Shown here piece after piece: positions 1 through 64,000 of a stretch of 64,000 bases of DNA. This DNA is from Alkalinema sp. FACHB-956 (GTDB lineage Bacteria > Cyanobacteriota > Cyanobacteriia > Leptolyngbyales > Leptolyngbyaceae), in assembly GCF_014697025.1 (NCBI RefSeq), contig NZ_JACJRC010000001.1, forward strand, positions 372,001 through 436,000, read 5' to 3'. Positions within the stretch are counted from its first letter, which is position 1. Every line of letters starts with the position of its first letter. The notes below the pieces were generated by a model. The model was given only the letters and a program-made list of their open reading frames with translations, had not been told where the DNA came from and did not search any database. The position numbers were made by a program, and so were the translations under genes.

Positions 1-2
1 TC

Positions 3-2372
3 CAAGTCTTCACCGGACAGCCCAGCTATGCCTTTGATGCCACCGCTGCCAAGGCTCCCGAAGTGGAAAAAATGGGCGAAGTGCTTGTCCGGCGATCGAA
101 CTTTCTCCGCAGTGTCTCCCGTAAATGGGCGGGTCGTACCATTAGCAGTCTCGCTTTTTGTGCTCATGCCGCTCTCCATCTTCTCAAGCGTGAGCATCGC
201 GGTGACATTTTATTATTAACCAGTGAACCCCCCTTTCTCCAAGTTTTAGGATACTTGATCAAATTAGTATTTGGTGTTCCGTTTGCCACGTTAGTCTATG
301 ACCTCTACCCCGATGTCGCTGTTGAACTCGAAGTTTTATCTCAAAACCATTGGCTCATTCGTTTCTGGGATAGTGTTAACCGTCGGGTTTGGAATGCTGC
401 TGATAGCATTGTCGTTCCTTGCCAAACCATGAAGGATCGCATTGTTGCCAAGGTTCCAGAAGTTAGCGAAAAAATTATTGTTATCCATAACTGGGCTGAT
501 CCCACTTGGATTAAGCCCATGCTCAAAGCTCAAAATAGCTTTGCCCAGGAGCATCAACTGACGGAAAAATTTACCGTGCTCTATTCGGGCAACATGGGGC
601 GATGCCATGACATGGACACCATCATGGGGGCCGCAGTCGAACTGCAAAACGAACCGGTGGAATTCCTCTTTGTCGGCGGTGGCCCCAAACGGGAAGAGTG
701 CAAACAACAGGCGGCGGCCCTGGGCTTGCAAAACTGCCGCTTTTTACCCTACCAAGACAAAGCCAGATTGCCCGAATCCCTCACGGCCTGCGACCTCTCC
801 CTGGTGAGTGTGGACGTAGACATGGAAGGCTTAGTGGCCCCGAGTAAGTTCTACTCCGCGCTGTCCGCAGGTCGTCCCGTCGCCATCATTTGCGAAAAAC
901 ATTCCTACCTGCGATCGCTCGTCTCCGATGCCAACTGCGGTGCAGCGATTAGCAATGGCGACAGTAAAGGTTTGGCTGGGTTTATCCGGTATTTGATGAA
1001 AGATCCGGAAATGACGGAACGCATGGGCAAAGCCGGTCACCGCTACATCCAGGAATACTTCACACCCCATGAAATCAGCCAGCAATACTTCCGCATTCTG
1101 CGCCGTGCCGTACTGAACCACGCTGACCTCCACCAAGCTGTGGAACAAGAAGAATTTTGCATTCACTACCAACCCATGATGGAGATTGGGACGCGCAAGA
1201 TTCTGGGCGTAGAAGCCACGATTCGTTGGCAGCACCCGACGCGCGGTTTGATTTGTCCTGCGGAATTTGAATCCGCCGCCCACGAAACGGGATTAATTGT
1301 TCCCCTAGGCTGGTGGTTGCTCCAGGGCGCATGCCAACAACTACAAACCTGGCGTCAACAACACCCCAAACTGGATCTTCAGTTGAGCATTAACCTCAGC
1401 AGCCAGCAGTTTTTCCATCCTGAGTTAGTTTCCCGATTGGATGCCGCCCTCCAGCAGTACGATTTGCCCGGAAATGCGCTGATGCTGGAAATCAAAGACC
1501 AAGTGGTGATGGAAGATGCTGCGGCTACGACGGCAATTCTGTTGCAGTTGCAGACTCGGAACATTCAAGTTTGCATTGACAACTTCGGTGAAGGGTATTC
1601 CACGTTAGATTATCTACACCGTTTCCCAATTTCTGCGCTGAAAGTTGATAAATCCCTCGTCAGTCGCATCGGGGTTGATCCCAAAACCGTTAGCTTAATT
1701 GAAACGATCGTCATCCTGGCCAAGGATCTCAGAATGAAGGCGATCGCGGTAGGGGTCGAATCGACTGAGCAACTGCTGCGGCTGAAGGAAGTCGGACTTA
1801 AATATGCCCAGGGCTATCTCTTTGCCCCGAGCCAAGATGCTGAGCAAACCTCCACCTTCCTAGAAACCTGCGGCCAGCAGGAATTAGTTCATCCCCTACC
1901 TGCGGCCAATCTGCCCGTGCCTGTAACCAGTGCGAGTGATGAGACGAAACCCTTGGTGCTGATCGTGGATGACGATCGCTCCATGCGATCGATTCTCCGG
2001 ACGGCCATCAGTCAAGCGGGATACCGTACCGTGGAGGCTGAGAATGGCACCGCAGGACTGGCTAAATTCCACGAACTGAAGCCGGACTTGGTGTTGCTGG
2101 ATGCTCTCATGCCCGATATGGATGGCTTTGCCTGCTGCCACGCCATTCGGCAATCAATTCAAGCCCAAGCTGAAGCGGGTGGAATCTCTACGGCGGTTCG
2201 GTCAATCCCGATTCTGATGATTACTGCCCTGGATGATTCCGAATCGGTGGATCAAGCCTTTGCAGCGGGTGCCACCGACTACGTCACCAAACCGATTAAC
2301 TGGGCTGTCCTTCGGCAGCGTCTGCAACGCCTCTTACCCACGTCCCCAGCCAAAGCTACGGTCAATAATTAA
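3..2372 (+). CDS. Glycosyltransferase (GT4-like) - degenerate EAL - receiver fusion, 5' end outside window
   Basis: The frame is open from base 3, so the true start lies before the window; an internal GTG at 63 should not be taken as the start. The first ~1100 bases encode a GT4/WcaI-like glycosyltransferase (SGNMG and FVGGGP motifs, then EGLVAPSKFY and SAGRPV near the donor site), a family that builds surface polysaccharides. Bases ~1130-1870 encode an EAL domain of the cyclic-di-GMP phosphodiesterase fold. It keeps the first Glu (EATIRW), NLS, LKVD and QGY, but the DDFG pair reads DNFG and the AEGVE glutamate is Val, so hydrolysis is unlikely. Bases ~1945-2345 encode a receiver with VDDD, a phosphoacceptor in LLDALMPDMDG, ITA and TKP, all intact. 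A hairpin follows at 2464-2500. Inference: a glycosyltransferase regulated by nucleotide binding and phosphorylation. Confidence 0.9.
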   Translation, partial: QVFTGQPSYAFDATAAKAPEVEKMGEVLVRRSNFLRSVSRKWAGRTISSLAFCAHAALHLLKREHRGDILLLTSEPPFLQVLGYLIKLVFGVPFATLVYDLYPDVAVELEVLSQNHWLIRFWDSVNRRVWNAADSIVVPCQTMKDRIVAKVPEVSEKIIVIHNWADPTWIKPMLKAQNSFAQEHQLTEKFTVLYSGNMGRCHDMDTIMGAAVELQNEPVEFLFVGGGPKREECKQQAAALGLQNCRFLPYQDKARLPESLTACDLSLVSVDVDMEGLVAPSKFYSALSAGRPVAIICEKHSYLRSLVSDANCGAAISNGDSKGLAGFIRYLMKDPEMTERMGKAGHRYIQEYFTPHEISQQYFRILRRAVLNHADLHQAVEQEEFCIHYQPMMEIGTRKILGVEATIRWQHPTRGLICPAEFESAAHETGLIVPLGWWLLQGACQQLQTWRQQHPKLDLQLSINLSSQQFFHPELVSRLDAALQQYDLPGNALMLEIKDQVVMEDAAATTAILLQLQTRNIQVCIDNFGEGYSTLDYLHRFPISALKVDKSLVSRIGVDPKTVSLIETIVILAKDLRMKAIAVGVESTEQLLRLKEVGLKYAQGYLFAPSQDAEQTSTFLETCGQQELVHPLPAANLPVPVTSASDETKPLVLIVDDDRSMRSILRTAISQAGYRTVEAENGTAGLAKFHELKPDLVLLDALMPDMDGFACCHAIRQSIQAQAEAGGISTAVRSIPILMITALDDSESVDQAFAAGATDYVTKPINWAVLRQRLQRLLPTSPAKATVNN

Positions 2373-2802
2373 CCGAATCCCATTCACCCAAGGAATTGAA
2401 TCCAGGGCATCGAATCCAGGGAATTGTGCAGACTGCACACCTAGGTCACCCTAGCTAAAAAATAGACCCATCGACGTTGAACCTAGCGATCGATGGGTCT
2501 TGGTTTCTCAAATCTTGGTTACTTGACCATTGGCTGCTCAATCATTGCCTGTTTAACCATTGCCTGCTTGACTATCCAATTTCTAATCAGAGATTTTCAC
2601 TAATTTTTCACTTTAATCGGTTATGCATAATGTAATCCGGGAAAGTACTGAAAAATTCATGCAAAATTGACATTCATCCGGTTGCCCCAAGCGTTTCTAG
2701 AAACATGAGGTAAGCGTGACAAACACCTAGTGACAAATACACAACGTCCACAACGGTTGATTCACGCTGCTTCCAATTCTCTCTAGGACGACAGGGGACA
2801 CC
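2373..2802. other. Spacer between the fusion gene and the NACHT gene
   Basis: This 430-base spacer starts with a partial duplication near 2393-2430 (ATCCAGGG-type units), then the hairpin at 2464-2500, then imperfect repeats of a CATTGCCTG word around 2530-2575. It must contain the NACHT promoter, but I see no convincing -35/-10 pair. No further ORF is supported. Confidence 0.6.
2464..2508 (+). terminator. Hairpin after the glycosyltransferase-EAL-receiver gene
   Basis: A 10-bp perfect stem AGACCCATCG / CGATGGGTCT (2464-2473 with 2491-2500) is followed by a moderately T-rich stretch. It lies about 90 bases after the stop codon. The T run is weak, so termination is probable rather than certain. 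Confidence 0.5.
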
Positions 2803-5301
2803 ATGGGCAAACGATCGGTCAAAGCGTCTGCAATCGGAATCGCCAAGGCTAAGCGAGCATTTGAACGCCGCGAGTGGACTCAAGAATATCTGGCGAGTGC
2901 TGTGGGATTGCAAACACGACAATCCATTTGGAAGTTCTTTTCCGGGCGTCCGATCGAACGTCATTTATTTATTGATATCTGTTTCCAATTAGATTTAGAT
3001 TGGCAAGAAATTGCTGAGTTGCCGCGCTTTGATGAAACCGAAGAAGATGGCAGCAATGCGCTGTCGAACCTGGAGCATGGGGCGCGTGCGATCGTGGAGG
3101 ATGCCCAGCCTGCGATGAACGCTACGATGACCTGGGAACAGCTGTGGAGCGTGGCGCAACACCGTCTCCACCAATCTGAACCGACGATCGCCCCTATGCC
3201 AACCCTGGCGAACAGCAGCTCGGAATTTTACATTGAGTTATTTCTTTCTTCCCAGGTGAAAGGCCAACGGTGGCTAGAGGTCAATGATTTTCAACCTAAC
3301 CGGGATTGGGATGCTGTACAACCCGCTGTTTCTAAATTGTTCAGCAATTCTGCACCCAACCCATCGGCATCCCTTGCCCTACCCACGACCCATCCCTTTC
3401 CAGGGTTTGCCTGCTCCAATACGATTCATACTGTCATTCCCGCCACGGGGCTTCCCGCCCAATCCCGTTGGCTGATCTATGGCCGTCCCGGTAGTGGCAA
3501 AACGACCCTGTTAAAATCTTTGGCGATCGCCGATCTGGCTCAAGGGGAACCGGGCGATCGACTACCCATTTTGTTACCTTTACATACCGTTCTTTCAACG
3601 GATGACTTCTCCTTTGAAACACTAATTCAACAACACTATTGTGAACTTTCAGTACAACAAAATCAGCAATGGTTAGCCGATGGCAAATTCCGATTACTCT
3701 TAGATGGCTTAGATGAATTACCCGCCGATCGTCGGGCTGGGGTGATGAATGCGCTGCAAGTCTTTATGGCGCAATATCCTAAGGTGGCGATCGTCCTGAC
3801 CTGTCGATCGGGATTGCGGGATGTGAATGCATCTGGATTTACGACCTTGGAACTGATGGATTGGACTGCGGAGCAAATCCGTTCCTTTGTCGTGACCTGG
3901 GCAGAATCTCAAGTTTATTACAATACCGATCGGGGCCAAACTTTTGTTGGCAACTTCTTAGCAGCCCTCTACCAGCCCCAGAATAAGCGTCTTTTAGATC
4001 TGGCTAAGACTCCACTGCTCCTGCAACGACTGTGCGAAATTTTCTGGGAGCGTCAAGCCTTTCCTAGTCGCTCATCACTGCTATGCCAAGAAGTGCTAGA
4101 ACTATTAGTCTGGAAACGGGATCAACAACGAGGAATCAGTCGCCAGCATCACGGTTATCACCTCACGATCGCTGAAGTTGTAGATCTGCTGGGACAAATT
4201 GCTTATAAATTCTTTGAAGACGGCCACTATCTCTTTGACAAGTCGGAAATTCTACCGATTCTAGCCACTTACCTAACTAACCATACGGAAGCCACTCGCC
4301 ATCGCGATGCAGAATCTCTCTGGTTTGCCAGTGAGTCATTACTGGAAGCGTTGATGGTGGACTATGGAATGCTGACGGAAGAAGCCCATTCTGTCTATGC
4401 CTTTTCTTACCTGACTGTGCAGGAATATTTGGTGGCCCGACGGTTTGCCACGCGATCGATTCTCCTATCGCCTGCCCCCCAAAATGCTGAACCGAGCGGT
4501 AAAGTCCTTGCTCCCATGACTCAGCCGCAATCTTCTCCCGACCAACAACCCTGGCTCCAGACCCTATCCCATCGTGTCTTGGAACCTCGCTGGCGCACAG
4601 TGATTGAACTGTTGATTGAATTATTGCCCCATCCCACCCCCCTGTTTACTTGGATGAAGCAATGCATTGACCAGATGGTACAAGATGATTTGGAACTGCA
4701 TCGCATTCTGCAATGGCTCGATCGTAAGGCGCAACCTTTTGCTAGCCAATACCATCCTGCGGCCCTACGCGCGTTCTATTACCTCAGCTTAGAAAATCTG
4801 GGCTTGGATCTTGCGTTTGCCTTAGATCCCCAACTGGCCTGCCACCTGTCCCCGGAACTCAAATTAGATTTAGATTTAATGCACCTATTCCACCAAGGGG
4901 AGCAATTGCTCAATCAACCCACCTTGGACAATGCCTTTTCTCTAGGCTTTTTAATGACTTCCTTGAGCGAAGGCACTGCAGCAGAAGCCATTGCGATGAG
5001 CTTTCGAGCCCAGTTGCCGGAGTTACTGGAAGCTGCTCAAAATCAGCAGTCCCTCGATCGTTGGTGCCGTCGAGCAGGGCGGGAATGGCTAAAGACTCTC
5101 CGCCAAATCAGTATTGAACAACGGGATTTGGGTTATGTTTGGAACTTGACTCCCGATCGCCAAGAGAAACTACAAACCTATTACTGGGCGAACTACTTCC
5201 TCGTGAATGGACTGCGGAAGCGGCATTCAGCCCATTCCATGGCCCAAAGTCCGATCGTGCAAGCCCTCATTGCTCCGATGAACCACCAAGTCGCCAACTA
5301 A
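2803..5301 (+). CDS. NACHT-family NTPase with N-terminal helix-turn-helix
   Basis: An 832-residue STAND-type NTPase. Residues ~15-75 look like a helix-turn-helix (EWTQEYLASAVGLQTRQSIWKF). Walker A GRPGSGKTT is at ~227-235 and Walker B RLLLDGLDELP at ~297-307; the acidic DGLDE form is typical of NACHT. An FSYLTVQEYLVARRF segment typical of NACHT helical regions follows at ~535, and the C-terminus carries the LTPDRQEKLQTYYWAN motif seen in large cyanobacterial NACHT proteins. The start has an AGGGG ribosome site 7-9 bases upstream. Such proteins are signal-sensing switches, and some bacterial NACHT proteins protect against phage. No effector domain is recognisable here, so a defence role is inference. 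It lies between two genes that share related receiver domains. Confidence 0.88.
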   Translation: MGKRSVKASAIGIAKAKRAFERREWTQEYLASAVGLQTRQSIWKFFSGRPIERHLFIDICFQLDLDWQEIAELPRFDETEEDGSNALSNLEHGARAIVEDAQPAMNATMTWEQLWSVAQHRLHQSEPTIAPMPTLANSSSEFYIELFLSSQVKGQRWLEVNDFQPNRDWDAVQPAVSKLFSNSAPNPSASLALPTTHPFPGFACSNTIHTVIPATGLPAQSRWLIYGRPGSGKTTLLKSLAIADLAQGEPGDRLPILLPLHTVLSTDDFSFETLIQQHYCELSVQQNQQWLADGKFRLLLDGLDELPADRRAGVMNALQVFMAQYPKVAIVLTCRSGLRDVNASGFTTLELMDWTAEQIRSFVVTWAESQVYYNTDRGQTFVGNFLAALYQPQNKRLLDLAKTPLLLQRLCEIFWERQAFPSRSSLLCQEVLELLVWKRDQQRGISRQHHGYHLTIAEVVDLLGQIAYKFFEDGHYLFDKSEILPILATYLTNHTEATRHRDAESLWFASESLLEALMVDYGMLTEEAHSVYAFSYLTVQEYLVARRFATRSILLSPAPQNAEPSGKVLAPMTQPQSSPDQQPWLQTLSHRVLEPRWRTVIELLIELLPHPTPLFTWMKQCIDQMVQDDLELHRILQWLDRKAQPFASQYHPAALRAFYYLSLENLGLDLAFALDPQLACHLSPELKLDLDLMHLFHQGEQLLNQPTLDNAFSLGFLMTSLSEGTAAEAIAMSFRAQLPELLEAAQNQQSLDRWCRRAGREWLKTLRQISIEQRDLGYVWNLTPDRQEKLQTYYWANYFLVNGLRKRHSAHSMAQSPIVQALIAPMNHQVAN

Positions 5302-5393
5302 GGCGATCCCTGCTCCCAGTCAATGCCCCGTTGGGATTTCCCATTCAATACTCAAGCTTGATCCTCTATATCATGATGCTAGGAAAGACTGTT

Positions 5394-5870
5394 ATGGATT
5401 CTAATAAACCAACCATTTTAGTAGTAGATGATGAACCCAATCTCCGCAGCATTCTGAATTGTGCCATTTCCCACAATGGCGATCGAGTGATTGAAGCACC
5501 CAATGGAGAAGCTTGTTTATTGATCTGCCAGCAACAACTTCCGGATTTAATTCTCATTGATGCAGTCATGCCTGATATGGATGGCTTCACCTGTTGTCAT
5601 ACGTTGAAAAAAACCTATGGAGAAACTTGTCCACCGTTGATTATGATTACGGCTCTGTCGAATGCAGAGTTCATCGATCGAGCCTTCAATGCAGGTATTA
5701 CAGACTATATTACAAAACCCATCCGCTGGCCCATCCTCCGCCATCGTATTGATACCGCTCTGGCAAATAACAGGCTCCAGAAAAAGCTAGATGAAGCCCA
5801 TTGTCGCATTGAATATTTAGAGCAAGAATTAGCCCATCAAGAGTTGTTAACGCGATCGGCTCCACTTTAA
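5394..5870 (+). CDS. Single-domain response regulator with C-terminal coiled coil
   Basis: A 158-residue receiver protein. The acidic pocket (VVDDE), phosphoacceptor (IDAVMPDMDGF), Thr (ITA) and Lys-Pro (TKP) are all present. Residues after ~120 form a charged heptad-like helix (LDEAHCRIEYLEQEL) likely to dimerise or bind a partner. There is no output domain. ATG 5394 was chosen because AGGAAAG sits 6 bases upstream; ATGs at 5373/5376 are in frame but poorer. The domain closely resembles the receiver of the fusion protein ending at 2372 (both have MPDMDGF.CCH and TKPI.W..LR.R), so the two are probably paralogues. It begins 92 bases after the NACHT gene, possibly in the same transcript. The partner kinase is not visible. 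Confidence 0.9.
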   Translation: MDSNKPTILVVDDEPNLRSILNCAISHNGDRVIEAPNGEACLLICQQQLPDLILIDAVMPDMDGFTCCHTLKKTYGETCPPLIMITALSNAEFIDRAFNAGITDYITKPIRWPILRHRIDTALANNRLQKKLDEAHCRIEYLEQELAHQELLTRSAPL

Positions 5871-6047
5871 TAAACTTGTAGTTATTGATTGACTAAGAGT
5901 TATCTTTTGAAGAGTTATTAAATCTTTGACAGTTTACCCTAGGGGTAATAGGGGATTGTTGAAAGGATGCGACCTAAATCAATCGGCTTGAAATAACTTG
6001 ATACAAAAGAATTGAGGTGGCTTGAACCAGGTATAATCTCACCAGCA

Positions 6048-6767
6048 ATGAATCAGAATGGTGATATGTCATTGGATAGTCAACTCGATCGCCCCAGCGA
6101 AATTTCCTACGCCGCCCTACAACTCAAAATTCAACCCGGCGACGTTCTTGTTTTTTCCGGTAGCGACATCCCGTCCAATGTTGTCAAAATTGCCACTCAA
6201 TCTGATCACGTTCATGTTGCCATTGTCTTTTCCGTCGATCGAACCAACGACGAAGGTGACAACATTCTCATTGCGGAATCCCACATCGACACCAGCCTTC
6301 CCAGCGTGGGCACTGGTCAGCACAACTTTGGAGCCCAACTCCAATGGCTCTCCCATCGTATTGCCGCCAGCCAAACCCCTGTGCGCTGGGCTGCCCTCCA
6401 CCCTCCCCTAAGCGAATCCGAAATTCGTCATCTACAAGCCTGGTTATGGGAGATTGAGCAACAACAAGTCTCCTACGACTTCGTTCAAGCGATCGGGGCA
6501 GGCATGGATGCCATGGACGACCTCTGCGGCGGCAATCCTCAAGATTTATCCGCCCTCTTTTGCTCAGAACTCGTGACCTATGCCCTGCAAACAGTCAACC
6601 GCATCGATGCAAGCATCAACCCCTCTGAACAAACCCCCGCAGATGTCATGCAATTTCCCTGCCTTCACCCCCCGATTACGATCGTCAATTCACCCCTATC
6701 GGCCATTACCGTCCTTGCCAACACCCTGATTACAAATCTGCCAGAGATTCCCCCAACCACCCTGTAA
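6048..6767 (+). CDS. Permuted NlpC/P60-like papain-fold hydrolase (YiiX/DUF830 type)
   Basis: About 239 residues. The N-terminal half has GDVLVFSG followed by SDHVHVAIVF, and the C-terminal half has ALFCSELVTYAL. A His early and a Cys late is the order expected for circularly permuted NlpC/P60 enzymes, which cut or transfer amide, ester or acyl bonds on peptidoglycan or lipids. No signal peptide is obvious, so an intracellular role is possible. Candidate starts are ATG 6048 and ATG 6066; neither has a good ribosome site, and TTG 6012 also opens the frame. The 3' end overlaps the converging M61 gene by 38 bases. The fold is fairly certain and the substrate unknown. Confidence 0.7.
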   Translation: MNQNGDMSLDSQLDRPSEISYAALQLKIQPGDVLVFSGSDIPSNVVKIATQSDHVHVAIVFSVDRTNDEGDNILIAESHIDTSLPSVGTGQHNFGAQLQWLSHRIAASQTPVRWAALHPPLSESEIRHLQAWLWEIEQQQVSYDFVQAIGAGMDAMDDLCGGNPQDLSALFCSELVTYALQTVNRIDASINPSEQTPADVMQFPCLHPPITIVNSPLSAITVLANTLITNLPEIPPTTL

Positions 6768-8559
6768 ACAAAGATGCCTGACGCTCCGTAGGTAACTCCA
6801 CTGGCACAATTTTAAACTGAGTCGGCTGGGGTTCCGCCAAAATCACTTGAGCCAAGAGCAATTCATCTTGATGGAAAAACGTCACTTCTAGCACCTCCCC
6901 TACCTGGGCAGCCTGTAAGCGATCGTTCACCCCATCCACCGTTGCCCGCAATCCATCGATCGCAATCAACTCATCCCCCGCATCCAGACCCGCTAACTGC
7001 GCTGGGGAATTAAAGGCTACCGATTTCACGATCGTTCGGTTCTGTTCCGCCACAATTCGCGCGCCCCACGTTGGTGCGAGTCCTTTGTCAGCATTAGATT
7101 CTAACCGAAGGCCAAATTCCTGGAAATAAGCCCCAAAATCTAGCTCCTCTAGCCCATGCAGGTAACGGTCGAAAAAGTCCGTTAAATCAGTGCCTGCTAC
7201 CGCTTCAATCACAGATTTCGCATCCTGGGGCGTAAAGCCAATCTCATCCTTGCCAAACTTTTCCCACATGATGCGCATCACATCATCAAAGGATTTCTGA
7301 TTGTGATGGCGCTTGCGGATCTCTAGATCTAATAAAAGTGTCACCATTGCGCCCTTCAAGTAATAGGACATTTGGGAGTTGGGCGTGTTAGAATCCGGTC
7401 GATACAGTTTAATCCAAGCATCAAATCCCGATTCACTTAAGGGTTGTACAAAGCGTCCCAGCGTTGTTAAATAGCGTGTAATTTCTTGACTTAAACACCT
7501 GAGATAGGTCTTAGCACCATAGATGCCTGCACGGAGTGGAAATAGATTGTCGTAGTAACTCGTTACCCCTTCACAAAACCATAACGAAGGTGTGTAGTTT
7601 TCTTGATCATAATCAAATTTCTCCAACGCTTGCGGTCGGATGCGTTTGACATTCCAAAGATGGAAAAACTCATGGGCCACTAATTGCAAAAATGATTCGT
7701 AGTCCTTCTGTTTCCTAAATCCATGGCGATCGTAAATGAGCGAACAAGAATCCTTATGTTCCAACCCCCCATAGCCATTGGTGAGATGCAAAATAAATAA
7801 ATAGCGATCGTAGGGCAACCCACCAAACATTTGGGCTTCTGCTTCGATAATCCGTTGGGTATCCGCAATCAAGCGATCGGGGTTTACATTACCCTTGCCC
7901 CAAATCACCCACTGATGGGTCTTGCCCAGCACTTCAAAGTCAAATCGGCTCTGTAAGCCAATTTCAAACGGACTATCCACCAACGTGTCAAAGTCCCGCG
8001 CCAAAAAGGTATTCTCCCCAATCTCCGGCAAAGCTGTTGCCACCTGCCAATCAGAACTGGGTGGCACGATCGTCACTTCGATCGGCTGCGCTTGATACCC
8101 TGGAATGTAGAAAAAGGTTGCTGCGCCGTTAAAGTAGCCATGGGTGCGATCGAGGTGATTAGTTCGAACTGTTAACTCATTGGCATAGATCTGGTAGCGA
8201 ATCACCACAGTAGATTGCGCCTGGGTCTGAATGCGCCAATGATTTTTGGCTAACTTCTGAAACACGAATGGCTCCCCGGAGGGAGTGACCGCCTCAAAAT
8301 TTTGGAGATGCCGGGAATATTCCCGCACCAGATAGGACCCAGGTGTCCACACGGGCATCTTCACCTCTAAAACGTCCTGGCTCCAACCCGTCACCTCTAA
8401 CGTCACCTCAAACAAGTGATTCGTCGGTTGGGGCATTGCCACTTGGTAATGTAACTTCAAGGCCGCCATTCGATCGATCGAGGGCTCCCGATCATGATCT
8501 TGACCCACTGTCTCCCAAGTATGCGGGGCTGACGTATAGACGAGTTCTTCTTGACCCAC
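6730..8559 (-). CDS. M61-family peptidase (glycyl-aminopeptidase type) with PDZ domain
   Basis: A 609-residue protein. The zinc-site signature VAHEFFHLWNVKRIRP has H296-E297..H300 and is diagnostic of family M61. An N-terminal beta domain (~30-200) precedes the thermolysin-like catalytic part. A PDZ domain lies at ~500-590 (SPAQLAGLDAGDELIAIDG), as in other M61 enzymes. These peptidases remove N-terminal small residues; the physiological substrate in cyanobacteria is unclear. GTG at 8559 is preferred because GGAGGG lies 6 bases upstream. An ATG at 8469 is also near the usual family N-terminus, so the first 30 residues are uncertain. No signal peptide is seen. Confidence 0.92.
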   Translation of the reverse strand: MGQEELVYTSAPHTWETVGQDHDREPSIDRMAALKLHYQVAMPQPTNHLFEVTLEVTGWSQDVLEVKMPVWTPGSYLVREYSRHLQNFEAVTPSGEPFVFQKLAKNHWRIQTQAQSTVVIRYQIYANELTVRTNHLDRTHGYFNGAATFFYIPGYQAQPIEVTIVPPSSDWQVATALPEIGENTFLARDFDTLVDSPFEIGLQSRFDFEVLGKTHQWVIWGKGNVNPDRLIADTQRIIEAEAQMFGGLPYDRYLFILHLTNGYGGLEHKDSCSLIYDRHGFRKQKDYESFLQLVAHEFFHLWNVKRIRPQALEKFDYDQENYTPSLWFCEGVTSYYDNLFPLRAGIYGAKTYLRCLSQEITRYLTTLGRFVQPLSESGFDAWIKLYRPDSNTPNSQMSYYLKGAMVTLLLDLEIRKRHHNQKSFDDVMRIMWEKFGKDEIGFTPQDAKSVIEAVAGTDLTDFFDRYLHGLEELDFGAYFQEFGLRLESNADKGLAPTWGARIVAEQNRTIVKSVAFNSPAQLAGLDAGDELIAIDGLRATVDGVNDRLQAAQVGEVLEVTFFHQDELLLAQVILAEPQPTQFKIVPVELPTERQASLFTGWLGESLADL

Positions 8560-8674
8560 GGAAAACCCTCCGACAAGACGATATATCCATCATGCCGTAG
8601 GGATTTCCTGGGTGACTACCGTTTGGAGGAATAACTGCAAAATGTCTGACCATCGAAGCCGTTATTTCCCACAG

Positions 8675-8719
8675 ATTATTGATCCACCAATCATTGATCC
8701 GCCAATCATTTATCCACCA
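8675..8719. repeat. Tandem repeat, 3 x 15 bp, containing the crp-like stop codon
   Basis: Units at 8675-8689, 8690-8704 and 8705-8719 share ATCATTGATCCACCA with one to two differences each. The stop codon of the minus-strand Crp-like gene (8710-8712) is inside the unit nearest the gene, so the array extends downstream from the gene end. Confidence 0.9.
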
Positions 8720-9408
8720 TTGGCTTTGTGCAAAATTTGATGCAGTTGCTTCAGGTTGGGCAGATGCATCGTCTGGCGTTCCGTATCAATTTTGACCCAT
8801 CCTTTTTCCGTCAGCTTCACCAGAATTTTGGCCGCTTCATCGGCATTGATATCGGAAACATCGGCGAGATCCTTGGCTGCAATATTGAAAATATCCACGC
8901 CTGTCCCCGATGGCTGGCCATAGGCTTCCGCCAGGGTCACTAATGTGTGAATGAGCTTAATGGCAGGGGGTTGATCGCGGAGTTGAAACCGCAAGTTGGT
9001 TTGTCGGAGCCGACGGACCATCAGTTGCAACATCCGGTGATGCAATTGGGGATCTTTAAACAGGGTTTGGATAAACCGCTGCGCCGCGATGCTCAAAAGT
9101 TTAACCGGGGTCAGTGCAATTACATCCGTCGATCGGGGGGACTCATCCAAAACGGCCATTTCGCCAAAGAAATCCCCTTTCCCGAGAATTGCCAAAGTAG
9201 CAACATCTTCCCCACTGCCCGAGTGACGCCGCACCTTGACCCATCCCGACAGGACAAAGTAGACAGCATTTCCCCAGGCATCTTCCATCAAGACAGCTCG
9301 ACCTGAAGGGTATTCATGCTCAACAGCAACAGACAGCAACCAATCCAACGTTTCCGGATTAGCGGCAGCAAGAAGAGGAAACAATTCACTGATAACTTCG
9401 GTTTGCAT
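8710..9408 (-). CDS. Crp/Fnr-family transcription regulator
   Basis: A 232-residue regulator. A cyclic-nucleotide-binding fold spans ~15-125 and contains GDFFGEMAVLDESPRSTDV, the phosphate-binding cassette region with the GE and R-S/T residues that contact cAMP in the Crp group. It therefore may bind a nucleotide, unlike NtcA. The C-terminal winged helix (~150-225) has AAKDLADVSDINADEAAKILVKL. The recognition helix does not match E. coli Crp residues that I can confirm, so target sites are not predicted. The last codons lie in a tandem repeat. Sycrp1-like identity is possible, but I do not assign a symbol. Confidence 0.88.
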   Translation of the reverse strand: MQTEVISELFPLLAAANPETLDWLLSVAVEHEYPSGRAVLMEDAWGNAVYFVLSGWVKVRRHSGSGEDVATLAILGKGDFFGEMAVLDESPRSTDVIALTPVKLLSIAAQRFIQTLFKDPQLHHRMLQLMVRRLRQTNLRFQLRDQPPAIKLIHTLVTLAEAYGQPSGTGVDIFNIAAKDLADVSDINADEAAKILVKLTEKGWVKIDTERQTMHLPNLKQLHQILHKANGG

Positions 9409-9580
9409 GGAAGCAGTTCAGGGGGAAAAGAGCGGACGTGGGGCCTGCATCAAGGTTCAATTGTGAGAATTTACGGATCCTCAGTCTATGAGTGGATGCA
9501 GGCTGCTCGTGACTTTATTGTGCCCCGAATCCTAAATAAAAGCTGCATCAAACCGAAGTCCACCCGATCGGGCGAGCCCT

Positions 9581-10429
9581 TTAGGGGACCACTGCCGCAT
9601 GAATGGCTAAGGCCAAAGCTGGCAGCAACGCTTGAACGACTGTAGGCCAGCCAATCACGATCGGTTGCAGGTGGGCTAAGGTCTCGGGATGAATCTGATC
9701 CGGCGCATACCCAATGGCCTGCCCCTGTAAATCACAGCACTGTAATCCCGCTGCTTGGGCGATCGCCAGGGGGGCAACCGTATCCCAAACCTTAACCCGC
9801 TGATTTAAATAAATGTAAGCTCCAGCCTGCCCCTGCACCACTTCTAGCACCTTGAGCCCAAAGCTCCCTGGACGCTGCCAAAATTCAACTTTCGGGAGCT
9901 GCGCTTGAATAATGGAGCCATAATTCTGCAGATCCTTATACCCAATAATCCATCGCTGACTGTGTTCTGTTGGGGAAGGCGTCAGTGGACAGGGCTCTAG
10001 CTCTCCTTTGCGTTGCCATAGGCCAATTCCCGGCCCCCCAAAATACAAGGCATCATATTCCGGTGCATAGATCCAGCCCGCCAACGGCTCACGTCCTAAT
10101 GCGCCCACCATAACTGCGTAGTCAGGATCACCATTGATAAAATCCTGGGTTCCATCTAACGGATCTACGCACCAGATGCGCTGAGTACGATCGTGAAACC
10201 CTTGTAAGGAGGCGCTATTTTCTTCCGTCACGAGCTTGTCATCGGGAAAGAGTTGGTCAAACGCCTGGGTCAGTTGCTCATCTAAGGCCCGATCGACGTC
10301 TGTGACATAATCCCCTGGCCCTTTTTGATAGACTTCAAACCCTTGACCTGCAAGGTGTTTAGCAGATTGGCCACAGTCCCGCACAATCCGATTGATCCGG
10401 TGAACCAACTCCTCGGTTAATGGTTGCAT
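9581..10429 (-). CDS. cysQ: 3'(2'),5'-bisphosphate nucleotidase / inositol monophosphatase family
   Basis: About 282 residues from ATG 10429; the frame is open to 10501, but the extra 24 residues do not resemble the family. Metal-binding motifs of the FIG superfamily are present: VTDVDRALD, VTEEN, DPLDGTQDF and VWDTVAPLAIAQAAG. In cyanobacteria this subgroup hydrolyses PAP from sulfate assimilation and may also act on inositol phosphates. It would act in the cytosol, need Mg2+ and be inhibited by Li+, as known for the family. It is downstream of ycf35 on the same strand, but strong hairpins lie between them, so it probably has its own transcript. The family is secure and the exact substrate inferred. 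Confidence 0.85.
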   Translation of the reverse strand: MQPLTEELVHRINRIVRDCGQSAKHLAGQGFEVYQKGPGDYVTDVDRALDEQLTQAFDQLFPDDKLVTEENSASLQGFHDRTQRIWCVDPLDGTQDFINGDPDYAVMVGALGREPLAGWIYAPEYDALYFGGPGIGLWQRKGELEPCPLTPSPTEHSQRWIIGYKDLQNYGSIIQAQLPKVEFWQRPGSFGLKVLEVVQGQAGAYIYLNQRVKVWDTVAPLAIAQAAGLQCCDLQGQAIGYAPDQIHPETLAHLQPIVIGWPTVVQALLPALALAIHAAVVP

Positions 10430-10507
10430 GATGATTCTTCTCAAAAAGGGCAGGAAGTTAACAAACAATTGACTGTTTAACCCTAGCATTCGACGGTTCA
10501 AAGCGCA

Positions 10508-10568
10508 GCGGAGGTACCCGATCGGGCACCTCCGCCAGAGAAAACGGGCTAACCAGTGGCTAACCCGT
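10508..10568 (-). terminator. Hairpins following ycf35
   Basis: Read on the minus strand, the first hairpin (10544-10568) has an ACGGG/CCCGT base with further pairing and is followed by TTTTCTC. A second, GC-rich hairpin follows (GCGGAGGT at 10508-10515 with ACCTCCGC at 10528-10535, inner CCCGATCGGG self-complementary). The first looks like an intrinsic terminator of ycf35. Confidence 0.6.
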
Positions 10569-10591
10569 CAGCTTGGGAACGCGCAGAGAAA

Positions 10592-10945
10592 CTATTTTTG
10601 CAGTACCAGCTTGACGTTAGCATTGCTCAACCCAGGCCGTTTTACTTCTGCCAGGGTTTTGTTGACGGCATACTTCTGGTTGATGGAATTAATCAGTTCC
10701 GTTTGGTTGTGCTTCTTGGCCACACCCCAGAGATCCGCAATCAGATCAAAGGTGCCATCTGCATTGCGAGACCAACCCAGATCATACTCGCCATCCAGAA
10801 CAGCCACGATGTCTGCCCGAACCCGCTGACCATTGTATCCGCGAACATCGGCTTCACTCTTGACGTTGATCCCGAGATCCCGCAGAGAGTTTTTCAGGAT
10901 TTCAGCATCGGTGACTTTGGTGCGCAGAGTGCTAAAGTGAGACAT
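10592..10945 (-). CDS. ycf35: Ycf35 / DUF1257 protein
   Basis: A 117-residue protein beginning MSHFSTLRTKVTDAEILK, the start expected for the plastid/cyanobacterial Ycf35 (DUF1257) family. ATG 10945 has a strong GGAGGAAA ribosome site; the longer reading to 10972 lacks support. The family is small, soluble, conserved in cyanobacteria and red-lineage plastids, and has no established biochemical role. It lies 158 bases downstream of ycf46 on the same strand, so the two may be co-transcribed with the upstream ribbon-helix-helix gene. Confidence 0.9.
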   Translation of the reverse strand: MSHFSTLRTKVTDAEILKNSLRDLGINVKSEADVRGYNGQRVRADIVAVLDGEYDLGWSRNADGTFDLIADLWGVAKKHNQTELINSINQKYAVNKTLAEVKRPGLSNANVKLVLQK

Positions 10946-11103
10946 GAGAGTTTCCTCCGTGGAAATTTGCAAACAACGACAACAGTGTCAAAGAAACAGT
11001 GTCAAAAGCATTTAGCTATTGGGAAGTAGCTATTCGCTTTGTTTGTTACGTGCTAGCTCAAGTGAACTAGCCTCCCTCCTGTTGGGAACCAGGAGAAAGC
11101 TTG

Positions 11104-12624
11104 TTAGAACTCCAATCGCTGGTATTCTGCGATGGAGGCTGCCGCTGGACGGGCACGTTGCCTAGCCCAGTCTCGAAGCGCAGTAACTTGCTCAGTCATC
11201 GTCTTGGACAGCGGCATCGTAGCGCGACAGGCCGCAATAATATCCAATTGAGTGAACTCTCGTTCCTGAGCAAACGCTTCATACATGGCAGCAATCAAAG
11301 CCTGTTCAATTTCTGCGCCGGAAAAGCCTTCGCAAACATTGGCCAATTGCTCGAGGTCAAAGCGATCGATGTCCCGACGCCGCTTGAGAAGATGAATTCT
11401 GAAAATATCCTGCCGCTCATCCGCATTGGGCAGATCAACAAAGAAAATCTCGTCAAACCGACCTTTGCGGAGAAACTCGCCCGGTAACCGTTCGACTCGG
11501 TTTGCCGTAGCCATGACAAATACAGGGGAGGTTTTTTCCTGCATCCAAGTCAAAAAGGAACCAAAAATCCGGCTGGAGGTGCCGCCATCGGAGTCTGCCG
11601 ATCCCCCGGCTCCACCAAAGGCCTTATCCAACTCGTCAATAAATAGAATGGCTGGGGAAATCGATTCCGCAGTTTTCAGGGCACTCCGTAGATTCGCTTC
11701 AGATTTACCGACCGTCGATCCGTCGTAAACCCGACCCATATCAAGACGCAGTAAGGGCAAGCCCCACAACTTGGATGTGGTCTTAGCGATTAAAGATTTA
11801 CCGCAACCCGGAACGCCTAAAATCAGCATTCCCTTGGGTTGGGGGAGACCATATTCCCTAGCCCGTTCAGTAAAGGCATTGGAACGCTGCTTCAGCCAGT
11901 GCTTTAGCTCTTCTAGCCCACCAACGGCATTAATGGTTTCGTCTTCCTCAATGTATTCCAGGATGCCATTGCGGCGAATCAGTTGTTTCTTCTCAGAGAG
12001 AACAATATCAACTTCTTCTTCGGTCATGCGACCCGCTGTGACATAGGCTTTGCGATAGACTTTCTCAGCCTCGTCACGGGTCAGCCCTAGGGCTGCCTTC
12101 AACAGCTTCTCCCGACTTTCCGTCGAAAGGCGTCGATCGCGGGGAGAAACCAGTTGCCGAGACAGCACATCGTTAATCTCTGCCATGGAAGGCAAAGCAA
12201 AGTCAATCACAACAACTTCCTTCTCCATCTCGATCGGCACTTGCTGCACGGGAGACATCAGAATAATCGTTTTCTGAGTGCCCTTGAAGGCTGCGATCGC
12301 ATCGCGGATCCAACGAACAACCTCTGCACTGCCAGTCCCGTCATGGAGGAAGGGATGAAGATCTTTAAAAATAAAAATGGAAGGTTCCGACTGTCGAATC
12401 GCTGTGGCGATCGCTTGCTGGGGGGGAATGGTGCCGGGTTGGGGCGGTTGGCCTGTACGTCCATACTGAACCATCCCTTGGGTTAACGTCCAGCTATAAA
12501 CAGTTCGCTCCAACTTATTCTGAGCAACCTCTGAGATTGCTTGCTCGGCTCGTTCTTCTTCGGAAGTTACAAGATAGATGAGCGGGTATTGAGCTTGGAT
12601 GAGAACACTGAGTTCTTCTTGCAT
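11104..12624 (-). CDS. ycf46: Ycf46-type AAA+ ATPase
   Basis: A 506-residue AAA+ protein. The N-terminal ~230 residues form the non-catalytic domain typical of Ycf46 (QAQYPLIYLVTSEEERAEQAI). The ATPase core has Walker A GVPGCGKS at ~270-277, Walker B ILFIDELDKAF and the downstream MATANRVERLPGEFLRKGRFDEIFF region with sensor and arginine-finger residues. Ycf46 is conserved in cyanobacteria and algal plastids; from memory, the Synechocystis homologue Slr0374 has been linked to inorganic carbon utilisation. It follows the ribbon-helix-helix gene after 110 bases on the same strand and precedes ycf35. The identity is secure and the mechanism unknown. Confidence 0.93.
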   Translation of the reverse strand: MQEELSVLIQAQYPLIYLVTSEEERAEQAISEVAQNKLERTVYSWTLTQGMVQYGRTGQPPQPGTIPPQQAIATAIRQSEPSIFIFKDLHPFLHDGTGSAEVVRWIRDAIAAFKGTQKTIILMSPVQQVPIEMEKEVVVIDFALPSMAEINDVLSRQLVSPRDRRLSTESREKLLKAALGLTRDEAEKVYRKAYVTAGRMTEEEVDIVLSEKKQLIRRNGILEYIEEDETINAVGGLEELKHWLKQRSNAFTERAREYGLPQPKGMLILGVPGCGKSLIAKTTSKLWGLPLLRLDMGRVYDGSTVGKSEANLRSALKTAESISPAILFIDELDKAFGGAGGSADSDGGTSSRIFGSFLTWMQEKTSPVFVMATANRVERLPGEFLRKGRFDEIFFVDLPNADERQDIFRIHLLKRRRDIDRFDLEQLANVCEGFSGAEIEQALIAAMYEAFAQEREFTQLDIIAACRATMPLSKTMTEQVTALRDWARQRARPAAASIAEYQRLEF

Positions 12625-12734
12625 AGACGATCCACCACAAAGTTAGGGATGTTGCAGAGAATGCAATGAACAAAGCAACCCAGACTGAACCTTTAGAAGG
12701 ATTCAACAAAGCCGAAGCCGTCGAATCCTATGAA

Positions 12735-13082
12735 TTAACAGGGAACCAGCGCTTCTTCACTCTGATCAGAAACAAGTTCGGTACTTGCAACTGCATCCAG
12801 AGACAGTGCGGCTTCCTGAACGGCTCCAGGCTGTTGCCCTAGAGTCACCATTTCCCCTTCCCGCATGACCAGAGAGGATTGACACTCCGGGCAAGCGTAC
12901 ACACGATGGGTCTGACCTTGGATCGCTTCCACTGATTCCACCACTTCAGGATGGGTGAGATAAAAACAAATTGCTTTTTCTGCTAGGGAAGACATGGGTT
13001 CAGCATCGACAGCTGCACGAATTTTGAGTTGGCGATGCAGGTCAGAGGGGAGATACAACGTAACTTTCTGCTTATCTTGCAT
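12735..13082 (-). CDS. Ribbon-helix-helix protein with C-terminal CxxC element
   Basis: A 115-residue protein. Residues 1-50 (QKVTLYLPSDLHRQLKIRAAVDAEPMSSLAEKAICFYL) fit the ribbon-helix-helix DNA-binding fold: a short strand followed by two helices. A CPECQSSLV element at ~75 gives one CxxC pair, which could bind metal across a dimer; this is inference. It is the first gene before ycf46-ycf35 on the minus strand, with a promoter and TACCC/GGGTA half-sites just upstream, suggesting an autoregulated operon. It is not a toxin-antitoxin antidote by context, since no toxin gene is adjacent. Confidence 0.8.
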   Translation of the reverse strand: MQDKQKVTLYLPSDLHRQLKIRAAVDAEPMSSLAEKAICFYLTHPEVVESVEAIQGQTHRVYACPECQSSLVMREGEMVTLGQQPGAVQEAALSLDAVASTELVSDQSEEALVPC

Positions 13083-13099
13083 ATAACTTCAAATCGTTT

Positions 13100-13121
13100 T
13101 ACCCGGGTATGCATATTACCC
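13100..13121. promoter_or_regulatory. Candidate operator: TACCC/GGGTA half-sites overlapping the -10
   Basis: TACCC-GGGTA (13100-13109) forms a perfect 10-bp palindrome, and a third TACCC half-site lies at 13117-13121 in inverted orientation to GGGTA with a 7-base spacer. The group covers the end of the -10 box and the expected transcription start. Ribbon-helix-helix repressors bind such short repeated half-sites, so autoregulation is a reasonable inference. Confidence 0.5.
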
Positions 13122-13146
13122 TATCGATTGTACAGGAAGCTGTCAA
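13118..13146 (-). promoter_or_regulatory. Sigma-70-type promoter of the ribbon-helix-helix / ycf46 operon
   Basis: On the minus strand a perfect TTGACA (-35, at 13146-13141) is followed after 17 bases by TAGGGT (-10, at 13123-13118), which keeps the key T-A....T positions. The start codon at 13082 is about 35 bases below the -10. Confidence 0.6.
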
Positions 13147-13509
13147 GACAGAATGCCGGTTTGACGGCAATACTGAAACATATGTTTACAATTGTCGATC
13201 TGAGTTAAGGGTCAGTGAGCAAGCGAGGGCAATACAACCAGGGCCTAACGACTTGGCGGGTGCGTGACGGGTGCGATGATGGGTGCGATGACGGGTGCGT
13301 CTCCCGCTTCTTCCGTGGAGTTACTTAAATTTTTCAGTCGGCACATTGATTGAATGGGCGGTTTCTGGGTTCGAGTTTTCCAATGACTTTGGGCACACTG
13401 AAGGCAGTTCGTGGTTGATTGTCACGGCTTAATTGTCACAGCTCAGTGCGTTTACGGATTTGGTGCTTACGGGTTTGGAAGGATTCGTCACAGTAAGGAC
13501 AGGGTGAAT
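13122..13509. other. Spacer upstream of the first SH3 gene
   Basis: This spacer separates the divergent ribbon-helix-helix and SH3 genes. It contains a tandem array of a 12-bp GGGTGCGATGAC unit (about four copies, 13258-13304). The first SH3 reading frame stays open upstream to 13411, but that part lacks family resemblance. No RNA gene or clear promoter for the SH3 gene is seen. Confidence 0.6.
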
Positions 13510-14226
13510 ATGAAATTGCAACTGCCATTAGTGGTTGGAATGTGGCTGACAGCGGGGGTTACGGTCGTTGGTGTGGGATATGCAACCTTACGCCCGAAGC
13601 CATCCCAATCCTTTGATCCCAGGAATGCCTCCCCCGTACAACTGGCCAAATTGAGTGATTGCCAAACGTTGTCCGCAGATCCGAAACCTTTGTTGAATGT
13701 GCGATCGACCCCAAGCATTGCGCCAGACAACATTGTGGGAACCATCAAAAATGGAGTTAATCTAGCCGTTGTAGACGAACGCGACGGTTGGTTGCAAATC
13801 AATGCGCCGGTTTCAGGCTGGGTCTACCGGAATTTGACTGTGACAACCTGTGATACATCGGGTAAGCGTTCAGACAGAAAGCCCTTAGAATTGGCTCATC
13901 CAGCTTCCAGCCGCCAACTGATTGCAGAAGCCCAGGAGCAATGGCACGCCGGGAATTTAGCAGGGGCTCTTAATCGTCTGCGTCAGGTTCCCGCTGAAGA
14001 TCCCGCCTATACTCAAGTGGAAAACTTAATGGGCAGTATGACGGTGAAGTGGAAGCAAGCGGAGGATGCTTACGGTAAGGCTGAAGTCGCGATCGCCACC
14101 CGACGGCCTCAAATGGTATTAGCCATGATGCATACTGTCCCAGATATCCGCTATTGGCGATCTAAAATGGCTCCTTTAGTCAAACGGGCGATCGAACTAC
14201 AGTTGACCGCTGAGCTGCCGAGATAA
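13510..14226 (+). CDS. Membrane-anchored or secreted protein with bacterial SH3 domain
   Basis: About 238 residues from ATG 13510 (AGGGTG upstream). Residues 1-25 form an uncleaved signal anchor or signal peptide (LPLVVGMWLTAGVTVVGVGY). Residues ~55-115 form an SH3b-type domain (LNVRSTPSIAPDNIVGTIKNG, then WLQINAPVSGWVYRNL), a fold that usually binds cell-wall peptides. The rest (~140-238) is helical, with short tetratricopeptide-like character. It resembles the next gene in its leader and SH3 domain, so the two are probably divergent duplicates. The stop codon lies in a 20-bp tandem repeat. Function unknown; a periplasmic role in envelope binding is inferred. Confidence 0.75.
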   Translation: MKLQLPLVVGMWLTAGVTVVGVGYATLRPKPSQSFDPRNASPVQLAKLSDCQTLSADPKPLLNVRSTPSIAPDNIVGTIKNGVNLAVVDERDGWLQINAPVSGWVYRNLTVTTCDTSGKRSDRKPLELAHPASSRQLIAEAQEQWHAGNLAGALNRLRQVPAEDPAYTQVENLMGSMTVKWKQAEDAYGKAEVAIATRRPQMVLAMMHTVPDIRYWRSKMAPLVKRAIELQLTAELPR

Positions 14227-14265
14227 GTTCTGAGCGATCGAGATAAAGTCTGAGCGATCGAGATC
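14221..14265. repeat. Tandem repeat, 20-bp unit, containing a stop codon
   Basis: Units 14221-14240 and 14241-14260 (AGATAAGTTCTGAGCGATCG and a near copy) plus a partial third. The stop TAA of the SH3 gene (14224-14226) is inside the first unit. Confidence 0.9.
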
Positions 14266-14546
14266 ATTGCCGTCAGCGCTTCGCGCCATCCCCGCTTCAT
14301 CGACCCATGCACCCATCGACCTCTCTACCCATCCACTCGGACTTGGGTGGGTACAGTGTTTCCTAATATTGCCCCTAATGTTGCTGCTGAAGTAACGTTT
14401 TTAGTCGGGTTTCCGCGATGGTTTCGCTTTCCTGTGAAGGTCAAGACAAGGGCAAAACTTCATGTCGTCTCAAGGTTTGGAAGCCAATATCCTTCCTACC
14501 ATAGCGATATAGCTCTTCAATCGATCGCGTTTAGGAAGGCTGAAAT
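14266..14546. other. Spacer between the two SH3 genes
   Basis: Together with the array at 14221-14265 this makes about 320 non-coding bases. It contains a CCCATCGACC/CCCATCCACTC duplication near 14310-14340. A 73-codon open frame at 14347-14568 overlaps the next gene and shows no family resemblance. No clear promoter. Confidence 0.5.
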
Positions 14547-15380
14547 ATGGCATCTAAATCTGCTTTAGTCGCTGCGGGTTTAACCGGAGTTGCAGCCGTT
14601 ACGGTGGGGACACTGGCCCTGGTGCAACCAAAACCCGAATCTTCGCCCATGGCTACCCCAACGGCTCTGCCGTCGGCTGTGTCAGGCAATCAGGACGCTG
14701 CCCAACCGCCAACGGTCTCTGTCTCCCCTAGCCCGAGTTTGGGGACTGTCTCCCCTAGTCCTACTGCTAGTGATAATAATCAGCCTGTCATGGGTTCCGA
14801 TGTCCCGACCGATACTAACGGAAGCCAGTCTGTAGACCCCTCTTCAGCAACTCCGACTCGGCAAGTTGAAAGCTGCAAAGTAACGATGGCCAAGGTGAGT
14901 GATCCGAACCCGCCTAGCAATTTGCGATCGCAACCCAGTACTGCCTCCGGAAGCACGATCGTCAGCCAGCTCAAAAATGGTACGTTTCTGACTGTGGTGG
15001 AAGAAAAAGATGATTGGTTCCGAATTTCGACTCCAGCAAAGGGCTGGATCGCAAAGTCTGTGGTCCAGAGTGGCTGTAACGAGAAAACTGAACGGGTAAC
15101 GTTTGCCCAGGGAAGTATTCGTGCCACCCTTGGGGATCAGTTCATTGGCACAGGTAGCCATATCTACCGAGTACAACTGAGCCAAGGCCAAACCCTCACC
15201 ATTACTCGACAGAAAGGCCCACTCCCAGCCGTAAGGGATCCCAAGGGCAAATTTCTGGTTGGTATGGACGATCGGCAAGCATCTTGGACACAGAAACTTG
15301 CCTTATCAGGGGACTATCAAATTGTCTTGGATTCCAATTACAAAGGATATCAGTACCGTTTCCAAGTGGAAGTCCAGTAG
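14547..15380 (+). CDS. Secreted protein with low-complexity Ser/Pro linker and SH3 domain
   Basis: A 277-residue protein. Residues 1-28 look like a signal peptide or anchor (ALVAAGLTGVAAVTVGTLALV). Residues ~30-105 are a Ser/Pro/Thr-rich linker. An SH3b-type domain follows at ~110-170 (SNLRSQPSTASGSTIVSQLKNG, WFRISTPAKGWIAKSVV). The C-terminal ~95 residues look like a beta-sandwich (ATLGDQFIGTGSHIYRVQLSQGQTLTI, then GDYQIVLDS) similar to pre-peptidase C-terminal-type domains. It probably sits outside the cytoplasmic membrane. A 15-bp repeat begins 6 bases after the stop. Precise function unknown. Confidence 0.78.
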   Translation: MASKSALVAAGLTGVAAVTVGTLALVQPKPESSPMATPTALPSAVSGNQDAAQPPTVSVSPSPSLGTVSPSPTASDNNQPVMGSDVPTDTNGSQSVDPSSATPTRQVESCKVTMAKVSDPNPPSNLRSQPSTASGSTIVSQLKNGTFLTVVEEKDDWFRISTPAKGWIAKSVVQSGCNEKTERVTFAQGSIRATLGDQFIGTGSHIYRVQLSQGQTLTITRQKGPLPAVRDPKGKFLVGMDDRQASWTQKLALSGDYQIVLDSNYKGYQYRFQVEVQ

Positions 15381-15385
15381 GCATA

Positions 15386-15430
15386 TCTATTCATCCGGTC
15401 TCTATTCATTCGGTCTCTATTCATCCAGTT
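15386..15430. repeat. Tandem repeat, 3 x 15 bp
   Basis: TCTATTCATCCGGTC and two close copies (15386-15400, 15401-15415, 15416-15430), beginning six bases after the stop codon of the second SH3 gene. Confidence 0.9.
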
Positions 15431-15638
15431 CTTGAGTCCCAGTAGGTTAGCGGGCCATAACCTACGCAACCATCTCGTTTAGCCCCTGCGCGAAGGTTCG
15501 CGATCGCCCGCTTCGCCACTGACCTCAGCAGGTATAAATTTTCCCGTGGCCACTGATTACACAGTTGGATACAACCTCGGACAAATTTCGGGTACCCATT
15601 GCCTTACAATGTGACGGTTGTATTTCTGAGACAGGACC

Positions 15639-16934
15639 TTGATCGAGCGTTATACACTGCCCGAAATGGGCGCAATCTGGAGTGACGAATATAAACTACA
15701 AACCTGGTTGCAAGTGGAAATCGCAGTCTGCGAAGCCCAAGCTGAATTGGGTTACATTCCCCAAGATGCGGTAGACGAGATCAAGGCGAAGGCAAAGTTT
15801 GATATCAACCGCGTTCTAGAAATTGAAAAAGAAGTCAAGCATGATGTGATTGCCTTCTTAACCAATGTGAATGAGTACGTAGGGGATGCAGGTCGCTACA
15901 TCCACCTGGGAATGACTAGTTCTGACATGCTGGATACCGCCTTGGCGTTACAGATTGTCGCCAGTTTGGATCTGATTATGCAAAAGCTGGAGGACTGCAT
16001 TCAAGCAATCCGCTACCAAGCGCAACAGCACCGAGATACGGTCATGATTGGTCGCTCCCATGGGATCCATGCAGAACCAATGACTTTCGGATTTAAGTTA
16101 GCGGGTTGGTTGGCAGAAATGCTTCGCAACCGCGATCGTCTCTGTGCCATTAAGAAATCGATCGCAGTGGGTCAAATTTCCGGTGCAGTGGGCACCTATG
16201 CCAATATCGATCCAAAAATTGAAGAACTAACCTGTCAGAAGCTGGGTTTGGAACCAGATGCAGCGTCTACCCAAGTCATTTCCCGCGATCGCCATGCTGA
16301 GTTTATGAATGGGCTGGCGCTGGTGACTGCTTCGATCGAGCGGTTTGCCGTGGAAATTCGTAACTTACAACGCACGGATGTCCTGGAAGTAGAAGAATTT
16401 TTCTCGAAAGGACAAAAAGGCTCTTCTGCCATGCCTCACAAGCGCAATCCGATTCGATCGGAGCGGCTGACCGGAATGGCGCGGTTAGTTCGGGGGTATG
16501 CGGTCGCTGCCTTGGAAAACGTGGCTTTATGGCACGAACGGGATATTTCCCATAGTTCTGTGGAACGGGTGGCGTTTCCAGATGCCTGCATCCTGACGCA
16601 CTTTATGCTGGTGGAGATCACGGATTTAGTCAAGCACTTGCTGGTCTATCCCGAAAACATGACCCGCAACATGAACCTGTACGGTGGGGTGGTCTTCAGT
16701 CAACGAGTGCTGCTGACCTTGGTTGGTAAAGGCATGAAACGGGAAGAAGCCTACGCGATCGTTCAAAGCTGTGCCCATACGGAATGGAACGTAGAAGGGG
16801 GAAACTTCCGCGCCAAAATTGAAGCCAATGAGCAAGTCAAGGCACTGCTTTCTCCCGAAGAAATTGCTGACTGTTTTGACGCCAAGCATCATCTAAAAAA
16901 TCTCGATCAGGTCTATCAACGGTTAGGCATCTAG
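15639..16934 (+). CDS. purB: Adenylosuccinate lyase
   Basis: A 431-residue fumarase/aspartase-superfamily enzyme. It starts MIERYTLPEMGAIWS, as expected for the bacterial type. The signature GSSAMPHKRNP with the catalytic flexible loop is at ~262-272, TSSDMLDTA at ~88 and RSHGIHAEPMTFG near 137 contain the general acid/base histidine region. It catalyses two steps: SAICAR to AICAR plus fumarate, and adenylosuccinate to AMP plus fumarate. The start codon is TTG at 15639; family conservation begins exactly there, and AGGA lies unusually close upstream. A 16-bp duplication follows the stop. Cytosolic homotetramer by family knowledge. Confidence 0.96.
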   Translation: MIERYTLPEMGAIWSDEYKLQTWLQVEIAVCEAQAELGYIPQDAVDEIKAKAKFDINRVLEIEKEVKHDVIAFLTNVNEYVGDAGRYIHLGMTSSDMLDTALALQIVASLDLIMQKLEDCIQAIRYQAQQHRDTVMIGRSHGIHAEPMTFGFKLAGWLAEMLRNRDRLCAIKKSIAVGQISGAVGTYANIDPKIEELTCQKLGLEPDAASTQVISRDRHAEFMNGLALVTASIERFAVEIRNLQRTDVLEVEEFFSKGQKGSSAMPHKRNPIRSERLTGMARLVRGYAVAALENVALWHERDISHSSVERVAFPDACILTHFMLVEITDLVKHLLVYPENMTRNMNLYGGVVFSQRVLLTLVGKGMKREEAYAIVQSCAHTEWNVEGGNFRAKIEANEQVKALLSPEEIADCFDAKHHLKNLDQVYQRLGI

Positions 16935-16940
16935 ACAGGC

Positions 16941-16972
16941 CAAAGCGAGTCAATTACAAAGCGAGTCAATTA
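16941..16972. repeat. Tandem repeat, 2 x 16 bp, after purB
   Basis: CAAAGCGAGTCAATTA occurs twice without a gap (16941-16956, 16957-16972), starting six bases after the purB stop. Confidence 0.92.
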
Positions 16973-17127
16973 GAGGATGTGAGCCAGGGGCTGGGACTTT
17001 GTGTCATCCCCTGGTTTGCTCGATTTTCCTCCAGTTCCCATCTTGGGATCAGGTTTGTATCAGATCTACAGGCCATTGCAGGATAAACCATTGGCAGGAC
17101 GCCATGGTCGAATCTACAAAAAAGTCG

Positions 17128-17158
17128 CAAAAAAAGTCGCAGCCTGATCGACTGCGAC
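17128..17158 (-). terminator. Intrinsic terminator of the unknown coiled-coil gene
   Basis: On the minus strand GTCGCAG pairs with CTGCGAC (17152-17158 and 17136-17142, 9-base loop), followed directly by a run of seven T and a second T run. It ends the gene whose stop codon is at 17237. The rest of the 302-base spacer 16935-17236 holds the purB repeat and no supported gene. Confidence 0.75.
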
Positions 17159-17236
17159 CTATGGACAACTCAAATTTTCAACCAACTGTTCAACCAGTTC
17201 TGCCGCTTACACAGCTTGCAACCTAACGCTTGCGAC

Positions 17237-18142
17237 CTAAACAGCGCGTTGCATTACCCAGGTGTGATCCAGCGTTTGAGACCGCTGTGGCATGACGGAT
17301 ACAGCTTTACTCTCTGGCATAGCAGCAACCTCAAATTTCCCTGCACTGGGTTTCTCGATCGGCTGTAGATTGCTTTGCAGAACCTCAATCTGAGCAACCA
17401 ATTGTTGCAGTTGCAGTTGTAGATCTTGAATTTGAGGGACGACAACCTCTTGTTGGACAGGCAGCGCTTGAGATTCAACAGCTGCCATTTGGGATGCCCC
17501 ATATCCCACGCGAGAAAAGCTCAGAAATCCTTGGGCTGCATGGAGCGGAGAAACGGCAGCATGAATGCTAACGGGCGAAACCTTGATGGGCGTCAAGTCA
17601 ACTTCGGCTTTTGCGACAGCAAAGGATTGGGCAGGAGCGACAGTTGCTGGGGTAGATGGCTGAACCGAAGAACCATGAGCAGCTTCGGCTACTGGAAGCG
17701 CAGGTGCCTCTGCCAACGGAGCCACTGCCGTAGACTCATCTTCCAAAAAGAAGTCTAATCCCGATTGCAGTAAATGAGTCTCTGAAAGAAGAGACTGCTG
17801 TAGTTGACGATCGCGAACTTCTAAATTGGTTTGTAGTGTTTGCAACTGTTGCTCCATCAGGCTGACCTTCCGGGCCGATTTACGCCAGCCACGAACAGCT
17901 AAACCTGAGATGCCTAGCCCCAACATTCCTGCACTGGCTAAGCCTACGTAGGAAGCAGCAGAAGTTTTCATTTCGGAGATTGGCAGTGAACCGATCAGAG
18001 AGGTGCTTTTGGAGGTAACTTCTACTGAGTCAGTGACTGAGTCGGTGCTGGAGACCGCCGGAGCAACAGACATAAAAGCGACACTTGCGCCAGAGAGCAG
18101 AACAGCAGGAACTAGGATGTTGCCAAAGAAGGTTCTAGACAT
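17237..18142 (-). CDS. Unknown membrane-anchored protein with coiled coils
   Basis: A 301-residue protein I do not recognise. Residues 1-30 resemble a signal peptide (ILVPAVLLSGASVAFMSVAPAVS). A second hydrophobic segment at ~65-85 (YVGLASAGMLGLGISGLAV) is followed by RGWRKSARK, which suggests a membrane anchor with a basic cytoplasmic side. A coiled coil runs at ~92-125 (LMEQQLQTLQTNLEVRDRQLQQSL), then an Ala/Pro/Val-rich low-complexity stretch (~135-215), then a second coiled coil at ~238-262 (QIQDLQLQLQQLVAQIEVLQSNL). It has its own terminator and faces a long divergent spacer. A structural or scaffold role at the membrane is only inference. Confidence 0.7.
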   Translation of the reverse strand: MSRTFFGNILVPAVLLSGASVAFMSVAPAVSSTDSVTDSVEVTSKSTSLIGSLPISEMKTSAASYVGLASAGMLGLGISGLAVRGWRKSARKVSLMEQQLQTLQTNLEVRDRQLQQSLLSETHLLQSGLDFFLEDESTAVAPLAEAPALPVAEAAHGSSVQPSTPATVAPAQSFAVAKAEVDLTPIKVSPVSIHAAVSPLHAAQGFLSFSRVGYGASQMAAVESQALPVQQEVVVPQIQDLQLQLQQLVAQIEVLQSNLQPIEKPSAGKFEVAAMPESKAVSVMPQRSQTLDHTWVMQRAV

Positions 18143-19016
18143 AATGGGTAACTCTGAGTATCTAGGTATCTAGCAAGATGGAGACAAACTGGTAGAAGAA
18201 AAACAAGGAGAAAAGCGCTTCCGGTGAATACCTCAAGTCCGAATAAGGTCTAAGTCAGAACACTTCAGCCCAGAACTCTTTGGGAAGGGCGCTCAACCTT
18301 TGATACCAGATTAAGGGCTAACGCCTAGGTATATGTTGTAAATCCGATGAAGAATGCTTCCAACATAGACAAGTTTATGTAAATTCCCTGATAACACTAA
18401 CTAGATATGCCGACAAAGGGAGGCGAAAACCGTTGATAAGGACGATTTTCAGCGATTTTTCAGGTCTTCATGGGCATCTATAACCGTAGATACTCCCAAG
18501 GTGTTGAGGCAGGGGGAATGCGCAATTCACCTAACCGTCAGGCACTCTACCCAGAATCACAGCAGACCTATCCCCCTGGATTGAGCCTGGGAAATGGGGC
18601 TGAGCATTGAAGCTGAATCATCAACTAAGCATTTAAGCCTAAGCACTTCATAAGAAATGTAGCAGAGTTTATCTAGTCAGAAATACAGGGGCAGACCCAT
18701 CTTTTTGAAGGACTAGACGCACCCAGGGCTGTTGATTTATGCCAGGGTGTATTCCGAATCACATGTATCCACCCTTCTCCCAACCAGACGGTCCTTTCAC
18801 AAACCCATGGCCTTTTCACAAAGATGGGCCGATCGCGGAACTTTTTCCCCCCAACAATGACGTCATAAAATCCCGAATACGGAGTACACCTTTTGTCTTC
18901 TTTTATTCCATCTGGCCTCGATCGAGTGAATTCAACCCGTCGCAGTTCAGCTCAATGAATTCGCTACATGAATGAGCTCAATGATAAGTTTGCTGTACCT
19001 TGTATCCCTCTGACCC
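18143..19016. other. Long divergent spacer (874 bases)
   Basis: Lies between the minus-strand coiled-coil gene and the plus-strand cellulase-like gene, so it should hold both promoters. I find small direct repeats (TATCTAGG near 18160; AAGC-type words near 18625-18650), but no RNA gene, no clear -35/-10 pair and no ORF that looks coding. A 78-codon frame at 18739-18975 has no recognisable features. Confidence 0.5.
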
Positions 19017-20780
19017 ATGGCACATTCTTCTCGACAACCCGGTTCGCCCTGTCCACCTTCCTCAGTCACCCATGCCAAACCCCGATCGCTCCACCGATCC
19101 AGGCAATGGCTTAGGTCTGTTGGCTTCAGAATGCTGAGCTTGGCACTTTGTACTGCCATTACCTCAGTTTGTCTGCACCTAGGATGGCCGATCGGGGCGT
19201 TATTATCTGGGCCAGTATTTTCGTCTGGGCAAATATTTTCTCCAGTGGCTCAAGCTCAAACGGCAGGAGTTTTGCAACCTCCTTTATCTACGCGCAAAAG
19301 TGAGATTGTTGATGCCCAAGGACGCACTGTTCTATTGCGAGGCGTCAATTGGTTTGGCCTGGAAACCGAAACCCATGCCCCCCACGGACTTTGGGAGCGA
19401 GATTACGTTGATGTGGTTGCCCAAATCAAGCAAATGGGTTACAACGTGATTCGTTTGCCCTATTCCCTGGCTAGCTTAAAATCTCAAACCCTCTCGGGGA
19501 TTAACTTTGATCTGCCCGGAAATGCCACTTTCAAGAACAAAACACCTTTGCAAGTGATGGATGCAGTGGTGCAAGAGGCCGGTCGTCAGGGGCTCTTTGT
19601 GATACTAGATAGCCATCGCTTAAATGACCAACGAATTCCTGAACTCTGGTACGGTGATGGCTTTACAGAAGCCGACTGGGTGAATACCTGGACAATGCTG
19701 GCGGAGCGTTACAAAAATCAGCCAAATGTGATCGGGGCTGACTTGAAAAATGAACCCCACGGGAAAGCCAGTTGGGGAACGGGCGATCGGGCAACGGATT
19801 GGCGACTGGCCGCCGAGCGGGCGGGTAATGCCATTCTGAAGGTAAATCGCAACTGGCTGATTATCGTAGAAGGCGTTGAAAATAACGTTCCCGGTCAGAA
19901 GCTGAAACATTGGATGGGCGGAAACCTAGAAGGGGTCGATCGCTTCCCAGTTCGCTTATCAGTGCCGAATCGGGTTGTGTACTCGCCCCACGAATATGGC
20001 CCCGGCGTCTTTGCCCAACCCTGGTTTGCCGACAAGCGCTTTCCCAATAACTTAGTCTCCCGTTGGAATCAAGGATTCTACTACATTGCCCAGCGAGGTA
20101 TCGCGCCCATTTGGGTGGGGGAATTTGGGGGTCGCCAAACCGACAACCAATCCAAAGAAGGCATTTGGCAGCAGCGATTTGTGCAATTTCTGCAAACCAA
20201 TCGTTTAGGGTTTGCCTACTGGAGTTTCAATCCTAATAGTGGCGATACTGGTGGTCTACTGCTAGATGACTGGAAAACTGTGGATCGCAATAAACAAAAA
20301 TTGCTCAGCGTCCTGTTACCGACCTTAACAATGGCCCCTGTTGGTGGTCAGTCGCCCATACCTTCTCCAGTCCCCACGCCGACCCCAACCTCCCCATCAC
20401 AGCCAGGTCCCCAGCCAACGCCCTCGGTGTCGCCTAGCCCGGTGTTGAGTTCCCCCCGATCGCCCAATTTAGAGACCCCATTGCAAGTCCAAGTCCAAAA
20501 ACAATCTGATTGGGAAACGGGGTTTTGTACCAGGATTCAAGTCAGCAATCCCACTCAGCAAGCGATTTCCAACTGGCTTCTGCGCTTTAACATGGTTGAT
20601 GCCACTATCACACAGTCTTGGAATGGCTCCTTCACAGTCCAAAGCGCAGGGAATTATCAAGTGCAACCTGCTGAATGGGGCAAGACCTTAACCCCTCGCC
20701 AAACGATCGACCTGGGATTTTGTGCCGACAAGAAAGGCCCGAATCCCCAACCACGAAACTTTCAGGCAGTCAAAACCTGA
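19017..20780 (+). CDS. Secreted GH5 endoglucanase-like enzyme with CBM2
   Basis: A 587-residue protein. An N-terminal basic region and hydrophobic segment end near SPVAQAQT (~80), a likely signal cleavage site; the precursor leader is long, so a later start is possible. The glycoside hydrolase family 5 domain (~95-440) has NVIRLPYS, the acid/base Glu246 in LKNEPHG, PHEYGPG and the nucleophile Glu369 in WVGEFGG. A Pro/Ser/Thr linker (~445-485) leads to a C-terminal family 2 carbohydrate-binding module (~490-580: WETGFCTRIQVSN, ISNWLLRFNM, WNGSF, DLGFCADK). This architecture degrades or remodels cellulose or related beta-glucans outside the cell. No cellulose synthase lies in the window. Confidence 0.9.
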   Translation: MAHSSRQPGSPCPPSSVTHAKPRSLHRSRQWLRSVGFRMLSLALCTAITSVCLHLGWPIGALLSGPVFSSGQIFSPVAQAQTAGVLQPPLSTRKSEIVDAQGRTVLLRGVNWFGLETETHAPHGLWERDYVDVVAQIKQMGYNVIRLPYSLASLKSQTLSGINFDLPGNATFKNKTPLQVMDAVVQEAGRQGLFVILDSHRLNDQRIPELWYGDGFTEADWVNTWTMLAERYKNQPNVIGADLKNEPHGKASWGTGDRATDWRLAAERAGNAILKVNRNWLIIVEGVENNVPGQKLKHWMGGNLEGVDRFPVRLSVPNRVVYSPHEYGPGVFAQPWFADKRFPNNLVSRWNQGFYYIAQRGIAPIWVGEFGGRQTDNQSKEGIWQQRFVQFLQTNRLGFAYWSFNPNSGDTGGLLLDDWKTVDRNKQKLLSVLLPTLTMAPVGGQSPIPSPVPTPTPTSPSQPGPQPTPSVSPSPVLSSPRSPNLETPLQVQVQKQSDWETGFCTRIQVSNPTQQAISNWLLRFNMVDATITQSWNGSFTVQSAGNYQVQPAEWGKTLTPRQTIDLGFCADKKGPNPQPRNFQAVKT

Positions 20781-20814
20781 GACAACAGTTTGTTGAATGG
20801 GCGGTTAATTTTTG

Positions 20815-20860
20815 ATAAAAAAACAAGCCTGCTGCATAACCTGCCAGGCTTGTTTGATTT
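20815..20860. terminator. Bidirectional terminator between the cellulase-like gene and rpaB
   Basis: An 11-bp perfect stem AAACAAGCCTG / CAGGCTTGTTT (20821-20831, 20845-20855) is flanked by an A-rich run on the left and GATTTTG on the right. It can end both converging genes and works best for the minus strand. Confidence 0.8.
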
Positions 20861-20922
20861 TGCTAGATTGATGATGGTGCTCAATTCTCATAATCAATAT
20901 TGTGCAACCATCGATTGATAGG

Positions 20923-21654
20923 CTATTCCAATTCCCCCGGTTCTAAAATGCGTTGGAATAGATAACCCGTCCCTCTTGCCGTGAGAATCAGTTCCGGATT
21001 GCTCGGGTCATCTTCCAGCTTGGCGCGCAGGCGAGAAATATGAACGTCTACCACCCGAGTATCCACATGCCGTTCAGGCGTGTAGCCCCAAACTTCCTGG
21101 AGAATTTCTGCCCGTGAGAAGGGGTCGCCCGACTTGCTGACCAATAGCTCTAACAGGCTAAATTCCATACCCGTGAGCCGAATGCGCTCATCCCCTTTGT
21201 ACACTTGGCGCTTATTGGTATCGATCCGAATCGTATTGATTTGAATGACGCCGGAGCTGGGAATTCCCGTTGCAGAGTTTTTCTCAACTCGTCGTAGTAC
21301 CGATCGAATCCGTGCTTCCAGTTCCTTCGGCGAAAATGGCTTGACGACATAGTCATCAGCCCCCAGTTCTAGCCCCGTAATGCGATCGGCCACGTCACCC
21401 AACGCCGTCAGCATAATAATCGGGACATCAGACTCTTTGCGAAGCTCTTGGCAAACACCATAGCCATCTAGCTTGGGCATCATGACATCTAGGACAACCA
21501 AGTCTGGATCAGCATTGCGAAAGGTATCCAGGGCTTCCTCTCCATCGGCGGCGGTCACCACGTCATAGCCAATCATGGAAAGGCGAGTTTCTAAAATCCG
21601 ACGAATGCTAGCTTCGTCATCCACAACTAGGATTTTTTCTTTATGAGTTTCCAA
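20923..21654 (-). CDS. rpaB: Response regulator RpaB (Ycf27), OmpR family
   Basis: A 243-residue OmpR-type regulator. The receiver has VVDDE, phosphoacceptor Asp in VVLDVMMPKLDGYG (~56), LTA and KPF. The C-terminal winged helix has RLTGMEFSLLELLVSKSG and HVDTRVVDVHISRLRAKLEDDP. Near-identity to the RpaB sequence that I recall (KEKILVVDDEASIRRILETRLSMIGY) makes the assignment firm. RpaB, with the kinase NblS/Hik33, controls high-light and redox genes and phycobilisome-photosystem coupling. The start is TTG at 21654 with GAAGGAG upstream at about 11 bases. It is divergent from radA over 178 bases. Confidence 0.96.
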   Translation of the reverse strand: METHKEKILVVDDEASIRRILETRLSMIGYDVVTAADGEEALDTFRNADPDLVVLDVMMPKLDGYGVCQELRKESDVPIIMLTALGDVADRITGLELGADDYVVKPFSPKELEARIRSVLRRVEKNSATGIPSSGVIQINTIRIDTNKRQVYKGDERIRLTGMEFSLLELLVSKSGDPFSRAEILQEVWGYTPERHVDTRVVDVHISRLRAKLEDDPSNPELILTARGTGYLFQRILEPGELE

Positions 21655-21832
21655 TTTGGGTAACGCTCCTTCAAAGAGGCAATCCTGAATGAGTTAAGTT
21701 TTCATACTCTATGATTAACAATAATAGAACATGTATTTGATTTGATAACCTAAGATCCTGATTATTACGAAGCTTCAGGCTTTCTTAAGACTTATAGAGA
21801 TTGTAAAGAATTGCCCTTCACGTCCTCTATCC

Positions 21833-23536
21833 ATGCCCAAGGCACGATCGCTCTTTGTTTGCAATCAATGTGGTGCAGAATTTCCCCAGTACTTTGGTCG
21901 TTGTCCGGCTTGTCATGCCTGGAACGCTTTAGAGGAGCAAGTTTCAGCCGCTGCTTCCAGTAGCAGTAGCAATCGCCTCAGCCAAAGTCCGCTCCTGCAA
22001 TTAAGTCGGGGACGACGATCGCGGGATGCCACCAGTGAACCTCGCCCTGTGTCTTCGTTGACCTTGGGGCAAATCCAAGATCACCCCCAAGCTCGACTTG
22101 CATCTGGATATAGCGAACTCGATCGGGTGCTGGGTGGGGGCATTGTGCCAGGTTCCCTAGTGCTGATTGGGGGCGATCCGGGCATTGGCAAATCAACCCT
22201 GCTGCTGCAAACAGCCAACCGCTTAGCCCAAACCCACAGCATTCTCTATGTCTGTGCGGAGGAATCGGGGCAGCAGGTTAAACTCAGAGCCCAACGGTTG
22301 GGCATTGGTCTGGGGCGATCGACCTTGACAGATCCCGATTCCAGCGGCGATCGACCTGTTGACACTCGGAACTTGGATGCCGCAGAAGTAGCCCCGCCCA
22401 AATCCACCCGCACCAAACAGCCCCGCGCTAAGAAAACAGCCACCGCAGATGGCGAGACGCCTGCCGCTGATTTAGCGAATCCAGCTGATTTAGCGAATCC
22501 AGCTGATTTAGCGAATCCAGTTGCTGATAATCCGGATTCTGCCACCGGCGATTTATACCTCTTGCCGGAAATTGATCTCGATACGATTTTGACGGAGTTA
22601 GAATCCCTGCGGCCTCGGGTAGCGGTGATTGACAGTATCCAAGCGCTGTACTACGCGGCCCTCACGTCTGCGCCTGGTTCCGTGGCCCAGGTGCGGGAAT
22701 GTACCTCGTTGTTGATGCAGTTGGCTAAGCGATTGGGCATTACGCTGTTCATCGTAGGACATGTCACCAAAGAGGGCGCGATCGCAGGGCCAAAGGTTCT
22801 GGAACATCTTGTCGATACGGTTTTGTACTTTGAGGGCGATCGCTTCGCCAGCCATCGCTTACTGCGATCGGTGAAAAATCGTTTTGGGGCGACCCATGAA
22901 GTGGGTGTGTTTGAAATGGTGGATCAAGGCTTACAGGAAATCTTGAATCCCTCCGAACTCTTTTTAGGCAACCGGGAGGAACCATCTTCCGGCACTGCGA
23001 CGATCGTGGCCTGCGAGGGCACCAGACCGATCGTGGTGGAATTGCAAGCCCTGGTTGCTCCCACCAGTTACAGTTCGCCGCGCCGTTCCACTACAGGGAT
23101 TGAGTACAATCGGCTGCTGCAAATTTTGGCGGTGCTGGAAAAGCGTGTTGGCATTCCGCTGTCCAAACTCGACGCCTATGTGGCCTCATCCGGAGGGCTC
23201 AGCGTCGGTGAACCCGCTGCCGATCTGGGCGTGGCGATCGCCGTGGCCGCTAGTTTCCGCGATCGCACGGTCGATCCGCAGACGGTGCTGATTGGCGAAG
23301 TGGGCTTGGGCGGCCAGGTGCGACCGGTGTCCCAGATGGAGTTGCGGTTGAAGGAAGCCGCCAAACTGGGCTTCAAACGGGCGATCGTGCCCAAAGGGGG
23401 CAATTACAATTCCGTCGGTCTGGAAATTATTCCCGTGGCCCGCGTGATGGATGCCATTGCGATCGCCCTCGTGGCCAGCCGACCCAGTTCAGAAATCACC
23501 CGTGAAGCAGAAACCGATCGCTGGGAGGCGGAGTAA
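21833..23536 (+). CDS. radA: DNA repair protein RadA (Sms) with a low-complexity insert
   Basis: A 567-residue RadA. The C4 zinc finger uses Cys10, 13, 24 and 27 (CNQCGAEF, CPACHAW). Walker A GGDPGIGKST is at ~115-124, the RadA motif KNRFG at ~348, and a Lon-protease-like domain fills the C-terminus (YVASSGGLSVGEPAADLGVAIA). RadA is a DnaB-like helicase that helps branch migration during recombination. An insert of about 80-90 residues after the ATPase beta-sheet start (~170-250) is rich in Ala/Pro/Lys and contains three exact copies of an 18-bp unit encoding ADLANP. Most RadA proteins are near 450-460 residues, so the extra length is mostly this insert. Confidence 0.96.
   Translation: MPKARSLFVCNQCGAEFPQYFGRCPACHAWNALEEQVSAAASSSSSNRLSQSPLLQLSRGRRSRDATSEPRPVSSLTLGQIQDHPQARLASGYSELDRVLGGGIVPGSLVLIGGDPGIGKSTLLLQTANRLAQTHSILYVCAEESGQQVKLRAQRLGIGLGRSTLTDPDSSGDRPVDTRNLDAAEVAPPKSTRTKQPRAKKTATADGETPAADLANPADLANPADLANPVADNPDSATGDLYLLPEIDLDTILTELESLRPRVAVIDSIQALYYAALTSAPGSVAQVRECTSLLMQLAKRLGITLFIVGHVTKEGAIAGPKVLEHLVDTVLYFEGDRFASHRLLRSVKNRFGATHEVGVFEMVDQGLQEILNPSELFLGNREEPSSGTATIVACEGTRPIVVELQALVAPTSYSSPRRSTTGIEYNRLLQILAVLEKRVGIPLSKLDAYVASSGGLSVGEPAADLGVAIAVAASFRDRTVDPQTVLIGEVGLGGQVRPVSQMELRLKEAAKLGFKRAIVPKGGNYNSVGLEIIPVARVMDAIAIALVASRPSSEITREAETDRWEAE
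22466..22519 (+). repeat. In-frame tandem repeat in radA, 3 x 18 bp
   Basis: GCTGATTTAGCGAATCCA is repeated exactly three times (22466-22483, 22484-22501, 22502-22519), encoding ADLANP each time. Identical DNA, not only identical residues, indicates recent duplication. Confidence 0.95.
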
Positions 23537-23748
23537 CCGAATCATCTGGTTTTTCGGGGGGTTTTTGGCGCAGACTGCCGCCAAAATCATCGATTATGGG
23601 TCGATCGCAAGCCGATCAAAACAAGGGGAATTAATGAACTTTTGTAAACGATTTCCCAGAAATCTCGCCTTTCCCATTTTGGATGCACCCTAAACTGGAT
23701 AAACTACAAGGAGAATTCTGAAAGACCGCAAATCAAACCTCCATCGAT

Positions 23749-24234
23749 ATGAGCGTAGTTAGCCAAGTCATCCTTAAAGCCGACGACGAACTCCGGTATC
23801 TCACCAGCGGTGAACTCAAAGGCGTAGCAGATTTTTTTAAAACTGGTGAGCAGCGGACTCGCATCGCTGAAATCCTCGCTGAAAACGAAAAAAAGATTGT
23901 AGACGAAGCTTCTAAAAACCTCTGGAAGATTCATCCGGACTACATCTCCCCTGGTGGTAATGCCTACGGCAGCCGGGAGCGGGCGCAATGCATCCGCGAC
24001 TATGGCTGGTACCTACGGCTAGTTACCTACGGGGTTCTGGCAGGCAATCAAGAGCCGATCGAATCGATCGGGTTGGTGGGAGCACGGGAAATGTACAACT
24101 CCCTCGGTGTTCCAGTTCCAGGTATGGCGGATGCTATCAAGTGTCTCAAGTCAGCGGCTTTGGACTTACTCAGTGATGCTGACGCAGCAGCAACTGCTCC
24201 CTACTTCGACATCATCATTCAAGCTATGTCCTAA
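23749..24234 (+). CDS. apcD: Allophycocyanin alpha-B subunit ApcD
   Basis: A 161-residue phycobiliprotein. The opening [25 protein letters not shown] and the ending [12 protein letters not shown] match ApcD rather than ApcA. The chromophore cysteine is Cys81 in [22 protein letters not shown]. ApcD is one of the terminal emitters in the phycobilisome core and passes energy mainly to photosystem I. It is encoded alone, downstream of radA, with an AAGGAGA stretch ~35 bases before the start. A 17-bp tandem repeat starts in its last codons and contains its stop codon. Confidence 0.95.
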
Positions 24235-24268
24235 TTCAGGCTATATCCTAGTTCAACCCTGTCCTAGG
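24218..24268. repeat. Tandem repeat, 3 x 17 bp, containing the apcD stop codon
   Basis: TTCAAGCTATGTCCTAA, TTCAGGCTATATCCTAG and TTCAACCCTGTCCTAGG lie head to tail. The apcD stop TAA is the end of unit one; each later unit carries a TAG at the same place. Confidence 0.9.
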
Positions 24269-24934
24269 TTTGGAATTCAAAGGTTTTTGCCTTAGGGATT
24301 TTAGACTTAGGAGGTTTTGCCTTAGGGACTTCGAACCTAGGGATGTTTAACCTAGAGATGTTGAACCTAATACCAAATTGATTTATCAATGCTACAGATC
24401 CGATCCCCCCTAGCCCCCCTTAAAAAGGGGGGAATTTAGTCAAATTCTTTCAAAGTCCTCCTTTTTAAGGGGGATTTAGGGGGATCGTCATGGGTTGCAA
24501 TCACAGGTTGATTTGGTATAAGGATTTAGGCTGGTTTTCTGAGTTCAGTTGCTGAGTGCAGCCAAGTTTTGAGTCCTGATTTTTCTGGAAATTTTCCATC
24601 AGGTCGCTCATTGGGGTTATCGAAAAACATTGTGATTGAGGGAACGGCTTCTGTCGTTCCTTTTTTGTTGAGTGGGCTGAGGGTGTGGGTTGATGTCGCG
24701 TTTGATTGGACGAAAACCTATCGCTTGGACGAAAACCTATCGCGGCGAAAAGATTCATACATCCTCTACCCTGGCGGAACCGAACATCGCTAGACTAGAG
24801 TTATGGAATCTTGAATGATCCAACCTGATCTGTCTGGATAATTTAACCTTTAAGATCTTTTTAGGGTGCAGTCCCTCAAAAATAGGTTATGACAGTAAGG
24901 TTTGTTTCTACGAATCTTTGCCAGAGTTTCATTC
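24269..24934. other. Spacer downstream of apcD
   Basis: Apart from the MITE-like element it contains short degenerate CCTTAGGGA/CCTAGGGA repeats (24290-24370) and a perfect 2 x 19 bp tandem duplication at 24706-24743 (TTGGACGAAAACCTATCGC). No gene is supported here. Confidence 0.6.
24371..24518. mobile_element. MITE-like palindromic element
   Basis: The ends TACCAAAT..GAT and its inverted partner ..ATTTGGTA form short terminal inverted repeats. The core is a large imperfect palindrome: C-rich GATCCCCCCTAGCCCCCC with TTAAAAAGG on the left (~24409-24430) and CCTTTTTAAGGGGG plus TTTAGGGGGATC on the right (~24460-24485). It encodes nothing. Elements with the CCCCCTAAATCCCCC word are common in cyanobacterial genomes. 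A TA may flank both ends. Confidence 0.7.
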
Positions 24935-25312
24935 ATGAGCGCTGAGTTTTGCGATCGTAGCTATTCCCATTGTCCGATTTGCCACGGGTCTGCCATCGTT
25001 TGTGAAGGATTGGCGATCGGCGGATTGAAAGTGTGTCCCCACTGTGGTTCGCGGCTAGTGGCCAGTGGGACGGGCCATTATGTTCGGGATCCGTTTCGTT
25101 GGCAGCTTCCATCGGTCAAAATTCTACGGCTCCAGAGTCATCCGATTTCTCGCCTCGTCCGAGATTCTGGCTTCAAGACCCCCTCTTCGATCGTTGCTTT
25201 AATTGCGAGTTTGTTTTTACTAGGCATCACGACCGCCTATTCAGGAAACATCAGTAAATTGTTTGTCAGCTTTCCGATCGAACAGAAAACAGGAGTCCAG
25301 TCCGGGCAATAA
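24935..25312 (+). CDS. Small zinc-ribbon protein with C-terminal membrane segment
   Basis: A 125-residue hypothetical protein from ATG 24935. Residues ~8-40 hold two CxxC pairs (CPICHGSAIVCEG, VCPHCGSRL) fitting a zinc ribbon. A hydrophobic segment at ~90-108 (SIVALIASLFLLGITTAY) should cross the membrane once. No operon partner is close. The codon pattern includes CGATCG words as in neighbouring genes, which supports coding. I do not recognise the family. Confidence 0.5.
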   Translation: MSAEFCDRSYSHCPICHGSAIVCEGLAIGGLKVCPHCGSRLVASGTGHYVRDPFRWQLPSVKILRLQSHPISRLVRDSGFKTPSSIVALIASLFLLGITTAYSGNISKLFVSFPIEQKTGVQSGQ

Positions 25313-26193
25313 ATGCTGGGCTTGGTGTAAGGGGCTTCTGAGCTGGCTCGGCTCCGATGGCTTGACTGTTCACCCGCTGGGTTTGCCTTTCATCAGCGAT
25401 CGATTTTCCTGGAAAATTCAGGGGAGTGGTTCGAGAAATCTTTTCCAGAGACTGTTGAACCAATCAGCAGTCTTTAAATTTTTATAAAGCTTTTTATAAA
25501 GCTACTTGATTAGATGGCGAGGCTAGAAACAGCAATTCTAGTAGCAGAAATGTGAGATGGCATGACACGGTTTCTCATGCTGCCAGCGCTGGAGAATTAG
25601 GTTCTGGAGAATTAGGTGCCCAAGAATTAGGCGCTGAAGAATTGAATCTGTCTCGGAGCTCGAACCCTGGTAATGCATCGATCTGCAATAGATTTTTCAA
25701 TCGGTTCTAAATTGATGAACACCAAGGATAGAGTGCCATTGAGCAGTAATTAACGGCATTACAGTGGAGAGTAGTTGACTCAATGTTTAACTTTTGTAAA
25801 AATTATTGGAGTGAATACTCTCATTTTTGTTAAAAAAAATTAATGATAGTCACAGAGTTTATATCAAATTGTGTCAGTTGCTGCCTGAAACGCAGTTCTG
25901 GTCTGGTTTTCTGGTAAAAACCATTTGTTATAGATGAAAATTGTAAATTGCAAACTTCCTACTCGGTTTCAAACATTTGTTTGCACTGGCTTGTTAGAAG
26001 TTTTGTAATTTCGCCGGGTGCTGGCAGAATCTCTGTCGCATGCTTTAGATTTCTGTCCTTGGGCTTTCTGTAGCTTGCCGTAGAGTTGTAGTGTCCCGTG
26101 TCTAACTGTGCCTTTTCCCTCATAAATTTTCGATCGCTGCTAGGTCTGTCGCTCTAGCAGAGGAGAACACGCATCGAAGGAGTCTTGACCCGC
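25313..26193. other. Long spacer upstream of chlH
   Basis: These 881 bases contain the 4 x 15 bp array and a TTTTTATAAAGC duplication near 25475-25500. The stretch 25780-25960 is AT-rich and probably holds the chlH promoter, and a small hairpin (GGTTTT/AAAACC) lies near 25905-25922. No ORF or known riboswitch fold was recognised. A long leader or an unannotated small RNA cannot be excluded. Confidence 0.5.
25588..25647. repeat. Intergenic tandem repeat, 4 x 15 bp
   Basis: Units at 25588, 25603, 25618 and 25633 derive from GCTGGAGAATTAGGT with increasing divergence. Confidence 0.85.
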
Positions 26194-29100
26194 ATGTTCA
26201 CTTACACCAAACCTTCTGTCCGCCACATTCAACCCGATGACCTCAATGGTCGCTCCTTGGTCAAGGTGGTGTACGTCGTGTTGGAACCCCAGTACCAGAG
26301 CGCATTGTCCGCAGCTGTGCGATCGATTAACGCCAGTAACCCAGATATAGCCGTTGAAATTAGTGGTTACTTGATTGAAGAGCTGCGGGATGCGAGTAAT
26401 TACGAAGATTTCAAACGGGATGTGGCAGAGGCCAACGTCTTTATTGCTTCTCTGATCTTCCTGGAAGATTTGGCAGATAAGATCGTCGAGGCGGTGGAGC
26501 CTGTTAAAGCCAATCTAGATGTTTCTGTGGTCTTCCCTTCAATGCCACAGGTGATGCGTCTCAATAAAATGGGCAGCTTCTCCCTGGCGCAGATCGGCCA
26601 GTCTAAGAGCGTCATTTCCAGCTTCATGAAGAAGCGTAAAGAGAAGTCTGGCGCTGGCTTCCAAGACGCCATGCTCAAGCTGCTGCGGACCTTGCCGACG
26701 GTGCTGAAATATCTGCCCGTGGAAAAAGCCCAGGATGCCCGCAACTTTATGCTGAGCTTCCAGTACTGGCTAGGGGGCAACCAAGATAACCTGGAAAACT
26801 TCCTGCTCATGCTGGCCGATCGCTACGTCTTCAAGGGTGAAAGGGCGATCGCTGGGGCCACGAAAGATTCTCCCAACCTTGAGTACAGTGAGCCGGTCAC
26901 CTATCCCGACATGGGGATTTGGCATCCCTTGGCTCCCACGATGTACGAAGATGCCAAGGAATACTTCAACTGGTATGCCTCCCGTGGCGATTTGCCCGAG
27001 GCTCAGCGGCGGGGCGATTGCCCAACGGTTGGGTTGGTGCTGCAACGGACGCACATTGTGACCGGGGACGATGCCCACTACGTGTCTGTGTTGTCGGAAT
27101 TTGAAGCCCTAGGTGCCCGTGTCATTCCGGTGTTTGCGGGGGGCTTGGACTTCTCCAAACCTGTGGATGCCTATTTCTACGATCCGATCGAGCAAAATCA
27201 AGCGATCGTTGATGTCGTGGTTTCCCTGACTGGCTTTGCCCTGGTGGGTGGCCCTGCCAAACAGGATCATCCCAAGGCGGTGGAATCGCTCAAACGCTTG
27301 AACCGTCCCTACATGGTGGCCTTGCCGCTGGTCTTCCAAACCACCGAGGAATGGCAGGAAAGCGAACTGGGTCTGCACCCCATTCAAGTGGCCCTGCAAA
27401 TTGCCCTGCCGGAACTGGACGGGGCGATCGAACCCATCATCATGTCCGGTCGCGATGGTGCCACGGGTAAGGCGATTACCCTGCAAGATCGGGTCGAAGC
27501 GATCGCGCAACGGGCTTTGAAGTGGGCTAACCTGCGCCGCAAACCCAAGGCTGAGAAGAAGGTGGCCATTACGGTCTTTAGCTTCCCGCCGGACAAGGGC
27601 AACGTGGGTACCGCTGCTTACCTGGATGTGTTTGGCTCCATCTACAAGGTGCTGGAAGGCTTGAAAGCCGACGGCTACACGATCGACGGCGTACCCGAAG
27701 ATTCCAAATCCCTGATGCTGGAAGTGCTGCACGATGCCCAAGCCCAGTACAACAGCCCTGAGCTGAACATCGCCTACCGCATGTCGGTTGAGGAGTACGA
27801 GCGCCTGACGCCCTACCAAGAGCGCCTGCACGAATCCTGGGGGCCACCTCCCGGTCATCTGAATACCGATGGCCAAAATCTGCTGGTATTCGGTAAGCAG
27901 TTTGGTAATGTCTTCATCGGTGTGCAGCCCACCTTTGGCTACGAAGGCGACCCGATGCGGCTGCTGTTCTCCCGATCGGCCAGTCCCCACCACGGATTTG
28001 CCGCCTACTACACCTACCTGGAAAAGGTTTGGCAAGCGGATGCTGTCCTGCACTTCGGTACCCACGGATCCTTGGAGTTCATGCCTGGGAAACAAATGGG
28101 GATGTCCGATACCTGCTATCCCGACAGCTTGATTGGGTCCATTCCCAACCTGTATTACTACGCGGCTAACAATCCGTCGGAAGCCACGATCGCCAAGCGC
28201 CGTAGCTACGCGGAAACGATTTCCTATCTGACCCCTCCGGCGGAAAATGCGGGGCTTTACAAGGGCTTGAAGGAGCTGAGCGAGTTGATCGGCTCCTACC
28301 AAACCATGAAGGACAGTGGGCGCGGCGTGCAGATCGTAGACACGATTATGGACAAGGCCCGCATCTGCAACCTGGATAAGGATGTGGTGTTGCCGGAGGG
28401 TTCAGCGGCGGAACTGACCCAAGACGATCGCGATGGCATTGTCGGCAAGATCTACATCAAGATTATGGAGATCGAGTCGCGGTTGCTGCCCTGTGGTCTG
28501 CATGTGATTGGCAAGCCCCCCACGGCGGAGGAAGCGATCGCCACGTTGGTGAACATTGCCAGCCTCGATCGGGAGGAGGAGGAAATCCTCAGTCTGCCGC
28601 GCGTCATTGCCAATAGCGTTTACCGCAACATCGACGAGATCTTCAAAAACAGTGACCTGGGTGTGTTGGCGGATGTGCAACTGCTCAACGACGTTCAGCA
28701 GGCCACCCGTGCAGCGGTCACGGCCATGGTGCGATCGCAGCAAGATGAAGAAGGTCGGGTTTCTAAAACCTCGATGTTCTCCAACCTGTTTGCAGGATTT
28801 GGAGCCCAGAAGAAGGAACCCTGGGTGCAAGCTCTCCACGATTTGGGCTACACCAATGTGGATCCCGATGCCTTGAAGCCATTGTTTGAGTTCTTGCAGT
28901 TCTGCCTGAAGCAAGTGGTGGCGGATAACGAACTGGGCGGCTTGCTAACGGGTCTGAATGGGGAATACATCAATCCTGGCCCCGGTGGTGACCCGATTCG
29001 TAACCCAGATGTGTTGCCCACGGGTAAAAATATCCATGCCCTGGACCCGCAGTCGATTCCCACGGCGGCGGCGGTGAAGTCGGCCAAGATTGTGGTCGAT

Positions 29101-30210
29101 CGTTTGATCGATCGGCAGAAAACCGAGAACAACGGAGCCTATCCCGAAACGATCGCCTGCGTCCTCTGGGGAACGGATAACATCAAAACCTATGGGGAAT
29201 CCTTGGCACAAATCCTTTGGATGGTGGGTGCGAAGCCGATTCCCGATTCCTTTGGTCGTGTCAACAAGTTAGAGTTGATTCCGCTCCATGAACTGGGTCG
29301 TCCTCGGATTGACGTTGTGGTCAACTGTTCTGGGGTCTTCCGCGACCTGTTCATTAACCAAATGGCGCTGTTGGACAAAGCGGTCAAAATGGCTGCGGAA
29401 GCGGATGAGCCCCTAGAGATGAACTTCGTTCGCAAACATGCCTTGCAACAGGCGGAAGAACTGGGCGTGAATATTCGTGAGGCCGCAACCCGTGTCTTCT
29501 CCAATGCCTCCGGTTCCTACTCCTCCAACATCAACTTGGCGGTGGAAAATGGCACCTGGGAAAATGAAGAGGAACTGCAAAACATGTACCTCTCCCGCAA
29601 GGGCTTTGCCTTCTCGGCGGATAATCCTGGAGTGATGGAGCAGAATGAGCAAGTCTTCCGGGCAGCCCTGAAAACGGCGGATGTGACCTTCCAGAACCTG
29701 GATTCCTCGGAAATTTCCTTGACGGATGTGTCCCACTACTACGACTCCGATCCGACCAAGATCGTGGCGCGCCTGCGGGATGATGGGAAGGCTCCGGCGT
29801 CCTTTATGGCGGATACCACCACGGCCAATGCCCAGATTCGGACGCTTTCGGAAACGGTGCGCTTAGATTCACGGACGAAGTTGCTGAATCCCAAGTGGTA
29901 CGAGGGGATGCTCTCCCACGGGTACGAAGGGGTGCGGGAGTTGTCGAAGCGTTTGGTCAACACGATGGGTTGGTCTGCGACGGCGGATGCGGTGGATAAC
30001 TGGATCTATGAAGATACCAACTCTACCTTCATCAAGGATGAGGAGATGTGCAAACGGTTGATGGATCTCAACCCCAACTCCTTCCGCAAGATGGTGACGA
30101 CTCTGCTGGAAGCCAATGGTCGCGGCTACTGGGATACTTCGGAGGAAAACCTCGATCGCCTACGCGAACTCTACCAAGAAGTAGAAGACCGCATTGAAGG
30201 CGTTGAGTAA
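26194..30210 (+). CDS. chlH: Magnesium chelatase subunit H
   Basis: About 1338 residues, the usual ChlH length. The start [29 protein letters not shown] matches family N-termini; ATG 26194 has AAGGAG 11 bases upstream, while TTG 26185 is too close to that site. Characteristic blocks include [42 protein letters not shown] and [14 protein letters not shown]. ChlH binds protoporphyrin IX and inserts Mg2+ together with ChlI and ChlD, the first committed step of chlorophyll synthesis. ChlI/D are not in this window, but hemE at 34304 is in the same pathway upstream. Confidence 0.98.
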
Positions 30211-30288
30211 GTTCACCTGAGTCTAACTATGGGGCCTTCAATCTGAAAGGACTGGAGGCCCCCGCTAAACTTTCAATGAGTTCCAGAG

Positions 30289-30331
30289 AGCAGGGGGGGT
30301 ATCACTGTCTAGTGATACCCCCCCTGCTTTT
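30289..30331 (+). terminator. Strong hairpin after chlH
   Basis: A perfect 18-bp stem (30289-30306 with 30311-30328), loop GTCT, with a run of seven G in the left arm, is followed by TTTGAT. Stability is very high although the T run is short. It lies 78 bases after the chlH stop. Confidence 0.75.
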
Positions 30332-30599
30332 GATAGGTATTGCAAGTTGCCCTCACAAATCCCCTGTACTGGGACGGAGAATTCACGTTCGGGGGGTGTC
30401 GGGGGAGTAGAGTCCCCTGACATGTCAGGGGGCAAGGTAGTTTCTCTGACGCTCTGCCAGAGCAAACTGCCTTGAGGGGAGAAGTTCCCCGATCTTCGCT
30501 GCGCAGCAGCCCCGACGATCGTGTCACATTACGAATCCATGCTGCGCAGCAGCCCCAACGAGCGCGCCACACCACAAAGTCATCGAACTTACGTCAGGA
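30332..30599. other. GC-rich repeat-bearing spacer between chlH and aroB
   Basis: Contains a perfect 18-bp palindrome CCCCTGACATGTCAGGGG (30414-30431) and a direct repeat of GCTGCGCAGCAGCCCC at 30498-30513 and 30541-30556. The genes converge here, so these are more likely structural or repeat elements than promoters. No coding region is supported. Confidence 0.6.
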
Positions 30600-31700
30600 T
30601 TACATCTCTTGCAACACCTGTTTAATAATCTCCGGTGTCACTTGATCGGTAACATTCACATGCCCGATCGTGTCCGGTAGGACGAATCGCACTTGCCCCG
30701 CCTGCACCTTTTTATCGTTCTGGGTCGAGGCAATAATGGCATCAAAGTCCATGGTGGTGGGAAGCTTGGTCGGTAGGGCACATTTGGCAATCAACGCATT
30801 TTGCCGATCGCACTCCTCCCGCGTCCACAGCCCCATGGCAACAGCAATTTCCCCAGCGGCCACCATGCCAATGCCCACCGCTTCCCCATGGTTCACCAGC
30901 CGGTAGCCCGTCAAGCTTTCCACCGCGTGGCCTATCGTATGCCCGTAGTTGAGAATTTCCCGCAGCCCCGATTCCTTTTCATCCTTCGCGACAACATGGG
31001 CCTTGGCTCCACAGGATCGCTCCAGAATGTCTTGGAGTAACGCTTCACCAACGTAGCGAGCCTGATCCAGTCGCTTGGCTTCCTCTAGCTTTTGGAATAA
31101 TTCCGCATCCCAAATCACGCCATACTTAATCACTTCCGCCATCCCCGCGCGGAACTCTCGTACCGGCAAGGTTTTCAGCACCTGCGGATCGATCACCACT
31201 AGTCGCGGTTGATGGAACGCCCCAATCAGGTTTTTGCCCTTGGGATGGTTGACTCCCGTTTTACCCCCGATCGCTGCATCCACCATTGCCAGCAAGCTCG
31301 TCGGCACCTGCACCACATTGATGCCCCGTAACCAAGTTGCCGCTGCAAAGCCCGTCATATCGCCAATCACGCCGCCGCCCAGTGCCACCATTACCGACGA
31401 TCGCTCTAGCCGATTTTCTAAGGCCGCATCGTAAATTTTTTGCAGTGTCGAAGGCGTTTTGTAGCGTTCTCCCGGTGGCAAAATGACCTGTCCCACCGAA
31501 AAGCCGGCTGACTGGAGTGAATCGACTACCCGTTGCCCATAGTGTTTAAAAATCGTGGGATTGGAGACCACCAGCGCTTTCCGGCCCATTTTCTTCAGCT
31601 TTTCATCCGTCATCCAAGCGCCTAGGCGATCGATCAAGCCCGCTTCGATCGCGATTTCATAGGGATTTTGCGGCAACGCAACAGGAATCACAGATGGCAT
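30600..31700 (-). CDS. aroB: 3-Dehydroquinate synthase
   Basis: A 366-residue enzyme of the normal AroB length. NAD-binding and metal motifs are present: [51 protein letters not shown], and the zinc-binding His region [11 protein letters not shown] with HGEAVGIGM. It converts DAHP to 3-dehydroquinate, the second step of the shikimate pathway to aromatic amino acids, and thereby also plastoquinone and tocopherol precursors. It is transcribed alone on the minus strand, converging with chlH. Confidence 0.97.
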
Positions 31701-31838
31701 AGTCGTAAAAAAATGAGGTAGGACGAAAAATTACTCAGTCTATCTATTCTGCCATGCTCCATCTCTTTCATCGGAGAGGTTTCTCGTTCTGCCCCCGTCC
31801 CTTGTAGCGCTCCACCGATCGCCTCAATCCAATGTCTC

Positions 31839-31874
31839 AATCACTCTCCAAATCACTCTCCAAATCACTGTCTA
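31839..31874. repeat. Tandem repeat, 3 x 12 bp, upstream of petL
   Basis: AATCACTCTCCA twice exactly, then AATCACTGTCTA, immediately before the putative petL -10 box (TATATT, 31883-31888). Confidence 0.85.
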
Positions 31875-31919
31875 AATCGGTGTATATTGCTAAAAGCGAG
31901 AATACTGAGGAAAACCAAT

Positions 31920-32015
31920 ATGGGTAGCGTAGTGCTGTACTTTGTCCTCCTGGGGGCTGCATTTGTAACTGCGATCAGTCTGTTCAAAGTCTTCCGTGGC
32001 ATCAAACTGATCTAA
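31920..32015 (+). CDS. petL: Cytochrome b6f subunit PetL (putative)
   Basis: A 31-residue single-span membrane peptide, MGSVVLYFVLLGAAF.. ending FRGIKLI. Length, a Tyr at position 7, one hydrophobic helix and the basic C-terminal R-x-x-K-(L/I)-(I/L) ending match cyanobacterial PetL. GAGGA lies 8-9 bases before the ATG, a TATATT box is at 31883-31888, and a strong terminator follows at 32056-32089, so it is a compact single-gene transcript. PetL stabilises the cytochrome b6f dimer in the thylakoid membrane. The sequence is short, so a different small photosystem subunit is possible but less likely. Confidence 0.78.
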   Translation: MGSVVLYFVLLGAAFVTAISLFKVFRGIKLI

Positions 32016-32055
32016 GCAGTTCTGCAGCAATGCAATCCTGTGACAATTCAGTGGA

Positions 32056-32089
32056 AAAGGCATCTCCTAGTTGTAGAAGATGCCTTTTT
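32056..32089 (+). terminator. Intrinsic terminator of petL
   Basis: AAAGGCATCT (32056-32065) pairs with AGATGCCTTT (32078-32087), 12-base loop, followed by further T. Forty bases after the petL stop. Confidence 0.85.
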
Positions 32090-32233
32090 GTGTTGGCTAT
32101 GAATTGTTTGGGTTGGCTATGAATTGGGCCTATGAAAATCTTGAAACCCAAGTTGCAATCACAATTGAAATTGAACCGTTGAAGTTGCAATCAGAGACAG
32201 GTTGAGACTCACAGAGATCCTGGGAGATTCCGA

Positions 32234-33187
32234 CTAGCGCAGAATTCCAGTAATTCGTAACACATCCCCGAGGGTAGAACAGTAGGACACCAACCCAAAG
32301 GTTTGGGGATTGACAACCTGTTGATGGGTAAAATGACGATAGCGCAAAGAGAAACGATCCCAATCAGCCATTTGAATCCGAAAGAGAAATGTGATGAGAT
32401 CCGCTAGCCAGGTATAGAGTGGAATGCGGAAGTAAATGGGAATCTTTAAATAAGCACACACTTCGGAAATGACTCGATCGACGGAATAACGATCGTTCCC
32501 CAGTACAAAATCGCGCCGTTCTCCCAATGCTGGGGGATGATCGACGAAATAGTTCACGACTTGGGCAATATCCCGCCCGTGGATAAAGTGGAAACTGCCA
32601 TCGGCTCGGAAAAAGCGAATCAGCTTAATCCACTTGACAACATCCTTCAACCCAGAAGATAGATGGGACTTCGGAAAACGATCGTCTCCACCAAACACTA
32701 GCGTCGGATAGACCGTCGTAATTTTGTCCTTCCAAGGAGAATGTTGTAATTCTTGGTGACAGAGATACTTCGATCGAATGTAATCCGTCCCGAACTGCCC
32801 CGCTTCTGGCAAGGGCTGATTTTGTCGATCGAGAATGCTAGCGGTCGAAAAGTAAATAATTTGCTGACACAGGTCGGGATTCAGTAGATTAATTAATTCC
32901 TGGGTCTTGGTGACATTCACGTCATAGACCTCTTCAAATCCACCCCACGAAGTTGCAGCTAGGATAGCGCAATCGATCGTTTGCAGGAGTGCCGCGAAGC
33001 GATCGATTTCCTTGATATCCCCGACCAGCAACTTGATTCCAGGACGAGCATTGTAGTCAAACTTGAGCTTCTCAGGATTTCTGACCAGCAAAAATAGCTC
33101 ATGCTGCGTCTGATGAATTAACTGATCCACCATATAGTGACCAATACAGCCACTGGCACCAGTCACAAAAATACGCTTATGGGTCAT
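32234..33187 (-). CDS. NAD(P)-dependent epimerase/dehydratase (extended SDR)
   Basis: A 317-residue extended short-chain dehydrogenase. The nucleotide-binding motif is TGASGCIGHYM near the N-terminus, and the catalytic YIRSK (YxxxK) follows STASI at ~115-140. The family acts on nucleotide sugars, flavonoid-like compounds or lipids; substrate cannot be predicted from motifs. The C-terminal ~60 residues contain a moderately hydrophobic helix (LADLITFLFRIQ), suggesting membrane association. It lies 55 bases downstream of hemE on the same strand and could be co-transcribed with it. Confidence 0.85.
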   Translation of the reverse strand: MTHKRIFVTGASGCIGHYMVDQLIHQTQHELFLLVRNPEKLKFDYNARPGIKLLVGDIKEIDRFAALLQTIDCAILAATSWGGFEEVYDVNVTKTQELINLLNPDLCQQIIYFSTASILDRQNQPLPEAGQFGTDYIRSKYLCHQELQHSPWKDKITTVYPTLVFGGDDRFPKSHLSSGLKDVVKWIKLIRFFRADGSFHFIHGRDIAQVVNYFVDHPPALGERRDFVLGNDRYSVDRVISEVCAYLKIPIYFRIPLYTWLADLITFLFRIQMADWDRFSLRYRHFTHQQVVNPQTFGLVSYCSTLGDVLRITGILR

Positions 33188-33242
33188 GGATGTGGGTGGG
33201 TACGGAATGGATAGTACAGGGTCACGCCGTACCCTATACCCC

Positions 33243-34304
33243 TTAGGCAGTTGCCATCAACTGATCCAGTTGTTTGGCAGTTTCAAAGAAAAAGGCGGCA
33301 TTTTCTTCTGGAGTACCGGGTAGAATACCATGCCCTAGGTTCAGAATGTGCTTCCGGTTTCCGGCTTTGCGCACGGTATCTAAGATGCGATCGCGAATAA
33401 TTTCCTTAGACCCAAACAGCACACCGGGATCAACGTTACCTTGTACCCCGATCTCATGGCCTAGGCGATGACGGGCATCGGCCATATCCACCGTCCAGTC
33501 CACGCTGACAAAGTCGCAGCCAGATTGGCCCATACGCTCCAACACACCCGCGCTACCACTGATGTAGAGCACAAGTGGGGTGTCGGGGTGGGTTTGCTTG
33601 ACTTGCTGGAAGACCCGTTGTTGATAGGGCAGGGCAAAGGTGTCATAGTCGATCGGGCTGAGGTGTCCGGCCCAGGAATCAAACATTTGCACCAGTTGCG
33701 CGCCACTGTCGATTTGGTAGCGAACGTATTCTGCGATCGAATCCGCCAACAGGGACAGCAGTGCGTGCAGGGTTTCCGGCTCGCAGAAGGCCATGCGCTT
33801 GATCACGGCATAGTCTTTGGAACTCTTGCCTTCCACGGCGTAAGCTGCTAAGGTCCAAGGCGCACCGACAAAGCCCAGAACGGCTGCTTGGTTGCCCACT
33901 TCTTGGCGCAGGGATTGCAGCACCGTTTTGACAAAGGGCAGCGATTCTTCCGGGTTGAGCAGGCGCAGTTGCTTCACCTGTTCCATGGTGCGGATAGGCG
34001 GATCGATAATCGGCCCCCGGCTTTCGATGATGTCAAAGTTGATCCCCATGCCCGGTAATGGCGTCAGAATATCGGAGAACATGATGACGCCATCGGGACG
34101 GAAGGCCCGCCAAGGTTGTAGCGAAATTTCGATCGACAGATCGGGATTTTCAGAGCGCTCCCGGAAGGACGGATATTTATCGCGCAGGTCACGATAAACC
34201 TTCATGTACCGACCTGCCTGACGCATCATCCAAACGGGCGGACGAGCCAGCACTTCTCCCTTCGCAGCGCGTAACAGGTATGGAATATCGTTTGCCCCGG
34301 TCAT
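33243..34304 (-). CDS. hemE: Uroporphyrinogen decarboxylase
   Basis: A 353-residue enzyme of standard length. The signature [13 protein letters not shown] is near residue 20 and [16 protein letters not shown] near 145; the conserved catalytic Asp lies in [15 protein letters not shown]. It removes four acetate carboxyls from uroporphyrinogen III to give coproporphyrinogen III, at the shared trunk of haem, bilin and chlorophyll synthesis. Start ATG 34304. An SDR gene follows closely downstream. Confidence 0.98.
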
Positions 34305-34723
34305 TTCCGCCTCTTGCTATCTTGCGTTTTCACAATAAATACAAAAGCTAGACTATCACCGGGATGTAACGCTTTTGTTCGGAACCGTTGATTTGTAAAG
34401 GTTTTGTAATCTAGGTCACTGATTTTTCCGGGTAAATCTTGCAAAGCGTTAACGTTTTAGCGCTACTACTGTTACAGAAGTTTACTATCCGGTTGAAAAA
34501 TATTTTTTACGATCGTTTTGATTCTTACCTGCGATTTCTTACCTGCGATTTCTGGCCTGCAATTTCTTGGCTGCAAGGGAGATTCTGAGTGAGTGGCCAT
34601 TCCCCCGCCGTTGGTTTTCCTAGAAAGTTGCCCAGTCCGCGCCAAAGTTGAGGACAATAGAACAGCATTTTTGCGCATCAATGCGCATCAACTTGCCCAC
34701 TCGATCGCCCCCTCACTGAACCT
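34305..34723. other. Divergent spacer hemE / rsmH
   Basis: These 419 bases must contain promoters for both genes. It holds the 14-bp array and a repeated ATGCGCATCAA word near 34670-34690. I cannot place -35/-10 boxes with confidence. No additional gene is supported. Confidence 0.5.
34521..34575. repeat. Tandem repeat, 4 x 14 bp
   Basis: Four units of ATTTCTTACCTGCG with small changes (34521-34575), in the spacer between hemE and rsmH. Confidence 0.85.
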
Positions 34724-35704
34724 GTGACTCAACCCTCCCAAGATATTTCCCAGTCTGCGTCGCCGATAGAAATGCCTAGCGCGATCGATCGCAGCCAGAT
34801 CGATCACACCGAGATCGGTCGCGAAGCCGATCGCGCAGATCGCCCAGAATTTGTCCATGTCTCCGTTCTCTACCAGGAAGTGATCGACGGACTGCAAGTG
34901 CGATCGGGGGGACGCTATTTGGATGCGACGGTGGGGGGCGGTGGTCACAGTCGGTTGATTCTGGAAGCCGCTCCTCAGGTGGAACTGGTGGCGTTGGATC
35001 AGGATGCCATGGCGATCGCAGCAGCCCAGGAAACATTAGGTGATTTTAAAAACCAAGTCACATTTCATCAGACCAATTTTGCTGCATTTAATCCGGGTGA
35101 ACTAAAATTCGACGGCATTCTAGCGGATCTCGGCGTCAGTTCTGCCCAGTTCGACATCGCCGATCGGGGGTTTAGTTTCCGCCACACGGCTCCCTTAGAT
35201 ATGCGGATGGATCAGCAGCAAGAATTAACCGCAGCAGAAATCATTAACTTCTGGGATGAAAAAGAACTGGCCGATATTTTCTACACCTACGGCGAAGAAC
35301 GGCTGTCCCGACGCATTGCGCGGCAAATTGTCGAACGTCGCCCCTTTGAGACCACCACTGGCTTGGCGGAGGCCATTGCCCAATGCGTTCCTGGGAAATA
35401 TCGCCATGGTCGGATTCACCCAGCGACTCGGGTGTTTCAAGCCTTACGCATCGCAGTAAACCGAGAATTAGAGGTGTTGGAAACCTTCATCGCTCAAGCG
35501 CCGCTCTGGCTTAAACCCGGTGGGAGACTGGCTATTATTAGTTTTCACAGCTTAGAGGATCGCATTGTTAAGCACCGAATGCGGGAATCGGAGTTACTGA
35601 AGGTCATGACGAAGAAGCCAATTTTGCCCAGCGAGGAAGAAATTCAGGCGAACAGTCGATCGCGATCGGCGAAGCTTCGTCTGGCTGAACGAATTTCCTG
35701 CTGA
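34724..35704 (+). CDS. rsmH: 16S rRNA (cytosine-1402-N4)-methyltransferase
   Basis: A 326-residue RsmH (MraW). The core starts at [15 protein letters not shown]; the SAM site is [12 protein letters not shown], followed by [10 protein letters not shown]-like sequence, [29 protein letters not shown] and [15 protein letters not shown]. It methylates C1402 of 16S rRNA at the P site, using S-adenosylmethionine. The first ~40 residues are a poorly conserved extension; GTG 34724 opens the frame, but ATG 34772 is an alternative and neither has a clear ribosome site. It is not beside other division genes here. The stop codon falls in a 16-bp tandem repeat. Confidence 0.94.
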
Positions 35705-35731
35705 ATGAATTTCCTGCTGAACAAATTTCCT
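35684..35731. repeat. Tandem repeat, 3 x 16 bp, containing the rsmH stop codon
   Basis: GCTGAACGAATTTCCT, GCTGAATGAATTTCCT and GCTGAACAAATTTCCT. The first unit is coding and the stop TGA (35702-35704) is at the start of the second. Confidence 0.92.
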
Positions 35732-35756
35732 AGCGCCAACGGGGCTAGGTTCGCTG

Positions 35757-37631
35757 TTAGAAGTCTGTGCCTTGCATCAGCGGTTGTAACTTCGCTGGAG
35801 GCCGAATCACCACTTCCCGAGGAATTTCCACCTCGAAGGTAGACCCTTGCCCCAATTGGCTGGTTACACTGATTTGCCCCCCCATCATGCGCACGAGCCA
35901 CTTGGTAATCGCTAGACCAAGCCCTGTCCCAGCATGGCGACGAGTCGCCGTTTGATCGATCTGCCGAAATTCTTCAAAGATATGGGGAAGATGTTCTTCG
36001 GCAATGCCGATGCCTGTGTCTCGAACGGTAATTTGTAGTCGATCGATCTGCAAATCCTGGACTTCAACCACCACACCGCCGGTTTCAGTGAACTTAATGG
36101 CATTGGATAGCAGATTGACCAGTACCTGACGCACCCGAGCCATATCGTTTACAACCACAGGATCCAACAATCGAGTAATCACTTGTAGCTCTAGTTGCTT
36201 CTGATCGGCCAGCGATCGCAGTTCTTCGATCGTGGATTGGAGCAATTCAGGGAGGTTGAATCCTTCTGGCTTCAGTTCCAAGCGCCCCGCTTCAATTCGC
36301 GACAGATCTAAGATGTCATTGATTAAGGCCAAGAGATGCTTACCATTGTTCAGAATGCGGCTCACCATGTCCGCTTGTTGCGGGGAGAGTTGTTTCTGTT
36401 GCCGCATGAGGAGCTGAGAAAACCCAATGATGGCATTCATGGGCGTCCGTAATTCATGGGACATGGTGGCGAGAAACTGCGATTTCATTTGCGCCGCTTC
36501 CAAAAGCCGCAAGTTTTGCATCTGAATTTGCTGTCGCTGATTTTCCAGTTCTTGGTTTTGCTCGTACAGCAAATTATTTTGCAGGGCCAGCCGCTCTTCT
36601 CGTTCTTCCAAGGCGTTAATTAACTGGGCGTTATTCAGGGCGATCGCTGCTTGCTCGCCAAAGGCCATTAACAGCCGTAAATCGTCATCGTCAAAGGCTT
36701 GGGGATTTTCCCAGTTGCCAACGGCCAACACCCCCAATCGCCCTGCTTGGGCCGAGGCGATCGCCACCGTACACAGGGCGGCGGGCGTGTGCTCTAAGGG
36801 ATTCTGAACCTCGATCGCGGGCATCCGACGATCGAGCTTGTGCGTCCGTAGCAAGAGAGATTCGCCCGTCAAAAACACTTGACTCAGTGGCCCCTTTTGC
36901 AAGGAAAACGCTTCTTGAAGAAAATCACTGCGATGCAGTCCCACGGTGGCGGTCAGTTCGAGGTGCTGGGTTTGGGCATTTTGCAGCACGATTAGACCAA
37001 ACTGTGCATCGGGAATCGCCTCACAAACGGCATCAATCATGGCTTGCAAGAGCCCCGGCAAATTCGTTAACCGCTGGTTGAGTAGATCCGTTAACTGCTG
37101 CAGGGTGCGTAGTTGTTGCTGGTTGCGGCCTAGCGTCAAGACAACGCGATTGCGGATTTTTTCAGCTTCTTGAGCGGACTGCGAGAGCCGTTCATTCTCA
37201 GCCAAAATTTTCTGGACTTGGTGATGCATCCCTTGCATCCGCCACGCCATGCGGTTGAGCCGAACTGCATTCCAGACGCGATGGCAGAGGGTTGTGGGGG
37301 TGACCTCCGGCAGCACTAGATACTCTCCAGAACCCCGTTCTAGAAGCTTCCAAGCCCCCTCTGGATTCTCCTCATGCATGAGCATGACAATTCCAACTGC
37401 GATGGGCTTCAGTTGGACGGCATCTAGGAGAAATTGCCCAGATCCATCCAATAATTGTTCATCAATGACCAAACAATCAAAGGGCTCGTTTTCCAAGGTC
37501 GCGATCGCGATCGCAGTGCTGTCTACTTCCACGATCGGGAGTTCCATGCCCGCCAAGTGCCAAGCTTGACAAACCGCCATGCGATTCGTTGCACTTGCTC
37601 CTGCTATGAGTAACTTGAGATTTCTATCCAT
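35757..37631 (-). CDS. Histidine kinase with N-terminal pseudo-receiver and GAF domain
   Basis: About 624 residues. Residues 1-120 have a receiver-like fold with the acceptor-like Asp in LVIDEQLLDGSG, but the acidic pair (VDD) is replaced by IAGAS and the TKP lysine is missing, so phosphotransfer is doubtful. A coiled linker leads to a GAF domain (~195-340) and a second coiled coil. The HisKA box FLATMSHELRTPMNAIIGF has the phosphorylatable His near residue 392, followed by HATPase motifs (NLLSNAIKFT, DTGIGI, GTGLGLAI). The frame opens one codon earlier at GTG 37634. It is soluble, converges with rsmH, and has no cognate regulator immediately adjacent, though a NarL-type gene is divergently placed at 38303. 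Confidence 0.92.
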   Translation of the reverse strand: MDRNLKLLIAGASATNRMAVCQAWHLAGMELPIVEVDSTAIAIATLENEPFDCLVIDEQLLDGSGQFLLDAVQLKPIAVGIVMLMHEENPEGAWKLLERGSGEYLVLPEVTPTTLCHRVWNAVRLNRMAWRMQGMHHQVQKILAENERLSQSAQEAEKIRNRVVLTLGRNQQQLRTLQQLTDLLNQRLTNLPGLLQAMIDAVCEAIPDAQFGLIVLQNAQTQHLELTATVGLHRSDFLQEAFSLQKGPLSQVFLTGESLLLRTHKLDRRMPAIEVQNPLEHTPAALCTVAIASAQAGRLGVLAVGNWENPQAFDDDDLRLLMAFGEQAAIALNNAQLINALEEREERLALQNNLLYEQNQELENQRQQIQMQNLRLLEAAQMKSQFLATMSHELRTPMNAIIGFSQLLMRQQKQLSPQQADMVSRILNNGKHLLALINDILDLSRIEAGRLELKPEGFNLPELLQSTIEELRSLADQKQLELQVITRLLDPVVVNDMARVRQVLVNLLSNAIKFTETGGVVVEVQDLQIDRLQITVRDTGIGIAEEHLPHIFEEFRQIDQTATRRHAGTGLGLAITKWLVRMMGGQISVTSQLGQGSTFEVEIPREVVIRPPAKLQPLMQGTDF

Positions 37632-37634
37632 CAC

Positions 37635-38302
37635 ATCTCATGCCTCAACCGAGTTTAGGCTCAACCAACTCAGCTTTATCCACTAGTGCCCTCAACTAGT
37701 CCCCTCATTCACTATTTTCAGGCATTCCCCAATTATTTTAGTGATTTGCTAACCACTAGACTATCACCCGCAATTCCCCGGTTTATTTCCTAGGGTGGAT
37801 GTAAGGACTCCCTTCTAAATATGACAGTCTCGAATAGATACAAAAGACTCGAAAATACACTGATTGAGGTACTCTAATCGGAACCATCAAGCCCAAAACT
37901 CTTGAGAATCTACCTAGGGTGGATGCATAGGAGTCAAATGGGAGACATGGGAGATCCGTAGACACGATCGCACGAGATTCATCATGAGTTGACCTTATGG
38001 CAACAAATTGACCATAAGCACTCAATTCCGCTGCAATTGCAGTCAATCTCGAGGGGACTTGTGAAGTTTACTCTCAATTCCTTCATCATTTAGGGTGAGG
38101 TGGGCGAGAATAAACGGCTACGATTGAGCACGAAATAGGGGTTAACCAGATCTGCACCGCTAAGGGATTTCCTCACGTTTTGGGAATTTTGGGTGTCCGT
38201 TTAAACTTTTGAAGGAGCGGGTGACCACAGTGATGCAGATGGCAGAATTCAGGGCAGTCTTTGGGTAAGTATCCTTATGCAAATGGGTGGAAGTTAACTC
38301 TA
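37635..38302. other. Divergent spacer kinase / NarL-type regulator
   Basis: About 670 bases. A 13-bp direct repeat CCTAGGGTGGATG occurs at 37789-37801 and 37913-37925, 124 bases apart, with related flanks; this could be a paired regulator site or remnants of a duplication. No gene is supported. Confidence 0.5.
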
Positions 38303-38992
38303 ATGAACGACATTCGAATCGCGCTGATAGAAGATCACGATTTAACCCGTGTCGGCATGCGGACTGCACTCCAACAACGATCGGGTTTTCGGGTCATTGG
38401 CGAGGCATCCAATGGGGCCGATGGGCTGCGTTTGCTGACGATCGCTAAGCCTGACGTGGCCATTGTGGATATTGGTCTTCCCGATATGGATGGCATTGAG
38501 TTGACAAAACGGTTTAAACAGGCACAGCCGTCAGAGAACTCCCCAACCAAAATTTTGATTTTGACGCTTCAGGATACGGAAGACGTTGTAATGGCAGCCT
38601 TTGCCGCTGGCGCAGATTCCTATTGCATGAAGGATGTCAGCCTGGATCAATTGGTGGAAGCCCTACGGGTCACCCATGAAGGGAATTCTTGGATTGATCC
38701 GGCGATCGCCCGCATTGTTCTGCGTCAGTCCCAGCAGCCCGCGATGGCAGGGCGCAATGCGGCCCTACCCCCTACCCCCACTGAGCCAACGGAATCCTAC
38801 CCCTTAACCGAGCGGGAGTTGGAAGTTCTCCAACTGATTGTGGACGGCTACAGCAACGCTGCGATCGCAGATAAGCTCTTCATCACGGTCGGTACGGTGA
38901 AAACCCATGTCCGCAATATTTTGAATAAATTGTGCGCTGACGATCGGACACAAGCAGCGGTGCGGGCTTTACGATCGGGGCTGGTTTGCTAG
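38303..38992 (+). CDS. NarL/FixJ-type response regulator
   Basis: About 229 residues. The receiver has LIEDHD, phosphoacceptor in VDIGLPDMDG, LTL and KD at the lysine position (CMKDVS), the usual NarL form. The C-terminal LuxR-type helix-turn-helix has LTERELEVLQLIVDGYSNAAIADKLFITVGTVKTHVRNIL. It should act as a phosphorylation-dependent transcription regulator. ATG 38303 begins the conserved part; the frame is open to 38261 without support. Its partner may be the divergent histidine kinase (inference from position only). Confidence 0.92.
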   Translation: MNDIRIALIEDHDLTRVGMRTALQQRSGFRVIGEASNGADGLRLLTIAKPDVAIVDIGLPDMDGIELTKRFKQAQPSENSPTKILILTLQDTEDVVMAAFAAGADSYCMKDVSLDQLVEALRVTHEGNSWIDPAIARIVLRQSQQPAMAGRNAALPPTPTEPTESYPLTERELEVLQLIVDGYSNAAIADKLFITVGTVKTHVRNILNKLCADDRTQAAVRALRSGLVC

Positions 38993-39299
38993 TTGAGTTA
39001 TCCAGGTATCCAGGTATCTAGTTATTCAGGTATCCAGTCACCTAATCCGTTAAGCTGCTTGTTCGCGTCCTCGGTAGAGACGACGATTTAGCTAGAGCGT
39101 GCCTTCGTAATGAGAAAATCTCAGCCGTGCCATTTGGACTGACCATGCTTAAATATAGGGACAAATTTTTTGGCGATTTGACCCACTCAATCTTGATTAC
39201 CCTTTCCAGTACCAATCCCCAGTCAAGCCGCCCCCGCATTAGCAGTGCGAATTGTCCGCGCAATTCGTCGCTCCGCCAATCTTCCTCCTTCTAGACACC
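38993..39299. other. Spacer before ftsQ
   Basis: Directly after the stop of the regulator gene there are several 8-bp TATCCAGG units (about 38998-39040), several imperfect. The remainder is unremarkable; the ftsQ frame is open upstream to TTG 39252, but conserved sequence begins at ATG 39300. Confidence 0.6.
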
Positions 39300-40244
39300 A
39301 TGGCTGGCATTGCTCCCGTTTCTCGGCACGAACTTTCTCAACGAAGGCAACAACTGCGGCGACAACGACGTAACCGCACCCTCAAAATGTCTTGGCGATC
39401 GCTTGTGGTTCTCGGGCTTGCCGGAACCTCCCTATGGGCGGTGACTCAGCCTAATTGGGTCATTCGAAACCCTGCTCAGGTCAAGATTGAAGGGAATCAG
39501 TTCCTAGCTGCAAAAACGGTACGATCCCTGCTACCGATCAACTATCCTGAGTCCCTCAGTAAGGTGCAACCGACCAAAATTGCTGAGACCTTAAAGGACA
39601 AGGCCCCCATCGCCGAGGTGAGCGTAGAGCGCCATCTCTTCCCCCCAGGGTTAACCGTGCGTATCCGTGAACGTAAACCCGTTGCCCAAGCTTGGTTGAC
39701 TCCTCCAGGGGAAGCGAGCAAGGCCGATCGCAACACGAGTCCTGGGCCTAATGGTCAAGCATCTATCTCCAAGGAGGACAAGGCCCCTAGCAGTAACCCT
39801 TCTAGAGACACCGCCTCAAAGGGAGCGGCTACGGGGCAACCGTCTGGCTTATTGGATGAGCATGGGCGCTGGATCCCCTTGGAAAGTTATACAGCCGTTG
39901 AACAGAATCTCCAATTGCCGCCCCTCCAAGTGATTGGGAATCCTGATACCTATCAACCCCATTGGGATCGCTTCTACCCCATCATTAGCCGCAGCCCCAT
40001 CACGGTCCAGGCCATTAATTGGCAGAACCCTGGAAACCTAATCCTCAAAACTGAATTAGGGACTGTACACCTCGGAGCCTATGGCAATCAGTTTGGCAAC
40101 CAAATTCGAGTCCTCGATCGTATGCGGGATCTGTCTCGGAATAAAACCGCGGGTTCTATGGAATATCTCGATTTGCGAAATCCCAATACGCCTATCCTGA
40201 AACTGCGTGCTGCAAAAAGCTCCGGAAAAATTAGTACCCCATAG
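39300..40244 (+). CDS. ftsQ: Cell division protein FtsQ/DivIB
   Basis: About 314 residues. A basic cytoplasmic N-terminus (RRQQLRRQRRNRTLK) precedes one membrane span (~35-52, SLVVLGLAGTSLWAV). The POTRA-type domain follows (IRNPAQVKIEGNQFLAAKTVRSLL.. VSVERHLFPPGLTVRIRERKPVA). A Ser/Asp/Lys-rich insert at ~140-185 separates it from the beta domain. FtsQ links early and late division proteins. Position immediately upstream of ftsZ, 183 bases apart on the same strand, supports the assignment. Sequence conservation of this family is low, so the call relies on topology plus context. Confidence 0.88.
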   Translation: MAGIAPVSRHELSQRRQQLRRQRRNRTLKMSWRSLVVLGLAGTSLWAVTQPNWVIRNPAQVKIEGNQFLAAKTVRSLLPINYPESLSKVQPTKIAETLKDKAPIAEVSVERHLFPPGLTVRIRERKPVAQAWLTPPGEASKADRNTSPGPNGQASISKEDKAPSSNPSRDTASKGAATGQPSGLLDEHGRWIPLESYTAVEQNLQLPPLQVIGNPDTYQPHWDRFYPIISRSPITVQAINWQNPGNLILKTELGTVHLGAYGNQFGNQIRVLDRMRDLSRNKTAGSMEYLDLRNPNTPILKLRAAKSSGKISTP

Positions 40245-40427
40245 CGATCGAACTGTGGCAGAATTTCCCGTAATCTCATGGCACAATTAAACCGAACTTG
40301 ATGGCGAATCGACGGTTTTGCTGTTGAAGATTTAGTAGAATTGGTGTTCCGGTTAGCCAGTTACCCCCTGGTGATGCGTTGCTACCTGGAGTCAAAAAAT
40401 TGTTTATAAGTTCCGCCCGTAGTTCCA

Positions 40428-41768
40428 ATGACGCTTAACAATGAGTCAAATTCCACTCCACTGACCCTCAACGAGTCGCTTGAGCCCGGTCAGATTCGTT
40501 CCCATGCGGATATAGGCTCCCATGAGGATGGAGTCTCGAAGTTTGCGTCGGTAGGGGATAGCTCCAACTCTCTCCGCAGTATCAGTTCATCCAGTAATTC
40601 AGGGGGAAATGTCAAAGTGGTGCCCGGAGAGGAATTAAGGAGTGGTGACATCGTGCCCAGCAGTATTGCCAAAATTAAAGTAATTGGCGTAGGCGGAAGT
40701 GGCGGCAATGCTGTCAATCGAATGATCGCCAGTGAAGTGACCGGGGTTGAATTTTGGTCAATCAATACCGATGCCCAAGCGTTGACCCAGTCCTCTGCCC
40801 AAAAGCGACTGCAAATCGGTCAAAAATTAACCCGTGGTCTCGGGGCGGGCGGTAATCCCGCGATCGGGCAGAAGGCTGCAGAAGAGTCTCGTGATGAGAT
40901 TGCAGCGGCCCTAGAAGGGTCTGACCTGGTATTTATTACAGCGGGTATGGGGGGCGGTACAGGCACCGGAGCTGCGCCGATCGTTGCCGAAGTGGCTAAG
41001 GAAATTGGAGCACTGACCGTTGGAGTTGTGACCCGTCCGTTTACCTTTGAAGGGCGGCGACGCACCAATCAAGCGGAAGAGGGACTCGCGGCCTTGCAAG
41101 GGCGAGTGGATACCTTAATCATCATTCCCAATGACAAGCTCTTGTCCGTGATTTCGGAATCGACCCCGGTGCAAGAAGCGTTCCGGACAGCCGATGATGT
41201 TCTACGCCAAGGGGTGCAGGGGATTTCCGACATCATTACCATTCCGGGCTTAGTCAATGTAGATTTTGCCGATGTGCGGGCTGTGATGGCAGATGCGGGA
41301 TCGGCCTTGATGGGCATTGGCATTGGCTCCGGCAAGTCTCGGGCACGGGAAGCCGCGATGGCTGCTATCTCTTCGCCCTTGTTGGAAGCGTCGATCGACG
41401 GTGCGCGGGGCGTCGTGTTTAACATTACCGGTGGCCATGACCTCACCCTCCATGAAGTGAATGCTGCTGCGGAGATTATCTATGAAGTCGTTGATCCCAA
41501 TGCCAATATCATCTTTGGCGCTGTGATTGATGAGCGGATGCAGGGTGAAGTCCGGATTACGGTCATTGCCACAGGATTCTCTGGGGAGACCCAAGTGCAA
41601 GCAGCCACCCGACCTACGGCTACACCCAAGCGATCGGTTCCCAAATCGGAAACCAATGCTGGCGGATTACCCTTACCGGAACCCCGCACCCCCAAGCCTG
41701 CACCACCAACGCCTGGGGGGTTAGATATTCCTGAGTTTTTGCAGCGTCGTCGTCCACCCCGAGGCTAG
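40428..41768 (+). CDS. ftsZ: Cell division GTPase FtsZ
   Basis: A 446-residue tubulin-like GTPase. The GTP signature [12 protein letters not shown] is at ~166-177, [18 protein letters not shown] precedes it, and the synergy loop [11 protein letters not shown] is present. The N-terminal ~75 residues are a Ser/Asn-rich extension typical of cyanobacterial FtsZ. The C-terminal peptide [11 protein letters not shown] should bind division partners. FtsZ polymerises into the Z-ring. A strong intrinsic terminator follows at 41821. Confidence 0.98.
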
Positions 41769-41820
41769 CTGCAACGCAATTCAACGTGATTACTCATTCA
41801 AAGTTTTCTGTTCTGGTTTC

Positions 41821-41845
41821 AGGCACCCTGTAGGGTGCCTTTTTT
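41821..41845 (+). terminator. Intrinsic terminator of ftsZ
   Basis: AGGCACCCT and AGGGTGCCT form a perfect stem around GT (the true loop will be larger), followed by a T run (41841-41845). It also separates ftsZ from the converging moeA. Confidence 0.88.
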
Positions 41846-41896
41846 GTGGGTTTTCCGGGTTCAAGGAGTGGTTGCACCCCCCGTAAACTGGGGCAT

Positions 41897-43177
41897 CTAC
41901 ACAATGCCCTGCATCAACAACACTGATGTGTCGCTTCCTGCAGCGATCGCCGTTGCGCCGATGGGGATCCTGGCGAGACCGTTGCAGCCTGCGAGGTTAA
42001 TCAAGTTACCCGAATTATGGCCTCCCGCAGCGGGCGAAAAGCAAAGCTCACCGGCTTGGAAGGTGACCTTGCCCCAAAGGTAGGACTCACGCTTGCCGTC
42101 GGACTTGAGATCACAACCCGTTTTGGCCGTGATGAAGTTCGGTTGCCAGCCCGTTGCCAGTCCCGATCGTCGTTTCAAAGCCGGTTGAACAAACCGTAAA
42201 AATGTCACCAAGGCAGAGACTGGGTTTCCAGGCAGGCCGAAATACAGCGTATTAGGCAGGGTCGCAAAGGTGAGGGGTTTGCCGGGTTTAACCGCGATCG
42301 ATCGAATCTGAATCGTTGCGCCCAGCGCTTCTAAAATTCCATCCACATAGTCATAATCCCCGACGGAGACCCCACCGGAAGAAATTACGATATCTGCTTG
42401 GGCGATCGCGGCTTCCATGGCCGCTTGCAACGCAGCGGGATCATCGGGCACAATGCCCAAACGCAACACCTCCGCTCCCGACTGTTGCACCAAAGCCGCT
42501 AAAGCGTATTGGTTGGAATCCACAATCTGTCCCGGCTGTAACGGCTGGTCTGGTGTCACCAGTTCATCGCCGGTGGAGAGAATGGCCACCTTGGGCCGCT
42601 GATAGACCGGTACCTGGGTACATTGCACGGCTGCCAGAACCGCAATTTCTGCGGCTCCTAGACGAGTTCCCGCCGCTAACAACGGTTGTCCCGCTTGGTA
42701 AAAACCACCCCGCCGCCGGACAAATTCCCCTAGGTGACGGGGGGGGACTAAGATCGTGACCCGATCGCCTTGGCGCTGGGTATTTTCCTGCATCACGATC
42801 GTATCGGCTCCCAAGGGCAGCATCGCCCCCGTAAAAATGCGGGCCGCCTGTCCCGGTTGCAGTGTTTGTTGGGGGGCAACCCCCGCCGGAATCTCTTCAA
42901 CCACGGCCAGGGTGATTGCCCCAGGTTGCCCTGTTGCCACTTGCCCTGTTGCCACTTGCCCTGTTGCCACTTGCCCTGTTGCTACATCGTCATAGCGCAC
43001 CGCATAGCCATCCATTGCAGAATTATCCCAATGGGGAAAATCCAACTCACTGCTCACAGGCTGTGCCAAAACGCGATCGATCGCCTCCAATAACGGTACC
43101 CAATCACAATCAACCGCTGCATCCGGCACTTGGACTGCTTGAAAAATCAAAGACTCCGCCGTTTCAACTGCCAACAT
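41897..43177 (-). CDS. moeA: Molybdopterin molybdenumtransferase MoeA
   Basis: About 426 residues from ATG 43177; the frame is open to 43291 without family resemblance. MoeA motifs: DNSAMDGYAV, LPLGADTIVMQE, STGDELVTP, SGGVSVGDYDYV and GLPGNPVSALVTF. It inserts molybdate into adenylated molybdopterin, needed for nitrate reductase and other Mo enzymes. Between ~85 and 105 there is an insertion VATGQ repeated four times, caused by a 15-bp tandem duplication close to the domain I region. This segment is predicted to be a surface loop, so activity is probably kept. No other Mo-cofactor genes are in the window. Confidence 0.94.
   Translation of the reverse strand: MLAVETAESLIFQAVQVPDAAVDCDWVPLLEAIDRVLAQPVSSELDFPHWDNSAMDGYAVRYDDVATGQVATGQVATGQVATGQPGAITLAVVEEIPAGVAPQQTLQPGQAARIFTGAMLPLGADTIVMQENTQRQGDRVTILVPPRHLGEFVRRRGGFYQAGQPLLAAGTRLGAAEIAVLAAVQCTQVPVYQRPKVAILSTGDELVTPDQPLQPGQIVDSNQYALAALVQQSGAEVLRLGIVPDDPAALQAAMEAAIAQADIVISSGGVSVGDYDYVDGILEALGATIQIRSIAVKPGKPLTFATLPNTLYFGLPGNPVSALVTFLRFVQPALKRRSGLATGWQPNFITAKTGCDLKSDGKRESYLWGKVTFQAGELCFSPAAGGHNSGNLINLAGCNGLARIPIGATAIAAGSDTSVLLMQGIV
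42930..42989 (-). repeat. In-frame tandem repeat in moeA, 4 x 15 bp
   Basis: CCTGTTGCCACTTGC occurs three times exactly (42930-42974), then a fourth diverged unit to 42989; on the coding strand it encodes VATGQ repeats. Confidence 0.95.
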
Positions 43178-43465
43178 AGACCCACAATTTTGAACAATTT
43201 GAACAATACAATTTGAACAATATTTGAATAATATTTGAGCAAAAAATTGCATGAAAATTTGAACCCCGAGGTGATGCCCCGATCGACCCATCGAGCTTTC
43301 CTAACCACCAGTCAGGGATGATAGGGGTGCTTTTGCTCGACTAACGCAAGCTGTTCTTCTGAAAAAACTGGCAAAACCCCTTGCAGATTACTTTCAAACT
43401 AGACCTTCCTGTGAAATAATGGTTATTTGTGTCTGAATAAATACCAGCCCTTAAGGTTGTGAATC
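43178..43465. other. Divergent spacer moeA / rpmG
   Basis: Just upstream of moeA, TTTGAACAAT-type units occur four or more times (43185-43240). The rest should hold the rpmG promoter; a loose TTTCAA-17-AATAAT pair (43393-43421) is a weak candidate. Confidence 0.5.
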
Positions 43466-43660
43466 ATGGCTAAAAACAAAGGCGTAAGAATAATCATTAC
43501 GCTGGAGTGTACGGAGTGCCGTACCAATCCAGATAAGCGTTCTGCAGGGGTGTCCCGTTACACCACGATGAAGAATCGTCGGAACACCACCAGCCGGCTA
43601 GAACTCAAGAAGTTCTGCCCCCATTGCAACAAGCATACCGTTCACCGCGAAATTAAGTAG
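43466..43660 (+). CDS. rpmG: Ribosomal protein L33
   Basis: A 64-residue L33. Two Cys pairs (LECTECRT and [11 protein letters not shown]) form the zinc site, so this is the zinc-containing C+ form. The motif [17 protein letters not shown] is typical for cyanobacterial and plastid L33. It lies upstream of rpsR, an arrangement also found in plastid genomes (rpl33-rps18). An AGCTTCGC-type hairpin in the spacer (43711-43736) may lower read-through. Confidence 0.97.
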
Positions 43661-43844
43661 TTGTGAGATTAGTCGTCCTAAGTGCCTTTAAAGCGAGCTT
43701 GACGACCAGAGCTTCGCAAACTTAGCGAAGGCTCGGATTTGATACACCAGTTCTCCTGGCAAATCCTTTGGAAGTTTTGAGGGGGCGATCGCTCCAAACA
43801 AAACTCAGAATCTCCGTTCTGTCCAATTCATCGAGTGAAACACC

Positions 43845-44060
43845 ATGGCTTATTTTCGTCGTCGCATTTCTCCCATTAAACCGGGCGATCCCATTGATTA
43901 CAAAGATGTAGACCTGCTGCGGAAGTTTATTACAGAGCGCGGTAAGATTTTGCCTCGTCGCATCACAGGATTGACCGCTAAACAGCAGCGGGATCTGACG
44001 GTTGCCATCAAGCGAGCTAGAATTTTGGCATTGCTACCCTTCATCAACCAAGAAGGCTAA
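43845..44060 (+). CDS. rpsR: Ribosomal protein S18
   Basis: A 71-residue S18. The core [35 protein letters not shown] and the ending [13 protein letters not shown] are diagnostic. It binds S6 in the platform of the small subunit. It follows rpmG by 184 bases on the same strand and ends with a strong terminator. Confidence 0.98.
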
Positions 44061-44081
44061 GCGAGTCTTAGGGATAGATCT

Positions 44082-44127
44082 GAGGGGTGATGGCCGCAAT
44101 TAAACAGTCCATCATCCCTCGTCTTAT
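44082..44127 (+). terminator. Intrinsic terminator of rpsR
   Basis: A 12-bp stem with one G-T pair, GAGGGGTGATGG (44082-44093) with CCATCATCCCTC (44109-44120), is followed by GTCTTATTT. Confidence 0.82.
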
Positions 44128-44439
44128 TTGAATCCTTTGCAAATTGACAATAGTAATCACTAGTAATCGTTTATTGCTTGCCAGATAACAATTCTTGCCA
44201 GATAACAATTCTTGCTAGTTAATTAATGTTTGCTAGTTAATAATGCTTGCTAGCAGACAGCTATTGCTGGCACTATTTTTTCATCAATAAGATTCCATCA
44301 ATAAGAAATGGATGACTAATGACCGATCGGAAATGAGGGTTTGGTGATTGTGGTAATCATTAAACCAACCCGCTATTTCCTGGAACGGTTCGGGGTTAGT
44401 TACTCAAGTCGTATACGCTCGCCTGGATGAAGCCCTGCT
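44128..44439. other. Spacer before the RNB exoribonuclease gene
   Basis: About 310 bases with several small duplications: TAGTAATC, GCCAGATAACAATTCTT twice near 44178-44212, and TTGCTAGTTAAT twice near 44213-44240. No gene is supported. Confidence 0.6.
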
Positions 44440-46470
44440 ATGGAAAAGGGAACGCTGGTTGAATTTGTTGTGAACGGAGAACGGCGTCTTGCGGTGATCG
44501 ATCGCCCAGAAGGAAAAAAACACTGGGTCGTGATCGATGAACGAGGTCAAGCTTCGACGCTCCATCCACGCCAGATTGAATACACGGTTACCGGGCAGAC
44601 GTTTAAGCCCACGGAAATTGCTGCCTTTTCCCAGCGAGTTCAGTCCTCCCTGGATCCTTCAAGTTTGGAAGTAGCTTGGGAACTTCTGGTAGAAGAAGGT
44701 GAGTCCACCGATCCCGCTGCATTGGCTACCTTGCTGTTTTCCTCGACTGATCCAGAGTTTTGCTACATTGCCCATCTGCTCTTGGCAGAAGATCGACTGT
44801 ATTTCAAGCAAAAGGGCGATCGCTACGAACCTCGGCCTGCCAGTCAAGTCGCGGAAATCCAGCGCCAAATTGCCCTCGCCAACCAGCGCCAGCAGGAATG
44901 GGAAGGATTTTTGACCCGGTTGCAACAGGTGATTGCGGGTGAGCAAACGCCCGATTGGCAGCCCAGCGATCGTCCCCGATTAGATGCCCTCGAAAAATTT
45001 GCCGCCTTTGGTGATGATGCTCCCAATCGCAGTGCTGCGATCGAGGTCTTAGCGGCCCTCAAACGTCCTGAAACGGCACAAGGCGCATTTCGGCTTCTGG
45101 TTGAATTAGGATTATGGAGTCCCCACGAAAACCTTTTCCTTCGCCATAGTCAAATTCCTACTCACTTTCCGCCAAAGGTTCAAGAGTTGTCACATCAGTA
45201 CCTCCTTTCCCCGCCACAAGACTTGCATCCCGATCGCTTAGATCTCACCCATCTGAAGGTCTACACGATCGATGATGAAAGTACGCGCGAAATTGATGAT
45301 GGTCTGAGTATTGAATATTTACCCGATGGCTCTGAACGTATTTGGATCCATATTGCCGATCCGACTCGCTGGCTCCTGCCCGGTGATCCCTTAGATCTAG
45401 AAGCCCGCCGCCGCAGTACCACCCTCTATCTACCTACGGGCATGATTTCCATGTTCCCCACGGAACTGGCGACAGGCCCCATGAGTCTGAACACTGGGGT
45501 TGTCTGTTGTGCCCTCAGTTTTGGTATTTTGTTAGACGCCGATGGCGCAGTGAGCGACTTCAGTATTCACGCTAGCCACATCAAAATTACCTATCGCCTC
45601 ACCTACGCGGATGTGGACGAGATGCTGGAATTGGGGGTGACGGCAGAACCGGAGCTAGAGAGCCTCGCGAAATGGGCCAAGCAGCGGCAACTCTGGCGAC
45701 AATCCCAGGGGGCAATCAGCATCAACATGCCAGAATCCACCATCAAAGTGGAAAACGATGGGGAAGAAATTATTATCCAGGTGCTGGACGATCGCTTCTC
45801 CCGGCAACTGGTGGCAGAGATGATGATTTTGGCTGGAGAAGTTGCTGCTCGCTATGGTCAAATCCATAGCCTACCGTTGCTATTTCGCAATCAGCCCCAA
45901 CCTGAACTGCCATCCGATGAAGAGTTATTACAAGTTCCGGCGGGGCCTGCGAGAGCTTGTGCCATTCGGCGCTGTATGCCTCGGAGTGAACTGAGCATCA
46001 CCCCCTCTCGCCATGCCAGCTTGGGGCTGGATACCTATACACAGGTCACCTCACCGATTCGGCGCTACAGTGACTTACTTGCTCACTTCCAAATCAAAGC
46101 CCATTTGCGAGGAGAATCGCTGCCGTTCTCTGCGGAACAAATGCAAGATTTAGTCTTGAGCATTGCCAGTAATGTTCAAGAAGCGGCTTTGGTGGAGCGC
46201 CAAACCAATCGCTACTGGGGACTGGAGTACCTTCGACGCAACACCCACGAAGTCTGGTCTACCCTAATGCTGCGCTGGCTCCGCGAACATGAAGGTCTGT
46301 GCTTAGTCCTGCTGGAAGACTTGGGTCTGGAACTAGCCATGCGTCTCAACCGTTCGATCGAATTGGGCGATCGCTTTCAAGTTAAAGTTGTGCGAGCCGA
46401 TCCTCGTGAAGATACGATTCAGCTCCAAGAAGTCTCCACCCTGGAGGCAACTCAGATGGCAGCAGGTTAG
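44440..46470 (+). CDS. RNB-domain exoribonuclease (RNase II/R family)
   Basis: A 676-residue enzyme. The catalytic RNB domain (~270-590) begins YTIDDESTREIDDGLSIEYL, holding the four acidic metal-binding residues, and continues with IWIHIADPTRWLLPGDPLD, FPTELATGPMSL and SPIRRYSDLLAHFQIKA. The N-terminal ~240 residues differ from E. coli RNase R and resemble the cyanobacterial/plastid RNR1 type. A C-terminal OB-like tail begins at ~600. It degrades RNA 3' to 5' and is expected to act in rRNA maturation and mRNA decay. It follows rpmG-rpsR. Function assignment is firm; the rnb versus rnr name is not. Confidence 0.94.
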   Translation: MEKGTLVEFVVNGERRLAVIDRPEGKKHWVVIDERGQASTLHPRQIEYTVTGQTFKPTEIAAFSQRVQSSLDPSSLEVAWELLVEEGESTDPAALATLLFSSTDPEFCYIAHLLLAEDRLYFKQKGDRYEPRPASQVAEIQRQIALANQRQQEWEGFLTRLQQVIAGEQTPDWQPSDRPRLDALEKFAAFGDDAPNRSAAIEVLAALKRPETAQGAFRLLVELGLWSPHENLFLRHSQIPTHFPPKVQELSHQYLLSPPQDLHPDRLDLTHLKVYTIDDESTREIDDGLSIEYLPDGSERIWIHIADPTRWLLPGDPLDLEARRRSTTLYLPTGMISMFPTELATGPMSLNTGVVCCALSFGILLDADGAVSDFSIHASHIKITYRLTYADVDEMLELGVTAEPELESLAKWAKQRQLWRQSQGAISINMPESTIKVENDGEEIIIQVLDDRFSRQLVAEMMILAGEVAARYGQIHSLPLLFRNQPQPELPSDEELLQVPAGPARACAIRRCMPRSELSITPSRHASLGLDTYTQVTSPIRRYSDLLAHFQIKAHLRGESLPFSAEQMQDLVLSIASNVQEAALVERQTNRYWGLEYLRRNTHEVWSTLMLRWLREHEGLCLVLLEDLGLELAMRLNRSIELGDRFQVKVVRADPREDTIQLQEVSTLEATQMAAG

Positions 46471-46837
46471 ACTGCCTGATTCAACAGGCTATTTTCGGGG
46501 AAAATTTTGGGAACGGTAAAATTTCGGGAACGGTATTGTTGCAATTGGCCAATTCAGTTAGCATTGGCCACACTTAACTAGCCGGGAAGCGTCGACATGA
46601 AATCATGAACCTTAAGTCATGAACATCTTGAGTCATGAATATTAAGTCATGAACATTAAGTCATGCGCTTTTCAAGCATTCTCACTCTCCAATCACCCTC
46701 CAGAGGCATCCTCTAGCTAGGGGGCACAGTCCACTGCATGCTCGGTCAATCAGTCAACCTACAGCCTTGCACGTCTACCAAGCATGGCTAGGAAGAAGCA
46801 TGGCTAGGAAGAAGACTGCCCGCAAAAAAATAGGCGG
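46471..46837. other. Spacer between the RNB gene and the FHA gene
   Basis: Contains a small hairpin GCCTG-ATTCAA-CAGGC (46474-46489) followed by TATTTT, a likely RNB terminator; 2 x 17 bp units AAAATTTTGGGAACGGT (46501-46534); five diverged AGTCATGAACATTA-type units (46600-46668); and a perfect 2 x 16 bp duplication AGCATGGCTAGGAAGA (46781-46812). No gene is supported. Confidence 0.7.
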
Positions 46838-47353
46838 CTAGCGAGGGTGGATAAAAAATTCAGTGCGCAGATGACAGAGCGTGAGAATATCGCCATCTTT
46901 GATTGGGTATCGTTTGAGCACCGCTAAACGCTGCTGATTGAGGAAGGTGCCATTGCTGCTACCGACGTCCATCACATAGAAGCCGTACTGAGGATCATGG
47001 CTGATGACGGCATGGCAACGGGAGATCGATCGATCCGGTACCACGATCGCGCAATTGCGACTCCGGCCAATCAACCAGGTGGAGCCCACATCCGTCACCT
47101 GAGCTTCGCCCATGGTGGGCAGATTGGTCGTCAGGAAAGCCCGATGCTCAATCCGAGTGGCTTGGATGTAGTAGGAATAACGGAGTTCAGACGCGAACGG
47201 CTGGTCGTTATCACCGTCTTCTCCAATGTATGTCGCAGATTTCTCTAAGGTGGAAATCTCGTCATTTAAGAGGTTAGGTACTTTGAGGATTGAAGCCGGA
47301 AGTGAATGAGCTTCGGGCATGTACCCTTCCTGCGAGGACTCTAGATTCAACAT
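46838..47353 (-). CDS. FHA-domain protein
   Basis: A 171-residue protein whose C-terminal ~90 residues form a forkhead-associated domain: WLIGRSRNCAIVVPD, ISRCHAVIS, VMDVGSSNGTFLN. The conserved Gly-Arg, Ser-x-x-His and Asn-Gly residues needed for phosphothreonine binding are present. The N-terminal ~75 residues are probably disordered and contain TLEKSATYIGED, which might itself be a Thr/Ser phosphorylation target (inference). Start ATG 47353 has GGAG six bases upstream. It may read Ser/Thr kinase signals; no kinase is in the window. Confidence 0.9.
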   Translation of the reverse strand: MLNLESSQEGYMPEAHSLPASILKVPNLLNDEISTLEKSATYIGEDGDNDQPFASELRYSYYIQATRIEHRAFLTTNLPTMGEAQVTDVGSTWLIGRSRNCAIVVPDRSISRCHAVISHDPQYGFYVMDVGSSNGTFLNQQRLAVLKRYPIKDGDILTLCHLRTEFFIHPR

Positions 47354-47774
47354 TTATTCTCCGTCCCAATGCATTTGCAGTGAAACACAATTGTTAACTG
47401 TTAAGCGTCAACTTTCGGGTGTCAACTTTCAGGTTACTTACGCGAGAGATTAAATCCCTGACGACGGTGTAGCAGTTGGCAAATGCAGCCTTTAAACTGT
47501 AGACCCCCTGGGTTCCAACAAACCTCCATCCCAAGAAAGGGACTGATGGTGTGTCAAGTACTAGATGATTGTCACGTAATAGGAAAGGTCAATCACCTAT
47601 TTAAGTGGTTTTTCTCACTACCAGAGTAAACACTAATTTCCACTGGCCTGACAACCGTGGGGCAGGGTTTCTTTGCAGAAGCTTTACATCAACATTGGAG
47701 AGGTTCGCAAGTCCTTCAGGCGGTGTCCACATAATGTCCGTATTTATTCGAAATTTATAGTTACTTTAGACACA
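47354..47774. other. Spacer between the FHA and DUF2079 genes
   Basis: About 420 bases holding a 2 x 14 bp duplication GTCAACTTTCGGGT (47407-47434). It should include the FHA gene promoter. A plus-strand open frame at 47673-47873 has no coding character. Confidence 0.5.
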
Positions 47775-49187
47775 TCACTCTTTGGGATGATCCGGAAAAT
47801 TACGGAGAAAAAGATAGACTTCATCCTGGGTAAAGATGCGCTGGAGGGAAGGGGTGTTTTGAGCCTGCTGTAGGACAACGTGAGCATAGTTTCGATCGCT
47901 GCCAAATCCCGGATGTTTGAGATTCAATAGCACCGCATCAAAACGATCGAGCCGTAAAGAATAGTCGCCCTTAGTGAAGTCAATTTGGGCCCGATGGGTC
48001 AGGTGGGGCACGATGTCATGGGTGGTCAGTACCGCAGCCTGGGGGGGGATTTGGGCTAGGGCAGTCTGTACGGCGGCTGATGTATCCAAACGATCGAGGA
48101 ATTTCCAGCCAAAGTAGCTATATTTCGCCAGACAGAGGAATCCAAAAAGCGACCAAGCAATGATCCAGCGAGGTTGGCGGAGCAAAATGGGACGATCGGC
48201 AGCAAGGCAGGCAATTCCGGCAAGCAGTAAGAACGGCAGAATTGGCAGAGAATACTGATGAACTAAATCCCGTTGAGCCGGGGAGTTCGACAGAACGTTA
48301 ATGATGAAATTCGGCAATCCCACGATCGTCGGGGCTAGGAATCTGGGATTGAGTACCCAGAATAGGGGTAGGAGCAGCAGGGCTAAGTACCCGATCGTTT
48401 CACCGGAAAAAACGCGACCCAACACTAAACCGGGTTGTAGAAACAGATTGGCAATCACCTCCGGCAGAGAATCCCCTAAAAAGGCATAGCGTCTCACGGC
48501 TTCCACCCCATCCGGGCGAAAATGGGGAATCAAAATTTGCGTGACAAAAATAAACCAGCCGAGGCCCCATGCGATCGCGATCGCCCCCGCCCGCTGCCGT
48601 TTTTCAAAAAACCAGAGCCAAACGCCCATGGCCGCAACGGTAATGGCTAGGGCATCCCGGCATCCTAAAATCACCACTAGACATCCTGCAAATAGCCCAA
48701 GGCGATCGGCTCTGGCGGCCCAAACCGCAAGCAAGATTAGCGGCAAGGCAATGACTTCAGGATGGAAATCGAACAGGTTTAGATTAAATACCAAGGGATA
48801 GAGCCCATAGGCCAGCACGATCGCCCAGGATTTAGCCTCACTTAATCCCGCTTGCCGCGCCACAAGCCAAGTGGTGAGATGACCAAGGGATAGGGAGAGT
48901 GCTTGGATCGCCAACAGCCAATAAACCGTCGGAACGATGCGATAGAGCAGCCCGATCGGATAGAGGATCCAATCCCCGTGGCCTCCCAGGAAGTGATAGC
49001 CCCAAAAAGATACGATCGGGGGCTGGCCTTGGCTAATTAAATAAGCAGCTTGGTCAAAATATCCCAGATCAAACGCCCCTGACCAAAACCAGGCATGGCG
49101 TAAACTGCTGCAACAGAAAAGACCGATCGTGCTGACAACCGTCAGAAGAATGAGTTTTTTTGGAAGAGTAATAGTCTTAGGCCCCAT
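47775..49187 (-). CDS. DUF2079 multi-pass membrane protein
   Basis: A 470-residue integral membrane protein. It has about 9-11 hydrophobic segments and the family blocks FDLGYFDQAAYLISQGQPP, HFLGGHGDWILYPIGLLY and NLFDFHPEVIALPLILLA. DUF2079 proteins resemble GT-C type glycosyltransferases in topology, with conserved acidic residues in the first loop (Asp in FDLGYFDQ). The role is unproven; transfer of a lipid-linked sugar to an envelope acceptor is inference. Transcribed divergently from plsX. Confidence 0.88.
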   Translation of the reverse strand: MGPKTITLPKKLILLTVVSTIGLFCCSSLRHAWFWSGAFDLGYFDQAAYLISQGQPPIVSFWGYHFLGGHGDWILYPIGLLYRIVPTVYWLLAIQALSLSLGHLTTWLVARQAGLSEAKSWAIVLAYGLYPLVFNLNLFDFHPEVIALPLILLAVWAARADRLGLFAGCLVVILGCRDALAITVAAMGVWLWFFEKRQRAGAIAIAWGLGWFIFVTQILIPHFRPDGVEAVRRYAFLGDSLPEVIANLFLQPGLVLGRVFSGETIGYLALLLLPLFWVLNPRFLAPTIVGLPNFIINVLSNSPAQRDLVHQYSLPILPFLLLAGIACLAADRPILLRQPRWIIAWSLFGFLCLAKYSYFGWKFLDRLDTSAAVQTALAQIPPQAAVLTTHDIVPHLTHRAQIDFTKGDYSLRLDRFDAVLLNLKHPGFGSDRNYAHVVLQQAQNTPSLQRIFTQDEVYLFLRNFPDHPKE

Positions 49188-49256
49188 GAATCCCCTATGC
49201 TATTGGTGCTTTACTTGGAGAGCTTTTGAATATCCCGGCCAAATCCTGAGTTCGTA

Positions 49257-49290
49257 ACCTACTTGGTTTATAGACCTACTTGGTTTGTGC
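49257..49290. repeat. Tandem repeat, 2 x 17 bp, upstream of plsX
   Basis: ACCTACTTGGTTTATAG and a close copy, in the divergent spacer between the DUF2079 gene and plsX. Confidence 0.85.
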
Positions 49291-49348
49291 CCTATATGTT
49301 GGGAAGCCCTTCTGGTAAAATTCTTTAGGTTTTTATCACTATTCACCA

Positions 49349-50386
49349 ATGGGATCAACGCGGGTACGAATCGCAATTGACGCGATGGGTGGTGATCATG
49401 CTCCGGCGGAAATCGTCGCGGGCGCTTTGAAAGCCCAGGAAGCTTGGGATGTCGATGTGTTACTGGTGGGCGACCCCCAGGAACTCGAAGCCTGTTTGGC
49501 CAACCACACCTATAGCCGGAAACCAGAGATCGTGCCTGCCGAAGGGGTGGTCGAGATGTCGGAGGAACCGGGTCGTGCCCTGCGGCGAAAACCCAAGGCT
49601 TCGATCAATGTTTCCATGAATTTGGTCAAATCGGGGCAAGCAGATGCGGTCTTTTCCGCTGGCCATTCTGGGGCAGCCATGGCGGCGGCGTTGCTGCGCC
49701 TAGGTCGTCTGCCGGGAATCGATCGACCGGCGATCGGGGCGGTGTTCCCAACCATGATTCCGAATAAACCCGTGATTGTGTTAGACGTGGGCGCTAACGT
49801 CGATTGCCGTCCGAAGTATCTAGAGCAATTTGCGCTCATGGGGACGGTGTATGCCCAGTATGTGATGGGGAACCCCGAGCCTCGGGTGGGGTTGCTCAAC
49901 ATTGGTGAAGAGGATTCCAAGGGCAACGAAGTGGCCTTGGCTGCCAATCAACTTCTGCGAGACAATCCCCACATTCCTTTTATCGGCAACGCTGAAGGGC
50001 GGGATGTGCTATCGGGCCAGTTTGATGTTGTGGTCTGTGACGGCTTTGTGGGCAATGTCCTCTTAAAATTTGCCGAAGCGGTAGGCGATATTCTTCTGCA
50101 AATCCTCAAGGAAGAATTGCCTCGTGGCAAGCGTGGTAAGCTGGGAACCGCTGTTCTCCGCCACAATCTCCGACGCATTAAGCAGCGCGTTGACCATGCG
50201 GAACATGGGGGCGCGTTGTTGTTAGGCGTGGCTGGTATTTGCATTATTGGCCATGGCAGTTCTAAGGCTGGTACGGTCTGTAGCGCGATTCGCCTAGCCA
50301 AAGAAGCGGTGGAAAATCAGGTGTTGGAGCGGATTCGTTCCAGCTATGAAGAAACCGTAGTGCCCGCGATCGCTGAAAATTCCTAG
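49349..50386 (+). CDS. plsX: Phosphate acyltransferase PlsX
   Basis: A 345-residue enzyme. Family motifs: IAIDAMGGDHAPAEIV at the N-terminus, SAGHSGAAMAAALLRLGRLPGIDRPAIGA, LDVGANVDCRPKYLEQFA and VVCDGFVGNVLLKFAEA. PlsX converts acyl-ACP to acyl-phosphate for the first acylation of glycerol-3-phosphate. It is the first gene of a same-strand lipid cluster plsX-fabH-fabD-plsC; the gap to fabH is 53 bases. Confidence 0.97.
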   Translation: MGSTRVRIAIDAMGGDHAPAEIVAGALKAQEAWDVDVLLVGDPQELEACLANHTYSRKPEIVPAEGVVEMSEEPGRALRRKPKASINVSMNLVKSGQADAVFSAGHSGAAMAAALLRLGRLPGIDRPAIGAVFPTMIPNKPVIVLDVGANVDCRPKYLEQFALMGTVYAQYVMGNPEPRVGLLNIGEEDSKGNEVALAANQLLRDNPHIPFIGNAEGRDVLSGQFDVVVCDGFVGNVLLKFAEAVGDILLQILKEELPRGKRGKLGTAVLRHNLRRIKQRVDHAEHGGALLLGVAGICIIGHGSSKAGTVCSAIRLAKEAVENQVLERIRSSYEETVVPAIAENS

Positions 50387-50439
50387 GTCGCTGTATCTCT
50401 CCCATCAGTACAGATTCCCTCAGCACATACCCCGTCAGC

Positions 50440-51447
50440 ATGGAGACAAGACTATTGGAACGGGTTGGACTTGCAATTATTGGCTGTGGCTCAGCATCTC
50501 CCGCAGTATCCCTGGATAACGATGGCCTCAGCCAGGTCGTTGAAACCTCCGATGAATGGATTGCCACTCGCACGGGCATCCGTCGGCGCTGCCTAGCGGA
50601 TCCTGGTTATTCCCTAGCCCAGCTGGGGGCTGCGGCTGCGGCCAAAGCTCTGGAGATGGCTGGAGTGGCTCCGGAAGAGGTCGATCTGATTCTCCTAGCA
50701 ACTTCTACCCCCGATGATCTGTTTGGCACTGCATCGGTGATTCAAGCGCGGTTGGGTGCAACCCGTGCCGTTTCCTTTGATTTGACGGCGGCTTGTTCTG
50801 GGTTTGTCTTTGGGTTGGTCACAGCAGCCCAGTTTATCCGCACTGGGGTATATCGCAATGTGGTGCTGATTGGGGGGGATATTTTGTCGCGCTGGGTGGA
50901 CTGGAGCGATCGCCGCACCTGTGTGTTATTTGGCGATGGTGCAGGCGCTGTGGTCATCCAAGCAGATCCGATCGATCGCTTACTGGGCTTTGAATTGCAC
51001 AGTGATGGCAGCCAAAATGCCTGCTTAAATTTGGCCTACCAAGGGGAATCCAAGGTTCTCACTCCAGACGTGACGATCGCCCAAGGGGGATATCGACCCA
51101 TCACCATGAATGGGCAAGAGGTCTACAAGTTTGCCGTTCGCAAGGTGCCGGAAGTCATGGAGAAAACCTTCTTCCATGCAGGACTGGATGCCGCCGAGAT
51201 CGATTGGGTGGTCATGCACCAAGCAAACCAACGGATTTTGGATGCTGTGGCCGATCGACTCTCCATTCCCCGCGAAAAAGTTATTAGTAACCTAGCCAAG
51301 TATGGCAATACCTCCGCCGCTTCCATTCCCCTTGCGCTGGATGAAGCGGTACGAGATGGCAGAATTCAGCCCGGAAACAAAATCGCGATGTCTGGTTTTG
51401 GGGCTGGTTTGACCTGGGGGGCTGCAGTGGTTCAGTGGGGGAAGTAA
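50440..51447 (+). CDS. fabH: 3-Oxoacyl-[ACP] synthase III (FabH)
   Basis: A 335-residue thiolase-fold enzyme. The catalytic triad is visible: Cys in LTAACSGFVFGL, His in VMHQANQRI and Asn in KYGNTSAAS. TSDEWIATRTGIRRR is the substrate-entrance region. FabH condenses acetyl-CoA with malonyl-ACP to start type II fatty acid synthesis. In cyanobacteria it is also the point of feedback by acyl-ACP (family knowledge). It is followed by fabD after about 165 bases. Confidence 0.97.
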   Translation: METRLLERVGLAIIGCGSASPAVSLDNDGLSQVVETSDEWIATRTGIRRRCLADPGYSLAQLGAAAAAKALEMAGVAPEEVDLILLATSTPDDLFGTASVIQARLGATRAVSFDLTAACSGFVFGLVTAAQFIRTGVYRNVVLIGGDILSRWVDWSDRRTCVLFGDGAGAVVIQADPIDRLLGFELHSDGSQNACLNLAYQGESKVLTPDVTIAQGGYRPITMNGQEVYKFAVRKVPEVMEKTFFHAGLDAAEIDWVVMHQANQRILDAVADRLSIPREKVISNLAKYGNTSAASIPLALDEAVRDGRIQPGNKIAMSGFGAGLTWGAAVVQWGK

Positions 51448-51613
51448 CCCATTTGGGCCAATCACGGCTCCTCCTTGACCGTGCGAATGGGGCACGATCG
51501 GTCTGAGATTTCCCCACTCGCCATTCACCTAATCCACAGCGGTGTAACGTCGCGCCATAACGACGTTCGCCGCTGGCAACGTTGACCATTTGTTCACAAC
51601 ATCAGTTAAAGCC

Positions 51614-52507
51614 ATGACTAAAACCGCGTGGGTGTTTCCTGGCCAGGGTTCACAGGCCGTTGGAATGGGGATAGATCTTCTGGATATCCCTGCTGCTAAA
51701 GCTCGATTTGAAGCAGCAAGCGAGATTTTGGGTTGGTCGGTGATCGATCGGATCCAAGGGGATGAAGCGGAACTCTCCCGAACACTGTACACCCAGCCCT
51801 GCCTTTACATTGTTGAAACCATTCTGGCCGATCGCCTCAAGCTGGCCGGGGAAAAACCGCATTTAGTGGCAGGGCACAGCCTGGGAGAATATTCTGCCCT
51901 CTACGCAGCGGGCGTGTTTAGCTTTGAAACGGGCTTGCAGTTGATCCAAACCCGATCGCAACTGATGGATAGTGCCTCTGATGGCCAAATGGCAGCACTC
52001 CTAGGGTTTAACCGGGAGCAACTGGAAACCGCGATCGGTCAAACGGAAGGGGTGGTTCTGGCCAATGATAATAACGATGGCCAGGTCGTGATTTCGGGAA
52101 CGCCTGCCGCTGTGGATGCCGTGATTGCCTCGGTGAAGTGTAAACGGGCCGTCAAACTGAATGTCAGCGGAGCTTTCCATTCCCCTCTGATGGCCGATGC
52201 CGCTGCGAAATTTAATCAAGCTTTGGATGCGATCGCGTTCCAGGATGCCACGGTGCCTGTGCTGTCTAATACCGACCCCACTCCCAGCACCGATGGAGCT
52301 GTTCTCAAAGATCGTCTGAGCAAGCAAATGACCGGATCGGTGCGCTGGCGGGAAATTTCTCTGCAACTGCCCGAGGAAGGGATTACCCGCGTGGTAGAAG
52401 TCGGCCCCGGTAAAGTTCTCGTCGGTATTATCAAACGGACATGCGGCGACCTCACCTTCTCCACGGTGGGCACTGCCGAAGATTTGGCTGCTACTGCCTT
52501 GGCCTAA
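51614..52507 (+). CDS. fabD: Malonyl-CoA:ACP transacylase (FabD)
   Basis: About 297 residues from ATG 51614; the frame is open from TTG 51590 but conserved sequence (TKTAWVFPGQGSQAVGMG) begins at the ATG. The catalytic Ser is in GHSLGEYSALYAAG, the malonate-binding Arg in LIQTRSQLM, and the His in GAFHSPLM. It loads malonyl units on ACP, supplying FabH and the elongating synthases. It fits the cluster function. Confidence 0.97.
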   Translation: MTKTAWVFPGQGSQAVGMGIDLLDIPAAKARFEAASEILGWSVIDRIQGDEAELSRTLYTQPCLYIVETILADRLKLAGEKPHLVAGHSLGEYSALYAAGVFSFETGLQLIQTRSQLMDSASDGQMAALLGFNREQLETAIGQTEGVVLANDNNDGQVVISGTPAAVDAVIASVKCKRAVKLNVSGAFHSPLMADAAAKFNQALDAIAFQDATVPVLSNTDPTPSTDGAVLKDRLSKQMTGSVRWREISLQLPEEGITRVVEVGPGKVLVGIIKRTCGDLTFSTVGTAEDLAATALA

Positions 52508-52550
52508 CCTTAAATTCCTCACGTTGCTCCTCCTCTGAGTGGCTTTTCCC

Positions 52551-53234
52551 ATGTCTGATCCCATGTCTGACAGTCTTTCTCAACCGCGCTCGCTGCAGGT
52601 TCCCGATCGGGAACCCTTGATCAGCCTGATGCTTTACCACTTATTTAAGTGGTCTGTGGTCAGCCCAGTCCTACACACCTACTTTCGGGGACGCATCTAT
52701 GGGGCGCAGAATGTGCCCAAGCGCGGGCGGCTGTTGGTTGTGAGTAACCACGCTAGTGACTTTGATCCACCGATCGTCTCTAACTGCGTGGGGCGTCCCG
52801 TCGCCTTCATGGCTAAGGAGGAGCTCTTTCAAGTTCCGGTGCTGAAACAGGCCATCCAAGCCTATGGCGCTTATCCGGTCAAACGGGGTTCCGCCGATCG
52901 CTCTGCCATGAAATCGGCCATTGCTTCGATCGAAAAAGGTTGGGCAACGGGAATTTTTCTGGATGGAACGCGCACCCGTGATGGCCGCATCCAAGATCCG
53001 AAAATTGGTGCAGCTTGGATTGCGGCGAAAACCCAGTCGCCGATTCTGCCCGTCTGTCTTTGGGGGAGCCACGAGATTTTCCAATCAGGATCCGCTTGGC
53101 CCCGATCTGTGCCGCTAACGATTCGCATTGGAGAAATCATTCTCCCGCCTACCAGCAGCGATCGGGCAGAGTTGGAAGCGGTGACACAACAGTGTGCAGC
53201 CGTGATCAATGGACTCCATGATTTAGGACGCTAA
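52551..53234 (+). CDS. plsC: 1-Acylglycerol-3-phosphate acyltransferase (PlsC)
   Basis: About 227 residues. The acyltransferase motif I NHASDFD (HxxxxD) is present; motif III reads FLDGTRTRDG, with Asp instead of the usual Glu in EGTR. It esterifies the sn-2 position of lysophosphatidic acid to give phosphatidic acid. One membrane-associated N-terminal helix (LISLMLYHLFKWSVV) is seen. Starts at ATG 52551, ATG 52563 or GTG 52539 are all possible. It follows fabD by about 40 bases and closes the lipid cluster. Confidence 0.9.
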   Translation: MSDPMSDSLSQPRSLQVPDREPLISLMLYHLFKWSVVSPVLHTYFRGRIYGAQNVPKRGRLLVVSNHASDFDPPIVSNCVGRPVAFMAKEELFQVPVLKQAIQAYGAYPVKRGSADRSAMKSAIASIEKGWATGIFLDGTRTRDGRIQDPKIGAAWIAAKTQSPILPVCLWGSHEIFQSGSAWPRSVPLTIRIGEIILPPTSSDRAELEAVTQQCAAVINGLHDLGR

Positions 53235-53516
53235 TGGGTCTATCCATCTAGAGCTGTTGGAAAAGGCATTTTTGCACCGGGGGTTAGAAAATGATTGATT
53301 GGTTTTTCTAATCTCTGTTAATGCTTTAGTTAATGGTTTTGACGCAAGACTCAATTCGCTGAATGATTGGATGAGTGAATCAATCGTGCAATGTGGCATT
53401 GGTCGTTCTGATAACCTTTGCCATCATTTTTTGTAATCTATTTTAATGCTGTCCTTTTAAATCTCTCATCTATTTCCCATCTGTTTCCTCCTTCTCAACG
53501 GATCTACGAGGCATTT

Positions 53517-53810
53517 ATGGCAACCCTACGCGAAGAATTAACGGAATCGATCGATGAGGCGGAGTGGTCTTGGTTGGCTCCCCATCTGGCTCGGGATGTT
53601 GTCATTGTCGTGACCGAGGGGCTGGACTTGGTAGACGTGGGCTTGGCGATCGCGCAAGATGACTCCGTTGCGGTTGGACGCTGGATTACGGAGCAACTTG
53701 TGGCTAAGCCTACTGTGGAACAGTTAGAGACTTGGCCCCAAACCAAGCGTCTGCAAGCCCTGATTGTTCAACCCTATGTTCTCGTCCAGGAAATTTCTGG
53801 GCCCTCGTAG
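53517..53810 (+). CDS. DUF2288 protein
   Basis: A 97-residue acidic protein starting MATLREELTESIDEAEWSWLAPHLARDVVIVV, which matches the DUF2288 family, widespread in cyanobacteria and some proteobacteria. Function unknown. No membrane segment or metal motif. The frame is open upstream to 53418 but similarity starts at this ATG. It stands alone between plsC and a long spacer. Confidence 0.82.
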   Translation: MATLREELTESIDEAEWSWLAPHLARDVVIVVTEGLDLVDVGLAIAQDDSVAVGRWITEQLVAKPTVEQLETWPQTKRLQALIVQPYVLVQEISGPS

Positions 53811-54480
53811 TGGCACAGGGTCAGCGGTTTAGCCATAAATTAAAGCTTTGGTGTCATTGGATACGAATTCTGGAAGGCTCATTGCTCAAAATAACGAAGC
53901 ATTGTCTAGATACCTAAGCCCATCCAGCACAAACAATGGTCAAGATTCAGCATCTAGTATGACTTTGGGTATCACACGTGACTTGGGGAAGCCCAAGGCA
54001 GTTCGCTATGATAGGTTGGCACAGTCCAACGCTCGTCAGATGGGCATCGATGCTCGTCAACCAACTCGTCAACTAATTTTTAAGTTGTTAGGTAACCTGT
54101 GAACTCCTTTGAGCACACCTGTGAATTCAGTGACTGACTGGGTCAGTGAATGACTTTGAATCGGGTAGCCATAAGTTGGGACAGAAATACTGTATAACTG
54201 GAGAAAAATCAAGAATTCCATGGGTTTTCCTGCAACTCTCCAGATAAGGAAGATATTCCGCTAATATTTTGTAGGAATCTGTGCTTTATCTCTGTGCTGC
54301 TATCCAAAACTGATTGCATCGTTGCATGATGTTACTTACCCAATTCCGTATTGAGTGGTTCAACGTTCATTCAGATGGCAAAGGTTCAATGATGGGTTCA
54401 CTTGATGGGTTCACCCATGATTGGTTGACTGAGGTCTCCTAGAAAACTCGTTACTTGTTCGGCGAGATGACGTACTCACC
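53811..54480. other. Spacer between DUF2288 and pseudouridine synthase genes
   Basis: 670 bases without a supported gene. An open frame at 53848-54102 (84 codons, TTG start, no ribosome site) has plausible amino-acid composition but no recognisable family; I leave it uncalled. GATGGGTTCAC is duplicated near 54392-54415. Confidence 0.45.
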
Positions 54481-55272
54481 ATGGAAGAGCGGTTACAGAA
54501 AGTCATATCTCAATGGGGCGTTGCTTCCCGCCGTCAGGCTGAACAGATGATTCTGGAAGGTCGGGTTCGGGTGAATGGCCAAGTGGCTCAGTTAGGGCAA
54601 AGGGCTGATCCCTCCGTCGATCACATTCAAGTGGATGATCAGCTACTCCAGCCCGTTCAACGCCCCCAGACGATTTACCTTCTGTTGAACAAGCCGATCG
54701 GGGTCGTCTCCACCTGTTGGGATCCGCAGAATCGGCCCACCGTTTTAAGTCTGCTACCCAAGGACTTACAGAGTAGTCAAGGAATCCATCCAGTGGGACG
54801 GCTAGACACTCAATCCACCGGGGCTCTGATTTTGACCAATGACGGCGAATTGACCTTCGGGCTAACCCATCCTAGTCATCAAGTGCCTAAAACTTACCAA
54901 GTGTGGGTGGAAGGCCATCCGTCCTTCAGTTGCTTGCGACGGTGGCGTGAGGGAATTATGTTGGAAGGACGTAAAACTTTACCTGCTAAAGTGGAAGTCC
55001 TGAAGCAGCGTTCCGATCGCACACTTCTGCAAATCATTTTGTCGGAGGGGCGAAATCGCCAAATTCGCAAAGTTGCTGATCTCCTGGGACACACCGTGAT
55101 TCATCTCCATCGGGTGGCGATCGGAACAATCACCTTAGATTCGCCGGCCCATCCCCCCCTGTCTCCCGGACAGTATCGATCTCTCACGGAAGCTGAAATT
55201 CTTTTCTTACAACGCCAACTTCACTTACTATCGATTAGGGCGACAGCCACGAGCAAGGAGCAGAGGTTATGA
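54481..55272 (+). CDS. rRNA pseudouridine synthase (RsuA/RluB family)
   Basis: A 263-residue enzyme. An S4 RNA-binding domain fills residues 1-60 (LQKVISQWGVASRRQAEQMILEGRVRVNG). The catalytic Asp is in VGRLDTQSTGALILTNDG, and SEGRNRQIRKV is a further family motif. It converts specific uridines in rRNA to pseudouridine. It overlaps the next gene by ATGA (4 bases), which suggests translational coupling with the RodZ-like gene. Confidence 0.93.
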   Translation: MEERLQKVISQWGVASRRQAEQMILEGRVRVNGQVAQLGQRADPSVDHIQVDDQLLQPVQRPQTIYLLLNKPIGVVSTCWDPQNRPTVLSLLPKDLQSSQGIHPVGRLDTQSTGALILTNDGELTFGLTHPSHQVPKTYQVWVEGHPSFSCLRRWREGIMLEGRKTLPAKVEVLKQRSDRTLLQIILSEGRNRQIRKVADLLGHTVIHLHRVAIGTITLDSPAHPPLSPGQYRSLTEAEILFLQRQLHLLSIRATATSKEQRL

Positions 55273-56117
55273 GGAAGCAAGTCCTCCAAGCAGCAAAACA
55301 ACAGCAGGCCGAAAAGCTGGCAGAGCTGGGGACACGCTTAAGTCATGCAAGATTGCAGCGCGAAATGAGCCTGGATGATGTGGCCGCAAGAACCCACATT
55401 CAGGTGCGCTTGCTGCGGGCGATCGAAGAGGGACGGCTGTCCGATCTTCCGGAACCCGTTTATGTTCAGAGTTTTATTCGCCTATTTGGCAACGCGGTCG
55501 GACTCAATGGGGTTCACTTAGCGAGTGAGTTTTTGACCAATCCAGTCGCTTTACCCCAGCGTCTGAATTGGGGCTGGCTCCCGTTGGGACAACTGCGGCC
55601 CGCCCACCTCTATCTGGTGTATTTGGCGCTGGTAGTGGGTGCTGTACAGGGACTAGCCTATCTGATGAACCAGTCTGCTAGCCAGCCCCAACTCACGGCA
55701 GAAAGCCTCCAAAAGTTTAAAGAAAGTCTACCGGTGTCCCCTGTGCCCATGGGCCCCAGTTTGGGGGCACGGGCTGCGAGTCCCACCACTGCAACCTCGA
55801 TCGAGGCAAATTCGACTGGTAAGCCAGTTCGAGTTGGATTGGTGTTTAAGGATCAGTCCTGGATCCGAATTTCGGTGGATGGTAAGCAGGAGTTTGAAGG
55901 GGTGTTACCTCAAGGCACGACTCGCACTTGGGCTGCCGAAAAACAGGTGGTTGTCCGGGCTGGGAATGCCGGTGGCGTCATGGCTGCGTTTAATGAAGGT
56001 CAGGCTAAGCCCCTCGGCGAGCCTGGAACCGTGCAAGAGGTCGCGTTTCCCCCTGACCCGAAGTTAGCGACCTTGCCTGTGGGAACAGTAACCTCTGGTG
56101 ATAGTTTAAAGTTCTAA
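55269..56117 (+). CDS. RodZ-like protein
   Basis: A 282-residue protein with an N-terminal helix-turn-helix of the HTH_25 type (~17-85: LGTRLSHARLQREMSLDDVAARTHIQVRLLRAIEEGRLSDLPEPVYVQSFIR), one membrane span (~117-135: LYLVYLALVVGAVQGLAYLM), a Pro/Ala linker and a C-terminal beta domain (~190-260, SWIRISVDGKQEFEGVLPQGTTRTW) of the RodZ/DUF4115 type. RodZ links MreB filaments to the membrane and cell wall machinery. The start overlaps the pseudouridine synthase stop. The stop codon is inside a 16-bp tandem array. MreB is not in the window. Confidence 0.88.
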   Translation: MRKQVLQAAKQQQAEKLAELGTRLSHARLQREMSLDDVAARTHIQVRLLRAIEEGRLSDLPEPVYVQSFIRLFGNAVGLNGVHLASEFLTNPVALPQRLNWGWLPLGQLRPAHLYLVYLALVVGAVQGLAYLMNQSASQPQLTAESLQKFKESLPVSPVPMGPSLGARAASPTTATSIEANSTGKPVRVGLVFKDQSWIRISVDGKQEFEGVLPQGTTRTWAAEKQVVVRAGNAGGVMAAFNEGQAKPLGEPGTVQEVAFPPDPKLATLPVGTVTSGDSLKF

Positions 56118-56166
56118 GGCTTTGAAGTTCTGAGGCTTTGAAGTTCTGAGGCTTTGAAGTTCTCAG
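56109..56166. repeat. Tandem repeat, 3.6 x 16 bp, containing the rodZ-like stop codon
   Basis: AAGTTCTAAGGCTTTG then two exact AAGTTCTGAGGCTTTG units and a partial fourth. The stop TAA (56115-56117) is in unit one. Units two and three differ from it by A to G at one position, changing TAA to TGA. Confidence 0.95.
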
Positions 56167-56214
56167 TCAATGCTCGCGATAGTGTTAGGTGGCTAGCCAG
56201 TAACGGTTAGCCAC

Positions 56215-56262
56215 TTTGCTTTGCGATCTTTTTGCTTTGCGATCTTTTTGCTTTGCGACTTT
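56215..56262. repeat. Tandem repeat, 3 x 16 bp
   Basis: TTTGCTTTGCGATCTT units start at 56215, 56231 and 56247, about 50 bases after the previous array and just before the M23 peptidase stop. Confidence 0.88.
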
Positions 56263-56293
56263 AGTGAAGCCCTAGCTACAACCTAGTTAAACC

Positions 56294-57238
56294 CTAGTTA
56301 AACCCAGTTTCCCGCCAGGGCACCGGGTCGATCGATTGACCGTGAACATACAAGCCCCAGTGAAGGTGTGGGCCTGTAGAAGCACCCGTACTGCCTAACG
56401 TCCCGATCGTCTGACCGGCTTTAACGAAATCCCCTTCTTTCACCTTAATCCGGCTGAGGTGCAGGTAAATGCTGGTCACGCCTTGACCATGGTCGAGGCC
56501 AATTACGTTGCCGTGGACTTTAAAGCCATCCTTTTCGTAGCCAATCAAGGCCACTTTGCCATCCGCCGGGGCAATAACCGCCGATCCTGAATTCCCGGCA
56601 TAGTCTACGCCCCGGTGGTAATAGTCATTGGCAAACACACCATTGTAGTAGCGGCGCACGCCATAGCCAGTGGTCACCGGCCCATTATTGGGGCGCAGAA
56701 ATTTACCATTCCATAATTTCTGAGGAGAAACAATTTTCTTAAAGGCATCAACCCGATCGTATTCCCAATCGCTCACATTGCCATCCTGACCTGGGGGTAG
56801 CCAAATGCTTTGGGTGGGGAACGATCGATTTTTCAGATTAACCGTCAGGGTTTGGCTGTCTGCTCCGGATTCCACCTGAATTTTCAAAGGGCCTGGTTTA
56901 TCGAGAGGCGTCGTTGGTAGTAGTGCTCGCATCTGCCCGTTTCCCAGGTCAAAGGCAGAATAGGTTTGGCCATTCATGCGAACGATCGTGCTCTCCGCTG
57001 CTCCCGGAACCACCACCGAGAGGGTATCTCCCAGAATGGGATTATTGGGGGTCACTGAGGCTTGGAAAGCAATGGATGGCTGTGCAATCACGATCGCGGC
57101 CAGAGTTCCAACTAAAGCAAGCAAGGGCACCATCAGCCGCCAGAGTTGCCGGAACCGCCGTTGCCCTGGCAAATAGGGGACTACAAACTTCATGGGCACA
57201 AACTTCATGGGCACAAACTTCATGGGCACAAACTTCAT
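56294..57238 (-). CDS. M23-family metallopeptidase with repeated start region
   Basis: About 314 residues from ATG 57238, which has AGGAG nine bases upstream. The first residues are MKFVP repeated four times by a 15-bp duplication, so four in-frame ATGs follow one another (57238, 57223, 57208, 57193). A membrane span or signal peptide is at ~32-52 (LMVPLLALVGTLAAIVIA). The M23 LytM domain is C-terminal: YYHRGVDYAGNSGS, then HLHWGLYVHG, with the zinc ligands in HRGVD and HLH. Such enzymes cut peptidoglycan cross-links. A middle beta domain (~55-140) is of unknown role. It is convergent with the RodZ-like gene. Confidence 0.9.
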   Translation of the reverse strand: MKFVPMKFVPMKFVPMKFVVPYLPGQRRFRQLWRLMVPLLALVGTLAAIVIAQPSIAFQASVTPNNPILGDTLSVVVPGAAESTIVRMNGQTYSAFDLGNGQMRALLPTTPLDKPGPLKIQVESGADSQTLTVNLKNRSFPTQSIWLPPGQDGNVSDWEYDRVDAFKKIVSPQKLWNGKFLRPNNGPVTTGYGVRRYYNGVFANDYYHRGVDYAGNSGSAVIAPADGKVALIGYEKDGFKVHGNVIGLDHGQGVTSIYLHLSRIKVKEGDFVKAGQTIGTLGSTGASTGPHLHWGLYVHGQSIDPVPWRETGFN

Positions 57239-57244
57239 GGGCAG
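57185..57244 (-). repeat. Tandem repeat, 4 x 15 bp, carrying four in-frame start codons
   Basis: AAACTTCATGGGCAC units at 57185, 57200, 57215 and 57230 (last base differs in the fourth). On the minus strand each unit gives ATG AAG TTT GTG CCC. The ribosome site lies before the outermost ATG only. Confidence 0.95.
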
Positions 57245-57447
57245 GGACTCCTGTGAGGAAAACGAATCCATCCAACTATAAACATCCCCAACTATAAACA
57301 TCCAACGATGAAGGGGGAGATCAAGGGGGCACAAATGCTCCCTGATCCAGTTCATCTATCTTTTTCGCCCGTGAAATCTGAGCTTCGGGATCGTCGCGTA
57401 AGGGGTTAATGGCATGATGGGGAAGGTCTTTTTGTCATGCGGAATCC

Positions 57448-58614
57448 ATGTCCTACGATGCGATCGTGATTGGTGGAGGGATTACGGGGGCGGCTTTGGG
57501 CTATGAGTTAGCCAACCAAGGCATCCAAGTCCTTCTAATCGAGCAATATCCAAATTTGCGGGGCGCAACCCAACAGAGCTATGGCGGCATTGCCTACTGG
57601 GCTGGGGAGACAACACTCACTCAAACGCTTTGTGCTGAGGGAATTGCGATTCATCGTCAACTGCCGGAGGAATTGGAAGCCCCGACGGAATTCCGGGAGC
57701 TGGAATTGCTGATGCCGATCGCGCCGGAGCAAAACCTTTCCCCATTGCTGGCCAGTTACGCTGGGTTTGCCATTCAGCCAACAGTTTTGACCCCTCAAGA
57801 CGCCCAGGAACGGGAACCCTTGCTTGCCTTGGACTCCATGGTTGCCGCCTTGGCTCTGCCCCATGCCCAGGTTCATCCTGTCAAAGCCAGCCAAGCCTAT
57901 CGATCGGCCATGGTGCGGCGGGGCGGAACCTATAAAATTGCCCAAGTCGATCGCATAGAGGCCGATGGTGAAGGGGTGGCCGTGGTAGCGGCGGGGGAAA
58001 CCTTGCGGGCGGCTAAGGTCATCGTGTGTGCTGGATCTCTCAGTCGGCAACTGTTGCGCCAGTCGGGAATTGCCCTCAAACAATATTTCAGCTATGCAGA
58101 GTCGATCGAAATTCCGCCCAGTGGCTTGCAACTCCGCACGATCGTCATGGCTCCGGAGATCAAACGATTTAGCCTAGAAGCCCAGGCCAGCACCGCTGAG
58201 CTAGATCCCTGCTGGGACGAAGATGGCCATCAACTGTCCCCACCGATTTTGGATGCAGGGGCAGTGCAATTCGCCGATGGCACCCTGCGCATCGGTCAAA
58301 TCAGCCGAACCATCACCACGATCGACGCTCCTTTAGATCCCGTGGGCAGCGAACAAATCATTCGAAATGGCTTGCGCACGATGCTGCCAGCGATCGCCGA
58401 TCTACCGGGAACCTGGAACGCCTGCACTGTCGCCTTCAGTCGGGATCATTTACCGTTAGTTGGCCCGATCGTGGAGAATTCCAGCATCCATTTATTCTCT
58501 GGCTTTAGTAATCCGCTCGTTTTAGTTCCCCCCTTGGCTCGGCGCTTTGCCCTAGCTTTCGTCGGTCAACCCGATCCTCTTCTCGCCGGTCTGTCACCCC
58601 AGCGATTTAACTGA
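57448..58614 (+). CDS. FAD-dependent amino acid oxidase-like enzyme (DAO family)
   Basis: A 388-residue flavoprotein. The dinucleotide-binding motif AIVIGGGITGAALGYELANQG is at the N-terminus, and FSRDHLPLVGPI plus HLFSGFSNPLVLVPPLA near the C-terminus complete the FAD site as in glycine oxidase/D-amino acid oxidase relatives. The reaction is probably oxidation of an amine or amino acid with FAD; the substrate is unknown and a ThiO-like role in thiamine synthesis is only one option. Repeats of 15-17 bp follow the stop. Confidence 0.85.
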   Translation: MSYDAIVIGGGITGAALGYELANQGIQVLLIEQYPNLRGATQQSYGGIAYWAGETTLTQTLCAEGIAIHRQLPEELEAPTEFRELELLMPIAPEQNLSPLLASYAGFAIQPTVLTPQDAQEREPLLALDSMVAALALPHAQVHPVKASQAYRSAMVRRGGTYKIAQVDRIEADGEGVAVVAAGETLRAAKVIVCAGSLSRQLLRQSGIALKQYFSYAESIEIPPSGLQLRTIVMAPEIKRFSLEAQASTAELDPCWDEDGHQLSPPILDAGAVQFADGTLRIGQISRTITTIDAPLDPVGSEQIIRNGLRTMLPAIADLPGTWNACTVAFSRDHLPLVGPIVENSSIHLFSGFSNPLVLVPPLARRFALAFVGQPDPLLAGLSPQRFN

Positions 58615-58629
58615 GACTAAGAGTTAGCT

Positions 58630-58685
58630 GAGACCAATAGTTATGAGACCAATAGTTAGCCGAGACGAATAGCTCGAATAGCTCG
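58630..58685. repeat. Diverged tandem repeat of GAGACCAATAGTTA-type units
   Basis: Three units (58630, 58645, 58662), then two GAATAGCTC words, between the converging FAD oxidoreductase and M1 peptidase genes. Confidence 0.8.
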
Positions 58686-58692
58686 AAGCCTT

Positions 58693-61308
58693 CTATTGCG
58701 GAATATTGGCGGGTGCCGTTTTCGCTTCTAGGGCAGCAAGGCGGCTTTTAAGATCTTGATTTTCCCGCCGGATCTGGTCTAGATCTTCGCGCAGTTGTTT
58801 GACCGAGGGATCGGTGCCAATCCGTTCCTGCACTGCTTGGATCGCTTCTTCTGCCATCCGCCGTAGCCGCCCATCTGCCGTTTGCTGCAACAGTCCTTGA
58901 AGAATGCCGATCGCCCGGGGGGTTTGCATTTGCTCTAGGGCAACAATCACTGCAACTCGGGTCAGGAAAAACGGTTCGCGCATCACCTCCTGTAATCGAT
59001 CGAGGATGCGATCGATATTCGCGTTCGTTTGGCCGCTGGAAATTGCACCCAGGGCCCGAATTGCTGCCAAGCGTAGGGCTTGGGAGATCCCTAAGGCTGT
59101 GTATTCCAGGAGTAAGTCCAGGGCCGCAGCGGACTGTTTCATGCGACTGAGGGCTTGTACCGCTCCAATGCGCACCACATCATTCCAGCCCTGGCGAGTG
59201 GTCAAAACCGATCGTAGGAGTTCCAAAACTTCCGCTTCGGGGGGTGCATCAGCTAAGCCCGAGGCCGCGATCGTGCCTAAACTCGCGATCGCCGCTGCTT
59301 CTGTGGGATAGCTAGCATCCCCAGCCACTACACAGGATTTCAGAATGGGATAGATAGTCGGAATTTTCAGCTGAGCCAGGGTTTCGATCACTGCCTTCCG
59401 CACTTGTGCTTGGGGATCTTGGAGTCCAGGGACTAAGGCATCAACGACCTGATCGAGCGTGATTTTGCCTAGGCTCCGAGCAACCTCGACGCGAACCCCC
59501 CAGAAGGAATCCTCGGTCAGAGCCGTGGCCAGGGCTTTGACTGCTTCTAAGCCTCCCTTTTTGCCCAGCGATCGAGCCGCGTAAATGCGAGCGATCGGAT
59601 CGGGGTCCTGCTGGAGTTGGGCCTTCAGTTCTGGCAGTGGATAGTCGAGTTGAACGGTTTTGAGAACATGATTGCCGACATCGAATCGGACAAAATCCGG
59701 CTTTTTCGCTAGGGGAAAATAGAAACTTTGTTCCCGTTCTTGAATCCGTACGGTGAATGTTTGGAACTTAAATGTTTGGGATTTAAGTGTTTGGACAGTG
59801 CCATCCTGCCAGCCAAAGCCGATCGGAATTTTCAGATCAAATAAGCCATCGGTTTCCCCATCGCTGACCTGGGTTTGGATTACGGTGAATTTAGCCAGGT
59901 TGCTTTCACTGTCCCAGCTATAGGTCACTTTGTAATCGGGATGGCCACCGCGATAGACATACTGGTCAAACAGGAAAAGGAGATTGCGTCCGGTGGCCTT
60001 TTCGATCGCCCGCAGCAGATCCACCGTTTCCACAGTGCGGTGGGCATGGTCTTGTAGGAACGTCGCGATCGTCTTGAAAAATAGCTCGTCGCCCAGCTCT
60101 GCCCGAATCATGTGGTAGACGCAGGAGCCTTTTTCGTAGATGTGGCGATCGTAAAGTTCGATCGCCTCCCGATAGACATGGGTCACCAAGGGTCGCCGAT
60201 AGCGGGAAGCATCCTCATCCAGATACTCTTCCGCCTGACCCAGTAGATAGTAGCGACCAACCTCTTCCCCGTAGGCATGACTGAGCCACAGCACTTCTGC
60301 GTAGGATGCCATGCCTTCTTTGATCCAGGCATGGGACCAATGTTTGATCACCGCCAGATCGCCAAACCATTGGTGCGCCAGTTCATGGGCGACTAACGTT
60401 TCACTGTAGAAACTATCGATCGCGGCCCGTTCGTCCAACAAACAGCGATCGGTCAGTAGGGTCATGGAGGTGTTTTCCATGCCGCCAAAAATATAGTCAT
60501 CCACGCAAACCTGGGCGTATTTGCTGTAGGGATAGGGATAACCATAGGTTTGGCTAAAAAAATCTAGCATTGCGGGTGTTTTGCCCATGGTCAAGCGTGC
60601 GGCGGCTTCCTGACCCTTTTCGACATAATAGGTGACGGGTTTTCCCTGCCATTCGTCTTGCAGTTCGGCAAAATCCCCCACCGCGATCGTCATCAGGTAG
60701 GTGGGATGGACTTCCTGTTGTAGCCAGTGGAAAATCTGGGTGGTTTCCTTGGATTCGGTGTTAATTAATTCCCCATTGGAAACGACCTGGTAGGGTTTGG
60801 CTACCTCAACTCGAATTTCTGAACTGGCCAGTTGTCCTGGGTAATCAAAACAGGGAAACCAATAGCGGGAATCCTCATCTTCGCCCTGGGTCCAAGCCTG
60901 AACAGGTTTGTGGGGATAGTGTTCATTGGGCGCAACGAAATACAGCCCCCGCTGGGGATTTTGTAACCCATAGTGGATCTCAAGGTCGATCGCTTGCCCT
61001 TGCTGGGTTGGCTGGCTGAGATGAACCTGAATTTGCTGACCGTCATAATCAAAGATCTGTGTCTCCCCACCCACCCGAACGTCTTGAATTTGGAGATCAA
61101 CAGCATCCAAGGTCAGTTGTTCAAGGCCACTGCGGATGGGAACCAGCTTGATTTGGCAGCGTCCTTGGCAGGTATGCTGCGCTAGATCCAAGACCAAGTC
61201 AAGAAAGATGTGGTGAACTTGCCCGGGTCGATCGGGCGTATATTGGGGGCGTGCCCCTGGAAGTTCAAAACGACGGTGATTCTGAGTATCCAAACCAAGG
61301 TGCATCAT
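58693..61308 (-). CDS. M1-family aminopeptidase with C-terminal HEAT repeats
   Basis: About 871 residues from ATG 61308; the TTG at 61320 is less likely. The exopeptidase motif GGMENTSMTLL is followed by the zinc site HELAHQWFGDL (H308, E309, H312) and the downstream Glu in WIKEGMASYAEVLW. After the catalytic half, residues ~580-830 consist of HEAT-type helical repeats (DPIARIYAARSLGKKGGLEAVKALA and similar), ending in a coiled coil (~840-865: DLDQIRRENQDLKSRLAALEA). It removes N-terminal residues from peptides; the repeats may bind partners. Likely cytosolic, as no signal peptide is seen. Confidence 0.93.
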   Translation of the reverse strand: MMHLGLDTQNHRRFELPGARPQYTPDRPGQVHHIFLDLVLDLAQHTCQGRCQIKLVPIRSGLEQLTLDAVDLQIQDVRVGGETQIFDYDGQQIQVHLSQPTQQGQAIDLEIHYGLQNPQRGLYFVAPNEHYPHKPVQAWTQGEDEDSRYWFPCFDYPGQLASSEIRVEVAKPYQVVSNGELINTESKETTQIFHWLQQEVHPTYLMTIAVGDFAELQDEWQGKPVTYYVEKGQEAAARLTMGKTPAMLDFFSQTYGYPYPYSKYAQVCVDDYIFGGMENTSMTLLTDRCLLDERAAIDSFYSETLVAHELAHQWFGDLAVIKHWSHAWIKEGMASYAEVLWLSHAYGEEVGRYYLLGQAEEYLDEDASRYRRPLVTHVYREAIELYDRHIYEKGSCVYHMIRAELGDELFFKTIATFLQDHAHRTVETVDLLRAIEKATGRNLLFLFDQYVYRGGHPDYKVTYSWDSESNLAKFTVIQTQVSDGETDGLFDLKIPIGFGWQDGTVQTLKSQTFKFQTFTVRIQEREQSFYFPLAKKPDFVRFDVGNHVLKTVQLDYPLPELKAQLQQDPDPIARIYAARSLGKKGGLEAVKALATALTEDSFWGVRVEVARSLGKITLDQVVDALVPGLQDPQAQVRKAVIETLAQLKIPTIYPILKSCVVAGDASYPTEAAAIASLGTIAASGLADAPPEAEVLELLRSVLTTRQGWNDVVRIGAVQALSRMKQSAAALDLLLEYTALGISQALRLAAIRALGAISSGQTNANIDRILDRLQEVMREPFFLTRVAVIVALEQMQTPRAIGILQGLLQQTADGRLRRMAEEAIQAVQERIGTDPSVKQLREDLDQIRRENQDLKSRLAALEAKTAPANIPQ

Positions 61309-62148
61309 AAATAAAATCAATTAGATGAATTCAGAGAACGTTTCAACATCGGTATCTAGCCGTATAGGTGGTATCTAGCTGTATAGGTGGCATCTAGCCG
61401 CATAGGTCTCTAGACTGAGGTCTCTAACTACTGAAACCCAACAAAAGAGATAGACAAACTGATAACGGATTGGAACCATCTCATTCAACGAACCAAAGAA
61501 TGAAGTTGGTGAGTGGGGCTAAGCTGAATGGGATCCACCCAGTTCCCCTCTCCAACAGTTCCCCAAGCGCCATCCAACGCATCTAAACTGCGTGCAATGA
61601 ATTGCGTGATAGCAATTTCACTGGCTCTGCATTCGGTAGACTGTTTCACAATCGGATCTTAGACAAGCTGTCAAACTTCATTGGCCCAAGGTGCATTTGA
61701 TCTGCGATCGACCTTACTCAGGGGCTAGATTTAAACAGGTTGTAGATTCAAACTCAGGTTGTAGATTCAAACTCAGGGTAGGGCTTCAACAGGGATGTAA
61801 CTCCACTGGAGTCAATCAACTCGAAACGTTTTCCGAGTCCAGAGCATTTACCGCAATAAAAGCATTCACCGCAGCAAAATCAGCAACCATCCTGGACTGA
61901 CCTAGACTGATCGCGCGCTGCCTAAAACTCACCAGTGTGGTTTAGGCAGTCAGTTTTAGGCGGTAAGTTTTAGATGGTGAGCGGCAAATTCAGGCCCTAG
62001 GCTGAATTAAATTGATGCTTTTACCCACACAAGTGAGAGCACTGAGAACGTGTTAGAGCACCCGAAATCTGAAACCTGCCTGGGAAGAATCATGACTTCG
62101 CGACAGCCAGCTTCTAGATCAGAGTTCCCTAGACCCCACCCCATTTTC
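61309..62148. other. Spacer between the M1 gene and argF (840 bases)
   Basis: Holds the 3 x 19 bp array, a perfect 2 x 19 bp duplication CAGGTTGTAGATTCAAACT (61736-61773), CCGCARTAAAA-type repeats near 61850-61880, and a 9-bp hairpin CTGCCTAAA / TTTAGGCAG (61918-61926 with 61941-61949) that may terminate argF on the minus strand, though no T run follows. No coding region is supported. Confidence 0.6.
61351..61407. repeat. Tandem repeat, 3 x 19 bp, upstream of the M1 gene
   Basis: GGTATCTAGCCGTATAGGT and two close copies (61351-61369, 61370-61388, 61389-61407). Confidence 0.9.
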
Positions 62149-63087
62149 CTAGACCAAGCCAAATAAGCTAGCGAGTAATGCTTTTTGAGCGTGCATCCGA
62201 TTTTCAGCTTGATCCCATACCCGAGATTGTGGGCCTTCCATCACTTCGTGGGTAATTTCTTCCCCTCGGTGCGCAGGCAAGCAGTGCAGAACGATCGCGC
62301 TGGAATCCGCCTGCTTCAACAAGACTTCATTGATTTGGAACGGTTGGAAAATCGGAATGCGGGCATCCGCTTCGTCTTCCTGCCCCATGCTGGCCCAGAC
62401 ATCGGTGTAGAGGACATGGGCTCCGGTAACGGCGGCGATCGGATCTTGGGTCAAAAGCACCTCCGATCTGCCCGCTGCTAAGGTTTGGGCCTGCTGGACA
62501 ATGGCGGGGGCGGGTTGATAATCCGCTGGTGTGGCAATGCGAATATTCATGCCAACCGCTGCACAACCGATTAACAGGGAATGGGCTACATTATTCCCAT
62601 CACCCAAGTAAGTTAAGGTCAGACCAGACAAAGCGCCAAAGGTTTCTTGAATCGTTTGCAGATCCGCCAAAATCTGACAGGGATGTTCCAAATCCGTCAG
62701 GGCGTTGATGATGGGAATGTTGGCGTACTGAGCAAAAATTTCTAGATCGGCCTGGGCAAAGGTACGAATGGCGATCGCATCAAGGTAGCGATCGAGCACC
62801 CGTGCTGTATCTTCTAAAGGCTCACCTCGGCCAATTTGCGTCACATTGACATTGAGATCTAAGACCTGTCCCCCCAGTTGAAACATCGCTGTAGAAAAGC
62901 TGACGCGCGTACGGGTAGAAGCCTTATAAAACAGGAGTCCTAACGTCGGGATTTTTCCTGTAAAGCGCGGATTGACGGTTCCCGTTTTCAACGCGATCGC
63001 AAGATTGACCACATCTTGGATTTCCTCAGGAGTCAGATCCGCCAGACTCAAAATATCGCGACCTTTTAAACCACTTAAGCCACCCAT
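62149..63087 (-). CDS. argF: Ornithine carbamoyltransferase
   Basis: A 312-residue enzyme of standard length. The carbamoyl phosphate site STRTRVSFS is at ~55-63, LEHPCQILADLQT near 133-145 and the ornithine/catalytic motif HCLPAHRGEE near 270. It makes citrulline from ornithine and carbamoyl phosphate in arginine synthesis. Start ATG 63087. It stands alone downstream of a spacer with repeats. Confidence 0.97.
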   Translation of the reverse strand: MGGLSGLKGRDILSLADLTPEEIQDVVNLAIALKTGTVNPRFTGKIPTLGLLFYKASTRTRVSFSTAMFQLGGQVLDLNVNVTQIGRGEPLEDTARVLDRYLDAIAIRTFAQADLEIFAQYANIPIINALTDLEHPCQILADLQTIQETFGALSGLTLTYLGDGNNVAHSLLIGCAAVGMNIRIATPADYQPAPAIVQQAQTLAAGRSEVLLTQDPIAAVTGAHVLYTDVWASMGQEDEADARIPIFQPFQINEVLLKQADSSAIVLHCLPAHRGEEITHEVMEGPQSRVWDQAENRMHAQKALLASLFGLV

Positions 63088-63431
63088 GCCCCACCTCGGT
63101 AGACTGCATTCACACTAGAAATTGACAGCAAGACTGATCAATTAACAATCCCACTTTTAACAAGCCAACTAACAGGCAATTAGCTAGCTAACTAGCTAAT
63201 CGGCAATCAACAGGATCCAGTCTCCCTCAGAGTTCTGCACTCTTAAAGTCATTCACTTAAAGCTATTCACTCTTAAAGCCCTCCACTTTTAGAGCCATTC
63301 ACTCTGGGGCAACGTGCTAGACCTAAAAAACAAAAATGCCCCAGCCATAGCGGTAAGGGCATTTATTTATCTTAAGCAGAAAGCAGACATCTTGCGCTAG
63401 CTGAACAAAGCTGGATGAGATGGCCGATCGG
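63088..63431. other. Spacer between argF and the htrA-like gene
   Basis: Besides the terminator it holds four diverged 16-bp CCATTCACTCTTAAAG units (63236-63310) and an AGCTAGCTAACTAGCTAA region (63180-63198). It must contain the argF promoter; no convincing boxes were seen. Confidence 0.6.
63325..63364 (-). terminator. Intrinsic terminator of the htrA-like gene
   Basis: On the minus strand, AAATGCCC (63364-63357) pairs with GGGCATTT (63341-63334), 15-base loop, followed by a T-rich tract down to ~63325. Confidence 0.85.
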
Positions 63432-64000
63432 CTAAGCGTTTTCTTGTAATTCACCCGTTTTCACGGTTAATTGTTGGGCTTGGTTACCGCGTTGAATTTC
63501 AATTTTGAGCGACTGCCCCAGACGGCTGTTCTCCACCACTTCTTGCAGGTTTTCCGCCGATCGCACGGGCTGCCCATCGATCGCAGTAATGACATCCCCC
63601 CGCCGAATGCCAGCTTTGGCCGCAGGGGTACCGGGCATCACCTTGACAACGATCACGCCATTGACTTCCGGCACCAGGAACACCGCATTGGGATCATCGT
63701 TATTCTGCCGTGCCAGTTCTGGCGTCAACGTCGTCATTTGAACACCCAGGTAGGGATGGCGAATTTTCTCCCCTCGCGCCAATTGATCCTTGAGATCCTT
63801 TGCTTTATTGATGGGGATCGCAAAACCAATGCCCATGGCATCGGCCCGAATGGCGGTGTTAATGCCAATCACTTCCCCCCGATCGTTGACCAAAGGCCCC
63901 CCAGAATTGCCTGGGTTAATCGCGGCATCGGTTTGGATAAACTCCAACCGCTTATCGACCATTCCCACTTGAGCGCTCGATCGCTTGAGGGTGCTGACGA
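63432..64000 (-). CDS. HtrA/Deg-type serine protease, 3' part only
   Basis: The frame is open to the right edge, so the N-terminus lies outside the window; an internal GTG at 63968 is not the start. Present are the last part of the trypsin fold, with the catalytic Ser in [14 protein letters not shown], and one PDZ domain (~[29 protein letters not shown]). Cyanobacterial HtrA/HhoA/HhoB have one PDZ, so the gene is nearly complete at this end. They degrade misfolded periplasmic or luminal proteins. Which paralogue it is cannot be decided here. Confidence 0.92.

Follow-up and report, generated by a model that had tools for sequence, protein, structure and literature searches.

A single gene at the left edge of the window (the whole stretch of 64,000 nucleotides that was analysed, G000:C1:372001-436000) joins a GT4-type glycosyltransferase to a degenerate EAL domain and a receiver (REC). 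This fusion is conserved in 17 of the 390 genomes sampled from the class, and the metal-2 ligand set of the EAL domain is incomplete in every one of them. Of the readings considered below, we think it probable that c-di-GMP controls the protein, a glycosyltransferase of polysaccharide assembly, by way of an EAL domain that does not hydrolyse it, and that a phosphorelay provides a further input, ligand binding and allostery being inferred.

In the open reading frame analysis, the frame was uninterrupted from position 3 to 2372 (+) and ran off the left edge of the window. Upon addition of the upstream DNA, the full gene (G000:C1:371814-374372, or L011:15814-18372) was found to start with an ATG 187 bases upstream of the window, codons 1-63 preceding it, and to encode 852 residues. 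The sequence-only reading of this DNA had proposed that a glycosyltransferase, an EAL domain and a receiver are joined in one frame; Pfam bore this out (Glyco_transf_4/Glycos_transf_1, EAL at 8.9e-66 and Response_reg at 6.2e-26) in the order GT4 (WcaI-like), EAL, REC, with only the coordinates in need of extension upstream of the window. It had further described the loss of two catalytic acids from the EAL domain and a full set of phosphorylation residues in the receiver. Both descriptions held: the sequence reads IDNFG at N590 and AVGVE at V646, and the motif table lists the phospho-Asp D763, the acidic pair, Thr804 and Lys826 [Table 1]. An additional change that had escaped that reading affects the EAL motif, which is E-A-T (L469T). 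Across the family, the phospho-Asp is present in 16 of the 17 receivers, the exception being G109 (L054:1462-4014), where the equivalent of D763 is Glu and the acidic pair includes an Asn, possibly making for a locked-on receiver.

Table 1. Features in the window (positions in the window; residues of the 852-residue protein) and named carriers of the fusion, the latter taken from GTDB contigs.
Feature	Position or identifier	Strand	Evidence or remark
GT4 glycosyltransferase domain, residues 64-430	3..1103	+	Pfam PF13439/PF13579/PF00534; PRK10307 partial score; GT-B fold
Degenerate EAL domain, residues 431-690	1104..1883	+	Pfam PF00563, 8.9e-66; pLDDT mostly >90; Z ~35
E467, EAL motif, metal-1 ligand	1212..1214	+	Alignment; same in 17/17
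D589-N590, DDFG changed to DNFG, metal-2 Asp gone	1578..1583 (N590 = 1581-1583)	+	Translation, alignment
V646, Val for first Glu of EGVE (metal-2 ligand)	1749..1751	+	Translation, alignment
EAL-REC linker, weakly conserved, low confidence	1884..1946	+	pLDDT <50 at 696-707; 28% mean identity
Receiver, D763 (2100-2102), T804 and K826 intact	1947..2348	+	Pfam PF00072, motif table
Stand-alone receiver, 50% identical to fused receiver	5139..5870	+	Relatives adjoin fused gene in L070, L072, L155
Fused gene, Elainella saxicola E1	L070 = G167		
Fused gene, Alkalinema sp. RU_4_3	L071 = G010		
Fused gene, Oscillatoriales Centralia_MAG_596	L072 = G284		
Fused gene, NC_groundwater_1537	L107 = G106		
Fused gene, Leptolyngbyaceae CRU_2_3	L141 = G303		Split over frames in assembly

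Whether the EAL domain still has a ligand to bind was approached through its conservation. Its dN/dS ratios (0.07-0.14) are similar to those of the glycosyltransferase and receiver in the same pairs and indicate strong purifying selection on the domain. It is nonetheless the part that drifts fastest, with a mean identity of 49% vs 66% for the glycosyltransferase and 58% for the receiver. Among 39 EAL columns that are invariant or nearly so in 19 control EAL domains from the same and related genomes, pocket columns (Q453, L469, R471, P482, E649, Q666 and G667, chosen on the basis of published work and of what is generally known about EAL structures) had on average been lost from 1.3 of the 17 members, catalytic columns from 7.2 and other columns from 6.3; rank tests gave p values of 0.002 and 0.013, which are optimistic as relatedness was ignored. 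In the absence of binding data, this pattern is what an EAL domain reduced to binding would be expected to show. Structure prediction, one of the checks suggested for the EAL pocket in the sequence-only reading, yielded an EAL half that superposes on EAL-c-di-GMP complexes (Z ~35, rmsd 1.4-1.9 Å).

The pocket is not untouched. In the window protein, Q453, E467, R471, P482, Q666 and G667 are retained and L469 and E646 are changed, the latter, now Val, occupying, as judged by spacing, the position of FimX E653, which contacts c-di-GMP (PMC7288161). R471 is gone in G167, G109 and G187, the last two of which have also lost Q666. EAL domains of the YcgF and RflP/YdiV types are known to act as dimerisation or docking modules. 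The fast drift of the fused EAL domain, the fact that the window's subclade lacks L469 and E646, and the loss of R471 or Q666 in some members would all suit a domain of that kind, which would bind no nucleotide and leave control of the glycosyltransferase to phosphorylation of the receiver or to a partner protein alone. We regard this alternative as unlikely but alive. Speaking against it are the identity of Q453, E467, P482 and G667 in all 17 members, the better retention of pocket columns than of other control-invariant columns, and the presence in two fused loci of a gene for a PAS/GAF-GGDEF-EAL protein amid the polysaccharide genes, one in G309 (L153:1368-6722), which has the GGDEF, EAL, DDFG and EGVE motifs, and a related one in G333 (L170:10068-14999).

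A further argument against a mere docking module comes from a second fusion on the same glycosyltransferase family. G181 (L149:1167-3035, 623 aa) and G322 (L150:1944-3725, 594 aa) encode the same GT4 without an EAL domain and with long C-terminal tails, in which two MshE-type c-di-GMP-binding stretches take the place of EAL-REC. Pfam detected no c-di-GMP domain in these tails, but NCBIfam did: model NF053729 ('cyclic di-GMP-binding domain-containing protein, MshE-related') scored 58.6 bits in G181 and 75.7 bits in G322 against a curated cut-off of 38. A low-confidence model of the tail returned only weak structure matches, with PilF/MshE first. The MshE-type fusions fell outside the EAL-fused clade in the tree, a sister relationship not being excluded (AU p 0.485). 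MshEN domains fused to glycosyltransferases have been noted before (PMC5013675), and NfrB is a proven case (PMC8669469). The occurrence of two unrelated types of predicted c-di-GMP receptor at the same end of one glycosyltransferase family is the strongest of the indirect evidence for c-di-GMP control. The selective retention of the binding frame and this parallel fusion raise the likelihood of nucleotide binding without hydrolysis, binding data being absent.

The catalytic residues were compared with those of PA3825, in which metal 1 is held by Glu39, Asn98, Asp130 and Asp160, and metal 2 by Asp161 and Asp183 plus Glu217 in the calcium form (PMC5301497). By alignment, the equivalents in the window protein are E467, N527, E559 and D589 for metal 1, and N590, D612 and V646 for metal 2; metal site 1 is thus intact, K610 is also present, and two metal-2 ligands are gone. 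A metal-2 ligand (D590 and/or E646) is missing in all 17 members, in ways that differ between lineages: 14 have N or G at D590, and the remaining three (G040, G309 and G333) have T or M at E646. The complete set of E, N, E/D, D, D, K and E was found in none of the 17, vs 18 of the 19 control EALs, contrary to the possibility, raised by the sequence-only reading against itself, that the active site might be restored in close homologues. Parsimony on the tree required at least four changes at D590 and six at E646. Hydrolysis thus appears to have been given up repeatedly, which suggests, as far as residues alone can tell, that the fusion could do without it. That the domain might instead be a slow or conditional phosphodiesterase, lowering local c-di-GMP during polysaccharide synthesis, draws some support from the metal-1 ligands and K610 of the window protein and from the retention of both Asp of DDFG in G040, G309 and G333. 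We nevertheless find it improbable, since every member lacks a metal-2 ligand, K610 is replaced by Asp or Glu in six of them, and both M1 and M2 metals are described as needed to activate the nucleophile (PMC5301497).

The fusion was searched for in 58 relatives and then in the 390 genomes of the class, where its 16 carriers beyond the window's own genome brought the family to five families of organisms (f1, f7, f13, f24 and f26) and 11 genera; the GT4-EAL-REC order thus recurs as the sequence-only reading had hoped. In fifteen of these further genomes the frame is unbroken and the architecture and junction are unchanged, at 50-67% identity. These copies and the low dN/dS in all three domains virtually rule out a chance product, an assembly error or a decaying gene, and with them the unique fusion caused by a sequencing error that the sequence-only reading had named as a way in which it could fail, even if the assembly of G303 has its copy split over frames. 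The fused glycosyltransferases form a single clade (SH-aLRT 99 in the quick version of the tree), which was recovered in a second tree, and the fused EAL domains form another (SH-aLRT 100). We therefore take a single fusion event, later spread or lost, as established. Whether the receiver arose by duplication of the neighbouring one was left unresolved by the tree.

No fusion was seen outside Cyanobacteriota in the collection scan, and a phylum sample of 386 genomes held just two carriers, both already known. The glycosyltransferase occurs alone, mostly as a protein of 430-500 aa, in more than 70 other cyanobacterial genomes, some of which have it together with a fused paralogue. In about 75 loci of the stand-alone GT4, inspected over flanks of 1.5 to 8 kb, no close relative of the fused EAL domain or receiver was found that would make an EAL-REC gene beside the glycosyltransferase, a split version of the fusion; two such loci (L097 and L100) hold three unrelated EAL genes, intact or near-intact. 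Matches in L021 and L024 that seemed to extend through stop codons towards an EAL domain were discarded, being tails of 30-51 aa without EAL.

The best model for the glycosyltransferase half was PRK10307 (WcaI family), at 141.7 bits below its NCBIfam cut-off of 276; TIGR04007 (62.8 bits, cut-off 800) was also below. The domain is a relative of WcaI and is not classed as WcaI itself. The Glycos_transf_1 and Glyco_trans_4-like domains exceeded Pfam cut-offs, and the AlphaFold model (46-row alignment; mean pLDDT 88.6, pTM 0.68) has a GT-B fold in this half, with matches to GT-B enzymes including Anabaena HepE (Z 34) and MshA/SPS (Z 38). The N-terminus is disordered in the model and the EAL-REC linker loose at 696-707; given the pTM, the relative placement of the domains is unreliable and was left uninterpreted. 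HepE and the WcaI-family enzymes are likewise GT4 proteins of GT-B fold involved in extracellular polysaccharide biosynthesis but have no regulatory domain.

In the reading that we favour, control by c-di-GMP through a non-hydrolysing EAL domain, the cytoplasmic GT4 would add a sugar, the specificity for which is inferred only, during assembly of an exopolysaccharide associated with cyanoexosortase A, the acceptor being a lipid-linked repeat unit or the chain under elongation. The EAL domain, predicted to be unable to form a two-metal centre, would not hydrolyse c-di-GMP; on the view that its pocket still serves, changes at L469 and E646 notwithstanding, it would act as a receptor that holds the ligand uncut. 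Occupancy may be relayed to the glycosyltransferase through the EAL dimer/compound-helix region, as the EAL dimer interface couples ligand and metal state to the partner domain in BlrP1, a role also suggested for it in inactive EALs (PMC3989770). Phosphorylation of the terminal receiver would provide a second input, determining together with the ligand how active the glycosyltransferase is or how it assembles. The direction of control is likewise an inference; BcsA and NfrB, taken as analogues, make activation a better guess than inhibition. That these proteins make up a two-input enzyme class not described before, a GT4 gated directly by c-di-GMP via a non-hydrolysing EAL domain and by a phosphorelay via the receiver, and that other cyanobacteria have wired the same GT4 through MshE-type domains, is a broader generalization which we offer tentatively, as something short of an even bet.

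Direct control of glycosyltransferases by c-di-GMP is known to operate via PilZ, MshEN and PgaCD-type sites. The closest functional precedent is NfrB of E. coli, a GT2-MshEN protein whose C-terminal c-di-GMP-binding domain switches exopolysaccharide synthesis with a local diguanylate cyclase as partner (PMC8669469); NfrB is, however, a processive membrane GT2, whereas the window protein is a soluble-looking GT4 with a degenerate EAL domain and a receiver. The GT2-PilZ cellulose synthases BcsA and Tll0007, the latter cyanobacterial (PMC10519070), also have a c-di-GMP receptor domain at the glycosyltransferase C-terminus, but it is PilZ rather than EAL, the synthase is processive and there is no receiver. 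FimX, LapD and TipF use an EAL domain as c-di-GMP receptor, the metal ligands being gone and the ligand pocket retained in FimX and LapD (PMC7288161, PMC10519070). FimX has a degenerate EAL motif, whereas E467 is invariant in the fused family. To our knowledge, the chain of none of the three includes a glycosyltransferase or other such enzyme. Response regulators of the RocR/PvrR type combine receiver and EAL in a single chain, but with the receiver N-terminal, an active phosphodiesterase and no glycosyltransferase. Neither the GT-EAL-REC combination nor EAL-mediated c-di-GMP control of a glycosyltransferase was found in the open-access literature searched; within that scope, the parts and the principle are already known and the combination appears to be undescribed. 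Were the proposal true, a hydrolase would have been recast to serve a biosynthetic enzyme as its allosteric domain, catalysis having been lost several times independently at points that a tree can locate, and c-di-GMP and two-component signalling would be joined in a single polypeptide. By inference, the enzyme probably reads the 'settle down' messenger directly.

At the window's own locus, the genes upstream on the same strand encode an ElyC-like protein, a WcaF-family acetyltransferase (NF007797 above cut-off) and a DUF4114 protein, and divergent from these lie HpsJ_like_A, cyanoexosortase A (crtA) and a crtA-associated protein; HpsJ_like_A and the associated protein passed their cut-offs (models TIGR04153 and NF050013), and TIGR03763 (cyanoexosortase A) was just below (140.2 vs 150). 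This order recurs in most fused loci, with crtA or HpsJ in 11 of 17 and some gene of the cluster in 15 of 17. The DUF4114-type protein adjoining the fused gene ends in VPFEx-TM-Arg, a PFE-CTERM signal; PFE-CTERM proteins were above the NCBIfam cut-off in L070, L107 and L151, and the candidate of the window's genome below it (13.5 vs 24 bits). From this cyanoexosortase-A/PFE-CTERM setting, the glycosyltransferase very probably serves an exopolysaccharide, and the fused family offers a concrete regulatory entry point to such systems in cyanobacteria. For cyanoexosortase B, a link to biofilm as well as to hormogonium polysaccharide has been described in N. punctiforme (PMC12188702). The loci have a variable signalling slot, between HpsJ and the glycosyltransferase or directly after the latter. 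PAS/GAF-HK-REC-HPt kinases adjoin the fused gene in four of them (L070:10913-14713, L072:7911-10187, L107:548-4426 and L155:11407-15363); together with the GGDEF-EAL proteins and stand-alone receivers that also occupy this slot, they are plausible sources of phosphate or c-di-GMP for the fused protein. The window's own locus has the stand-alone receiver only, with neither a hybrid kinase nor a GGDEF-EAL neighbour.

Other genes of the neighbourhood were recorded in passing. A NACHT + NCH2 protein, possibly an NLR-like defence gene, is encoded 430 bases downstream of the fused gene (window 2803-5301, +), and Elainella encodes a homologue downstream of its own fused gene (L070:15919-18444). Upstream of the exosortase genes, a tandem pair resembling A-type flavoproteins (metallo-beta-lactamase/flavodoxin type) was called by eye from the translation (L011:6456-10142). 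Further into the window, a GH5 cellulase with a CBM2 cellulose-binding domain is encoded at 19017-20780 (+).
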